From Elusimicrobiales bacterium (GTDB lineage Bacteria > Elusimicrobiota > Elusimicrobia > Elusimicrobiales > UBA9959), in NCBI GenBank assembly GCA_031082205.1, contig JAVHLJ010000019.1, forward strand, positions 1 to 45,714: a stretch of DNA of 45,714 nucleotides, read 5' to 3'. The notes below the pieces were generated by a model. That model saw only the letters and a list, made by a program, of their open reading frames with translations, ran no database searches and was not told the origin of the DNA. The translations under genes were made by a program, and so were the position numbers. Of the stretch, positions 1 to 45,714 are shown piece after piece (the stretch's first letter is position 1; each line of letters begins with the position of its first letter).

Positions 1-106
1 AGGCGGGAAGAAAATAAATCTGAAATTTATTTTTCCGTCGGAAAAAGTGCGGCAAATGCGGGCGCTAGCGGATGTTACTGCAACCAAATTTCCTTTGCAG
101 GAAATT
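1..106. other. Non-coding stretch with small hairpins
   Basis: No gene is visible. Positions 11-19 and 25-33 form a 9-bp AT-rich inverted repeat, 30-36 and 40-46 a second short one. Positions 84-93 and 100-109 form a perfect 10-bp stem with a 6-nt loop that begins at the encoded CCA end of the neighbouring tRNA-Asp gene. None has a clear T-tract in the direction of tRNA transcription, so I do not call a terminator. Confidence 0.5.
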
Positions 107-185
107 TGGCGGGGTCGACGGGATTCGAACCCGCGGTCTCCGCCTTGACAGGGCGGCGTGTTAAACCAGGCTACACCACGACCCC
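107..185 (-). tRNA. tRNA-Asp (anticodon GTC), CCA encoded
   Basis: Read on the minus strand the gene has a perfect 7-bp acceptor stem (GGGGTCG with CGACCCC), an anticodon stem CCGCC/GGCGG closing the loop CTGTCAA (anticodon GTC, Asp), and a T arm with GGTTCGAATCC. The discriminator is G, as expected for tRNA-Asp, and CCA follows directly at 109-107. It lies about 50 bp beyond the OPT transporter stop codon and has its own promoter-like sequence in that gap, so it is probably transcribed independently as well as by read-through. Confidence 0.95.
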
Positions 186-199
186 ACGGGAACGCGTAA

Positions 200-229
200 A
201 TAATATCAAAACCGGGGCCGTCGTGGCAA
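200..229 (-). promoter_or_regulatory. Promoter of tRNA-Asp
   Basis: On the minus strand TTGCCA (224-229), an 18-bp spacer and TATTAT (200-205) preceded by TGA form a -35 plus extended -10 promoter. The predicted +1 is near 193, about 8 nt ahead of the tRNA 5' end at 185. Confidence 0.7.
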
Positions 230-238
230 ATCGCCCTG

Positions 239-2236
239 TCAGCGCCCGAGCACGGCCCTGACCCGGCCGATGACCTCGGTAACCATGTCCCGGGCGTCGG
301 TCAGCGCTATGGTCACGCCCATCAGCGACTCGCCGGCTATGATGCCCGAGCTGACCGGGATGATGTACTTGTCGGCGGCCGGCTTGTTGGTCCGCTCTAT
401 GATCAGCGCTATCAGGCCCCCGATGAACATCGACAGCGAGTTGAAGAAGGGGATGACCATCGAAAGACCGAGGCCCATCGCCGACGGTATGTACTTGCGC
501 TTCTTCGGGAACATCAGCTCGAGCGCCGGTATTATCAGGCCCACCAGCCCGCCTATGATCAGGCCGTTGCGCGCCGCCGGGTGCAGCGAGCCTATGCCGC
601 TGGAGAGGAGCTTGGCCACCGCGGCCCAGACCTGCGCCGAGGGCGCGGGCCATTTGTCGGAGCCGAGCACCGAGGCGTCGGGCACCAGCAGGTAGAAGGC
701 CGGCACCACGACCAGCGTGCCGGCGAAGATGCCGAGGAACTGCGCTATGAACTGCTGGCGCGGGTTGGCGCCCAGCAGGTAGCCGCTCTTGAGGTCCACC
801 AGCAGGTCGGCGGTGGAGCCGGCCGCGCCAGCCGTGACCGAGGCGGTCATCAGGTTGGTCGTCATGTTGGACGGAGCCAGCACGCCGAAGGTCAGCTGGG
901 TGATCTTGCCCATCGCGCCTATCGGGGTGATGTCGCTCTCTCCGGTGGCGCGCGCGGCCACCATCGCCAGCACGAAGGTCAGCGCTACGGCTACCAGGCC
1001 CATCCACCAGCTGGTGTTGAAGGCGTAGTGCAGCACGAAGATACAGCCGAGGCCGGCCACGAAAGTGCCGCCGATGAACCAGGAACCGGGCACCTCTATG
1101 CGCGCCATCGGGTCGTCCTGCCTGTCGGCGCGGGGATTGAAGGCGCCGGCCAGGCCGCTGAAGGCGCGCTTGACGGTCTTCCACTGCAGCGCGAACATGA
1201 AAAGGCCCGAGGTGACCATGATGGCGGCGCCGGCCCAGGTGCTCCATTGCACGATGGCCCGGTAGCCCAGCTTCGAAACGTCGATGGCCATCACGCCGGC
1301 TTCCGTAGGCGGCATGCCGGCCACCCAGGGAGCGAGTACGCCGTAGGTGACCACGCCGCCGAGCAGCAGCGACCAGGCCATTTTCCAGCCGATGATGGCG
1401 CCGGCCGCCACCAGTATGGCGCTTATCTCGAAGGAGAAGGTCCATTTCTCAAGGGGCTGCCCCTTTATGTGCCCTTTGAAAGGGATGAGGCCCGGGATAG
1501 ACAGGTCCAGCCCGAAGACGTCCTTGTGGGAGAAGCGTATCCCCTTATCGCGCAGGAGAACCAGCCCGGCGCCGAAGAGGCCGCCCAGTCCCAGGGCCTT
1601 GGCCTTGTCCGAGGCCTCCTTGCCCTTCGAGTGCAGGCTTTTGAGCGTCTCGGCGGCGGCTATGCCGCTGGGGAACTTGAGCTGCTCGATGTTTATCATC
1701 TGCCGCTTCATCGGGATGGCGATGAAGACGCCCAGCATCGCCAGGAATATCGTCCAGACGGTAAGCACCTGCCAGGACATGTGCGTGCCGGTGATTATAA
1801 GGTAGGCGGAGATCGCCGAGACCATGGTGCCGCCGGTGGAGTAGCCCGCCGAAGAGGCCGTGGACTGCATGCAGTTGTTCTCGAGGATGGTCATCTCCTC
1901 CCTGAACAGGAACGGCATGACCGTCATCAGCGTCTTCCATATGGTGTAGGAGAGTATGCAGGCCGTGATGGCGACGCCCAGGCCCCAGCCGGTCTTGAGG
2001 CCGATGTAGAGGTTGGAGAGCGACATGAAGCCGCCCAGGAAAGCCCCCATGACGACGGCGCGAAGCGTGAGCTGCTTCATGTTGTCGCCCTGGTAGACCT
2101 CCCGGAACCACTTGAGCTCTATCTGCTCGGGGTCTTTTATGTCCTCGGGGCCTTTCTCCGGTTCGTCGACGAGTTCCACTCCGTCCTCGGCCAGTACCTC
2201 TTCTTTGGGAAGGTCGTCGCGCTTTTCGTCGGTCAT
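239..2236 (-). CDS. OPT-family oligopeptide/metal-chelate transporter
   Basis: Integral inner-membrane protein of about 665 residues, the usual size of bacterial OPT (oligopeptide transporter) proteins, which import small peptides or metal-siderophore compounds by cation symport. After a charged, acidic N-terminal tail of about 60 residues there are many hydrophobic segments with short loops, beginning near a glycine-rich GAFLGGFMSLSNLYIGLKTG segment typical of the family. I start at ATG 2236 (MTDEKRDD). A longer in-frame start at 2296 would run through the tRNA-Val gene and is rejected. An AAGGGG sequence lies about 11 nt upstream. The gene is directly downstream of tRNA-Val and likely shares its promoter. 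The substrate cannot be read from sequence. Confidence 0.88.
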   Translation of the reverse strand: MTDEKRDDLPKEEVLAEDGVELVDEPEKGPEDIKDPEQIELKWFREVYQGDNMKQLTLRAVVMGAFLGGFMSLSNLYIGLKTGWGLGVAITACILSYTIWKTLMTVMPFLFREEMTILENNCMQSTASSAGYSTGGTMVSAISAYLIITGTHMSWQVLTVWTIFLAMLGVFIAIPMKRQMINIEQLKFPSGIAAAETLKSLHSKGKEASDKAKALGLGGLFGAGLVLLRDKGIRFSHKDVFGLDLSIPGLIPFKGHIKGQPLEKWTFSFEISAILVAAGAIIGWKMAWSLLLGGVVTYGVLAPWVAGMPPTEAGVMAIDVSKLGYRAIVQWSTWAGAAIMVTSGLFMFALQWKTVKRAFSGLAGAFNPRADRQDDPMARIEVPGSWFIGGTFVAGLGCIFVLHYAFNTSWWMGLVAVALTFVLAMVAARATGESDITPIGAMGKITQLTFGVLAPSNMTTNLMTASVTAGAAGSTADLLVDLKSGYLLGANPRQQFIAQFLGIFAGTLVVVPAFYLLVPDASVLGSDKWPAPSAQVWAAVAKLLSSGIGSLHPAARNGLIIGGLVGLIIPALELMFPKKRKYIPSAMGLGLSMVIPFFNSLSMFIGGLIALIIERTNKPAADKYIIPVSSGIIAGESLMGVTIALTDARDMVTEVIGRVRAVLGR

Positions 2237-2261
2237 GTTTCGGGGCCCCTTGGGAGATAGG

Positions 2262-2336
2262 TGGTGGGCAGTACAGGATTCGAACCTGTGACCCATCGCG
2301 TGTAAGGCGATTGCTCTACCGCTGAGCTAACTGCCC
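2262..2336 (-). tRNA. tRNA-Val (anticodon TAC), CCA encoded
   Basis: Minus-strand cloverleaf: acceptor GGGCAGT/ACTGCCC (7 perfect pairs), anticodon stem ATCGC/GCGAT with loop CTTACAC (anticodon TAC, Val), T arm with GGTTCGAATCC, discriminator A and an encoded CCA at 2264-2262. It sits 25 bp upstream of the OPT transporter start on the same strand. Confidence 0.95.
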
Positions 2337-2352
2337 CCTGTGTGACGGCGTT

Positions 2353-2361
2353 ATTTTATCA
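2353..2361 (-). promoter_or_regulatory. Extended -10 promoter of tRNA-Val
   Basis: On the minus strand TGA-TAAAAT (hexamer 2353-2358) is an extended -10 element. The predicted +1 near 2346 leaves a leader of about 10 nt before the tRNA. No convincing -35 is seen. It lies back to back with the promoter of the divergent sigma factor gene. Confidence 0.6.
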
Positions 2362-2369
2362 CTTTTGTG

Positions 2370-2375
2370 TATAAT
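2370..2375 (+). promoter_or_regulatory. -10 element (TATAAT) of the ECF sigma gene
   Basis: A perfect TATAAT ends 6 nt before the ATG at 2382, so the expected +1 is the A of the start codon (leaderless transcript). No clear -35 at the usual spacing. Confidence 0.5.
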
Positions 2376-2381
2376 CGGAAT

Positions 2382-2918
2382 ATGGACGGGAAGGAAGAGG
2401 CCCTCATCGCCAAGGCGAAGGACGGCGACATCGCCAGCTTCGAGGAGCTGATAAAGATGCACAAGGACCGCATCTACGGCCTGGCGCATTATGTCTGCAG
2501 CGGCCTGCCGTCGGAGGCGGAGGACGTCTACCAGGAGACCATGCTGACCGCCTTCACCAAGATAAAGGATTTCAAGGGCAGGTCGGGCTTCAGCACCTGG
2601 CTTTACCGCATAGCCGCCAACAACTGCTGGATGAAGTTCCGCCGCAAGAAGCGCGAGAAGCTCGTCAGCCTCGAGGACATAAAGGACGTCAGGGACGCCG
2701 TAGCCCACGAGGAATCCATAAAGAAAGACCTTTCCGAGAGCGTCGCCAGGGCGCTTTCGGCCCTGCCGGTGGACTACAGGATGGCGATAACGCTCGTCGA
2801 CATCCAGGAAATGTCGCTGGAAGAGGCCGCGAAGGTGCTCAATATCACCGTCGGGGCGCTCAAGTCGCGCCTGCTGCGCGGGCGGCTGAAGCTCCGCGAA
2901 GAATTCAACAGGAAGTGA
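2382..2918 (+). CDS. ECF-type RNA polymerase sigma factor
   Basis: A protein of 178 residues with the two regions that define group 4 (ECF) sigma factors: region 2 (about residues 20-95, with the DVYQETMLTAF segment and FSTWLYRIAANNC) and region 4 (about 120-175, with SALPVDYRMAITLVDIQEMS followed by the helix-turn-helix VGALKSRLLRGRLKL). It should direct RNA polymerase to a specific promoter set. The start at 2382 follows family length and the TATAAT just upstream; an in-frame GTG at 2367 would put the -10 element inside the gene. No anti-sigma gene adjoins it: the next gene is convergent and the stop codons abut exactly (TGA 2916-2918, TCA 2919-2921). Confidence 0.9.
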   Translation: MDGKEEALIAKAKDGDIASFEELIKMHKDRIYGLAHYVCSGLPSEAEDVYQETMLTAFTKIKDFKGRSGFSTWLYRIAANNCWMKFRRKKREKLVSLEDIKDVRDAVAHEESIKKDLSESVARALSALPVDYRMAITLVDIQEMSLEEAAKVLNITVGALKSRLLRGRLKLREEFNRK

Positions 2919-4637
2919 TCAGGAGATCCAGACGAGCCCGGCCAGGATGAGGAACTGGCTGTCTATCAGCGTTTCCGCCAGCGTCTTCTCCGGCATCCGC
3001 CGGAAGTAGAAGAAGATCATCAGCCCCAGGTAGTAGAACATCCCCGCTATCATCGCGTTGACCAGCGGCTCCTTCCACGCCATGTTCTTGAGCGCTATCA
3101 GCACGCCCTCCATGAAGATGAAGATGGACAGGACGGCCGCGTAGGTGGCCTTGGGGCCGGCCGCCTTGTAGAAGTTCTCTTTTCCCACTATCATGTCGCT
3201 GTGCACGTGGCTGATGCCGAACATGACCGAGCGCGCGAAGACCAGCGTGAAGGCGAAGACCGCGGCGAGCTGGGACGATTTGTAGGCGAGAGAGCCGTAT
3301 GAGAGGGCAGGCAGGGCCGCGCAGACGAAGGCCCAGCCCAGCGCGGTCATGATGTCCTTGGAACCGGGGAATTTCGCCAAAGAGTCCAGGCCCAGGGGCA
3401 TTTTGTAAGGGTACAGCATGCCCATCCCCCAGAAGAAAGCGGTGAGCAGCAGGGCGAGGGGGCCGGTGGTCCCTGCGGCCAGCGCTATGGCCGCCACGCC
3501 GGCCAGAAGGGCCACGGCGCGGGTGGCCCGGCCGAAGCGGACGAAGAGAAGGTGCTTCGCCCTGTCGGGCACGGCCGTGCCTTTTTCGGCGGCGCGGTTG
3601 GTCAGGTGCAGGCTGAAGACGAAGAGGCCGGCCAGCGCCAGCATCTCGTAGCCGATAGGCAGGCCCTGGAGGCGCATCGAGGCGTAGGCCAGCGCTACCG
3701 CCGCTGCGGCTGTGAAGACGCAGCTGGTGACCGTCAGCAGCCAGAGGAACTCCAGGCGGGCTATGAACGGGGAGCGGCGTACCTCGGTCAGTTCGCGCGC
3801 GCGGGTCAGGACCTTCTCTATCATCCAGGCGGGCGTGGACGCGCCGGCGGTTATGAAGACGGAGGACGCGCCGTCGAAGAGTTCCGGGGAAAGCTCGTCC
3901 TCGCGCTCTATGTGTACGGCGCGCGGGGCGAGGCCGGAACAGATCTGGAAAAGGCGCGCCGTATTGGCGGAGTTCTTGCCTCCGACGACTATCACCAGTC
4001 CGCTGCGGCGGGAGAGTTCTACGGTCTCCTGCTGGCGCTGCTTCGTCGGGGCGCAGATGGTGTTGGAGATTATCAGCTCTCCGGTGTTCTGGCGCAGCGC
4101 CTCGACCGTCTTAAGGAAGACGTCGGTCTCCTGCGTGGTCTGTGCGACAATGTTGGCCTTCTCCAGGCGCGGCAGGCGCGCGGCCTCCTCCGGACCGCTG
4201 ACTACATGGCCGCGGCCGGCGGTATAGCCCATAAGTCCCACGACCTCGGCGTGGTCGGCGTCGCCCACGATGACGGTGTCGTAGCCCTTGTCCGCCCATT
4301 CTTTTATGTTGCGGTGCACCCGCTTGACCAGCGGGCAGGTGGCGTCCACGACATTGAGGTCCAGCGCCCTGACCGCCGATTCCAGTTCCGGAGGTATGCC
4401 GTGGGCGCGGATGACCAGCGTGGCGCCCTTTTCCTTTATCTCGGAGGCTTCCCTTACGGCCCGCACGCCCTTTTCTTCCAGCGTCTGTATGACCTGCTTG
4501 TTGTGGATGAGCGGCCCCAGAGTGTAGATGGGGCCTTTGCCGGCGGCGGCCAGTTCGAGGACCTTGTCGATGGCGCCTTTGACGCCCGGGCAGAAGCCCG
4601 CGCTGGCGGCCACCGTTATCTGCGCCCTGTAGGACAT
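2919..4637 (-). CDS. ispH: IspH (HMBPP reductase) fused to a UbiA-like membrane domain
   Basis: Residues 1 to about 285 are a complete IspH/LytB: the three Fe-S cysteines are Cys16 (GFCPGV), Cys101 (DATCPLV) and Cys195 (NTICAPT), with His45, His79, His129, Glu131, Ser223 and Asn225 at the known active-site positions. IspH makes IPP and DMAPP from HMBPP, the last step of the MEP pathway. Residues about 290-572 are an extra polytopic membrane domain with about eight hydrophobic segments. It resembles UbiA prenyltransferases in size and in segments such as GSKDIMTALGWAFV and DMIVGKENFYKAAG, but the aspartate-rich motifs look degenerate (NRAAE in place of NxxxDxxxD; one Asp left in the second). 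IspH alone is usually about 310 residues. The fusion would tether IspH to the membrane. The reductase call is firm, the UbiA relation moderate. Confidence 0.9.
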   Translation of the reverse strand: MSYRAQITVAASAGFCPGVKGAIDKVLELAAAGKGPIYTLGPLIHNKQVIQTLEEKGVRAVREASEIKEKGATLVIRAHGIPPELESAVRALDLNVVDATCPLVKRVHRNIKEWADKGYDTVIVGDADHAEVVGLMGYTAGRGHVVSGPEEAARLPRLEKANIVAQTTQETDVFLKTVEALRQNTGELIISNTICAPTKQRQQETVELSRRSGLVIVVGGKNSANTARLFQICSGLAPRAVHIEREDELSPELFDGASSVFITAGASTPAWMIEKVLTRARELTEVRRSPFIARLEFLWLLTVTSCVFTAAAAVALAYASMRLQGLPIGYEMLALAGLFVFSLHLTNRAAEKGTAVPDRAKHLLFVRFGRATRAVALLAGVAAIALAAGTTGPLALLLTAFFWGMGMLYPYKMPLGLDSLAKFPGSKDIMTALGWAFVCAALPALSYGSLAYKSSQLAAVFAFTLVFARSVMFGISHVHSDMIVGKENFYKAAGPKATYAAVLSIFIFMEGVLIALKNMAWKEPLVNAMIAGMFYYLGLMIFFYFRRMPEKTLAETLIDSQFLILAGLVWIS

Positions 4638-4643
4638 GCTGAA

Positions 4644-4652
4644 ATTCTATCA
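4644..4652 (-). promoter_or_regulatory. Extended -10 promoter of ispH
   Basis: On the minus strand TGA-TAGAAT (hexamer 4644-4649) ends 6 nt before the ATG at 4637, placing the expected +1 on the start codon. The 15-nt core TGATAGAATTTCAGC is identical to that upstream of the epimerase gene (36491-36505). Confidence 0.65.
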
Positions 4653-4706
4653 AATAGGGGTAACTATTCCGGGTGCTGCCGGGGACTAACCACGAAAAAA
4701 CGCCGC

Positions 4707-4909
4707 AGGCTCCCTCGCCGGGCCTTCACTTCGCCACGGGTTCGGCTTTCCGGAATGCACCCGGCGCTGCGCTCGGCCTGGCACGAACTCGGCCTGCGCG
4801 CATAGCGCGCTAGGCCTCAGACATTCATGCCCGTCCGCCGGAGGCGGTACCCTCGCTCCGCTTGGGGAAAGCCTCCGATGTGGCTTCGGAAGGCCCGGCG
4901 AGGGAGCCT
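4707..4909. repeat. Inner hairpin unit 1 (21-bp perfect arms)
   Basis: Positions 4707-4727 and 4889-4909 are perfect inverted repeats of 21 bp. The similarity continues inwards less perfectly (GGCTTTCC at 4746-4752 region against GGAAAGCC near 4865). Smaller stems lie inside, for example GCGCGC-ATA-GCGCGC around 4796-4810 and CCGCC-GGA-GGCGG around 4835-4847. Confidence 0.8.
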
Positions 4910-4927
4910 TGCCCGTCCAGCGTCCCA

Positions 4928-5117
4928 TAAGGAGACAGCCGGGGGATGGCGGGGCATCACTTAAGCAAAGCCGTCCGAAGGCCCGAGCTTACGGAGTATG
5001 CGCCGCAGCGTACGGTGCTTTGCTCCTCGCGGAAGCGAAGGCGCATACGAGCGCGAGGGCCGAGGTCGGAGCGCGAGTACGGTGTACGAGCGCGTCTTTG
5101 CGTAGTGATGCCCCGCC
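4928..5117. repeat. Inner hairpin unit 2, related to the unit at 36325-36462
   Basis: Begins with TAAGGAGACAGCCGGGGGA (4928-4946), which matches 36325-36343 at 18 of 19 positions. Then arms 4948-4970 and 5096-5117 pair, with a perfect 13-bp core (GGCGGGGCATCAC against 5105-5117) and a second block GCAAAG/CTTTGC. An inner 9-bp stem is at 4996-5004/5040-5048. The right arm runs into the uvrB promoter. Confidence 0.75.
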
Positions 5118-5142
5118 AGCACCCGGCATAGTTGTTCCTATT

Positions 5143-5151
5143 TGGTAGAAT
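5143..5151 (+). promoter_or_regulatory. Extended -10 promoter of uvrB
   Basis: TGG-TAGAAT (hexamer 5146-5151) ends 7 nt before the ATG at 5159, giving an expected +1 on or one base before the start codon. The upstream CCCGGCATAGTT matches CCCGGAATAGTT and CCCGGAATAATT ahead of ispH and the epimerase. Confidence 0.65.
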
Positions 5152-5158
5152 CGATAGT

Positions 5159-7189
5159 ATGACGGGCAAGTTCAAGCTGAAGGCGCCGTTCAGGGCGGCG
5201 GGCGACCAGCCGGCGGCGATAAAGAAGCTGCGCGCCGGCCTCGACGGCGGCCTGCGCGACCAGGTGCTGCTGGGCGTGACCGGCTCGGGCAAGACCTTCA
5301 CCATGGCCTCGCTCATAGCGGAGATGAACAGGCCGGCGCTGATAATATCCCCGAATAAAGTGCTGGCCGCCCAGCTCTACTCCGAGTTCCGCACCTTCTT
5401 CCCCGACAACGCCGTGGAGTATTTCGTTTCCTATTACGATTATTACCAGCCCGAAGCGTATATTCCTTCCACCGACACCTATATAGAGAAGGACTCGGCC
5501 ATCAACCAGCAGCTCGACAAGCTGCGCCTGAAGGCCACCGCCTCCATCCTCTCGCGGCCGGACACCATCGTGGTCGCCTCGGTCTCGTGCATCTACAATA
5601 TCGGCTCGCCCGAGAACTTCGCCAAGATGGGCCTCTATATCGAGAAGGGCCGCCCGCTCGGGCGCAGGGAACTGACGGAGCGGCTGGTGGCCATACGGTA
5701 CGAGCGCAACGACCTGGAGCTCTCGCGCGGCAAGTTCCGCCCGCGCGGGGCTTTCGTCGACATCTTTCCCGGCGATTCCGAGACGGCCTTCCGGATACAG
5801 CTTTCGGACGCGGTCGAGTCCATAGTCGAATTCGACCCGCTGACCGGAGCCGAGCTCAAAGAGCATAAGCACGCCTGGATATACCCGGCCAACCACTTCG
5901 TCTCCACTCAGGCCGAGATCGGGGAGGCGCTCAAGCTCATCTCGGCCGAGCTCGCGGAGCGGCTCGCCGTCCTGAAGAAAGAGAACAAGCTGGTCGAGGC
6001 GCAGCGGCTGGAGCAGCGCACCCGCTACGACATGGAGATGCTGGCCCAGACCGGCTACTGTCACGGCATAGAGAACTATTCGCGCCACCTGGCGGGCCGG
6101 CCAGCCGGCGAGCGCCCGGCCTGCCTTTTCGATTATTTCCCCGAGGATTTCCTCTTCTTCGTCGACGAGTCGCATGTCACCGTCCCGCAGGTGCGCGGCA
6201 TGTACGCCGGCGACCGCAGCCGCAAGCAGACGCTGGTGGACTTCGGCTTCCGCCTGCCTTCGGCGCTCGACAACCGCCCGCTCAAGTTCGACGAGTTCGA
6301 GGCGCTGCGCCCGCGCACGGTCTACGTTTCGGCCACGCCGGGGCCCTACGAGCTCGGGCTCGCGGGCAGGACGGCCATCGCAGAGCAGATAATCCGCCCG
6401 ACCGGCCTGACCGACCCGCCCGTGCGGGTGCTGCCGCTCAAAGGGCAGGTGAAAGCGCTGACCGAAGAGATAGAGAAGCGCGCTAAACTTAAAGAACGCA
6501 CCCTGGTGCTTACGCTGACCAAGAAGACCGCCGAGGACCTCAGCGAGTTCCTGGCCGGCAAGGGCGTGCGCGCGAAATACATACATTCCTCCATGGACAC
6601 GCTTGAGCGGCTGGACATACTGGGGCAGTTCAAGCGGGGGGAGTTCGACGCGCTGGTGGGCATAAACCTGCTGCGCGAAGGGCTGGACATTCCCGAGGTC
6701 TCGCTGGTCGCCATACTCAACGCGGACAACGAGGGTTTCCTGCGCAGCGAGACCACGCTGATGCAGATAGCCGGCCGAGCCGCGCGCAACAAATGCGGAG
6801 AGGTGCTGCTCTTCGCCGACAGGCGCACCGGCTCGATGGGCCGCGCGCTGGACGAGATGGACCGCCGGCGGAAGATGCAGATCGAATACAACGAGAAGCA
6901 CGGCATAAAACCCGAAAGCGTGGCCCGCCGCGAGCTGGCGGGGCTGGAACTCTACGAGGCCGACCGGGAACGCGGCTACGACCTGGTCAAGGACCTCTCC
7001 GCCGTGGCGGTGAAGCCGGAGAACGTGAAGGGCATACGCCTTCAGCTGGAGCGCGAGATGAAGGAAGCCGCCGACCAGCTGAACTTCGAGCTGGCGGCGC
7101 GGCTGCGCGACCGCCTCTTCGAGCTGGCCGACATGGCCGGCCCCGGCGGCAAGCCGCGCAAGGCCGGGCGGGGCCGCTCCCGTAAATGA
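5159..7189 (+). CDS. uvrB: Excinuclease ABC subunit B
   Basis: UvrB, the damage-verifying helicase-like subunit of nucleotide excision repair, which takes over from UvrA and recruits UvrC. About 676 residues, normal family length. Visible: Walker A GVTGSGKT (about residues 38-46), the DNA-clamping beta-hairpin region YYDYYQPEAYIP, the DESHVT Walker B, helicase motif VI QIAGRAARN, and a C-terminal UVR motif (DQLNFELAARLRDRL) that contacts UvrC. I start at ATG 5159, which matches family N-termini (GKFKLKAPF...GDQPAAI); upstream in-frame codons lie in the promoter. First gene of a four-gene run; its TGA overlaps the next ATG (ATGA at 7186-7189). Confidence 0.97.
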   Translation: MTGKFKLKAPFRAAGDQPAAIKKLRAGLDGGLRDQVLLGVTGSGKTFTMASLIAEMNRPALIISPNKVLAAQLYSEFRTFFPDNAVEYFVSYYDYYQPEAYIPSTDTYIEKDSAINQQLDKLRLKATASILSRPDTIVVASVSCIYNIGSPENFAKMGLYIEKGRPLGRRELTERLVAIRYERNDLELSRGKFRPRGAFVDIFPGDSETAFRIQLSDAVESIVEFDPLTGAELKEHKHAWIYPANHFVSTQAEIGEALKLISAELAERLAVLKKENKLVEAQRLEQRTRYDMEMLAQTGYCHGIENYSRHLAGRPAGERPACLFDYFPEDFLFFVDESHVTVPQVRGMYAGDRSRKQTLVDFGFRLPSALDNRPLKFDEFEALRPRTVYVSATPGPYELGLAGRTAIAEQIIRPTGLTDPPVRVLPLKGQVKALTEEIEKRAKLKERTLVLTLTKKTAEDLSEFLAGKGVRAKYIHSSMDTLERLDILGQFKRGEFDALVGINLLREGLDIPEVSLVAILNADNEGFLRSETTLMQIAGRAARNKCGEVLLFADRRTGSMGRALDEMDRRRKMQIEYNEKHGIKPESVARRELAGLELYEADRERGYDLVKDLSAVAVKPENVKGIRLQLEREMKEAADQLNFELAARLRDRLFELADMAGPGGKPRKAGRGRSRK

Positions 7190-8058
7190 TAAAATTTACA
7201 CCGATGAAAGAAGCCGAGGCTATAATAAGGCTCGCTCTCAAAGAGGATATAGGTACGGGCGACCTGACCACGCTCGCCTTCGCCCCCGCGAAGGGCGTCT
7301 TCGAGGGCTATATGGTCGCCAAACAGGCCGGGACTTTCTGCGGCGCGCCGGTGGCCGAGAGGGTTTTCAGGATCGTCGACCCCCGCTGCCGCGTGACCAG
7401 GCTGGTCCGCGAGGGCGGCAGGGTAAAACCGGGCGACCGGCTCATGAAGATACGCGGCGGCCGGGCCATACTGACGGCCGAGCGCACCGCCCTCAATTTC
7501 CTCCAGCACATGTCCGGCATCGCCACCGCGGCTTCCGTTTACGCCGCCGCGCTGGGCCGCGGCCGGACCAGGATATACGACACCCGCAAGACGCAGCCCG
7601 GACTGCGCGCTCTGGCCAAGTACGCCGTCCGCCGCGGAGGCGGCCGCAATCACCGCCGCGGCCTCTGGGACGCCTACCTCATAAAGGATAACCATATCGC
7701 GATGCTGGGCCCCGGCGCCGCGGAGAAACTGGCCGCGCTGATGAAGCGCATACGCGCGCGCCGACCCGGCGTGCCGGTGGAGATAGAGGCCCAGACGCGC
7801 GAACAGGCCCTGGCCTTCGCCGCCCTGAAGCCGGACATACTCATGCTGGATAATATGCCGCGGCCGCTGATGCGGCGGCTCATCCCCGAACTGCGCCGCC
7901 TGGCGCCGAAGATGGAGATAGAACTTTCGGGCGGGATAAAGTTAAAGGACCTGCGCGGCCTGGCCGGCCTGGGCGCGGACAGGATATCGTCGGGCGCCAT
8001 AACGGCGGCGGCCGGCACGCTGGACATCTCTTTCCAGGTAAGCGAGGTTAAAAAATGA
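7186..8058 (+). CDS. nadC: Nicotinate-nucleotide pyrophosphorylase (quinolinate phosphoribosyltransferase)
   Basis: NadC converts quinolinate and PRPP to nicotinate mononucleotide and CO2 in de novo NAD synthesis. About 290 residues, usual length. Visible: KEDIGTGDLT at the N-terminus, RTALNFLQHMSGIAT, and the PRPP/quinolinate site DTRKTQPGLRALAKYAV followed by GGGRNHR and LIKDNH. The start at 7186 overlaps the uvrB stop (ATGA, translational coupling). A second start at 7204 sits 8 nt after an extended -10 (7187-7195) and could be used from that promoter. 15 of its 20 Ile codons are ATA, notable in such GC-rich DNA. Confidence 0.96.
   Translation: MIKFTPMKEAEAIIRLALKEDIGTGDLTTLAFAPAKGVFEGYMVAKQAGTFCGAPVAERVFRIVDPRCRVTRLVREGGRVKPGDRLMKIRGGRAILTAERTALNFLQHMSGIATAASVYAAALGRGRTRIYDTRKTQPGLRALAKYAVRRGGGRNHRRGLWDAYLIKDNHIAMLGPGAAEKLAALMKRIRARRPGVPVEIEAQTREQALAFAALKPDILMLDNMPRPLMRRLIPELRRLAPKMEIELSGGIKLKDLRGLAGLGADRISSGAITAAAGTLDISFQVSEVKK
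7187..7195 (+). promoter_or_regulatory. Possible internal extended -10 promoter at the uvrB-nadC junction
   Basis: TGA-TAAAAT (hexamer 7190-7195) overlaps the uvrB stop codon and the first nadC codons and lies 8 nt before the in-frame ATG at 7204. It may give a short-leader or leaderless nadC transcript. It could be chance. Confidence 0.4.
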
Positions 8059-8663
8059 AGACTTTCGGCCATGTGATCTGCGGCAATGTTCCCGGCGCCA
8101 GCAAGGTGCTGTGCCTGGACGAGGCGGTCTCCACCCAGGAGGTCGCGCGCGAGCTGGCGCTGGAGGGCAATAACGAACGGACCGTCGTCATAGCCGCTTC
8201 TCAGACCGGGGGCAAGGGCCGCCTCGGGCGCAAATGGGAATCGGCAGCCGGCGGGCTTTACCTGACCGTCATACTAAGGCCGCGCGTCAGCGTCCGCTTC
8301 CTGGGCAATCTCAGCCTGATGGCCGGCTCCGTGATAGCGGAGACGCTCAAGGAGGATTACGGCGTCGTCACCCGGGTCAAGGCGCCCAACGACGTCTACG
8401 CCCTGCATCCGCGAAAAAAGAAGTTCTTCAAGATCTCCGGCGTACTCACCGAGTCGGCCTCCGTCAATCAGAACCCGGACTGGGTACTGCTGGGCATGGG
8501 CATAAACCTCAATAACGCCATCCCGAAGGAACTGAACGAAGCGGTCTCGCTCTCGGCCATACTCGGCCGCCCGGCCGACCGCGACGAGTTCCTCGGGAAG
8601 CTCTTCACCCGTTTCTGGAAGGCCTACTCGGCCTGGCAGTATTCTTCCGAGACGAACAGCTGA
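8055..8663 (+). CDS. birA: Biotin-[acetyl-CoA carboxylase] ligase (no DNA-binding domain)
   Basis: Biotin protein ligase, which activates biotin as biotinyl-AMP and attaches it to the lysine of biotin carboxyl carrier proteins. 202 residues. The family signature is ASQTGGKGRLGRKWES (GRGRxGRxW type), followed by KAPNDVY (KWPNDV in most, with the catalytic lysine) and LLGMGINLNN. The N-terminal winged-helix repressor domain of E. coli BirA is absent and the C-terminal SH3-like domain appears missing or very short, so it is a minimal enzyme not expected to repress biotin genes. It overlaps nadC by 4 bp (ATGA) and is followed after 1 bp by queG. Confidence 0.9.
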   Translation: MKTFGHVICGNVPGASKVLCLDEAVSTQEVARELALEGNNERTVVIAASQTGGKGRLGRKWESAAGGLYLTVILRPRVSVRFLGNLSLMAGSVIAETLKEDYGVVTRVKAPNDVYALHPRKKKFFKISGVLTESASVNQNPDWVLLGMGINLNNAIPKELNEAVSLSAILGRPADRDEFLGKLFTRFWKAYSAWQYSSETNS

Positions 8664-8664
8664 G

Positions 8665-9543
8665 ATGGACGCTGCGGATTCCGCGGCCCTGAAAAGACTG
8701 GCGCTGGAAGCCGGCGCGGCGGCCTGCGCCGTCGCGCCCGCCGGCCCGCTGGCGGCTCTGCCGGATTTCCGCGCCGCGCTGGCGGCCCAGGCTAAACCCG
8801 CTCCCGCCTGGCTGCTCCGCGAACCTGAGCGCCGCGCCGACATGAGGGCCTGGGACCCGTCCGCCCGCTCGGTACTGGTCTGCCTTTTTCCTTACTGGAA
8901 CTCCGCCCTCGAAAAGGAATTCGACGGCCTGCAGCCGGCCGATCCGGAGGCCCGCCTCCGAGACACGGGCCGCCGGAAGATCAACGCCCCGCTGCTGGAG
9001 CGGCTCCGCGCGGCCGGCGTAAAGCCGAAGGTTTCCCGCTACGCGCTCTCGCGCGATTACCACTCCGTCATAAGGGAGTCGCTCGAGGCCGCGCTCGACG
9101 GCGCCGCCCGCGTTTTTCCGGGGCTGGGGGGAAAGGTCTTCTGCGACACTTCCCGGGTCATGGAGAAGCCGCTGGCCGCCGCCGCCGGCCTGGGGTGGCG
9201 GGGCCGCAATACGCTGCTGCTCAATTCCCGGCTGGGCAGCTGGTTCTTCATCGGGGGCTTTACGCTCAATATGGATTTCCCGGCCGACGCCAGGCCGGAA
9301 TACACCGGCTGCGGCTCCTGCCGCGAGTGCGAGAAGGCCTGCCCGTCGGGCGCCCTGTCGGGCGGGCGGCTGGAGATATCGCGATGCCTGTCCTGGCATA
9401 ATACGATGGAGACCGCCGGCGGGCCTTTCGACGGCGAAGGCTCCGGCTGGGCCTACGGCTGCGACGAATGCCAAAAAAAATGCCCCTTCAACGAAGGGGC
9501 ATCGGGAACGGTCCCGGAATTCCTGAGGCCGCTCAGGTCTTAG
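8665..9543 (+). CDS. queG: Epoxyqueuosine reductase
   Basis: QueG, the cobalamin and Fe-S enzyme that reduces epoxyqueuosine to queuosine in tRNA anticodons. 292 residues, shorter than E. coli QueG (379), because the C-terminal HEAT-like part is missing. Seen: SRDYHSVIRE with the catalytic-type Asp, and two ferredoxin-like clusters, CGSCRECEKACPSGAL (about 213-228) and GCDECQKKCPFNEG near the C-terminus. The codons for QKKCPFNEGA contain eight consecutive A (9473-9480) and a perfect hairpin that reads as a terminator on the other strand. The last 11 bp overlap the convergent receiver gene. Last gene of the uvrB-nadC-birA-queG run. Confidence 0.92.
   Translation: MDAADSAALKRLALEAGAAACAVAPAGPLAALPDFRAALAAQAKPAPAWLLREPERRADMRAWDPSARSVLVCLFPYWNSALEKEFDGLQPADPEARLRDTGRRKINAPLLERLRAAGVKPKVSRYALSRDYHSVIRESLEAALDGAARVFPGLGGKVFCDTSRVMEKPLAAAAGLGWRGRNTLLLNSRLGSWFFIGGFTLNMDFPADARPEYTGCGSCRECEKACPSGALSGGRLEISRCLSWHNTMETAGGPFDGEGSGWAYGCDECQKKCPFNEGASGTVPEFLRPLRS
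9473..9502 (-). terminator. Intrinsic terminator of the receiver gene, inside queG
   Basis: On the minus strand a 10-bp GC-rich stem (9480-9489 with 9493-9502, loop 9490-9492) is followed at once by eight T (9480-9473). This is a textbook Rho-independent terminator about 30 bp beyond the receiver gene's stop codon, lying within queG codons. Confidence 0.9.
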
Positions 9544-9901
9544 GCGTCAGCGCGGTCTTGACCGCTTCCATGAAATCGTCGGTGTTGAACGGCTTGGTCA
9601 TGAAGGCGGCGACCTGGGTGAAGCGCTGGAACATGGTGCGCGAGGGCTCGAGCGCCGAGAGCACTATTATCGGTATGTTCTGGGTTTCGGCGTCCTCGGT
9701 GATCTGGTTGGTGAGGGAATAGCCGTCGATCCCGGGCAGCATGACGTCGAGGATGAGCAGCTCGGGCTTGAAGCTCTTGAGCGTGTCCATCACGTCGCGG
9801 CCGTTGTCGCAGACCTTGACCTCGTGGCCGAGCGACTCCAGCGTGTACTGCACCAGGCTGGATATTTCGGGATCGTCGTCAACCGCCAGTATCTTTGCCA
9901 T
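9533..9901 (-). CDS. Stand-alone response-regulator receiver (CheY-like)
   Basis: A single receiver domain of 122 residues with no output domain. Seen: the acidic pocket VDDD (about residues 7-10), the phosphoacceptor Asp in LLILDVMLPG (about 53), the switch Ser in VLSALE and the conserved Lys in MTKPF. Such proteins pass a phosphoryl signal by protein contact, as CheY and Spo0F do. No histidine kinase is nearby, so the partner is unknown. It has a good own promoter (TTGACC-17-TTAAAC) and an SD-like GGAGGG 5 nt before the ATG, and ends in a strong terminator inside queG. Confidence 0.92.
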   Translation of the reverse strand: MAKILAVDDDPEISSLVQYTLESLGHEVKVCDNGRDVMDTLKSFKPELLILDVMLPGIDGYSLTNQITEDAETQNIPIIVLSALEPSRTMFQRFTQVAAFMTKPFNTDDFMEAVKTALTPKT

Positions 9902-9928
9902 AACCCTCCACTACTTTACCGGGAAAAA

Positions 9929-9957
9929 GTTTAACACATAGGGGACGAACGGGTCAA
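9929..9957 (-). promoter_or_regulatory. Promoter of the receiver gene
   Basis: Minus strand TTGACC (9952-9957), 17-bp spacer, TTAAAC (9929-9934). Expected +1 near 9922, giving a leader of about 20 nt that holds the Shine-Dalgarno sequence. It starts 2 bp after the upstream gene's stop codon. Confidence 0.75.
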
Positions 9958-9959
9958 AT

Positions 9960-11156
9960 TCAGTAAAGCAGCCATTTCCCGCGCTTCTTTTCGAAGGCGG
10001 CCCTTTCCCGGTTATAAGCCTTGATCACGGAGCCGGCGGAACGCCCTTTCTCCAGCGCAGAACCAAGCAGGCCGCTGCCGGTCATCTTGCGAAGTTCCGC
10101 CGGCTTGTAGACGAAGTCGCCCGGGTGGTTCTTTTTAAGGAGCGAGGCGGCGTAGACGAAGATCTCCAGCGGCCTTATGTCCCGCTTCTGTTTTATCAGC
10201 ACCTCTACCCCGCCGCACTCCCTGCCGGCGTGCACGTCGGAGTCCGGGGTCTTGCGCGCGGGGCGGAACTCCACCCCGGCCATCCCGATATCGTTCAGGT
10301 CCGCCGCCAGCCTGTCGCCGTCCAGCCAGGGCGCGCCGAACCAGGTGAACGGGGACTCCGTGCCGCGTCCCACGGAGAGGTTGGTGGCCTCGAAACAGCC
10401 GATCCCCGGGTAAAGAACCTCCGCCTCTACGCTCCTGATATTCGGGGAGGGGTTGGTCCAGATTAGGCCGGTCTCGTCGAAGAACATGTCCCGGGTCCAG
10501 TCGCTCATGCGCACGACCGTGAGCGGCAGGTCCAGTTTCATCCTGTCCTTGTGGAAGAAAGCCATCTCTCCGGGAGTGAAGCCGTGGCGCGTGGGGACCG
10601 GGAAATAGGCGGTGAAGGCCTTTATATCCGGTTCCAGCAGCGGGCCTTCGGTGACGTGGCCCCCTATCGGGTTCGGCCGGTCGAGCACGATGAAGTCCAG
10701 GCCGCCCTTCGCCGCCTCCTCCATCGCGTAGCCCATGGTGGTCAGGTAGGTGTAGAACCGCGCGCCCACGTCCTGTATGTCGAAGACGAGGACGTCCAGC
10801 CCGGCCAGCTGCTCCGGCGAAGGGCGCATGTTCCTGCCGTAGAGGCTGTAGATGGGCGCGCCGGTGACCGCGTCGGAGGAATGGGCGATGTGCGCGCCGT
10901 GGCCCTCGGTCCCGCGGAAGCCGTGCTCCGGGGCGAAGATAGCCTCCAGTTTAACTCCGGCCTCGTGCATAAGGTCGGCCGCGTGGCGGCCCTGAAGGTT
11001 AACGGCGGTGTGATTGGTGATGAGACCTACCCGCCTGTTCTGCAGCGCCTTGAAGCCGTCCCGCTCCAGCACGTCGAGGCCGCTGAGCGTCATGCGGGCG
11101 GCCGAGGCGGGGCCCGCCAGGACGGCGAAAAGGGCCATCAGGAAAGCGGCCCTCAT
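9960..11156 (-). CDS. Secreted NamZ-type exo-beta-N-acetylmuramidase (DUF1343)
   Basis: 398 residues with an N-terminal signal peptide (MRAAFLMALFAVLAGPASA). The body matches the DUF1343 family, whose characterised members (NamZ) release terminal N-acetylmuramic acid from peptidoglycan fragments. Characteristic stretches: IFAPEHGFRG, VLVFDIQDVGARFYTY, LDRPNPIGG and PTRHGFTPGEMAF. It overlaps the upstream mltA by 4 bp (ATGA at 11153-11156), so the pair would be co-translated: MltA cuts glycan strands and NamZ trims the products, a coherent periplasmic peptidoglycan-recycling unit. Enzyme identity is inferred from the family. Confidence 0.88.
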   Translation of the reverse strand: MRAAFLMALFAVLAGPASAARMTLSGLDVLERDGFKALQNRRVGLITNHTAVNLQGRHAADLMHEAGVKLEAIFAPEHGFRGTEGHGAHIAHSSDAVTGAPIYSLYGRNMRPSPEQLAGLDVLVFDIQDVGARFYTYLTTMGYAMEEAAKGGLDFIVLDRPNPIGGHVTEGPLLEPDIKAFTAYFPVPTRHGFTPGEMAFFHKDRMKLDLPLTVVRMSDWTRDMFFDETGLIWTNPSPNIRSVEAEVLYPGIGCFEATNLSVGRGTESPFTWFGAPWLDGDRLAADLNDIGMAGVEFRPARKTPDSDVHAGRECGGVEVLIKQKRDIRPLEIFVYAASLLKKNHPGDFVYKPAELRKMTGSGLLGSALEKGRSAGSVIKAYNRERAAFEKKRGKWLLY

Positions 11157-12430
11157 ATCTTCTCCTTCAGTACCAGCAGGTGGATGGTGCCGGTGTCCCA
11201 GAGCTTGAACGCGAAACTCCGCGCCTTCTTGCCGTTCCCGGCGAAGAAGTCTATCCGCCCCGGGCCCTTGATGGCGCCGCCGGTGTCCTGGCAGAAGACG
11301 AAGCGGGCGTCCTCTTTTTTGCCCTTCATCTCGCCGTCGTCCGTAACGTCGGGGACCGTGGCGCGCATGAAGGCCAGCGCGCCCATCGGCACGAGGTTGT
11401 TGTCGACCGCCACGGAGCGCCAGCCGACCAGCGGCAGCCCGTAGGTGCCGTCGGGGCCTTCTTCGGGGTCGGTTATCTCCTGCAGGCGGAAGAAGGTGTA
11501 GCGGCGGTTGGCCGTCATTATCGCGCGCTCCTTCTCAGGGTTCTTTTCTATGTATTCCTTCCCTTTCTCGTGGCTGAGGCCCTCGCGGGTCATCGCGCCG
11601 GATTCCACCAGCGCCGTCAGCCAGCCCTTGAACTTGAGGCTGTTGGTGGCGGCGAAAAGGGCCTTTATCTCCTTGCCGTCCGGGTAGCGCAGGCGGCCGG
11701 ACCCCTCTATGTGCAGGTCCATGATATCGGCGCGGTTGGTGAACCAGGCCAGTTCCAGCCCCTTGCCGTCCAGCGCGCCGCGGAAATCTATGGCGTCCCG
11801 GTCAAGGTAGGGCACCAGCCTGTCGCCCTTGAGCATGCCGGTCAGTCTCTCTCCCCTGAACTTCTCGTTGAACTCCTCCAGGTTGAGGCTGATCATGTCC
11901 GGCGGCTTGGCGTATATCGGGTACTTGTATTCGCCGGTCTTTACGGGGCTCGCTTCCAGCGTGGGCTCGTAGTAGGAGCTGAAGACCACCGTGCCGGTCG
12001 AGTCGCGGCCGGTCATCTGGTAGACGTCGAAGCGCTCCTTCACGAGGGCTTCCAGTTCCCCGGGGGTTTTCGCCAGGTCCAGCAGTTTAAGGAACTCCGC
12101 CGAGGAAGCTTCCAGTTCACGCTTGCCGACCTTGCGGCCGTCGAAATCGTAGGCTATGGCCGAGGAACTGAGGTTTTGCGCGTATTTCAGGTTGAGCTCC
12201 GCCGCCTTGCGCAGGCCTTTCATGGAGTCGGCGTCCGCGAAAGAGGGGTAGTTCTCCGGGGCGACCTTCATTATCGCCTTTACCTCCGGCGGCTTTGCCG
12301 GGACTTCCGGGCAGGGCGGGCAGGCCGGGCAGGGGGGGCAGCCGGGCGGCACTTCGGCCGAGCGCCTGGGGGCGGTGGAGCAGCCCGAGGTCAGTACGGC
12401 GAAGGCGAGGGCGATAAGCGTCTTTTTCAT
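11153..12430 (-). CDS. mltA: Membrane-bound lytic transglycosylase A (lipoprotein)
   Basis: MltA cleaves the MurNAc-GlcNAc bond of peptidoglycan to give 1,6-anhydro ends. 425 residues from ATG 12430; a longer frame upstream lacks a signal sequence and is rejected. The N-terminus is a lipoprotein signal with lipobox LTSGC, so it should be anchored by lipid. Then comes a Cys/Pro tether (PPGCPPCPACPPCPEVP), the MltA barrel domain (FSSYYEPTLEAS, YPIYAKPPDM) and a C-terminal 3D domain with its Asp residues (WRSVAVDNNLVPMGALAF, CQDTGGAIKGPGRIDFFAG). An SD-like GGGAGACAC precedes the start. The four Cys of the tether are unusual. Confidence 0.92.
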   Translation of the reverse strand: MKKTLIALAFAVLTSGCSTAPRRSAEVPPGCPPCPACPPCPEVPAKPPEVKAIMKVAPENYPSFADADSMKGLRKAAELNLKYAQNLSSSAIAYDFDGRKVGKRELEASSAEFLKLLDLAKTPGELEALVKERFDVYQMTGRDSTGTVVFSSYYEPTLEASPVKTGEYKYPIYAKPPDMISLNLEEFNEKFRGERLTGMLKGDRLVPYLDRDAIDFRGALDGKGLELAWFTNRADIMDLHIEGSGRLRYPDGKEIKALFAATNSLKFKGWLTALVESGAMTREGLSHEKGKEYIEKNPEKERAIMTANRRYTFFRLQEITDPEEGPDGTYGLPLVGWRSVAVDNNLVPMGALAFMRATVPDVTDDGEMKGKKEDARFVFCQDTGGAIKGPGRIDFFAGNGKKARSFAFKLWDTGTIHLLVLKEKI

Positions 12431-12534
12431 TGAGGTGTCTCCCTGTGTATGCAAAGTTAAACAGCCGGCGGAACGGGGCCGGTCCCTCCGTCGCCGGGGC
12501 CGCGGCCGTTCCCAATTATCCCAAAAACCGTCTG

Positions 12535-12563
12535 TTGACACAAGCGGTCATATCTAATACACT
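12535..12563 (+). promoter_or_regulatory. Promoter of the FecR-domain gene
   Basis: Consensus TTGACA (12535-12540), 17-bp spacer, TACACT (12558-12563). The -10 ends 7 nt before the ATG at 12571, so the expected +1 is at the start codon. The intervening TCCCCCT contains no Shine-Dalgarno sequence. Confidence 0.75.
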
Positions 12564-12570
12564 TCCCCCT

Positions 12571-14385
12571 ATGAGGAAACACATATTCGCGGTATGTTTT
12601 ATTCTGGCGGTGCCGGCCCTGGCGTCCGCCCAGGAGGCCAGCATCTTCAGCCTCGCCGGCTCCGTGGAAGTTAAGGCCGACAGGGACGCGGAATGGGTCT
12701 CCGCCGGGAAGAACATGGAGATAAGGGAAGGCGGTGCGGTGCGCACCGGCGCGGACGGGGCCGCCGTGGTGCTGATGCCCAACAAGTCCAGGATCTGGAT
12801 CAGGGAGAACTCCGGCCTGGAGATAGAGCAGCGCAAGTCCATGGCCAGCCGACTCTCCCTTCTGTTCGGCAGGATGAAGGTGCGCGTGCCGCATCTTATG
12901 CGCAAGGAGCGCTTCGAGGTCCGCACGCCGGCCGCCGTCTGCGCGGTGCGCGGCACCGAGTTCACCGTGGACGCCACGCCCGAGGGCGCGATGGACATAA
13001 AGGTGCTCTACGGCGAGGTCAAGCTCAATTTCACCGTCCCGCCGGTCAAGGGCAAGTCCGAGATACACATCCCCCAGGGCCAGTTCCTCAGCCTGGCGGA
13101 GAAGGGCAAGCCCGCCCGGCAGGCGCTGCTGACCAAGGAGCAGGAGTATAAGGCGCTGGAGAACTGGAACCCGGGCCTGGACCCCAAGGAGCGGATGGCC
13201 GAGATCATAGAGAAGGAGAACTCCCGCGCCCAGATAAAGGAATTCGCCAAGGTCACCAGCGGCGCCGAGCAGCAGGTCAAGGCTTTCATCAACACGGCCA
13301 AGGAGAGCGACCTGGAGGCCGGCCGCACGCTCAACGACGCGCACGGCAACCTGGTGCGCGTGGAGCAGCGGCTGGTGCGGCCCGACCCGCGGACGCTGCA
13401 GTTCGTCAACATAGTGAAGCGCACCGCCTACAGCTACACGGACCGGCAGGACCTGGGCGGTTTCACCTATAACGGCGGCGGGGGGGCCAGGCTGGACCTG
13501 ATGCAGATGACGATGAGCTTCAACCAGAGCCTGCCGCAGCGCATAGAGGAATGGCCGTCCTTCTTCAGCGCCAATTCGGTGAAGCCCGACAAGGCCTCGT
13601 TCATTTCGGCCAACAGGACCTATGACGACGAGATCTTCTTCATAGCCGAAGGCTACCGCTACGATTCCGCCCGCGACGAGCTGATGAACAATTACATGGT
13701 GGTGGACCCGTCTCACGCCCTCGTCGCAAGGGACGACCCGGACGACAGAAAAGTGGTCGTGACCGGCATACTGGAGAACGACGTCTCCAACGGTATTACG
13801 GCGGCGTCGGGCCTCAACAAGATCGCCAGGCTGGAGTTCAATGACGGCGGCGCTGCCGACGGCACCCTCGTTTACGAGGGGACCCATGCCGGCGTCACGA
13901 TCAATGACTCCAACCCGACGAACGTGGTATGGGCGATGAAGATGGACTCCTCTTCCGATCCGGGGCTGGTCACATCCTACTCCCAGGACGGCGATCCTGT
14001 TCTCCGGCAGTATAAGGCCGACGCCTACCGCATAGGCAATGATTCGGCCAATGACGGCGTATGGGTCGCGGCCGAGAATTATGTGATAAGCAACGGCGGC
14101 GCGATACGGCGGTCCGAGGACTTCACCAGCTCCAGCTCGGACCCTTTCACGCTGCTGAAAGAGAACGCCGGCCAGACCATACTCTACGTGAAAAGCTCGG
14201 TCGCGGACTTCTCCGGCGGCGGCGGGCCCGTCTCGCTGAGCCGCCACGCGGACATCAGCGCTGACGACTATTTCTCCAGCACCAGGTACGCCAGCGGCAC
14301 CAATATAGACCTTGTGTTCATTCCCGACCTGGCGGTGGCCGCCATACAGCGCATGCTGCCGGCCATCACGGAACTGGGGAACTAA
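12571..14385 (+). CDS. Secreted FecR-domain protein, function unknown
   Basis: 604 residues. A signal peptide with likely cleavage after ASA (residue 20) is followed by a FecR domain at about 25-150 (AGSVEVKADRDAEW, GGAVRTGADGAAVVLMPN, IWIRENSGLEIE, RTPAAVCAVRGTEFTV). FecR domains are best known in iron-signalling anti-sigma regulators, but in secreted proteins without a membrane helix, as here, they often have structural or carbohydrate-binding roles. The remaining 450 residues have a charged helical stretch (about 195-270) and then a beta-rich part I do not recognise. It starts a three-gene set with two further secreted proteins (junction TAAATG at 14383). The upstream ATG at 12430 is rejected. 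Confidence 0.8.
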   Translation: MRKHIFAVCFILAVPALASAQEASIFSLAGSVEVKADRDAEWVSAGKNMEIREGGAVRTGADGAAVVLMPNKSRIWIRENSGLEIEQRKSMASRLSLLFGRMKVRVPHLMRKERFEVRTPAAVCAVRGTEFTVDATPEGAMDIKVLYGEVKLNFTVPPVKGKSEIHIPQGQFLSLAEKGKPARQALLTKEQEYKALENWNPGLDPKERMAEIIEKENSRAQIKEFAKVTSGAEQQVKAFINTAKESDLEAGRTLNDAHGNLVRVEQRLVRPDPRTLQFVNIVKRTAYSYTDRQDLGGFTYNGGGGARLDLMQMTMSFNQSLPQRIEEWPSFFSANSVKPDKASFISANRTYDDEIFFIAEGYRYDSARDELMNNYMVVDPSHALVARDDPDDRKVVVTGILENDVSNGITAASGLNKIARLEFNDGGAADGTLVYEGTHAGVTINDSNPTNVVWAMKMDSSSDPGLVTSYSQDGDPVLRQYKADAYRIGNDSANDGVWVAAENYVISNGGAIRRSEDFTSSSSDPFTLLKENAGQTILYVKSSVADFSGGGGPVSLSRHADISADDYFSSTRYASGTNIDLVFIPDLAVAAIQRMLPAITELGN

Positions 14386-15156
14386 ATGAAAAGGGGATTT
14401 GAGAACATGAAAAGCATTATCCTGACCACGCTGTGCCTGGGCCTGCTGGCCGGGCCGGCGCGCGCCGGCGTGGACTGGGAGTCCAAGGGCCTGCAGATAG
14501 CCGGCGAGATACTGGCCAACCCGGCCGCCTTCCTCTACGAGTTCCAGCAGGACCTGGAAGCCACCACCCCGCTGCCGCCCGGCAAGCGCTACGGCTTCCA
14601 GACCGGGCTCTGGGGCGGCGCTCTGCCCACCATAGGCGTGATGCCCAGCCTCTCGGGCAAGTTCCGGCTGCACGGCGAGGGCCGCATCGCCCCCGGCCTG
14701 CCGCAGCTGGACGTTATAGGCGGCTACTGGAACTCCCCGCTGGCCAGCAAGGCCGCGGATTCCTCGGACGACATCACCGACACCAAGTTCAACGGCCACT
14801 ACTACGGCTTCCTGCTGAGCTCCTCGGTCAGCCCGCGCGTGCGCACCTTCTGGGGCTTCAAGAAGTCGCAGCTCAAGGCCAAGATCACGCTGGCCGACAC
14901 CGCGGACATAAAGCTGCTGGGCGCTCCGGTGAACAGCATCGACACCGGCTTCGAGGACAGCTTCTTCGTCGTGGGCCTTGAGGCGCCGAAGGGACTCGAC
15001 AAGCTCTGGAGCATACAGCTCAACTACGGCATGGACACGCAGACCATCGCCTCCAAGGTGAGCTGGTACGGCAAGTACTTCGAGCTGGGCCTCAACATTT
15101 ACCCGGAGGGCGTCTTCGTGGTCCACCCGGTGTGGAACTTCCACCTTAATTTCTGA
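14386..15156 (+). CDS. Secreted hypothetical protein, possible small beta-barrel
   Basis: 256 residues with a signal peptide (MKSIILTTLCLGLLAGPARA). The start is either ATG 14386, immediately after the FecR gene's stop, or ATG 14407, which begins exactly at the signal peptide and has AAGGGG upstream; both are in frame. The mature part has alternating hydrophobic/polar strands with many Gly, Tyr and Trp and ends in an aromatic residue (WNFHLNF), as outer-membrane barrel proteins do. No named family recognised. It lies between the FecR-domain gene and a second barrel-like gene, suggesting an envelope complex. Confidence 0.75.
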   Translation: MKRGFENMKSIILTTLCLGLLAGPARAGVDWESKGLQIAGEILANPAAFLYEFQQDLEATTPLPPGKRYGFQTGLWGGALPTIGVMPSLSGKFRLHGEGRIAPGLPQLDVIGGYWNSPLASKAADSSDDITDTKFNGHYYGFLLSSSVSPRVRTFWGFKKSQLKAKITLADTADIKLLGAPVNSIDTGFEDSFFVVGLEAPKGLDKLWSIQLNYGMDTQTIASKVSWYGKYFELGLNIYPEGVFVVHPVWNFHLNF

Positions 15157-15161
15157 GGAAT

Positions 15162-16418
15162 ATGATGAAAAAACTCACGCTTATTCTGGCGATAACGGCG
15201 GTGCTGGCCGGCGTAGGCGCCGGCCCCATGGCCGGCAGGCTGTCGGCCGCGACCGCGGAGAGCTCCAGGATCTTCACTCCGTTCTTCGACATGACCCTCT
15301 CGGAGAACGGCTACCTGCCCAGCGAGGGCAACCTGTTCAGCGGCGGCAGCATAAACACGCAGGTCGGCCTGCTGGCCAAGGTTACCGAAAAGGACCAGGT
15401 CTTCGGCCTCTACAACTTCAACTACGGCGGGCCCGGCTTCGCCCCGCAGGACACGCGGCAATTCACGGACCGCTCGCTGACGCACGGCTTCAACTTCGAG
15501 TACCGCCGCTCGCTCGGCGGTCACTGGCGGGTGCGCCCCGGCGTCTCCTTCTCCAAGGACTATACCCGCTCGGGCGCCAACGAGGCCTGGGACCAGGGGC
15601 TCTACAATACCGAGTCGAAGGGCTTCCAGCTCGCGGTGGACTACAGTTTCGACGCCGAGCGCAACGGCTTCGTCACGGCCCAGTTCCTGACCCGCTCCAT
15701 AAAGTTCCCCAACTACGGGGACCTGCTGGCCGAGTTCAACAATCCCAGCAACACTTCCGAACTTTCCGGCGGACAGCAGGACCAGCGGCTCACCCAGGTC
15801 TCGCTGAGGCCCAACTGGAACAAGTTCTTCGGCGGCGTCACTTTCACCACGCAGGACTTCGATAACCAGCTGGTGGTGGGCTCGGGGGGCGTCTACACCG
15901 GCGAGAAGCAGAAGGATACCAGCACGGCCCTGGATTTCGGCTTCCATCACAGCCTCTGGATATTCGAACTTTACCCGACGGTCTCCTACACAGTCAGGGA
16001 CTCCAACCAGAACTATGTCCGTTACAAGTTCCTGGGCGCGGCCGGTTCGCTCACGGACCCTTCGGGCGACGTCTACTTCATGGCGGACAACTATTCCTAC
16101 AGCGAGATGGCCTTCGTTGTCCCGGTGGACCTCAACATCACCAGCAAGTGGGCCGTGGGCGGCGCGATGAGCGTGGTTAAGCGCGATTACGACAGCCGCC
16201 TGCGCCGCGACGCCAGCAACAACTACATCGCCGGCGAGAAGCAGGAGAACACCATGACCACGCTGACCGGCTCCATCCGCAAGCGCATCAACGACGTGGC
16301 CATGGTGCGCCTCTCCTATTCCCTGGTGGTGGCCAGCTCCAACAACGAGTTCGAGCAGTACATGCCCTATAATTACACGGGCAACAGCTTCGGCATCTCC
16401 TACCAGCTGTCTTATTGA
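15162..16418 (+). CDS. Predicted outer-membrane beta-barrel protein
   Basis: About 418 residues with a signal peptide (KKLTLILAITAVLAGVGAG). The mature protein is a run of amphipathic beta-strand patterns with aromatic girdle residues (VFGLYNFNYGG, THGFNFEYRRSLG, ALDFGFHHSLWIFELY, VAMVRLSYSLVVASS) and ends in SFGISYQLSY, an aromatic end typical of barrels inserted by the BAM machinery. Two ATG codons stand in tandem (15162 and 15165); GAGGA upstream has better spacing to the second. It is the last gene of the FecR set and is followed by a REP-like palindrome and a terminator. Ligand unknown. Confidence 0.78.
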   Translation: MMKKLTLILAITAVLAGVGAGPMAGRLSAATAESSRIFTPFFDMTLSENGYLPSEGNLFSGGSINTQVGLLAKVTEKDQVFGLYNFNYGGPGFAPQDTRQFTDRSLTHGFNFEYRRSLGGHWRVRPGVSFSKDYTRSGANEAWDQGLYNTESKGFQLAVDYSFDAERNGFVTAQFLTRSIKFPNYGDLLAEFNNPSNTSELSGGQQDQRLTQVSLRPNWNKFFGGVTFTTQDFDNQLVVGSGGVYTGEKQKDTSTALDFGFHHSLWIFELYPTVSYTVRDSNQNYVRYKFLGAAGSLTDPSGDVYFMADNYSYSEMAFVVPVDLNITSKWAVGGAMSVVKRDYDSRLRRDASNNYIAGEKQENTMTTLTGSIRKRINDVAMVRLSYSLVVASSNNEFEQYMPYNYTGNSFGISYQLSY

Positions 16419-16423
16419 GCTCC

Positions 16424-16474
16424 GGGGTCAGGTCTTTACTTTTGACCTGAGGTCAAAAGTAAAGACCTGACCCC
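16424..16474. repeat. Perfect 51-bp palindrome, REP/RAYT-type repeat
   Basis: Positions 16424-16448 and 16450-16474 are perfect 25-bp inverted repeats around one central base. The arm begins GGGGTCAGGTCTTTACTTTT, a sequence type I recognise from intergenic REP elements mobilised by Y1 (REP-associated tyrosine) transposases in diverse bacteria. No such transposase gene is in this window. It lies 5 bp after a stop codon, just before a terminator. Confidence 0.85.
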
Positions 16475-16484
16475 TTTCCTTTAC

Positions 16485-16510
16485 GGGCCCGGCTCCGCCC
16501 GGGCCTTTTT
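16485..16510 (+). terminator. Intrinsic terminator after the FecR operon
   Basis: Stem GGCCCGG (16486-16492) with CCGGGCC (16499-16505), loop of 6 nt, then five T (16506-16510). It separates the FecR-barrel operon from smc. Confidence 0.85.
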
Positions 16511-16527
16511 CATAGGAGGGGGGATAA

Positions 16528-16566
16528 TGATATAATCATATGATAGGCCGGCCCGCGTGGCCGGCC
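16528..16566 (+). promoter_or_regulatory. smc promoter and hairpin in its leader
   Basis: TGA-TATAAT (16528-16536) is a perfect extended -10; expected +1 near 16543. The leader of about 60 nt begins with an 8-bp perfect GC stem (16546-16553 with 16559-16566, loop 5 nt) and has AAGGGG about 12 nt before the ATG. The hairpin at the 5' end could stabilise the mRNA or be a control element. Confidence 0.65.
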
Positions 16567-16602
16567 CTCTGTGACATACCCGTTTTCAAGGGGCCCCGAT
16601 AA

Positions 16603-19600
16603 ATGTACCTCAAAGCGATAGAAATCTACGGCTTCAAATCCTTCGCCAACCGCGTCAAGATCCCGCTCAAGCCCGGCGTGACCTGCATAGTGGGCCCCAA
16701 CGGCTGCGGCAAGTCCAACGTGGTGGACGCCATACGCTGGTGCATAGGCGAGATGTCCTGGAAGCAGCTGCGCCTGCCGTCCATGATGGACGTCATCTTC
16801 GCCGGCACCGAGAAGCGCCAGCCGCTCAACGTGGCCGAAGTCTCGATGACCTTCGACAACGAGGGCCGAAAGCTGCCGCTGGACTTCAGCGAGGTCACCA
16901 CCACCCGCAAGATCTACCGCTCGGACGAGTCCGAGTACTTCATCAACCGCGTGCAGTGCCGCCTCAAGGACATACGCGAGATGTTCCTGGACACCGGCAT
17001 AGGCGCCGACGGCTACGCCATAATCGACCAGGGCGGCGTCAACGCCGTGCTCAAGGCCAATCCCGAGGCCCGGCGCGAGCTTTTCGAGGAGGCGGCGGGC
17101 GTCTCCAAGTACAAGGCCAAGCGCGAGGAGGCCATAAGGCGCCTGGAGAAAGTGGACCAGGACCTGGCCCGCCTGGCGGACTCGATGACTCTCATAGACG
17201 AGCAGATCAAGAAGCTCGAGAGCGAGGCCCGCAAGGCCAAGCTGCAGCAGAAATACCGCGAAGAGCTGACCGCCGGCGAGATCGCCCTGCTGGTTCGCGA
17301 GATAGGCGCGCTGCGCGCGCAGATGGAAGAGGAGCGGCGGGCCCTTGAGCCGGTAGAGGCCGAGACCAAGGAACTTTCCGCCGCCGTAACGACCCTGGAG
17401 GCCGAGCAGGGCGCGCTCAACCTGACCGCCGTGCAGAAACAGAACGACGAGCGCCTGGCCATGGAGGCCGTCTATTCGCTGCGCTCCCAGGTCTCGCAGC
17501 TGGAAGGCAAGTCCATAAACAACGTGAAGCTCGCCGAGGAGAGCCGGGCCGGCTTCGCCTCCGCCGAGCGGCAGGAGCGGGCCGACCGCGAGCACGACGC
17601 GAAGCTGGAGGCCGAGGCCGGAGAGACCTCCGCCAGGCTTTCCGAACTGGAGTCCGGCTTCGAGGGCCTCAAGGCCGAGTACGAGGCGCTCAACGCCCGC
17701 CTGGCCGCCCAGGAACAGGAACTTTCCCGCATTTCCGGAGAGGCCGCGGCCGTAGAGGCCAGGGTCACCGCCTCCTACCAGGAGGAGATGTCCCTCTCCC
17801 GCGACAAGGCCGCCGCCGAGTCAGACATCACCCACCTGCGCGAGGACCTTGACGGCCTGGCCAGGGACATGGAAGAACTGGCCGGCCAGAAGGCCGCTCA
17901 CGAGGCCAGGCTGGGCGAAATCTCGGCCAGGCTGGCCGAGGCCGACGCCTCGCTCGCCGCCGACGGGGCCGCGCTGGCCGCCGCCGAGGCCGACAGGGCC
18001 GCCGCCGCAGGCGAACTGGCCGCCGCCGAGACGCGCCTTGGCTCCGCCCGCGAGGAGCTCTCCGGCGCCTCCTCCCGCCTGGAGGCCATACTTGCCCAGG
18101 GCGAGAAGGATTCCTACTGGGTCGGCATCAACGCCGTGGTCAATTCCGGCATACAGGGCGTGCGCGGCACTCTGCGCCATCTCCTGGAAGTGCGCAAAGA
18201 GGACAAACTCGCGGTCGAAGAGACCCTGGGCCGCTTCATGGACGCGGTGGTCGTCGATTCCGCGGAGAAGGCGGGCGAGGCGATAGAGTACCTCCGCCAC
18301 CTGGGCAAGGGCCGCTGCCGCTTCATCGCGCTCGACCGCGTCTCCTCCGGTTCCGTACAGCCCATGGAGGCCGGCGGCGCGCAGCGCCTGCGCGAGCGCG
18401 TAGGCGCCTCGCCCGAGCTGGCCCCGCTGCTGGACCATCTTTTCTCCGGCGTCTATCTCTCCGGCGGTTCCGTGCACGGCTCCTTCTGGCTGGCCGGCGG
18501 GGTGGAGGAAGTCTCTTCCAACGAGCCCTACTGGGGCGAGGCCGACGAGCTCAAGGCCCGCAAAGCCGCGCTGCAGGAGGAGATAACCTCCCTCTCGGCT
18601 AAAAAAGACGAACTGGGCGCGCGCCTCTCCGGCCTGGCCGGGACCATAGGCTCGCTCTCCGAGAAGATAAATTCGCAGCGGATAGCCCGCCACGGCCTGG
18701 AGAAAGAGGCCGAGCAGGAGCGGGAACTGCTGCAGGTGCGCGTCAAGAACGAGGAGGCCGCCCGCGCCGACTCCGAAAAGAAGCGCGCCGCCATGGAGCA
18801 GGTCTCCGCCCGCTCCGCCGAGCTGGACGGCCGGATAGAGGCGGCCCGCGCCGCGTCCGAGGCCGCCCGCGCGGAGATAGCGGGACTCACCGCCCGCAAG
18901 GCCGAACTGCAGTCCCAGGCCGACGCCATGCGCGAGGAGGCAGGCGGCCGCAAGGCGGGCCTCGAGGCGCACGGGCAGAACGTGGATTTCATGAGGCGCC
19001 AGCTGACGGCCATAGACGGCCAGCGCCAGCGCATCAAGGGGCAGCTGGAGGAACTGGCGGCCCGCAAGGCCGAACTGACCGAACGCGCCGCGCGCCTGGA
19101 GGCCGAGGCCCAGGAGGCCCGCGCCTCCGCCGAGAGCCTGCGCGGCCAGCTCAAGGAGCGCGAGCTGGTCCTGGAGCAGCTGGGCAGCGAGCTCAACGAG
19201 ATGAAGAACCAGCTCGAAAGCTACCGGGCCCGCATCAACGAGCAGAAGCAGCTGCTCTCCGAGAACGAGCAGCGGCGCCACGAGATAGACCTGCGCGTCA
19301 ACACCGCCGCCACCCGCGTGGACGACCTGGGCCGCCGCCTGGCCGACGACTGGACCACCAGCTACCTGGAGGCCAAGGAGAAATACGGCGCCGTGGACGT
19401 GGACCCGGAGCGCGTGAAGAACCTGCGCCGCCGGCTCGAGAACATGGGCCCCATCAACATGACCGCGCCCGAGGAGTACGAGGCGCTGACCAGCCGCCAC
19501 AACTTCATGAACTCGCAGGTCGAGGACCTCAACAAGGCCAAGGCCGACCTGCGCTCCGCCATCTCCAAGATCAACGAGACCACGCGCGAGAACTTCAAGG

Positions 19601-20094
19601 CCACCTTCGACAAGGTGCAGCTGCACTTCAAGCAGATCTACGCGCTGCTCTTCAACGGCGGCGAGGCCAGCCTCATCCTGACGCAGCCCGACAACCTGCT
19701 CGAGACCGGAGTCGAGATAGTGGCGCACCCGCCCGGGAAGAAGCTCATCAGCATCTCCCAGCTCTCGGGCGGCGAGCAGGCGCTGACCGCCCTGGCGCTG
19801 CTCTTCAGCTTCTTCTGCGTCAACCCCTCGCCGTTCTGCATCATGGACGAGGCCGACGCCCCGCTGGACGACGCCAACGTGGAGCGCTTCGTGCGCCTCA
19901 TCAAGGAATTCTCCTCCGGCACCCAGTTCGTGGTCATCACCCACAACAAGCGAACGATGGAGGCCGCCGACGTGCTCTACGGCGTCACCATGGAAGAGGC
20001 CGGCGTTTCCAAGGTCATCTCGGTGGACCTGCGCAAGGCCGAGGCCCTCTCCGAGAACCAGACCAAGAAAGAGGAGGCCCCCGCGGCCGCCTGA
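16603..20094 (+). CDS. smc: Chromosome segregation protein SMC
   Basis: 1163 residues, full-length SMC, the ATPase that loops and organises chromosomes with ScpA/ScpB. N-terminal head with Walker A GPNGCGKSNVVDAIRW (about 32-47); long coiled coils rich in Ala/Glu/Lys (about 165-500 and 665-1000); hinge at about 505-660 (YWVGINAVVNSGIQG...FIALDRV); C-terminal head with signature LSGGEQALTALALL (about 1053) and Walker B FCIMDEADAPLDD (about 1080). ScpA/B are not in this window. The start at 16603 follows MYLKAIEIYGFKSF, the standard N-terminus. The next gene begins 11 bp downstream. Confidence 0.97.
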   Translation: MYLKAIEIYGFKSFANRVKIPLKPGVTCIVGPNGCGKSNVVDAIRWCIGEMSWKQLRLPSMMDVIFAGTEKRQPLNVAEVSMTFDNEGRKLPLDFSEVTTTRKIYRSDESEYFINRVQCRLKDIREMFLDTGIGADGYAIIDQGGVNAVLKANPEARRELFEEAAGVSKYKAKREEAIRRLEKVDQDLARLADSMTLIDEQIKKLESEARKAKLQQKYREELTAGEIALLVREIGALRAQMEEERRALEPVEAETKELSAAVTTLEAEQGALNLTAVQKQNDERLAMEAVYSLRSQVSQLEGKSINNVKLAEESRAGFASAERQERADREHDAKLEAEAGETSARLSELESGFEGLKAEYEALNARLAAQEQELSRISGEAAAVEARVTASYQEEMSLSRDKAAAESDITHLREDLDGLARDMEELAGQKAAHEARLGEISARLAEADASLAADGAALAAAEADRAAAAGELAAAETRLGSAREELSGASSRLEAILAQGEKDSYWVGINAVVNSGIQGVRGTLRHLLEVRKEDKLAVEETLGRFMDAVVVDSAEKAGEAIEYLRHLGKGRCRFIALDRVSSGSVQPMEAGGAQRLRERVGASPELAPLLDHLFSGVYLSGGSVHGSFWLAGGVEEVSSNEPYWGEADELKARKAALQEEITSLSAKKDELGARLSGLAGTIGSLSEKINSQRIARHGLEKEAEQERELLQVRVKNEEAARADSEKKRAAMEQVSARSAELDGRIEAARAASEAARAEIAGLTARKAELQSQADAMREEAGGRKAGLEAHGQNVDFMRRQLTAIDGQRQRIKGQLEELAARKAELTERAARLEAEAQEARASAESLRGQLKERELVLEQLGSELNEMKNQLESYRARINEQKQLLSENEQRRHEIDLRVNTAATRVDDLGRRLADDWTTSYLEAKEKYGAVDVDPERVKNLRRRLENMGPINMTAPEEYEALTSRHNFMNSQVEDLNKAKADLRSAISKINETTRENFKATFDKVQLHFKQIYALLFNGGEASLILTQPDNLLETGVEIVAHPPGKKLISISQLSGGEQALTALALLFSFFCVNPSPFCIMDEADAPLDDANVERFVRLIKEFSSGTQFVVITHNKRTMEAADVLYGVTMEEAGVSKVISVDLRKAEALSENQTKKEEAPAAA

Positions 20095-20105
20095 GGCCGG
20101 AGCCG

Positions 20106-20846
20106 ATGATCTACGGCGTCTTCTCCGACGTGCACGGCAATTACGAGGCCCTCAAGGCCGTCCTCGACTTCTTCCGGAAGAACGGGGCCGAGGGCTATAT
20201 CTGCTGCGGCGACATCGCCGGCTACGGAGCCCAGGCCTCCGAGTGCGTCGACGCCATCACGCCGCTGCCCAACCTGCACTGCGTGATGGGCAACCACGAC
20301 GCGGCGCTGGTGGGGCGCATGGACCTCAAATGGTTCAACCCGACCGCCACCGCCGCCATACTCTATAACCGGCACTTCCTGCGCGGCGGGCAGCTCGAGT
20401 TCATCGCCAACCTGCCGGAGATGGTGGAGAACCCCGATTTCACGCTGGTGCACGGCTCGCCCAAGAGCCATCTCAAGGAATACCTGCTCAGCGAGCTGCA
20501 GTTCATGGACAACCTGCGCTACTGGAAAGTCTCGCCCTGCTTCATCGGCCATTCGCACATGCCGGTCTATTTCGCCCTGGAAGGGGAAGCCAAGGTCCCC
20601 GCCACCGATTTCCTCAAGCCCATGCATACCATGCGCCTGGACCCGGAGGCCCGCTACATCATAAACCCCGGCTCGGTGGGCCAGCCGCGCGACAGCAACC
20701 CGCTGGCGGCCTGCGGCCTCTACGACTCCTCGGCCCGCACCTTCGAGCTGTTCCGCGTGGACTACGACGTGGAGAAGACCAAGCGGGTCATGCGCGAGGC
20801 CGGCCTGCCCCCGATGCTGGTGGAGCGGCTCAGCCTGGGGTTCTGA
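20106..20846 (+). CDS. Calcineurin-like metallophosphoesterase
   Basis: 246 residues with all metal-binding blocks of the family in order: GVFSDVHGNYEAL, CCGDIAGYG, GNHDAAL, LVHGSP and GHSHMP. The short, two-metal fold resembles YfcE and ApaH-like phosphodiesterases; cyclic nucleotides, dinucleotide polyphosphates or phosphoproteins are possible substrates, and sequence alone does not decide. It lies between smc (11 bp) and a lone receiver gene (5 bp) and is probably co-transcribed with both. Confidence 0.88.
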   Translation: MIYGVFSDVHGNYEALKAVLDFFRKNGAEGYICCGDIAGYGAQASECVDAITPLPNLHCVMGNHDAALVGRMDLKWFNPTATAAILYNRHFLRGGQLEFIANLPEMVENPDFTLVHGSPKSHLKEYLLSELQFMDNLRYWKVSPCFIGHSHMPVYFALEGEAKVPATDFLKPMHTMRLDPEARYIINPGSVGQPRDSNPLAACGLYDSSARTFELFRVDYDVEKTKRVMREAGLPPMLVERLSLGF

Positions 20847-20851
20847 ATCTT

Positions 20852-21235
20852 ATGCCCATAAAACTTCTGATAGTGGACGACGACAGGAACTTCATCGAGA
20901 CCCTCGAGGACGGGCTGCGCCTCAAGCAGGTGGACGCCGAGATCACCGTGGCAAAGTCCGCCAGGGAGGGCCTGGACGAGCTGGCCAAGGCGGCCCCGTC
21001 GCTGATAATCCTGGACGTGCAGCTGCCGGACATGCACGGCATAGAGTTCATGAAGGTCATAAAGGACTCCGCCCGCCTGAAGAGCGTGCCCATAATCTTC
21101 ATCTCCGCCAAGTACACCGAGCCGGCGGACCGGGCCGAGGCGGTGCTCGGAGGCGCGGCGGCGTTCTTTTCCAAGCCCATAGACATAGAGGAGCTCTGGA
21201 AGGAGATCCGCTACCTTCTTGACACCAAAAAGTAA
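20852..21235 (+). CDS. Stand-alone response-regulator receiver
   Basis: 127 residues, a single receiver domain: LLIVDDDRNF (acidic pocket), LIILDVQLPDMHG (phosphoacceptor Asp about 54), FISAKY (switch Ser) and FFSKPID (conserved Lys). No output domain and no kinase nearby. It follows the phosphoesterase by 5 bp and is likely in the smc transcript. Its last codons contain the -35 of the trxA promoter. It is only distantly similar to the receiver at 9533-9901. Confidence 0.9.
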   Translation: MPIKLLIVDDDRNFIETLEDGLRLKQVDAEITVAKSAREGLDELAKAAPSLIILDVQLPDMHGIEFMKVIKDSARLKSVPIIFISAKYTEPADRAEAVLGGAAAFFSKPIDIEELWKEIRYLLDTKK

Positions 21236-21247
21236 GTCTTATAAGAT
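21219..21247 (+). promoter_or_regulatory. Promoter of trxA
   Basis: TTGACA (21219-21224), 17-bp spacer, TAAGAT (21242-21247); expected +1 near 21254. The -35 lies in the last codons of the receiver gene. A TAAGGAG Shine-Dalgarno sequence follows about 7 nt before the ATG. Confidence 0.75.
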
Positions 21248-21276
21248 TAGCCATAGCCGGCGGTAAGGAGAATAAC

Positions 21277-21600
21277 ATGTCGAACGAGATACAGATCACC
21301 GACGCCAATTTCGATCAGGAAGTCGTCCAGAGCGCCGTGCCGGTGCTCGTGGACTTCTGGGCCCCCTGGTGCGGACCGTGCCGCATGATCGGCCCCGTCA
21401 TAGAGGAGCTGGCCAAAGAGTACGCGGGCAAGGTCAAGGTGGGCAAGCTCAACACCGACGAGAACCCGGAGACCGCCTCCAAGTACCAGATCTCCGCCAT
21501 CCCCACGATACTCTTCTTCAAGGGCGGCAAGATGGTAAAGGACGCCGTGGGCCTGCAGCCCAAGGAAGAGCTCAAGAAGATAATGGATTCCCTTATCTGA
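21277..21600 (+). CDS. trxA: Thioredoxin
   Basis: 107 residues, classic thioredoxin length, with the redox site WAPWCGPC (Cys32, Cys35), the cis-proline segment AIPTILFFKGG and the N-terminal helix-strand order of Trx1. Cytoplasmic: no signal peptide. It reduces disulfides in ribonucleotide reductase and other proteins using thioredoxin reductase, which is not in this window. Own promoter, strong Shine-Dalgarno sequence and a large downstream hairpin suggest a single-gene transcript with high expression. Confidence 0.96.
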   Translation: MSNEIQITDANFDQEVVQSAVPVLVDFWAPWCGPCRMIGPVIEELAKEYAGKVKVGKLNTDENPETASKYQISAIPTILFFKGGKMVKDAVGLQPKEELKKIMDSLI

Positions 21601-21625
21601 CGCGGCCGTAAGGCCTCCGCCCGGC

Positions 21626-21652
21626 GGGGACGCCATTCCGCGTGGCGTCCCC
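21626..21652 (+). terminator. Large hairpin after trxA, probable terminator
   Basis: Perfect 10-bp stem (21626-21635 with 21643-21652) continued by further imperfect pairing of flanking GC blocks, followed by a long pyrimidine tract (21668-21710) instead of a pure T run. Probably a terminator or mRNA-stabilising stem; the T-tract is weak. Confidence 0.55.
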
Positions 21653-21712
21653 CGGGCGGGCGGGGGCCTCTCCCTTTCCTTTCTCCTCCCGTTCCCTTCG
21701 CTTTTTATCTCG

Positions 21713-24274
21713 ATGCAGAAAAAACAGGCTTACCTGATAGACGCGCACGGCTTTTTGCACAGGAGCTACCACGCGCTGCCCAAGCTCTCCACCTCCAAAG
21801 GCGAGGAGGTGGGCGCGCTTTACGGCTTCCTGCGCCTGCTGCTCAAGATAATGCGGGAGAAGAAGCCGGCCGCCGCCTGCGTCTGTTTCGATTCACCCGC
21901 GAAGACCCTGCGGGAAGCCTCCTACCCGGAATACAAGGCCAACAGGCCCCCGACCGAGCCCGCGCTCAAGGCCCAGCTGGCCCTGGCCCGCGACCTGGCG
22001 CGGGCGGCGGGCCTGCCCGTCCTGCACGCCGACGGCTACGAGGCCGACGACCTGCTGGCCGCCGCCGCGGCTAAACTCAAGGCGGCGGGCTATCACTGCG
22101 TGCTGGTGACCACCGACAAGGACGCGGCCCAGCTTGTGGGCCCCGACGTCAGCCTCTGGGACGGCTCCTCGGGCTCTTTAAAGGGCCCGGCGGAAGTGGA
22201 AGAGAAGTTCGGCGTTCCCCCGCCGCTGATAACGGATTATTTCGCGCTGGTGGGAGACTCCTCCGACAATGTGCCCGGGGCCGCCGGCATCGGCCCCAAG
22301 GGCGCCCTGAAGCTCATCTCGGCCTACGGCGGCCTGGAGGAGATACTGGCCGCGGCCGCCGACCCGGAGAAGGCGGCGGCCGACAAGACGCTGGCCAAGG
22401 CGGCCGCCTCGGCGGATTCCGCCCGGATGTCGAAGAAACTCGTGACGCTGGAGACCGAAGTCCCGGTTGAAATATCGGCGGCGGCGCTCAAGATTTCCCC
22501 GCCCGACGCGGCCCTGGCCGCGGAGCTGGGCGAGCGGCTGGAATTCAAGGACCTGCTGGCCCTGGCCGGCCCGCATTCCCCGGCCCCCGCGCCGGCGGCC
22601 GAGACCGCCGGCCTTGACGAGGCTCTCGGGGCCGCGGGAGGGGAACTGTGCGCCGCTTTGGAGGACGACTGGGTCTGCGCCGGCGGCGGGGGGAAGTTCT
22701 TCCTCTCCGAGGCCGGCCTGCTGGGAGCGGGGGAGAAGAAGCTGCTGCTCGCGGCACTGCTGGACCCCGCCCGCCATAAGACGGTTTACTTTTTCAAGGA
22801 CCTGCTGCGCCTGCTGGGCGCCCCGCCGGAAGCCCGGCTGGGGAACTTCACCGAGGCCGGGCTGGCCTGGCAGCTGGCCTCCGCCGGCTCGCGGGGCAGC
22901 GGCCTGGCCCGGCTGGTCATGGAGAAGGCCGGGGTGCACGCGGCCGAGGGCCCCGGCGGCCTGCCGGTCTGCTGCGCGGCCCTGCCCGCCGCGGCGGCGG
23001 AACTTTTGAAGGAGCTGGACGCCGCCGCCATGGGCCCGCTCTACTCGGAAACCGAACTGCCGCTGGTGGAGGCCGTCCATTCCATGGAGGCCTTCGGCAT
23101 AAGGGTGGACCGCGGCGCGCTGGAGAAGCTCAGCGGCCTGCTCGAAGCCGAGATGGCCGCCGCCGAGGCCGACGTGCGGGCGGCGGCGGGCTACGACATA
23201 AACCTCAACTCCCCCAAGCAGCTCGCGGAACTCATCTACGGCAAGTTCAACATACAGCTCGACTCCGCCCAGAAGCGGATGTTCAAGACCAAGAGCGGCG
23301 GCTATTCGACGGGGGAAGAGGCGCTGACCGCGCTGTCCGCGGCCCATCCCGCCATCGCGCGCATCCTGGCCCACCGCGAGGCGGCCAAGCTCAAGTCCTC
23401 TTTCGTGGATAACCTCATGGAGCTGGCCGACGCGGAGGACCGCGTGCACACCAGCTTCGACCAGGCCGGAGCGGCCACCGGGCGCTTCTCCAGTTCCCGG
23501 CCGAACCTGCAGAATATCCCGGTGCGCACGGCTCAGGGGCGGGAAGTCCGGCGCGCCTTCGCCGCGTCGGAGGGGCATATCCTGCTTTCGGCGGATTATT
23601 CGCAGATAGACCTGCGCGTCCTGGCCCATCTCAGCGGCGACAAGGCCCTGTGCGCCGCGTTCCGGGCCGGCGAGGACATTCACTCGCGCACCGCGGCGGA
23701 GGTTTTCGGCTGCGTGCCGGAGCTGGTCACCTCCGACCAGCGGCGCGTGGCCAAGGCCGTCAATTTCGGCATAGTCTACGGCCAGACCGCCCAGGGCCTG
23801 TCGCGCGAGCTGGGCATAAGCCGCCGCGAGGCCGCCGACTATATCGAAAGGTATTTCGGCGTATACTCCGGCGTGCGCGCGTGGACGGAGACGGTGCTGG
23901 AGGCCGCGCGCCGCGACGGCTATGTCTCCACTTTCGCCGGCCGCCGCCGTCTCATCCCGGAGATAAAGGCCTCCAATCCCAATCTGCGCGCTTTCGCCGA
24001 GCGTTCGGCCGTCAATACTCCCGTTCAGGGCGGCTCGGCCGAGATAATAAAGAAGGCCATGCTGGCCGTGCACGAGCGGCTGCGCGGCGAGGCCGCGCGC
24101 GCCAGGATGCTGCTGCAGGTGCACGACGAACTCGTCTTCGAGGTTAAGAAAGCCGACTCCTCCTGGCTGGCCGCCCTGGTGAAGAAGGAGATGGAGGGGG
24201 CCTGGCGGCTGGACGTGCCGCTGCGCGCGGACGTCAAGGCCGGCCCCAACTGGCTGGAGATGGAGAAACTCTGA
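21713..24274 (+). CDS. polA: DNA polymerase I, proofreading domain apparently inactive
   Basis: 853 residues. Residues 1-290 form the 5'-nuclease (YLIDAHGFLHRSYHALP, FDSPAKTLREASYPEYKANR, DGYEADDLL, TTDKDAAQLV, GDSSDNVPGAAGIGPKGA) that removes Okazaki primers. The middle region (about 300-430) is short and low-complexity and lacks the DxE and later Asp motifs of a working 3'-5' exonuclease, as in Taq polymerase. The polymerase domain is complete: motif A DYSQIDLRVLAHLSGD (about 628), motif B KAVNFGIVYGQ (about 680), motif C QVHDELVFEV (about 801). No good Shine-Dalgarno sequence stands before ATG 21713, but the N-terminus fits the family. The stop overlaps the next start (TGATG). Confidence 0.96.
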   Translation: MQKKQAYLIDAHGFLHRSYHALPKLSTSKGEEVGALYGFLRLLLKIMREKKPAAACVCFDSPAKTLREASYPEYKANRPPTEPALKAQLALARDLARAAGLPVLHADGYEADDLLAAAAAKLKAAGYHCVLVTTDKDAAQLVGPDVSLWDGSSGSLKGPAEVEEKFGVPPPLITDYFALVGDSSDNVPGAAGIGPKGALKLISAYGGLEEILAAAADPEKAAADKTLAKAAASADSARMSKKLVTLETEVPVEISAAALKISPPDAALAAELGERLEFKDLLALAGPHSPAPAPAAETAGLDEALGAAGGELCAALEDDWVCAGGGGKFFLSEAGLLGAGEKKLLLAALLDPARHKTVYFFKDLLRLLGAPPEARLGNFTEAGLAWQLASAGSRGSGLARLVMEKAGVHAAEGPGGLPVCCAALPAAAAELLKELDAAAMGPLYSETELPLVEAVHSMEAFGIRVDRGALEKLSGLLEAEMAAAEADVRAAAGYDINLNSPKQLAELIYGKFNIQLDSAQKRMFKTKSGGYSTGEEALTALSAAHPAIARILAHREAAKLKSSFVDNLMELADAEDRVHTSFDQAGAATGRFSSSRPNLQNIPVRTAQGREVRRAFAASEGHILLSADYSQIDLRVLAHLSGDKALCAAFRAGEDIHSRTAAEVFGCVPELVTSDQRRVAKAVNFGIVYGQTAQGLSRELGISRREAADYIERYFGVYSGVRAWTETVLEAARRDGYVSTFAGRRRLIPEIKASNPNLRAFAERSAVNTPVQGGSAEIIKKAMLAVHERLRGEAARARMLLQVHDELVFEVKKADSSWLAALVKKEMEGAWRLDVPLRADVKAGPNWLEMEKL

Positions 24275-25029
24275 TGCTGCTCCTCGGCCCGTCCCGGTTC
24301 GGCGCCCTGCCTCCCGTCACCAGGTTCATGCTGGCGGCCTGCTTCGGCTTCTGGCTGGCCGGCCTCTTCGTTCCCCATTTCATCAACGGCTGGTTCGGCC
24401 TCGTCCCCGCCATGGTGATGAAAGGAGAGCTCTGGCGGACGCTTACCTATGTCTTTCCGCACGGCGGCTTCTGGCATCTCCTTTTCAACTGTTTCCTTAT
24501 ATGGACGCTGGGCGGGATGATGGAGGCGGGCATGGGCTCCGCCCGGTACGGCAGGCTGCTGCTCTACTGCTCGCTGGCGGCGGCTTTCCTGACCGTGGCC
24601 GTCACTCCGCATTCGCGCATCCCCGTCATCGGCGCCTCCGGGGCCGTGTTCGGCATGCTCGGGGCCTTCGCCGCGCTCAATCCCGACGCGGTAGTGCGTC
24701 TTTATTTCCTTTTTCCCATGTCGGCCCGGGCCCTGGTCATACTGCTGGCGGTGGTGGAGCTGGCTATGAGTCTGTCGGGCTCCAATCCCGGTATAGCCAG
24801 TACCGCCCATCTTGGCGGTCTGGCCGCCGGCTGGCTCATCGCCCGGCCGCCGCTATTCGCCGAAAGACTGGCGGCGGCGCTGAGGCCGGCCCCGCGCCCG
24901 GCCCGCGATCCGCAGGCCGAGCTCGACCGCCTGCTGGACAAGATCTCGGCCTCGGGCATGGAGTCGCTGAGCCGCCGCGAGCGCGAAACGCTGGAGCGGC
25001 TCTCGCGGGAGAGGGGAGGACGGGCGTGA
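24274..25029 (+). CDS. Rhomboid family intramembrane serine protease
   Basis: 251 residues, six or so membrane segments, with the rhomboid features WRTLTYVFPHGGFWHLLFN, catalytic serine in GASGAVFGMLG (about residue 122) and catalytic histidine in AHLGGLAAGW (about 178). It cuts membrane-anchored proteins within the bilayer. The C-terminal tail after the last helix (LDRLLDKISASGMESLSRRE) matches a short motif found behind rhomboid domains in several other phyla. It overlaps polA by 1 bp and coaE by 4 bp. Substrates unknown. Confidence 0.9.
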   Translation: MLLLGPSRFGALPPVTRFMLAACFGFWLAGLFVPHFINGWFGLVPAMVMKGELWRTLTYVFPHGGFWHLLFNCFLIWTLGGMMEAGMGSARYGRLLLYCSLAAAFLTVAVTPHSRIPVIGASGAVFGMLGAFAALNPDAVVRLYFLFPMSARALVILLAVVELAMSLSGSNPGIASTAHLGGLAAGWLIARPPLFAERLAAALRPAPRPARDPQAELDRLLDKISASGMESLSRRERETLERLSRERGGRA

Positions 25030-25667
25030 AACTGTCGCCGAAAACCCTCAAAGCCTTCGCCGCCCTGCGCCGCCGCAAGCTGCTCGTGGGCCTGACCGGG
25101 CCCATAGGCGCGGGCAAGAGCGCGGCGCTGGAGGCGTTCGCCCGCGCCGGGGCCTTCACGGTCTCGGCCGACGCCCTGGCCCGGTCCGTATTGACTTCAC
25201 CCGCCTGCTATAGTAGAATTTCCAAGCAGTTCGGCCCACGCGTCTTCCTACCGGACGGTTCCCTGGACAGAAAAAAGCTCGCGGCGAAGGTTTTCCGCGA
25301 CAGGACCGCCAGGAAGAAGCTCGAGTCGCTGCTCCATCCACTGATAATCGAAGAAGCGATAGCCTTAATCTCAAGATCCCCCAAAAAGACCGCCATAGTA
25401 GACGCGCCTCTGCTTTTCGAGACCGGACTGGAGAGGCATTTACACCTGAGCATCTGCGTCACGGCACCGGGGGAGGTAAGGAAGAGGCGCTGTTCGGAGA
25501 GGGGATGGCCCCGGGGGGAGTTCGAGGCCAGGGAAAGGGCCCAGCTGCCCGCGGAGGAGAAGGAGTCGCGGGCGGACATCACGCTGGACAATTCGGGGTC
25601 CAGGGCCGCGCTCAGGGCGCGGGTCAGGAAAATATACGGTTTCCTTAACATAACTTCGGAGAGGTAA
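25026..25667 (+). CDS. coaE: Dephospho-CoA kinase
   Basis: CoaE phosphorylates dephospho-CoA, the last step of coenzyme A synthesis. 213 residues starting at GTG 25026, which overlaps the rhomboid stop (GTGA) and has GGGAGGA 6 nt upstream. Seen: P-loop GPIGAGKS (about 25-32), [15 protein letters not shown] and the lid region [11 protein letters not shown]. The segment at 25191-25219 departs from the local codon style and contains a strong promoter sequence (TTGACT-17-TAGAAT) pointing at rho. Confidence 0.93.
25191..25219 (+). promoter_or_regulatory. Promoter inside coaE, pointing to rho
   Basis: TTGACT (25191-25196), 17-bp spacer, TAGAAT (25214-25219). The fit to a sigma-70 promoter is very good and lies in AT-richer codons than its surroundings. 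It would give a rho transcript with a leader of about 440 nt within coaE. Confidence 0.6.
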
Positions 25668-25668
25668 A

Positions 25669-27120
25669 ATGAATTCGACGAACAACCAGGAAGGCAGGCC
25701 GCAGCAGGGTGAGAGGCAGGGGGACAGGCACGGGGACAGGCGCGGCGGCCGGCCCGACCACCATCACCAGAACCAGGGCCAGAACCAGGGCTACCAGGGC
25801 GGCCAGCCGCAGAACGGCGGCCAGCAGCCCCAGGTCCAGGGCAACGGCCGCGAGGTCCCCAAGCTGGACATCTCCGAGCTGACCAAGATGACCGTCTCCG
25901 ACATCCTCAAGATGGCCGAGAAGTTCAACCTGGAGGGCGTCGCCGGCCTGCGCAAGCAGGAGCTCATCGGCAAGATCATGGAGGCGCAGGCCAAGCAGAA
26001 CGGCCTGGTCGCCGGCGACGGCGTGCTCGAGATACTGCCCGACGGCTTCGGCTTCCTCCGCTCCGAAGAGTACAATTACCTCTCCAGCCACGAGGACATC
26101 TACGTCAGCCCCTCGCAGATCAAGAAACTCGGCCTGCGCAAGGGCGACACCATCTCCGGCCTGATAAGGCCGCCCAAGGACGGCGAGCGCTTCTTCGCCC
26201 TGCTGCAGGTCAAGACCGTCAACGGCGTGGAGATAGAGAAGATAGCCCGCCGCCCGCTGTTCGACAACCTGACCCCGCTGCATCCCAACGCGCGCTTCAC
26301 GCTGGAGACCGTCAAGACCGACCTGACCGGCAGGACCATCGACCTGATGGTGCCGGTCGGCCAGGGCCAGCGCCAGCTCATCGTGGCCGCGCCCAAGACC
26401 GGCAAGACGATGATACTGCAGCGCATCGCCAATTCGCTGACCACCAACCACCCAGATATCGACCTCATCGTGCTGCTCATAGACGAGCGCCCCGAGGAAG
26501 TCACGGACATGAAGCGCTCGGTGCGCGGCGAGGTCATCGCCTCCACCTTCGACGAGCCGGCCGACAGGCACGTGCAGGTCGCCGAGATCGTGCTGGAGAA
26601 GGCCAAGCGCATGACCGAGCTGGGCAAGAACGTGGTCGTGCTGCTCGACTCCATCACCCGCCTGGCCCGCGCCTACAACACGGTGACCCCGTCGTCCGGC
26701 CGCGTGCTTTCCGGTGGCCTCGAGTCCACCTCGCTGCAGCGGCCCAAGCGCTTCTTCGGCGCGGCCCGCAACATAGAGGAAGGCGGCTCGCTGACCATCA
26801 TCGCCACGGCGCTGGTCGAGACCGGCAGCCGCATGGACGACGTGATCTTCGAGGAGTTCAAGGGCACGGGCAACTCGGAAATTTACCTCGACCGCAAGCT
26901 GGCCGACCGCCGCATCTTCCCGGCCATCGACATCAACCGCACCTCCACCCGCAAGGAGGAGCTGCTGATGAGCGAGGACGAGCTCAACAAGGTCTGGATA
27001 CTGCGCAAGGTCCTGGCCCCGCTCTCCCCGGTGGACGCGATGGAGCTGCTGCTGACCAAGCTGGGCGCCACAAAGTCCAACAAGGACTTCCTGAAGTCGA
27101 TGGAGATGGGCGGCCGGTGA
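25669..27120 (+). CDS. rho: Transcription termination factor Rho with low-complexity N-terminal extension
   Basis: 483 residues. The hexameric RNA helicase that ends transcription. Residues 1-62 are an unusual Gln/Gly/Asn/Arg/His-rich stretch (for example [19 protein letters not shown]). Then the Rho N-domain ([11 protein letters not shown]...[12 protein letters not shown]), the RNA-binding cold-shock-like domain ([15 protein letters not shown]), and the RecA-like motor: Walker A APKTGKT (about 241-247), [11 protein letters not shown], Walker [16 protein letters not shown] (about 320-334). Good Shine-Dalgarno sequence (GGAGAGG). It sits 1 bp after coaE and overlaps the M23 gene (GTGA). Confidence 0.97.
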
Positions 27121-28046
27121 GAACGCTGAGGCGGAAGTCCTGGCTGGCTCTGCCGGCCGCGCTGCTGGCGCTGGCTGTCCTGGCCGTCGCCAGCGTGCCT
27201 CCGCCGGCGCCGCCCGACTATTCCCGCTTCTCGGTACTGACGCCCGCCGGGCCGGACTCCCCGGACCCCGGGGTTTTCAAAACCCTGGACCGCGTGGTTC
27301 ACGCGCGGCACCGCATAGGCCCGTCCGAAACGATCGGCTCCATCGCCGCGCTGTACGGCGCCGACGCGAAGGCCCTGCAGAGCACCAACCACAACGAGTT
27401 CATCTTCATGCGCCGCGGCGGCCACATACGCGTGCACAACGGGGACGGCTATCTGCACGAGGTGACGCAGGACGGCGAGACGCTCAACGGCGTAACCTCC
27501 CGCTACCGCAGGAAGGGGTCGGACCTCGCGGAGTTCCGCGCCGACGTGGTGAGGGCCAACCGCCTGCCGCCTTCCTCGCTGGTATCCAACTACGCCTTCA
27601 GGAAAGGCGACCGCGTGCTGCTGCCGGGCGTCTACCTGGATCTCGACACCTACCGGATCCCCCTGCCTTATTTCTCGCGCGTCAGTTCGGGCCACGGCAG
27701 CCGCCGGCATCCGGTATACAAGAAGGTGATGTTCCACAGCGGCATAGATATCCCCATGCCGGCCGGCACGCCGGTCTATCCCTCCCGCTCGGGCAAGGTC
27801 GTCTTCGCCGGCTGGATGGGCGGCTACGGCAATGCAGTCGACGTCAGGCACAGCGACGGCTATACCACCCGCTACGGCCACCTCTCCAGGATAACCGTCA
27901 AGGAGGGGGAGACGGTCCAGAAAGGACGGACGATGGTGGGCCGGGTGGGCTCGACCGGGGTTTCCACCGGGCCTCACCTGCATTTCGAGATACTCACCAA
28001 TACCGGCCGCTCGGTCAACCCCACGGCCAAATTCGGCAGGAAATAG
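27117..28046 (+). CDS. LysM-M23 peptidoglycan endopeptidase, membrane anchored
   Basis: 309 residues from GTG 27117, overlapping the rho stop. A single N-terminal hydrophobic segment ([18 protein letters not shown]) acts as anchor or uncleaved signal. Next come LysM-like repeats ([36 protein letters not shown]) that bind glycan strands, and an M23 zinc peptidase domain with [14 protein letters not shown] (zinc His and Asp, about 207-211), RYGHLS and HLHFEI (about 287). All zinc ligands are present, so it is probably an active cross-link hydrolase and not an EnvC-like activator. Confidence 0.92.
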
Positions 28047-28064
28047 GCCGGGGCCCCTCAAATT

Positions 28065-28073
28065 TGCTAAAAT
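28065..28073 (+). promoter_or_regulatory. Extended -10 promoter of rpmE
   Basis: TGC-TAAAAT (hexamer 28068-28073); expected +1 near 28080, leader of about 31 nt with AGGACGG before the ATG. No clear -35. Confidence 0.6.
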
Positions 28074-28111
28074 AAACGCATATCCCGTTATTTCTAATCT
28101 AGGACGGAAAA

Positions 28112-28471
28112 ATGAAAACCGACATACATCCCAAATATTCGATCTGCGAGGTCTCCTGCGCCTGCGGCAATACCTTCACGACCAGGGCGACCAAGGCCCC
28201 GATCAAGGTCGAGATCTGCTACGCCTGCCATCCCTTCTATACCGGCAAGCACAAGTTCCTCGACACCGCCGGCCGCGTGGAGAAGTTCCAGAAGAAATTC
28301 GCCGCCACCGGGGGCAAGACCGTCGCGCGCAAGCCCAAGACCGCGGCCAAGACGGCCATGGCGCCCAAGCATCAGGGCAAGAAGGTCCTTTCCTCCGCCC
28401 CCAAGAAGGCCGCCGACGCCAAGCCGGCCAAGGCCGCCAAGGCGGAAAAGAAAGCTCCCGAGAGCAAGTAG
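28112..28471 (+). CDS. rpmE: 50S ribosomal protein L31, zinc-binding type, with basic C-terminal tail
   Basis: The first 65 residues are L31: [22 protein letters not shown] and [24 protein letters not shown], with the Cys pairs that hold zinc (C+ type). Usual L31 is about 70 residues; here about 52 more follow, made nearly only of Lys, Ala and Pro ([27 protein letters not shown]). The tail probably contacts rRNA or extends from the subunit surface. Own promoter and terminator, so a single-gene transcript placed upstream of prfA, a common neighbour of L31. Confidence 0.95.
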
Positions 28472-28484
28472 CTTCGCCGGGGAC

Positions 28485-28524
28485 GGGCAGGGCGCGCCTT
28501 AACGGGCCGCCCTGCCCTTTCATT
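28485..28524 (+). terminator. Terminator after rpmE
   Basis: Perfect 10-bp stem GGGCAGGGCG (28485-28494) with CGCCCTGCCC (28508-28517), 13-nt loop, then TTTCATT. Confidence 0.7.
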
Positions 28525-28550
28525 ACAGGGGGGGGCGCCACAGGCCTGAT

Positions 28551-29624
28551 ATGAGCCCGGAAAAAGCCGCGGATATCGCCAAGGTACGCGAAGAACTGGC
28601 CGAGACCGAAAGGCGGCTGGCAGAGCCCGGTCTCGCTCCCGCCGAGATAGAGTCCCTTTCCCGGAAGCACGCCTCCCTCAAGTCCATAACTTTACTTTCC
28701 GATTCGCTGGCCGCCCTGGAGAAAGAGGCCGCCGGCCTGCGCGCGCTCGCCTCCGGCAACGACCCCGAGATGGCGGAGATGGCCTCCGCGGAACTGCCGC
28801 TGGTGGAGGCCAGGCTCGCCGAAACCGGCCAGGCGCTCAAGCTCGCCCTGCTGCCGCCGGACCCGCTGGACGCCAAGGACGTCTTCCTGGAGGTCCGCGC
28901 CGGCGTGGGCGGCGACGAATCCGCGCTCTTCGCGGCCGACATCTTCCGCATGTACCTGAAATTCGCCCAGTCCATGGGCTGGACCGCCGAGGTCCACGAA
29001 CTCGGCTCCACGGGGCTCAAGGGCCTCAAGAGCGGAGTCATGAACGTCAAAGGGACGAACGTTTATTCCTGGCTGAAGTACGAGGGCGGCGTCCACAGGG
29101 TGCAGCGGGTGCCGCAGACCGAGGCCTCGGGCCGCATACACACTTCCACCGTCACCGTGGCCGTCCTTCCCGAGCCCGACGAGGCCGAGGAGATAAAGAT
29201 AGACCCGAAGGACCTCAAAGTTGATACCTACCGCGCCGGCGGGGCCGGCGGCCAGAACGTCAACAAGGTGGAGACCGCGGTGCGCATCACGCACCTTCCC
29301 ACCGGAATAGTGGTGGCCTGCCAGCAGGAGCGCTCGCAGGGCCAGAACAAGCACAAGGCGATGATGCAGCTCTACGCCCGCCTTACTTCCGCCGCGGCCG
29401 AAAGCCGCACCGAGTCGCTGGCCGGCGAGCGCCGCCGCCAGGTCGGCTCCGGCGACCGCTCGGAGAAGATACGCACCTATAATTTCCCGCAGAGCCGCGT
29501 GACCGACCACAGGGCGCAGCGGTCGTGGCACAATATAGACGCGGTCATGGAGGGGGAGATAAAGCCGATGCTCGAGGAGCTGCGGCTTTTCTTCTCCTCG
29601 GAGAAAGATGGCGACCAGGGGTGA
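28551..29624 (+). CDS. prfA: Peptide chain release factor 1
   Basis: RF1 ends translation at UAA and UAG. 357 residues, normal length. The N-terminal helical domain is followed by [20 protein letters not shown], the stop-codon-reading region ([28 protein letters not shown] with the downstream PxT-type loop ...ASGRIHTST) and the catalytic [12 protein letters not shown] (GGQ about 232-234). The glutamine of GGQ is the target of PrmC, encoded by the next gene, which overlaps it by 17 bp. The Shine-Dalgarno sequence is poor. Confidence 0.96.
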
Positions 29625-30486
29625 ACTCCTGGCCAGGGGGCGGGCGCTCCTGGGGGACGCCGGCTCGCAGGAGCCGGAGGCCTGCGCGCAGTGGCTGCTG
29701 GCCGAGGCGCTGGGCACGGGCAGGCTGGAGCCGCTGGCCGAGCCGGGCGCGGCGGTGCCGCCGGCGGCCGGGCGGAAGTTCATGCGCCTGGTCCGGAGAA
29801 AGGCCTCGGGCATGCCGCTGTCCTACGCCCTGGGCTGGCACGATTTCATGGGCCTGCGGCTGAAAGTGGGGCCGGGGGTCCTGGTGCCGCGGCCCGAGAC
29901 GGAGGAGCTGACGGAACTCTGCGCGCGGCTGGTCAAAGAGAAGCGCGGCGCCGGCCCGGCCGACATTCTCGATTTCTGCGCCGGTTCCGGCTGCGTGGCC
30001 GTCGGGCTGGCGGCCCTGCTGCCCGCCGCCCGGGTGACCGCCGTTGAGAAGTCGGCGCGCGCGGTCCGCTACGCTGAGGCCAACGCCGGCGCGCACGGCG
30101 GGGGCAGGGTGCGGGCGCTGAGGGGCGACAATTTCAGGGGCATGGGCCCTTTCGACGCGATCGCGGCCAACCCGCCGTATATCCCGGCCGGCGTCATACG
30201 GGGACTGGACCCGGAAGTGCTGAGGGAGCCGCGCGTGGCGCTCGACGGCGGCGGCGACGGTCTGAAGGTGATACGCATGATAGCGGCCGACGCCCCGGCG
30301 GCGCTGCGGCCCGGAGGCTTCCTGGTGATGGAGGTCTGCGACGGACAGGCCCCGGCGGCGCTGCAGCTGCTCTCGGGCCCGGACTGGGCGGAGCGGGCGG
30401 CTTACAGGGATTTCAGCGGCAAGGAACGGTTCGTTTACGGCCGCGTTGTAGAGCATAGCTCTTGTTCGCGGCACCTACGCAGGTAA
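29608..30486 (+). CDS. prmC: Release factor glutamine methyltransferase
   Basis: PrmC/HemK methylates the GGQ glutamine of release factors with S-adenosylmethionine. 292 residues. A helical N-domain precedes [11 protein letters not shown], the SAM motif [13 protein letters not shown] and the catalytic NPPY (about 188-191, [10 protein letters not shown]). It starts inside prfA (17-bp overlap), an arrangement that ties the modifier to its substrate. The last 12 residues ([13 protein letters not shown]) come from DNA containing the small palindrome AGAGCATAGCTCT and may be a recent extension. Confidence 0.94.
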
Positions 30487-30497
30487 TGGGAGAATGA

Positions 30498-31754
30498 ATG
30501 GATAATTTCGTCATACACGGCGGCAGAAAACTCGGCGGGGAGGTGCGGATAAGCGGCTCCAAGAACGCCGCGCTGCCCATACTGGCGGCGACGCTGCTCA
30601 CCAGGGAGAAATGCGTGGTGCGCAATGTCCCCGACCTGCGCGACATAAAATCGACTTTCGACCTGCTCAACCACCTGGGCAAGAAATGCTTCTTCGAGGC
30701 CGGGGCCTTCACCGTGACCGAGCCCGGCCGGCTCAAGCACGACGCTCCTTACGAGCTGGTACGGCGCATGCGCGCCTCGGTGCTGGCCGCCGGCCCGCTG
30801 CTGGCCCGCCTCAAGAAGGTCCGCGTTTCCATGCCGGGCGGCTGCTCCATAGGCGTGCGCCCCATCGACATACACATAGAGGCTTTCAAGAAGCTCGGGG
30901 CCGAGGCCTGTTACGAGAAGGGAGACATAGTCCTGACCGGAGCCAAACTGAAGCCGGGCCGGGTCCGCTTCCGCTTCCCCAGCGTGGGCGCCACCGAGAA
31001 CCTTATGATGTGCGCGGCACTGCTCGACGGCAAGACGACCCTCGAGAACTGCGCCCGCGAGCCCGAGATAGAGGACCTCGCCGCCGCGCTGCGTTCCATG
31101 GGCGCGGAGGTGGAGGGCGCCGGCGGGCCCCGCGTCGTGATACGCGGGCAGCCGAAGCTCAAGGCCCTGCGCCATACCGTAATCCCCGACCGCATCGAGA
31201 CCGGCACCTACATGCTCGCCGCGGCCGCCGCCGGCGGCAAGGTGAAGCTCACGGCCGCCGACCCGAAACCGCTGGGCGCGCTCATAAAGGCTATGGAGCG
31301 CTCCGGCGCGAAGGTGACCTGCGGCCGCGATTTTATCACGGTGGAATCCTCGGGCGGCCGGCCGAAGCCGGTCAATGTCAGCACCGCGCCGCACCCGGGC
31401 TTCCCCACCGACCTGCAGGCGCCCTGGATGTCGTACATGGCGCGCTGCCGCGGCAACGCCTCGGTGCAGGAGAACATCTTCGAGAACCGGTTCATGCACG
31501 CCGCCGAGCTGCTGCGCATGGGCGCCAGCGTCTACATCTCGGGCAACAAGGCCTACGTGCACGGCGTCGAGGAGCTCAACGGGGCGCCGATCATGGCCTC
31601 TGACATACGCGCCGGCGCCGCCCTGCTGGTGGCGGCCGGGGCCGCGAAAGGCCGCTCGCTGATACGCCGCACCTACCACGTGGACCGGGGCTACGAACGG
31701 GTGGAGCAGAAGCTGCGGGCTCTTGGCATGAAGATAGAACGGGTGAAAGCCTGA
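30498..31754 (+). CDS. murA: UDP-N-acetylglucosamine 1-carboxyvinyltransferase
   Basis: MurA makes UDP-GlcNAc-enolpyruvate from UDP-GlcNAc and PEP, the first committed step of peptidoglycan synthesis. 418 residues, standard size. Seen: ISGSKNAALPILAATLL at the N-terminus, and the catalytic loop MPGGCSIGVRPIDIH with Cys116, the residue attacked by fosfomycin (some lineages have Asp there and are resistant). RIETGTYMLAAAAAGG and DIRAGAALLVAAGAA also match. GGGAG stands 5 nt before ATG 30498. Part of the prfA-prmC-murA-folC-ROK-lptD run. Confidence 0.96.
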   Translation: MDNFVIHGGRKLGGEVRISGSKNAALPILAATLLTREKCVVRNVPDLRDIKSTFDLLNHLGKKCFFEAGAFTVTEPGRLKHDAPYELVRRMRASVLAAGPLLARLKKVRVSMPGGCSIGVRPIDIHIEAFKKLGAEACYEKGDIVLTGAKLKPGRVRFRFPSVGATENLMMCAALLDGKTTLENCAREPEIEDLAAALRSMGAEVEGAGGPRVVIRGQPKLKALRHTVIPDRIETGTYMLAAAAAGGKVKLTAADPKPLGALIKAMERSGAKVTCGRDFITVESSGGRPKPVNVSTAPHPGFPTDLQAPWMSYMARCRGNASVQENIFENRFMHAAELLRMGASVYISGNKAYVHGVEELNGAPIMASDIRAGAALLVAAGAAKGRSLIRRTYHVDRGYERVEQKLRALGMKIERVKA

Positions 31755-31758
31755 GACC

Positions 31759-33048
31759 ATGACCTGCGAAGAAGCCGAAAAATACCTTATATCACGGCAG
31801 ACCTTCGACAAGAAGGACGGTTTCGCCCGCGTGCTGTCCTGCCTGGAGCGGCTGGGCGACCCGCAGGAGAAGTTCCGCGCGGTCCACGTGACCGGCACCA
31901 ACGGCAAGGGCTCGGTCTGCGCCCTGCTCGATTCTTCGCTGCGGGCGGCCGGCTACAGGACCGGGCTTTTCATCTCGCCGCACCTGGTCGAGATGCGCGA
32001 GCGGATAAGCGTCGGGGGGGAGAAGATAAGCCGGGAGGACTTCGCCGCTCTCTGCGCCGAGGTGGCCGAAGCCGGGCCCGACCTGAGCTTCTTCGAGACG
32101 GTCACCTGCATGGCCTTCCTCCATTTCGCCAGGTCCGGGCTGGACCTGGCCGTCCTGGAGGTCGGCATCGGCGGCACCTGGGACACTACCAACGTCATAC
32201 CGCCGCCGGAGCTCTGCGTCATAACCTCGGTGGACCTCGATCACGACAAGTACCTCGGCCGCACGGTGACGGAAGTCGCCGCGCACAAGGCCGGCATAAT
32301 AAAGAAGGGCTCGCTCTGCCTCTGCCCCCGGCTGCCGGCGGAAGTCTCGGCTGTCATAGAAAAGTCCGCGTCGCGCGCCGGAGGCACCGCCGTTTTCCTG
32401 CCCGACGCGTTCAGGGTCGAAGGCTACGACTGGGAGCGGAACCGGACGCTCCTTTCCGGCCCGGGGGGCAGGTTCGAGCTGGGCATAATCGGCGACCGCC
32501 AGGGCGTCAACGCCGGCCTGGTCATGCGCGCCCTGGACGAACTCGCCCGCCGCGGCTTCCGGCGCGCACCGGAAGGTCTCCGCGAGGGGCTGGAGAACGT
32601 GAAGTGGAACGCCAGGTTCCAGGTGCTGCGCGCCGCCCCGCGCGGCCGCGACTCGGTCTTCATCCTGGACGGCGCCCATAACCCCGAGGCCGTGCGCGCC
32701 TTCATGCGCACCTTCCGGGCCTCGCCTTTCGCCGGCCGGCCGCACGCCTTCGTCTGCGGCTTCCTCAACGACAAGGACTACCGCGCCATGCTGGCGGCGC
32801 TGGCGCCGCTCTGCGGCGATTTTATCTTCACCGCCCCCGCCTCCGACAAGGCCATCCCGCCCGGCCTGCTGGCCGAGGAGCTGCAGCGGCTCAGGCCCGA
32901 CGCGGCCGTGGAAGTGGAGGAGGACCCCGAGGCCGCGCTGGTCTCGGCCGCGGGGCGCGGTACGGCGGCCGTGCTGGGCTCCTTCTACCTGGCGGGGGCC
33001 GCGCTTAGGATATTGAGAGGGGCGGAAAAAAAGACCGCGAGCCGGTAG
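31759..33048 (+). CDS. folC: Folylpolyglutamate synthase / dihydrofolate synthase
   Basis: FolC adds glutamate to dihydropteroate and to reduced folates. 429 residues. P-loop VTGTNGKGSVCALLDSSLR (about 42-60), GLFISPHLVEMRERI, metal site LEVGIGGTWDTTN, TSVDLDHDKYLG, and in the C-terminal domain LDGAHNPEAVRAFM. It follows murA by 4 bp with no clear Shine-Dalgarno sequence, suggesting translational coupling. The final 10 residues are basic and not conserved. Confidence 0.93.
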   Translation: MTCEEAEKYLISRQTFDKKDGFARVLSCLERLGDPQEKFRAVHVTGTNGKGSVCALLDSSLRAAGYRTGLFISPHLVEMRERISVGGEKISREDFAALCAEVAEAGPDLSFFETVTCMAFLHFARSGLDLAVLEVGIGGTWDTTNVIPPPELCVITSVDLDHDKYLGRTVTEVAAHKAGIIKKGSLCLCPRLPAEVSAVIEKSASRAGGTAVFLPDAFRVEGYDWERNRTLLSGPGGRFELGIIGDRQGVNAGLVMRALDELARRGFRRAPEGLREGLENVKWNARFQVLRAAPRGRDSVFILDGAHNPEAVRAFMRTFRASPFAGRPHAFVCGFLNDKDYRAMLAALAPLCGDFIFTAPASDKAIPPGLLAEELQRLRPDAAVEVEEDPEAALVSAAGRGTAAVLGSFYLAGAALRILRGAEKKTASR

Positions 33049-33070
33049 ATCGGAAGGTCCGGAGGATACC

Positions 33071-34021
33071 GTGATAGGAATAGGCATAGACATCGGCGGC
33101 ACCAACGTGAAACTGGGCGCTTTCACCGGCGAAGGCCGCGCGCTGGCGGAGCGCAGGTTCAAGACCGAGAGCGGCCGCGGCCGCGCGGATTTCATAAAGC
33201 GGCTGTCGCGGGCCGCCCTCGAGCTCAAGGATTCCCTGGTCGGCCGCGCGGTCTCGGTCGGCATCGGCATGGCGGGGGACATGGACCCGGACGCCGGGGC
33301 GGCCAGGTTCTCTCCCAACCTCTGCGGCTGGAGGGGGCTGCAGGTGTCAGGCCCGCTCGAGAAAGCCCTTAAACTTCCCTGCTTCCTGGAGAACGACGCC
33401 AACATGGCGGCCTGGGGCGCCTACGCCAGCGAGCTCAAGGGTTCCGGCGGCAGCGCCATCGCCGTGACGCTGGGCACGGGCGTGGGCGGCGGCATAATCC
33501 TCGACGGAAAGCTCTACCACGGCGCGCACGGCTCAGCCGGCGAGATAGGCCATTTCGTCATCAGGCCCGGCGGGGCGCGCTGCGGCTGCGGCCAGCGGGG
33601 CTGCCTCGAGGCCTACTGCGGCAGCGGCGCGGTGATGGCCGCCGCGCGGGCCCTGGTAAAGGACGAGGAGTCTTTCGTGCGTAAATACGCGGACCCCGCC
33701 CGGCCGAGGTTCAACACGGTGTGCCTGGCGCGCGCCGCCAGGGCCGGCAACGCCGCGGCCAGGAAGGTCTGGCGGGACATGGGCGAGAGCCTCGGCATGG
33801 GCCTGGCCGGAGCCGTGCTGCTCTTCAACCCGGAGCACATAATACTCACCGGCGGAGTTTCCCGCGCGGCGGACTGCTTCCTGCCGGCGACCAGGAAGGT
33901 CTTCGCCGGCCAGTCCATAGCGACGCCCTTCAAGCGCGTCAAAGTCCGGGTCGCGCGCAGCGCCGACCTGGGCGTGCTGGGCGCCGCCCTATACGGCCTG
34001 CACAGGGCGGCCGGCAGATAA
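33071..34021 (+). CDS. ROK-family sugar kinase (glucokinase-like)
   Basis: 316 residues starting at GTG 33071, 4 nt after the strong Shine-Dalgarno sequence GGAGGA. Seen: the phosphate loop GIDIGGTNVKLGAF, LENDANMAAWGAYASE with the catalytic Asp, VTLGTGVGGGIILDGK, GSAGEIGHF and the ROK zinc site CGCGQRGCLEAYCG (about 168-182). No DNA-binding domain, so an enzyme and not a NagC/XylR-type repressor. Glucose is the most likely substrate by family; N-acetylmannosamine or other hexoses are possible. Its TAA overlaps the lptD start (TAATG). Confidence 0.9.
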   Translation: MIGIGIDIGGTNVKLGAFTGEGRALAERRFKTESGRGRADFIKRLSRAALELKDSLVGRAVSVGIGMAGDMDPDAGAARFSPNLCGWRGLQVSGPLEKALKLPCFLENDANMAAWGAYASELKGSGGSAIAVTLGTGVGGGIILDGKLYHGAHGSAGEIGHFVIRPGGARCGCGQRGCLEAYCGSGAVMAAARALVKDEESFVRKYADPARPRFNTVCLARAARAGNAAARKVWRDMGESLGMGLAGAVLLFNPEHIILTGGVSRAADCFLPATRKVFAGQSIATPFKRVKVRVARSADLGVLGAALYGLHRAAGR

Positions 34022-36090
34022 TGAGAGAGGCCGCCGCCATGTTCCTGCTGTTCGCGCTCAACGGCGCGTCGGCGGCCTACGACCTGCCTGCGGCGACGGG
34101 TACCCACAGGGTGGAGTTCACCGCCGAGGAGGCGGACTTCAACGAGTACAGCCGGGTCATCGGCCTGCGCCGCGAGGCGGTGGTGCGCGAGTTCGGCCCG
34201 GACGACAGGATCGTCCGGACGCTCAAGGCCGACAGGCTGAGCATCGACATGTCCAGCCGCACCGTCGTGTCCGAAGGACCCTTCATCATGGAGGAGAGCG
34301 GCAGCTTCTTCTACGGCCGCAGCGGCGAGATAAGCTACGCCGACAATACCGGCGTGATACGCGAGGGCCGCTTCAGCTACGCCAACCTGGTCTTCCGGGG
34401 CAGGGAGATACGCGTAGACGACGGCGAGTACGCCTATCACGGCGCGCGTTTCACCTCCTGCGACCTGCTGCCGCCGCATTACCAGGTCAAGGCCTCCCGG
34501 CTCTACCTCAAGCCCGACAGCCATTTCCTCGCCTACAACACCGTATTCTTCCTGGGCAAGGTCCCGATCTTCTATTTCCCGGTCCTGTACCGCCCGCTCG
34601 GCAAGGGTACCCCGTTCATAACCAGCGTATACCCCGGCTACGACGAGCGCAGCGGCGCCTACCTGAAGACCAGCTACGTCTACCGCTTCACCCGGACGCT
34701 CAAGGGCAAGCTCTTCCTTGATTATTTCTCCAAGCAGGGCCTCGGCACCGGCGCCGAGATCAACCACGACTCGGCCGACAGGGCCAGGACCCATCTCTCG
34801 GCCTACCGCATACGCGAGTACGGGGCAGGCGGGGACCGCTGGGCGCTCAGCGGCGGCTACTGGCGCGCCCTCGGCGGCACGGGCGAAGGCGGTCCGAATT
34901 ATTACAGCCAGTCCTATTTCAGGCTGCTCTCCGACCCCGATTTCAACAACCATTACTTCCGTTCCAACCCCTTCGCCGTGAGCCCGGACATGCAGGCCAG
35001 CGCGGGCTTCACCAGGCAGTCGAATAATACGGTGACGCGCCTGAGCGCCGCCACCCGCTACGACCGCGACGCGGCGGGTACGGGCTTCCGCCAGGCCTAC
35101 GATTCTGCGCCGCGGCTGGAGTTCCAGACGGTGCCGCTGCGCCTGGCGGGAGTGCCGGTGCTCAATTCGTTCTCCGCCTTCCTCGAGCGCTCCAAGTCGG
35201 AGGGCGACTCCTTCTACCAGAACAAGGGCGACGCTTCCTGGACGGTCTCCAAGAACATCCCGCTGACGCGCGCCGTCAGCCTCTATCCGCACGCGGCGTA
35301 CAGGCAGTCGGTGTTCATGTCCACCTCCTCCGCCACCGGGGACCTTTGGGTGGGCCGTTACTCCAACGGGGTGAACATGCGGCTGGACGGCCTCTGGGGC
35401 TCGTTCGACATGGCCTACGCCTACCGCCAGCGGTTCCGCGCCAATACTCTCAAGGAGGACGGGGCGGCGGCCGACGGGGGCGTCGAAGAGGAGAGCGTCA
35501 CGCCGACTCTCTTCGTGCGGCCTTCCCGCAAGTACTACCTCCGCGCTTCCACTTCGTACGACCTGAGGTCGGCCGCCGTCGGCAATTTCGCCCGCAGGCT
35601 GTCCACGATGACGGCCGAATTCGTCTACGAGCCCAGGCCCGGGGTCAGCCTGATCCTTCAGGACGATTATTCTTTCACCGGAGGGCACAGGGCCGTTACC
35701 GCGCAGGCGGACTTCCTGGTGGAAGGCAACAGTGTGGGCCTGGGCGTGGCCAAGTACGCCGATTCGCCGGAGTACGTGATCAGCAACACGATAGGGGTGC
35801 GCCCGGGGTGGCGCGGCTGGAGCGGCGACCTGACGCTGCGCTACCGCCTGGTCCCGGCCGCCAGGGTCGGGGTGGACAAGTTCTCCTTCTTCGAGAAGAG
35901 CGCCGTCCTCTACAAGGAATTCCACGATTTCCGCAGCACCTGGAACCTGCGGCTGCGCCCCGGCGGCGTCAAGGAATTCTTCTTCCTGATAACGATGAAG
36001 ATCAACGACGCGCCCCGCAACGAGCCGCTCGACGAAGAGGCCCGCCGCTACTGGACCCACTGGCGCCGGCCCGGCCAGATCCGGGACTGA
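34021..36090 (+). CDS. lptD: LPS-assembly outer-membrane protein LptD
   Basis: 689 residues. Signal-peptide-like N-terminus (MREAAAMFLLFALNGASA), then a beta-jellyroll OstA/LptA-like domain (about 30-165: RVEFTAEEADFNEY, VSEGPFIMEESG, IREGRFSYANLVFRG), the FTSCDLLPPHYQVKASRLYL segment and FFLGKVPIFYFPVLYRPLG that open the LptD barrel, and about 500 residues of transmembrane beta strands. In the family it inserts LPS in the outer leaflet with LptE. Start at ATG 34021 overlaps the ROK stop; an upstream in-frame ATG lies inside that gene and is rejected. No T-rich terminator follows. Confidence 0.88.
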   Translation: MREAAAMFLLFALNGASAAYDLPAATGTHRVEFTAEEADFNEYSRVIGLRREAVVREFGPDDRIVRTLKADRLSIDMSSRTVVSEGPFIMEESGSFFYGRSGEISYADNTGVIREGRFSYANLVFRGREIRVDDGEYAYHGARFTSCDLLPPHYQVKASRLYLKPDSHFLAYNTVFFLGKVPIFYFPVLYRPLGKGTPFITSVYPGYDERSGAYLKTSYVYRFTRTLKGKLFLDYFSKQGLGTGAEINHDSADRARTHLSAYRIREYGAGGDRWALSGGYWRALGGTGEGGPNYYSQSYFRLLSDPDFNNHYFRSNPFAVSPDMQASAGFTRQSNNTVTRLSAATRYDRDAAGTGFRQAYDSAPRLEFQTVPLRLAGVPVLNSFSAFLERSKSEGDSFYQNKGDASWTVSKNIPLTRAVSLYPHAAYRQSVFMSTSSATGDLWVGRYSNGVNMRLDGLWGSFDMAYAYRQRFRANTLKEDGAAADGGVEEESVTPTLFVRPSRKYYLRASTSYDLRSAAVGNFARRLSTMTAEFVYEPRPGVSLILQDDYSFTGGHRAVTAQADFLVEGNSVGLGVAKYADSPEYVISNTIGVRPGWRGWSGDLTLRYRLVPAARVGVDKFSFFEKSAVLYKEFHDFRSTWNLRLRPGGVKEFFFLITMKINDAPRNEPLDEEARRYWTHWRRPGQIRD

Positions 36091-36171
36091 CAGGCGGGCG
36101 CCCCGCCGCCCGGAGCTCTTTTCCAAGCTTTACACACCCCCGCTTTATCGAACAACCATCGGGGTCCTGTC

Positions 36172-36285
36172 GGCGGTTCGCTGCGAAAAAACAGGGTCTC
36201 GCACACCGTGCTCGCCCTTCCGACTCTCGCCGCTCGCGCTTACGCAAGCTCGCGGCTCCGGACGGTTTTTCTCCGCGAATCCGCC
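36172..36285. repeat. Imperfect inverted repeat unit
   Basis: Arms 36172-36192 and 36265-36285 (GGCGGTTCGCTGCGAAAAAAC against GGCGGATTCGCGGAGAAAAAC after reverse-complementing) agree at most positions apart from one-base shifts. The centre holds a smaller stem around GCCGC...GCGGC (36229-36256). Flanking AACCATCGGGG and CCCCCATTGTT extend the pairing loosely. Confidence 0.6.
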
Positions 36286-36324
36286 GCCACCCCCATTGTT
36301 TCCTGACTAACGCGGGGGCCTACG

Positions 36325-36462
36325 TAAGGATACAGCCGGGGGAGACGGGGTGAGAGCTTAGCGAAACCTTCACGGAGGCCGGAGCATCGCAAGCGCGGAG
36401 GCCGAGTGAGGAGGGCCGAGCGCTATGCGCGAGAGCCCGTGTTTCGCGTGCTCTCACCCCGT
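36325..36462. repeat. Hairpin unit related to 4928-5117
   Basis: Starts with TAAGGATACAGCCGGGGGA (36325-36343; 18 of 19 positions as in 4928-4946). Arms 36345-36357 and 36450-36462 are perfect 13-bp inverted repeats, followed inwards by GCGAAAC (36361-36367) against GTTTCGC (36441-36447). The same plan (a 13-bp perfect core, then a short second block) is seen in the unit before uvrB, though the arm sequences differ. Confidence 0.75.
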
Positions 36463-36490
36463 CATGCCCCCGGAATAATTTTCCTTAAAA

Positions 36491-36499
36491 TGATAGAAT
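36491..36499 (+). promoter_or_regulatory. Extended -10 promoter of the epimerase gene
   Basis: TGA-TAGAAT (hexamer 36494-36499); expected +1 near 36506, leader of about 19 nt with GGGAG before the ATG. Upstream CCCGGAATAATT and the core TGATAGAATTTCAGC repeat the ispH promoter. Confidence 0.65.
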
Positions 36500-36524
36500 T
36501 TCAGCGGGAAAACGGGAGAAACAC

Positions 36525-37517
36525 ATGAAGAAACCTCTTTGGCTGGTCACCGGCGGCGCCGGTTTCATCGGCTCCAACATAACGGAGGAACTCGTGCGGC
36601 GCGGGTGCCGCGTGCGAGTGTTCGACAATTTTTCGACGGGCAGCATGGAGAACCTCGCTCCCTTCAAGGGGAAGTTCGAGCTGGTGCGCGGGGACCTGCG
36701 CCGCCCGGCGGACCTGGCGAAGGCCATGAAGGGCGTCACCTACGCCCTTCACCAGGCCGCGCTGCGCTCGGTGCCCAAGTCCGTGGACAATCCTTTCGAC
36801 GCGCACGAGAACAACGCTACAGGCACGCTCAACGCCCTGATGGCGGCCAAGAAGGCCGGGGTGAAGCGCTTCGTCTACGCCGGAACCAGCTCGGCCTACG
36901 GCGAGTGCCGGGTCTTCCCGCAGAGGGAGGACCTGCCGGCCGCGCCGGTCTCCCCCTACGCCGTCAGCAAGCTCGCCGGCGAGCATTACTGCCGCGTCTT
37001 CGCCCGCACTTACGGCCTCGAGGCCGTCACCCTGCGCTACTTCAACGTCTTCGGCCCCCGGCAGAACCCCGAATCCGTGTATTCGGCGGTCATCCCGCGC
37101 TTCATGGAACTGGCCGTGCAGGGCAAGCCGCTCGAAGTCCACTGGGACGGCCGGCAGTCGCGCGACTTCACCTATATCGCCAACGTGGTGGACGGCAACA
37201 TAAAGGCCGCGCTGGCCCCGTCGGCGGTGTCGGGCCTGACGATAAACGTGGCAACCGGCACCAATATCTCGCTGCTCGACATCGTGCGCGAACTGGAGAA
37301 GATACTGGGCCGCAGGCTGCCGCGCGTCCATTCGCCCATGCGCAAGGGCGACGTGCGCAAGACCTATTCGGACATCTCGCTGGCCCGCAGGGTCCTGAAG
37401 TACAGGACGCTGGTGGATTTCCCGGAGGGCCTCGCGCTGACCTGGGACTATTTCAAGGGCAGGTTCGGCGGGCCGGCCCGCTCCTGCGGCCGCTGTTCCT
37501 GCAAGGGGGGGAAATGA
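36525..37517 (+). CDS. NAD-dependent UDP-sugar 4-epimerase (GalE/WbpP-like)
   Basis: 330 residues, extended short-chain dehydrogenase fold: NAD site TGGAGFIGSN (about 9-18), catalytic block AGTSSAYGE and Tyr145-xxx-Lys149 in SPYAVSKLAGEHY, then LRYFNVFGPRQNP and VIPRFME. The segment HQAALRSVPKSVDNP resembles WbpP-type UDP-GlcNAc/UDP-GalNAc 4-epimerases more than GalE proper, so envelope-polysaccharide precursor synthesis is likely. The C-terminal tail GPARSCGRCSCKGGK has three Cys and is not part of the fold. It overlaps tdk by 4 bp (ATGA). Confidence 0.88.
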   Translation: MKKPLWLVTGGAGFIGSNITEELVRRGCRVRVFDNFSTGSMENLAPFKGKFELVRGDLRRPADLAKAMKGVTYALHQAALRSVPKSVDNPFDAHENNATGTLNALMAAKKAGVKRFVYAGTSSAYGECRVFPQREDLPAAPVSPYAVSKLAGEHYCRVFARTYGLEAVTLRYFNVFGPRQNPESVYSAVIPRFMELAVQGKPLEVHWDGRQSRDFTYIANVVDGNIKAALAPSAVSGLTINVATGTNISLLDIVRELEKILGRRLPRVHSPMRKGDVRKTYSDISLARRVLKYRTLVDFPEGLALTWDYFKGRFGGPARSCGRCSCKGGK

Positions 37518-38077
37518 TACTGCACATGGCGCCGTCGCACGGCTGGATAGAGGTGGTCTGCGGGAGCATGTTCTCCGGCAAGACCCAGGAACTCATACGC
37601 CGGCTCAAGCTGGCCACGATAGCGCGGCAGAAAGTCCAGGTTTTCAATTCCAATCTCGACGTGCGCTACGCCAAACAGCACATCGTTTCCCACGACAAGT
37701 CCATGCTGGCCTGCAGGGCGGTGAAGAATTCCAGGGACATACTCAAGGCCGTGGACAAGGACACCCAGGTGGTCGGCGTGGACGAGGTCCATTTCTTCGA
37801 CCCGGAAATAGTCGGGGTCTGCCAGAAACTCGCCGATTCCGGCCGCCGCGTGATAGCGGCCGGACTGGACCAGGACTACCGGGGCGAGCCTTTCATCAAC
37901 ATGGCGCGCCTGATGGCCGTCTCCGAGTTCGTCACCAAGAACCTGGCCATCTGCATGGTCTGCGGCGCGCCGGCCCATTTCAGCCAGCGCCTGAGCGAGA
38001 GCGGCCGGCGCATAGAAGTGGGCGCGGCCGACAAGTACGAGGCCCGCTGCCGCAAGTGCTTCACCCCCGAGAAATAG
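37514..38077 (+). CDS. tdk: Thymidine kinase (type II)
   Basis: 187 residues. Salvage enzyme making dTMP from thymidine and ATP. P-loop GSMFSGKTQELIRRL (about 17-31), Walker B-like VVGVDEVHFFD, LDQDYRGEPF, and the zinc/lasso region with CMVCGAPA and CRKC. The start at 37514 overlaps the epimerase stop and continues its transcript. A strong two-way terminator follows at 38095-38131. Confidence 0.95.
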   Translation: MILHMAPSHGWIEVVCGSMFSGKTQELIRRLKLATIARQKVQVFNSNLDVRYAKQHIVSHDKSMLACRAVKNSRDILKAVDKDTQVVGVDEVHFFDPEIVGVCQKLADSGRRVIAAGLDQDYRGEPFINMARLMAVSEFVTKNLAICMVCGAPAHFSQRLSESGRRIEVGAADKYEARCRKCFTPEK

Positions 38078-38094
38078 CCGGACGAGGGGGCGAC

Positions 38095-38131
38095 AAAAAA
38101 AAAGAGCCGCGAGCGCGGCTCTTTTCTTTTT
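38095..38131. terminator. Bidirectional terminator between tdk and the transposase remnant
   Basis: Stem GAGCCGC (38104-38110) with GCGGCTC (38115-38121), loop GAGC, flanked by nine A before and TTTTCTTTTT after (38122-38131), so it works in both directions for the convergent transcripts. Confidence 0.92.
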
Positions 38132-38145
38132 CCGGGGGGAGGAGT

Positions 38146-38646
38146 CTATCTGCCGAGGAGGCCGCGCAGGAAGGCCTGGGCGGAGACGTAGAGGTTGCAG
38201 AGCCAGCCGTCGGGGACCTGGTCGCGGCGCGGCCTGACGTATTTCTGCTTCCGCAGTATCTGGCCCACCTCCCCGTCGAGGAGGGCGAAGAAATCCTCTC
38301 CCAGCCGGCGCCGGCGCTCGGAGAGAAGGCTGGGGGACGGGAGCCCGTCCTTGACGAAGGAGTCGTAGCCGCAGAAGGCCTGCAGGTACGGGCTCTCGCG
38401 CAGTTCGGCCACGGCGTCCTCGTCGCTGATGTTCTTGAGCTGCTTGATGATGAAAAGCCCGCAGACCAGGCGCGCGTCCATGGCCGGCCGGCCGGTCTCC
38501 GAGAAGTAGGCGCCGTAGGCCTCCGCCAGCCGCTCCCAGGGGATCAGGCCTGAAAGCTTGAGCCAGCGGTTCTCGGCGTCGAGTTCCATCCCCAGGTGGA
38601 AGAAGTCGGGAAAGAGCTTGGGGGTGCTTTCATTGTTGATGTACAT
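38146..38646 (-). pseudogene. Truncated IS5/IS1182-like transposase (N-terminal DUF772 part only)
   Basis: 166 residues. The conserved N-terminal transposase region is clear (SGLIPWERLAEAYGAYF, ETGRPAMDARLVCGLFIIKQ, LRESPYLQAFCG). The catalytic DDE domain that should follow in a protein of 330-450 residues is missing: after about residue 135 the sequence drifts into an unrelated tail (RRDQVPDGWLCNLY...) and stops. It begins 5 bp after the tolB stop codon on the same strand, as if in the tol operon, and ends at the bidirectional terminator. I see no terminal inverted repeats, so the element boundaries are lost. It is probably a dead remnant; co-option as a DNA-binding protein is possible but unsupported. 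Confidence 0.82.
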
Positions 38647-38651
38647 AAAGG

Positions 38652-39965
38652 CTAGCGGCTCCAGCTGGGAGTGAAGGAATTGCCGGGCAGGTCGGTCAGG
38701 GGGTGGGGCGCGCTGCCGTCCGCGTCCATCACGAATATCTCGCGCTTGCCGCGGCGGGTGGAGGTGAAGGCGATGAAGCGCCCGTCGGGCGACCAGGAGG
38801 GGTCCTCGTTGTCGCCGGCGCCGCTGGTGACGCGGCGCAGCTGGCTGCCGGTGGGGTCCACGAGGAAGATGTTCATTTTCTCTTTCCTGTCCTCGCGCCC
38901 GGCGAAGACCAGCCACTCGCCGGAGGGAGACCAGGACGGGGTGTCGCACCAGAGCATCTTGGTCAGCCGGCGGGTCTTGCCGGTGGCCAGCTCCAGCACG
39001 TAGACCTGCGGGTTTCCCGCCCGGTCCGAGATGAACGTGACTTCCTTGCCGTCGGGAGAGAACGAGGCGGAGGAGCTCACGCCGAAGCGCTTGAGCAGCT
39101 TGCTGAGCTCCTTGGTCTTCAGGTCCAGGGCGTAGATGCTCGGATCGCCGCCGCGCGAGAGCGTCATGACCATGGAGCCGCCGTCGGGAGAGGCGCCGCC
39201 CGGGATATTGAGCCCCTGGAAGGTGGTGAAGGGCTTTATCTTGCCGGCCCGCAGGTCTATCTCGAACATGTCCGGGTTGCCGTACTTCCAGGTGGTGTAG
39301 TAGATCCTGGAGCCGTCCTGCGACCAGCGCGGCAGCAGCGAGATGCTGTTGTGCGAGGTGAGGCGGGTCAGGTTCCCGCCGTCGTAGTCGGCTATGTATA
39401 TCTCTTTCTTGCCGGTCGAGTCGTTGGCGAACGCGATCTTGGACTGGGCTATGCCGCGCCTGCCCGTCAGCTTCATTATTATCTCGTCGGAGAACAGGTG
39501 GGCGGCCCGCCGCAGGCCGCGCCGCTCGCCCTGGTAGAACTTCTCGAGCAGGACCTCCCCCGTCTTCAGGTCGCGCAGGCGCCCCCTGAAGGTCCAGACC
39601 TTGCCGTGGTCGCCGGCCGTCGCCGTCACGAGATGGTCGCCCAGCGTCTTCCAGAACTTTAGCGCCTTCTTGTCCTCCTTGAGGTTGAAGGGGCTCATCT
39701 GGTCTTCCATCACCGAGAAATAGCGCGAGTAGAGCAGGTCCGCCCGGACTATATCGCGGAACCCGGAGGCCAGTTCTATGTCCTGGGGCTTGGCCGGGTC
39801 CTCGGGCAGGAACTGCGCCAGCGCGAGCGGAGCCCGGGGCAGTTCGGGGGCCGCGCCGACGCCTATGTATATCTCGGTGCCCGCGGCGGCGGCCGGTAAG
39901 GCTAACAGCAGCGCCAGCGCGGAAGCGCGGGAAGTTCGGGCGTATAGGGTCATGTTTCGGTACAT
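38652..39965 (-). CDS. tolB: Tol-Pal system protein TolB
   Basis: Periplasmic TolB, partner of Pal in outer-membrane constriction at division. 437 residues: signal peptide (ALALLLALPAAAAGT), an N-terminal alpha/beta domain (FRDIVRADLLYSRYFSVMED) and a six-bladed propeller with repeated SPDG-type blades (PRWSQDGSRIYYT, SFSPDGKEVTFISDRAGNPQVY, SWSPDGRFIAFTSTRRG). The start is ATG 39965 or ATG 39953; the latter begins nearer the signal peptide. Third gene of pal-cpoB-tolB. The usual partners TolQ, TolR and TolA are not in the window. A transposase remnant abuts its stop codon. Confidence 0.95.
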   Translation of the reverse strand: MYRNMTLYARTSRASALALLLALPAAAAGTEIYIGVGAAPELPRAPLALAQFLPEDPAKPQDIELASGFRDIVRADLLYSRYFSVMEDQMSPFNLKEDKKALKFWKTLGDHLVTATAGDHGKVWTFRGRLRDLKTGEVLLEKFYQGERRGLRRAAHLFSDEIIMKLTGRRGIAQSKIAFANDSTGKKEIYIADYDGGNLTRLTSHNSISLLPRWSQDGSRIYYTTWKYGNPDMFEIDLRAGKIKPFTTFQGLNIPGGASPDGGSMVMTLSRGGDPSIYALDLKTKELSKLLKRFGVSSSASFSPDGKEVTFISDRAGNPQVYVLELATGKTRRLTKMLWCDTPSWSPSGEWLVFAGREDRKEKMNIFLVDPTGSQLRRVTSGAGDNEDPSWSPDGRFIAFTSTRRGKREIFVMDADGSAPHPLTDLPGNSFTPSWSR

Positions 39966-40002
39966 CTTCTCGGCGAAAGGCGGATCCCGCCCCGGCCCCG
40001 GT

Positions 40003-40761
40003 TTACTTCTTGGCCGGGGGGGCGGCGGGTTTGGGGGCCGGCTTGGGGGCCGGCGGCTTGAGCTTGTCGAGCTGTTCCTTGGCGGTCCTGGCTTCCGGCG
40101 ACCTGGGGAAATCCTTCACCACCGACTCCAGGAAGCTTATCGCCTCGGCCTTCTTGTCCTGCGGGAACTTCAGCAGCGACTGGGCGTAGCGCAGCCGCGC
40201 GGCCGGCGCCTTGCTGGAGGACGGGTACTTGTCCAGCAGCGTGGCGTAGGCCAGCGCCGCGTCCTGCCAGGCGCCCTTGCTGAAATAGGACTCGCCCAGG
40301 TAGAAGCAGGCCACCTCCGCCATTTCGCCCGAGGGGTACTTGGCGATATACGACTTGAAGCCGGCGGCGGCGTTGTCGTAGTTCTTCGCCGAGAAGGCGG
40401 CGTACGAATCGTTATATAACTTGGACGGCAGCAGGGCGCTCTCGACCTGCTCCTGCTGCTTCTGTATCGTCTTGCCTATGGCGTTGACGCGCTTGTCCAG
40501 GCCGGCCTCCATCTGGTCCAGCCGGCCCGACAGGCGCTCCATCTGCGACGAGACTCCCTTTATGTTCTCCGAGAAGACGTTGAGGTCCCTGGAGAGGCTG
40601 TCTATCTTCACCGCGAGGTCGGCCTGGTTCTTCTGCATCGTGGAGAGGTTCATGTTCAGGTCGTCCATCTGGCTCTGCATCTGCAGCATGTCGCGCTGGG
40701 TGGCGATGCAGCCCTGCAGCAGCAGGGCCGCGGCGAAGACGGTCAGCCGGGAGAGCGTCAT
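40003..40761 (-). CDS. cpoB: Tol-Pal coordinating lipoprotein CpoB (YbgF)
   Basis: 252 residues. Lipobox LLQGC near residue 18, then a coiled coil (about 20-105, regular heptads such as MQSQMDDLNMNLSTMQKNQ) that would trimerise, then TPR repeats (about 115-230: YAAFSAKNYDNAAAGFKSYI, FYLGESYFSKGAWQDAALAY) and a Pro/Ala/Lys-rich tail. CpoB links Tol-Pal with peptidoglycan synthesis in E. coli, where it is soluble; a lipid-anchored form as here is a variation. 1 bp after pal and 37 bp before tolB. Confidence 0.9.
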   Translation of the reverse strand: MTLSRLTVFAAALLLQGCIATQRDMLQMQSQMDDLNMNLSTMQKNQADLAVKIDSLSRDLNVFSENIKGVSSQMERLSGRLDQMEAGLDKRVNAIGKTIQKQQEQVESALLPSKLYNDSYAAFSAKNYDNAAAGFKSYIAKYPSGEMAEVACFYLGESYFSKGAWQDAALAYATLLDKYPSSSKAPAARLRYAQSLLKFPQDKKAEAISFLESVVKDFPRSPEARTAKEQLDKLKPPAPKPAPKPAAPPAKK

Positions 40762-40762
40762 T

Positions 40763-41311
40763 TCAGCGGGTCCTCGCCTTGGTCTCGGCCCGGCGGTTCA
40801 TCGCCCAGCAGGCCTCGGTCTCCTCGGGGCAGACGGGCTGCTCCTCGCCGTAGGAGATGGTGCCTATGGAACTTTCCGGGACGCCGAGCATGACGTAATA
40901 GTCGCGGACTTCCTTGGCGCGCTTCTGTCCCAGGGCCAGGTTGTATTCCACGGTGCCCCGGTTGTCGCAGTGCCCTTCGACGACGACCAGCCATTCCCTG
41001 CGGGACTTGATGATCTCGGCGTTGGCCTTGAGCGTTTCGCGTGTCTTCTCCGAGAGGGCGTACCTGTCGAACTCGAAGTTGACCGCCTTGAGGCCGGACT
41101 GGGCGACGAACTGCGGCCCGCGGATGTCCCCCTCCGTGCTGATCTCGTCGCCGGTGCTGTCGGTGACGTCTATGGACGGGATGGTGGCCGTGTCGCTGAC
41201 GAACTCGGCGCCGTCGGCGCCGCCGGTCTTGACTTTCTTTCCCGCGCAGGAGGACAGGGCGCCGAGGAAGGCGAAAGCCGTTACCAGGGTTGCTATTTTC
41301 CTCATGGTCAT
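40763..41311 (-). CDS. pal: Peptidoglycan-associated lipoprotein Pal
   Basis: 182 residues. Lipobox LSSC at about residue 21, a flexible linker, and an OmpA-like peptidoglycan-binding domain (about 70-180: VNFEFDRYALSEKTRETL, VEGHCDNRGTVEYNLALGQKRA with the diaminopimelate-binding Asp and Arg, SYGEEQPV). AAGGAGAT lies 6 nt before the ATG. First gene of pal-cpoB-tolB with a good promoter in the end of the upstream menA gene. Confidence 0.95.
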   Translation of the reverse strand: MTMRKIATLVTAFAFLGALSSCAGKKVKTGGADGAEFVSDTATIPSIDVTDSTGDEISTEGDIRGPQFVAQSGLKAVNFEFDRYALSEKTRETLKANAEIIKSRREWLVVVEGHCDNRGTVEYNLALGQKRAKEVRDYYVMLGVPESSIGTISYGEEQPVCPEETEACWAMNRRAETKARTR

Positions 41312-41368
41312 TCAGATCTCCTTGAGCGAGGCCTTTTCACGGTTTCCCGGCGGGCGCTCGCAGGCCAC

Positions 41369-41398
41369 ATTATATAGATAAATAGAGGCCCGTGGCAA
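41369..41398 (-). promoter_or_regulatory. Promoter of the pal-cpoB-tolB operon
   Basis: Minus strand TTGCCA (41393-41398), 18-bp spacer, TATAAT (41369-41374). It overlaps the last codons of menA. Leader of about 50 nt with a strong Shine-Dalgarno sequence. Confidence 0.72.
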
Positions 41399-42248
41399 AC
41401 AGCAGGCCGAAGGCGGTCACCAGCCCGGCCGTCGCCGGCACCAGTTCTGAGAAGCGGCGTTCCCGGGCCATGCCGAGCAGTTTAAGGGCCAGCGGCAGCG
41501 AGAGCAGCGGCAGGAGGAATGCCCATTTCAAGCCGTAGAGGGCCGCGATGAGGAAAGGGGAGACGATCAGGGCGCGGTATACCGCCAGCGAGGCCGCCGG
41601 CCCCGCTTTCATCGCGAGGGTGGAGATGCCCGAGGCCCTGTCCTCCCCGGCGTCGCGCATGTTGTTGGCGTGGAGTATGGCCACGATGAGCAGGCCGACG
41701 GGCGCCGAGAGCAGGAAAGGCCAGGCCGACAGGCGCCCTCCCTGTACGAGGGCCGCGCCGCCCGTTATGAGCGGGCCGAAGGCCAGGAAGATGCCGATCT
41801 CGCCCAGCGCCCGGTACTTGTAGGCGGCGCCGTCGGCCGTGTAGAACCAGGCCAGCGCGAAGCCGGCCGCGCCGAGAGCGATCAGTTCCGGCGCGGAGCG
41901 GCTCCAGGCCAGCCAGAGGCCGATGAGCCCGGCCGCGGCGAACATGGAGACGGCGACATAAGGCGCGGCGCGCCCGCCGATAAGTCCGTCGAGTATGCCC
42001 CGGTCGTCCGCGGTCTCCGCCTTGTCCACGCCGTTGCGCCAGTCGAAATAAGTGTTGGCCAGGTTGGCGGCGGAATGGGTAAGCAGCGCCGCGGCGAGGG
42101 TGAGCCAGAAAGCGGGCCAGGATATCGCGCTGTCCCGGGAGGCGGCGACGGTGCCGACTATAACGGGCACCAGCGAGGCGGGCCAGGAATAGGCCCGGAA
42201 AACGACGAATATCTTTTTCAGCGCGGACGGGGGCGGGGTCTCAGGCAT
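41370..42248 (-). CDS. menA: 1,4-dihydroxy-2-naphthoate polyprenyltransferase (MenA-type, UbiA family)
   Basis: 292 residues, about nine membrane helices. Both aspartate motifs are intact: NLANTYFDWRNGVDKAETADDRG (first) and HANNMRDAGEDRASGISTLA (second), and both have the MenA style (NNxRDxxxD). It attaches a polyprenyl chain to DHNA in menaquinone synthesis; another quinone precursor cannot be excluded as no other men genes are here. It overlaps the polyprenyl diphosphate synthase gene by 8 bp, which would supply its substrate. Confidence 0.88.
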   Translation of the reverse strand: MPETPPPSALKKIFVVFRAYSWPASLVPVIVGTVAASRDSAISWPAFWLTLAAALLTHSAANLANTYFDWRNGVDKAETADDRGILDGLIGGRAAPYVAVSMFAAAGLIGLWLAWSRSAPELIALGAAGFALAWFYTADGAAYKYRALGEIGIFLAFGPLITGGAALVQGGRLSAWPFLLSAPVGLLIVAILHANNMRDAGEDRASGISTLAMKAGPAASLAVYRALIVSPFLIAALYGLKWAFLLPLLSLPLALKLLGMARERRFSELVPATAGLVTAFGLLFATGLYLSI

Positions 42249-43203
42249 TGCGGTGGACGAGCGTGAGCAGGAAATTCTTGAGGCCGGGAGCGGCGGCCCG
42301 GACTGGCAGAGCGTCGATAAGGGGGAAGGCCTCCTTTATCATCGACGAAGCCTTCTCGCGCGCGGCGGCGGTGAAGCCCCGCTCGCGCAGCAGCGCGGCC
42401 AGCCGCAGGGCGGGCTCCAGGTCGCCGGGCGGGGCCGAGGCGAGCGAGTCGAGCAGCGCGGAGACCTCGCCGGACAACGCCGGGTCCTCCAGCGCCAGGA
42501 TCACGGGAAGGGTGACCTTCCCCTCGGAAATATCCTTGAGCGAATCCTTGCCCGAGAAAGACGGGTCCGACTCGAAATCCAGCACGTCGTCGGCCAGCTG
42601 GAAGGCGGAGCCGGCCAGCGAGCCTATCCGGCCGCAGGCCTCTATCAGGTCCGGCCGGGAGGAACGCCCGCAGGTCTCCACGGCGGTCCAGCGGAAAAGC
42701 TCGCCGGTCTTGAGCGCTATCATCTCGAAGAACTCCTCCCGGCCGGTCCTCCTGCGCCGCGCCCGCTCTTCCAGCAGGGCTCCCTTGACCATCTTGCCGA
42801 CGGACTCCAGCAGCGAGCGGCAGGCGGCCGGGGATATTTTCCAGGCCTCTTCCAGGGCCAGCGAGACCAGGAGGTCGCCCATGAGTATGGAAGCGTTCAT
42901 GCCCAGCCGCTCGTTGAGGGTCGGGCGCCCCCGGCGCAGCGCCGAGAGGTCCACGCAGTCGTCGTGAAGGAGGGAGGCCGTATGGGCCAGTTCGGCGCAG
43001 ACGGCCACGCGTTCGGCGGCGGCCCTCTCCCCGCCCAGCGCGTCGGAGAGGAGCAGGGCGAAGCGGCTGCGCGAGGCCTTGCCTAGCCCTTCGAAGGGGC
43101 GCGGGCCTCCGCCGTAGAGGCGCGGGTCAATGCCGGCCGCGACGCGCGAAAGTTCCGCGTCTATCCTCGCTATCGAATCGGCCGTGCCGGCGGCTGTTTC
43201 CAT
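42241..43203 (-). CDS. Polyprenyl diphosphate synthase (trans-isoprenyl synthase)
   Basis: 320 residues. Both catalytic motifs of the IspA/IspB family are present: LLHDDCVDLSALRRGRPT (first DDxxD, with the following RRGxPT) and QLADDVLDFESD (second). It elongates allylic diphosphates with IPP; the residues before the first motif (HTASLLHDD) suit a long-chain product such as octaprenyl or heptaprenyl, fitting supply of MenA, but length cannot be fixed by eye. An extended -10 (43214-43222) lies 10 nt before the ATG. Divergent from the DUF4175-like gene. Confidence 0.9.
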   Translation of the reverse strand: METAAGTADSIARIDAELSRVAAGIDPRLYGGGPRPFEGLGKASRSRFALLLSDALGGERAAAERVAVCAELAHTASLLHDDCVDLSALRRGRPTLNERLGMNASILMGDLLVSLALEEAWKISPAACRSLLESVGKMVKGALLEERARRRRTGREEFFEMIALKTGELFRWTAVETCGRSSRPDLIEACGRIGSLAGSAFQLADDVLDFESDPSFSGKDSLKDISEGKVTLPVILALEDPALSGEVSALLDSLASAPPGDLEPALRLAALLRERGFTAAAREKASSMIKEAFPLIDALPVRAAAPGLKNFLLTLVHRNA

Positions 43204-43213
43204 AAGGGATGGA

Positions 43214-43222
43214 ATTTTACCA
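43214..43222 (-). promoter_or_regulatory. Extended -10 promoter of the polyprenyl synthase-menA operon
   Basis: Minus strand TGG-TAAAAT (hexamer 43214-43219), 10 nt before the ATG at 43203; predicted leader of only about 4 nt. Confidence 0.55.
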
Positions 43223-43246
43223 AATATGCGGGGGCGGAGTATTTTA

Positions 43247-43252
43247 TATACT
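43247..43252 (+). promoter_or_regulatory. Possible -10 element of the DUF4175-like gene
   Basis: TATACT ends 10 nt before ATG 43263; expected leader of 3-4 nt. No -35 is evident. It lies in the 59-bp gap shared with the divergent prenyl-synthase promoter. Confidence 0.4.
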
Positions 43253-43262
43253 TGGCTGGTAA

Positions 43263-45650
43263 ATGAAAGAACTCCCGGAAGCCGGCCGGCCGGCCGATAC
43301 CGCCCGCGGGATCAAGGCGGTGCGGGCGGCGCTGCTGCGCGCGCGCCTCGAGTGGGCCGCGTCGCGCGGGGCCGCCGCCTTCGCGCGCGTTTTCGCCCCC
43401 GCCGCCCTGTATCTCTCGGCCGCGGCCCTGGCGGACCGCCTTTTCTTCCTGGACGAAAGGCTGCGGCTGGCCGGCCTGGCCGCCTGCCTCGGCTGGGCGC
43501 TGTGGCGTTTTTACTCGTGGTTCTTCCGCCCGCTGGCCGGGCTCGGCCGGGAGAGGCTCTCCGCCGAAATATCCTCGGCTTCCCCGGCGCTGCGCCTGCA
43601 CATAGGCCCCGCCGCGGACCTGGCCGCGGCGGGGGACGGCGCGCCGGACGCCTTCGCCGCCGCCCATATCAGGCAGACCGCGGAACTGCTGTCCCGGGAA
43701 AGACCGGCCCTTCCGCCTTCCGGTCTCCGGGAGAGACTGCCCGCCGCGGGGCTGGCCGGGGCCGCCCTCCTGCTTTCGGCGCTGCTCAACGGCGCTTCCC
43801 TCGCCCGCGTTTCCATGCCGGCCGCGGCCGGACCCCTGGAGGATTCGCTCAGGGTCAGCCCGGGCGACGCCTCGGTACGCGAGGGGGAGACCGCGCTCAT
43901 CGAAGCGTCCTGGCTGAACGGCTCGCCGGGCCGCCCCGTCCTTTCGCTGCGGGAGCGCGGCGGTGAGTGGCGGCGCCGCGAATGGTCGGAGTGCGGCGGC
44001 GGCTCCTGCCGCGGCGAGGCCGAGGTGGGGAGGGGCGGCCTTGATTACCGGCTGGAATTCCGCGGGCGCAGGACCCGGGCTTACCGGCTGGATTTCCTGC
44101 CGCGGCCGGGCTTCACCGCCCTCTCCTGCGAATTCTTCCCGCCGCCTTATTCCGGCCTCCCGCCTTCGTCACCCGGCTATTGCCCGGCCTCGGCGGAGCT
44201 GGTAAGAGGCGGCTGGATAAGGCTGGAGGCTGTGCCGTCATACGCTCCCGCCGGCATCGCGCTCTCCGGTCCCGGCGGCGGCAGGAGTTTTTTCTCCGCC
44301 CTGCCGGGCGGCAGATGGGAACTGGCGCTGAGACCGTCCGCCTCCGGGACTTATGACGCCGAGTTCTCGGCGGCGGACGGCGGCCGGCTGAGGGTGGGGG
44401 AGATAATGGGCCTCGAACTGAAGGAGGACGCCCCTCCCGCGGCCGCCCTGCCGGGGGCGGCCGGAGGCTACCGGGGCGGGCCGGTGTCCCTGCTTTACGA
44501 AGCGGCCGACGATATCGGCCTCGCCTCTATCGTAGTGGAAAGGCGGGTGCGGGGCCTGCCCGCTCTGGACAGGGGCTATACCGTCTACGAGTCCGCCCCG
44601 CCAGGCGAGCGGACCGTATTCGCGGAAGAACTTTTCTCGCTGCACGACGTCCCGGCCGGGGCCGAGGTCTCTTTCACGGTGAAGGCCCGCGACTTCAATC
44701 CCGCCGGGGTCTGGTCCGTCAGCCGCGCGCTGAGCGTCAGGGCCGGCGCTCCCTCGCTCTCGGGAGGCGAGGGGCTTTTCCGCGCCCGAGCGGCCCTTGA
44801 GGGACTGAAAGGCATGGAGGAGGCGTTCGCGGCCGGCCACGACCCCTCCTCCCTGCCCGGGCTGGGCCGCTCCTGGCGGGAACTGCCGGCCCTGCTCCGG
44901 TCGGCTCGGGTTACCGGGGAGGAGGCAGCGCCGGGGGCGCGCGCGGCCGGCGAAGCGCTGGCCGGCCTGGCCGCGGCGGCCGGGGAACAAGCCGGGGGAA
45001 AGGTGCCGGAGAGGGAAAGGGCCTCCGGTGAAGGCGACGGCGCCAGGGTCGCCGCCCTGAGCTCCGAACTCCGCTCTTTCCTGCAAAGCGCCTCGGCGGA
45101 GGCCGACGCCGCGGCGGGGGCGCTTTTCACCGCCCTCGCCGCCGGCGCGCTGGACGGAGCCGAGGCCGCGGCGCTGGAGATGGAGCGGGACCTGCGGGCC
45201 GCCAGGGAAGGCGGAGGGCTCAAGCGCGCCAAGCTGGAGAACCTGCTGGAAAGGATAAATTCGGAACTTTCCGCGCTGATTAAGGCGCTCGGCGACCCGG
45301 CCGCGGCGCCCCCTTCCGAAGGGAAGGTGTACAGGCTGCCGCTCGGGTCCGCCATGGACCTGGCGGCCGGCATAGCGGGCGACCTGGCCTCCGGGGACCT
45401 GGACGCCGCCATAGAAAAGGCCGGCAGGCTGCTGGAGCGTCTTTCAGAAGCCCGCCGCGTGGCCGCGGAGAGGATGGAGGACCTGGCGGCCTCTTCGCCG
45501 CAGTCGCGCGCCTCCGCGGAGGCGGAGGCCCTGGCCGCGGCGGTGAGGGAGCTGGCTTCCGGGCAGGCGGCGCTGCTTGAGGACACCCGCTCCCGCCACG
45601 ACCTTGTCCTTGCCAGGCGGGCCGCCGCGGCCGCGGCCTCCTGGAGATGA
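43263..45650 (+). CDS. Large membrane-anchored protein, DUF4175-like
   Basis: 795 residues. Two hydrophobic segments near residues 40-85 and one at about 160-180 (GLAGAALLLSALLNGASLARV) anchor a large extracytoplasmic part with Ig-like beta domains (about 190-500, for example SVREGETALIEASWLNGSPG and ADDIGLASIVVERRVRG). The C-terminal 280 residues are helical and very rich in Ala, Glu and Arg. This order matches DUF4175-type proteins that often neighbour MoxR/BatA genes; the function is unknown. The stop is 64 bp from the window edge and the next gene, if any, is cut off. The extreme Ala/Glu composition of the 3' part makes frame and family assignment less secure there. Confidence 0.72.
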   Translation: MKELPEAGRPADTARGIKAVRAALLRARLEWAASRGAAAFARVFAPAALYLSAAALADRLFFLDERLRLAGLAACLGWALWRFYSWFFRPLAGLGRERLSAEISSASPALRLHIGPAADLAAAGDGAPDAFAAAHIRQTAELLSRERPALPPSGLRERLPAAGLAGAALLLSALLNGASLARVSMPAAAGPLEDSLRVSPGDASVREGETALIEASWLNGSPGRPVLSLRERGGEWRRREWSECGGGSCRGEAEVGRGGLDYRLEFRGRRTRAYRLDFLPRPGFTALSCEFFPPPYSGLPPSSPGYCPASAELVRGGWIRLEAVPSYAPAGIALSGPGGGRSFFSALPGGRWELALRPSASGTYDAEFSAADGGRLRVGEIMGLELKEDAPPAAALPGAAGGYRGGPVSLLYEAADDIGLASIVVERRVRGLPALDRGYTVYESAPPGERTVFAEELFSLHDVPAGAEVSFTVKARDFNPAGVWSVSRALSVRAGAPSLSGGEGLFRARAALEGLKGMEEAFAAGHDPSSLPGLGRSWRELPALLRSARVTGEEAAPGARAAGEALAGLAAAAGEQAGGKVPERERASGEGDGARVAALSSELRSFLQSASAEADAAAGALFTALAAGALDGAEAAALEMERDLRAAREGGGLKRAKLENLLERINSELSALIKALGDPAAAPPSEGKVYRLPLGSAMDLAAGIAGDLASGDLDAAIEKAGRLLERLSEARRVAAERMEDLAASSPQSRASAEAEALAAAVRELASGQAALLEDTRSRHDLVLARRAAAAAASWR

Positions 45651-45714
45651 CGGATATCGTCGGCGTCCGAGGCGGCGGACAACATCCCGATCAGGCGGGG
45701 CAGGTCTTCCTCGC
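45647..45714 (+). CDS. Possible start of a further gene, cut by the window edge
   Basis: An ATG overlaps the preceding TGA (ATGA), the junction type used by many genes here, and the frame stays open to the edge (begins MTDIVGVRGGGQ). The codon pattern is not clearly coding, and other frames are open as well. No function can be given. Confidence 0.2.
   Translation, partial: MTDIVGVRGGGQHPDQAGQVFL

Follow-up and report, generated by a model that had tools for sequence, protein, structure and literature searches.

A MITE/REP-like repeat family of Elusimicrobia with a composite copy between the divergent genes ispH and uvrB

Correia (NEMIS) elements of Neisseria are small mobile repeats that lie between genes, encode no protein, and combine terminal inverted repeats with strong stem-loops, both filled and empty sites being known; they measure about 107 or 155 bp, have TA at their termini, and have been reported to contain putative promoters (PMC2229807). 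RUP of Streptococcus pneumoniae is another non-coding mobile repeat, one that also mixes with insertion sequences, and its proposed parent with matching ends is IS630-Spn1 (PMC2229807). REP/BIME sequences and REPINs, with their RAYT/TnpA-REP proteins, are palindromic, intergenic, and multi-copy, and form mosaics of inverted units; their palindromes are imperfect, and the structure of the single strand is important in them (PMC8266576, PMC2817692, PMC3116915). TIMEs (Tn3-derived inverted-repeat miniature elements) are described as non-autonomous inverted-repeat elements forming mosaics (PMC4133298).

The window analyzed here (the whole stretch of DNA, 45,714 nt, from an Elusimicrobiales genome) has between ispH and uvrB a 521-bp block belonging to a repeat family that shares features with all four systems and differs from each. 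Its ends are not those of Correia elements, its copies, enlarged by nesting, measure between about 50 bp and more than 480 bp, and the promoters beside it are not its own. Unlike REP sequences, it is built of multi-branched hairpin units of about 100–200 nt, and no linked RAYT gene or common GTAG-type tag was identified; the sequence at the foot of the hairpin, where such a tag was looked for, is GGAGACAGCC at some ends and GGAATAACTATTCC at others. No parent with matching ends was found, in contrast to RUP, and, unlike in TIMEs, neither a Tn3-type transposase nor Tn3-type ends were recognized, in an outline comparison of the ends. We found no description of the family in the literature, in which our coverage of subscription journals was thin.

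Both flanking genes were assigned from the open reading frame list and from relatives: ispH at 2919–4637 on the minus strand and uvrB at 5159–7189 on the plus strand. The sequence-only reading had bounded the whole block by imperfect inverted arms, and a repeat search confirms these at 4644–4703 and 5092–5151 (60 nt, 80% complementary), but about 12 bp at the outer side of each arm (AATTCTATCAAA and ATTTGGTAGAAT) align with the native promoters of a block-free relative and are not part of the element. The inserted composite element proper, about 485 bp with no strand assigned, spans ∼4655–5140, where similarity to the block-free relative ends and the family ends start, and consists of ends AAGGAAYAACTATKCCGGG and interchangeable hairpin modules. 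Its left terminal inverted end, TAGGGGTAACTATTCCGGGTG (4655–4675, plus strand), differs from the family end AAGGAATAACTATTCCGGG by three mismatches, and its right one, TAGGAACAACTATGCCGGGTG (5120–5140, minus strand), by two to three.

Two inner hairpin units, one with perfect arms, had also been proposed and were both found. Module A (4707–4909, minus strand, on which it folds better) has 21-nt arms at 4707–4727 and 4889–4909 that match at 100%, and module B (4938–5127, plus strand) has 24-nt arms at 4938–4961 and 5104–5127 (92%); the better-folding strands of the two run in opposite directions. They are divided by an internal end, ATAAGGAGACAGCCGGGGG (4927–4945, plus strand), which forms the outer terminus where module B occurs alone, as in locus L006. 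The block folds far more stably than its shuffled versions on both strands tested (z −8.8 for the plus strand as DNA and −9.1 for the minus strand as RNA; 0 of 100 shuffles). No protein appears to be encoded, as previously noted: the open reading frames within the block are mechanical products of GC-rich DNA, and copies vary by indels and module swaps.

The block gave 68 matches in its own genome (E up to 10), with roughly 25–30 strong separate places on other contigs among the matches listed. Several of these copies sit where contigs stop, which fits a repeat that interrupts assembly. The three other genomes of the genus hold abundant copies, matches dwindle beyond the genus, and a related core was present in all ten genomes of the sister genus that were searched, at 5–50 matches each. 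The copies read share the end AAGGAAYAACTATKCCGGGGGC, inverted on the opposite side, and this end pattern matched 76 times in four genomes, compared with once for a reversed control. A third hairpin module, C, occurs at three loci (L002, L004, and L045), whereas the smallest copies, of 50–60 bp, are barely more than two ends (L044, and site S4 in genome G003). Like MITEs, the family is short, non-coding, and multi-copy with terminal inverted repeats, and, like REP/REPIN sequences, it is palindromic, extragenic, and high in copy number. Neither the phage and plasmid records searched for the element nor the viral contigs searched for the module A core gave a match; a single viral-contig match to the end sequence lay in AT-rich DNA without an element and was taken as chance. 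A second composite copy lies in the window itself at 36150–36488, with AAAATGATAGAATTTCAGC directly after its right end, which again places a −10-like box, TGATAGAAT, just outside the element.

Copies are mobile by the evidence of orthologous sites, many of which are empty or hold a different mosaic. For 16 sites, the flanking sequences were located in the three relatives and the loci read; the genomes compared are draft MAGs in which repeats fall at the ends of contigs. Orthologous sites were empty at S6, S22, and S25 in G002 and at S15 in G003, and S17 and S44 lacked the element in G003; at S3, S4, S5, S7, S16, and S45, at least one relative had, in the corresponding position, a different module set or no module of these kinds. 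Presence and content thus vary between close species, and, together with the multiple copies in this and other same-genus genomes, this bears out the proposal that the block is a non-autonomous repeat. Changes in module content could reflect either fresh insertion or gene conversion between copies. No clear target-site duplication was seen at the empty sites read, where boundaries were blurred by divergence. Sister-genus sites without the core also lacked the arms, which rules out, for that genus, insertion of the core into a pre-existing hairpin. In relatives, these intergenic sites are also occupied or bordered by other palindromic repeats (L142, L137, and L077; e.g. GGGGACGTTGTTTAGTTCTTTAG, GGGACACAATACCTATTTCGGCC, and TAGGGGCTTGATTTATCAAGCCCG).

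The sequence-only reading also proposed that the element brings or replaces promoters, with the −10 boxes of the two genes as its outermost bases. The boxes are where it placed them, TAGAAT lying 6 nt from the ispH ATG (4637) at 4644–4649 on the minus strand and 7 nt from the uvrB ATG (5159) at 5146–5151 on the plus strand, but they are native. A comparison of ispH–uvrB loci identified a same-genus genome without the block, G002 (L081), in which the gap is 48 nt and holds AATTCTATCAAAAAGGAATTATCGGATTTGTTAGAATTC with both TAGAAT boxes; the gap is the same in L075 (isolate X2_MetaBAT.4). Because both boxes are present there without the block, the outer parts of the supposed arms belong to the genes. 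That an element carrying outward promoters rewired its neighbors is therefore extremely unlikely, even though the boxes abut the element ends in this gap and the copy at 36150–36488 likewise ends just upstream of its TGATAGAAT box: TAGAAT followed by ATG after 3–9 nt recurs genome-wide (57 matches vs 11 in a control), no sigma-70 type −35/−10 pair was found across the block, and the sequence beyond the family ends varies from copy to copy, most copies not adjoining a start codon. The element does not, in the manner of Correia elements, supply the −10 box of a flanking gene.

The block-free gap of G002 contains AAGGAATTATCGG, similar to a worn element end, and may represent the footprint of a former copy instead of a site that was never filled, with the boxes still present without the element. 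Replacement of the sequence lying upstream of the two −10 boxes is the most that the block may have brought about. Both genes would probably still be transcribed from their own extended −10 (TGN-TAGAAT), a use that we presume from general knowledge of such promoters, the element having replaced only DNA further upstream. The locus carries a caution, in that native divergent promoters, being mirror images of each other, can mimic the tips of an inserted element. The ispH open reading frame (2919–4637) encodes 572 aa, of which the C-terminal half, beyond the IspH part, is long and hydrophobic, and this full-length form is also kept in other Elusimicrobia (L075–L077).

We aligned thirty copies of module A, three of them from other genera. 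RNAalifold gave 33 pairs, 17 of which showed double changes, and in a separate count 97.4% of cells were paired, with 0 of 500 shuffles scoring as high on any measure, although part of this contrast is built in because the structure was derived from the same alignment. Sliding the partner by one column lowered pairing to about 42%. Conservation extends to the unpaired bases, and wobble pairs are retained. In the sister-genus element, the arms beside the core vary from copy to copy and are still complementary, with a small offset.

One strand of module A had the lower energy in 28 of the 30 copies. G-U to A-C cells numbered 72 to 6 on the favored strand and 70 to 21 on the other in module A, and 44 to 5 and 30 to 23, respectively, in the sister-genus element. 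This asymmetry was computed with RNA parameters and does not separate RNA from single-stranded DNA, and the predicted preference for one strand is suggestive. As the arms differ yet stay complementary and one strand folds better, the copies may be recognized as folded single strands. A family-wide class of mobile elements in Elusimicrobia recognized by shape rather than sequence, with arms changing together, growth of hairpin within hairpin, and a putative enzyme acting on single-stranded DNA or RNA, is a tentative extension that we regard as doubtful. The complementary arm variants offer natural material for testing recognition by shape.

Direct support exists for multiple copies, for orthologous sites that differ in the presence of the element and in its modules, for conservation of the ends, for covariation of the stems, and for native promoters, and the block is very probably a non-autonomous mobile repeat, two hairpin modules within short conserved inverted ends, inserted between pre-existing divergent −10 boxes. 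An enzyme supplied in trans would recognize the ends or the folded hairpin, perhaps in single-stranded form, as suggested by stems that keep pairing while their sequence changes and by the better folding of one strand. Larger copies would arise from hairpins inserting into resident copies or from recombination between them. The family is best described as a new MITE/REP-like repeat of Elusimicrobia that behaves as a non-autonomous mobile palindrome; we claim membership in neither class, since searches for a parent that shares the ends and for a linked Y1 transposase found neither. The family is large and apparently undescribed, and it continues to remodel intergenic DNA in a phylum most of whose members are uncultured.

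What moves these copies is where the explanations diverge. An ordinary MITE derived from an insertion sequence, whose DDE transposase binds the inverted ends and whose covarying stems are by-products of template switching in palindromes, has an appreciable chance of being correct, though well below even: the terminal inverted ends are conserved across the family and very small end-only copies exist (L044, and S4 in G003). Yet no facing ends enclose a gene, and thus no autonomous partner or parent insertion sequence with the same ends was found, in the four draft genomes; the empty sites read show no clear target-site duplication; and template switching alone would not keep conserved unpaired bases and persisting wobble pairs. 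The family is also short, palindromic, intergenic, covarying, and strand-asymmetric, as expected of a REP-type element moved on single-stranded hairpins by a Y1 (HUH, IS200-like) transposase, and its own genome (G000) has a single Y1 gene (contig C14; L098, 1366–2110). We nevertheless consider such an origin unlikely, as the palindromes on either side of that gene (GGTAGC) are unrelated to the element, two sister-genus genomes (G032 and G035) carry at least 39 copies each without a Y1 gene, genomes G007 and G008 have 8–9 Y1 genes but nothing that matches the block, and no Y1 locus examined has an element beside the gene or shows the linked Y1 (RAYT) gene flanked by repeats that marks REP/REPIN systems.

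Very unlikely, in our estimate, is a structured RNA or regulatory element that is kept for the host and does not move. Strong covariation, invariant unpaired bases, and the many copies just after stop codons speak for it, but the Rfam 15 covariance models gave no match at the elements, the block contains no terminator-like site, strand bias relative to genes is absent (9 sense and 11 antisense among module A tandem pairs), and element presence varies between close species. The copies inspected are intergenic and run in either orientation, with no orientation bias toward flanking genes, and divergent gaps such as that of ispH–uvrB are where they occur least often (4 of 33 for module A and 2 of 22 in the sister genus, with genes guessed by simple longest open reading frame). 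Integron attC sites were rejected, as the ends do not, by eye, fit GTTRRRY.

Other candidate partners were set aside. Larger inserts at orthologous sites (L133, L137, L138, L150, and L154) carry unrelated genes, and, where contig C2 ends, an IS256-type transposase appears to disrupt a module B copy and not to be its parent; the Mutator/IS256-type fragment lies at about 9003–9491 of locus L087. The AAAAAGGTAGCTGCTACCTTTTT-type palindromes (GGTAGC) that bracket the C14 Y1 gene are unrelated to the element and may represent a separate REP-like system. On contig C77 (L088, 7835–9530), two AT-rich genes without a Pfam match adjoin a module B copy, with a purine-synthesis gene on one side and a gene resembling purF on the other, and AT-rich foreign genes also adjoin copies on contigs C2 and C24.
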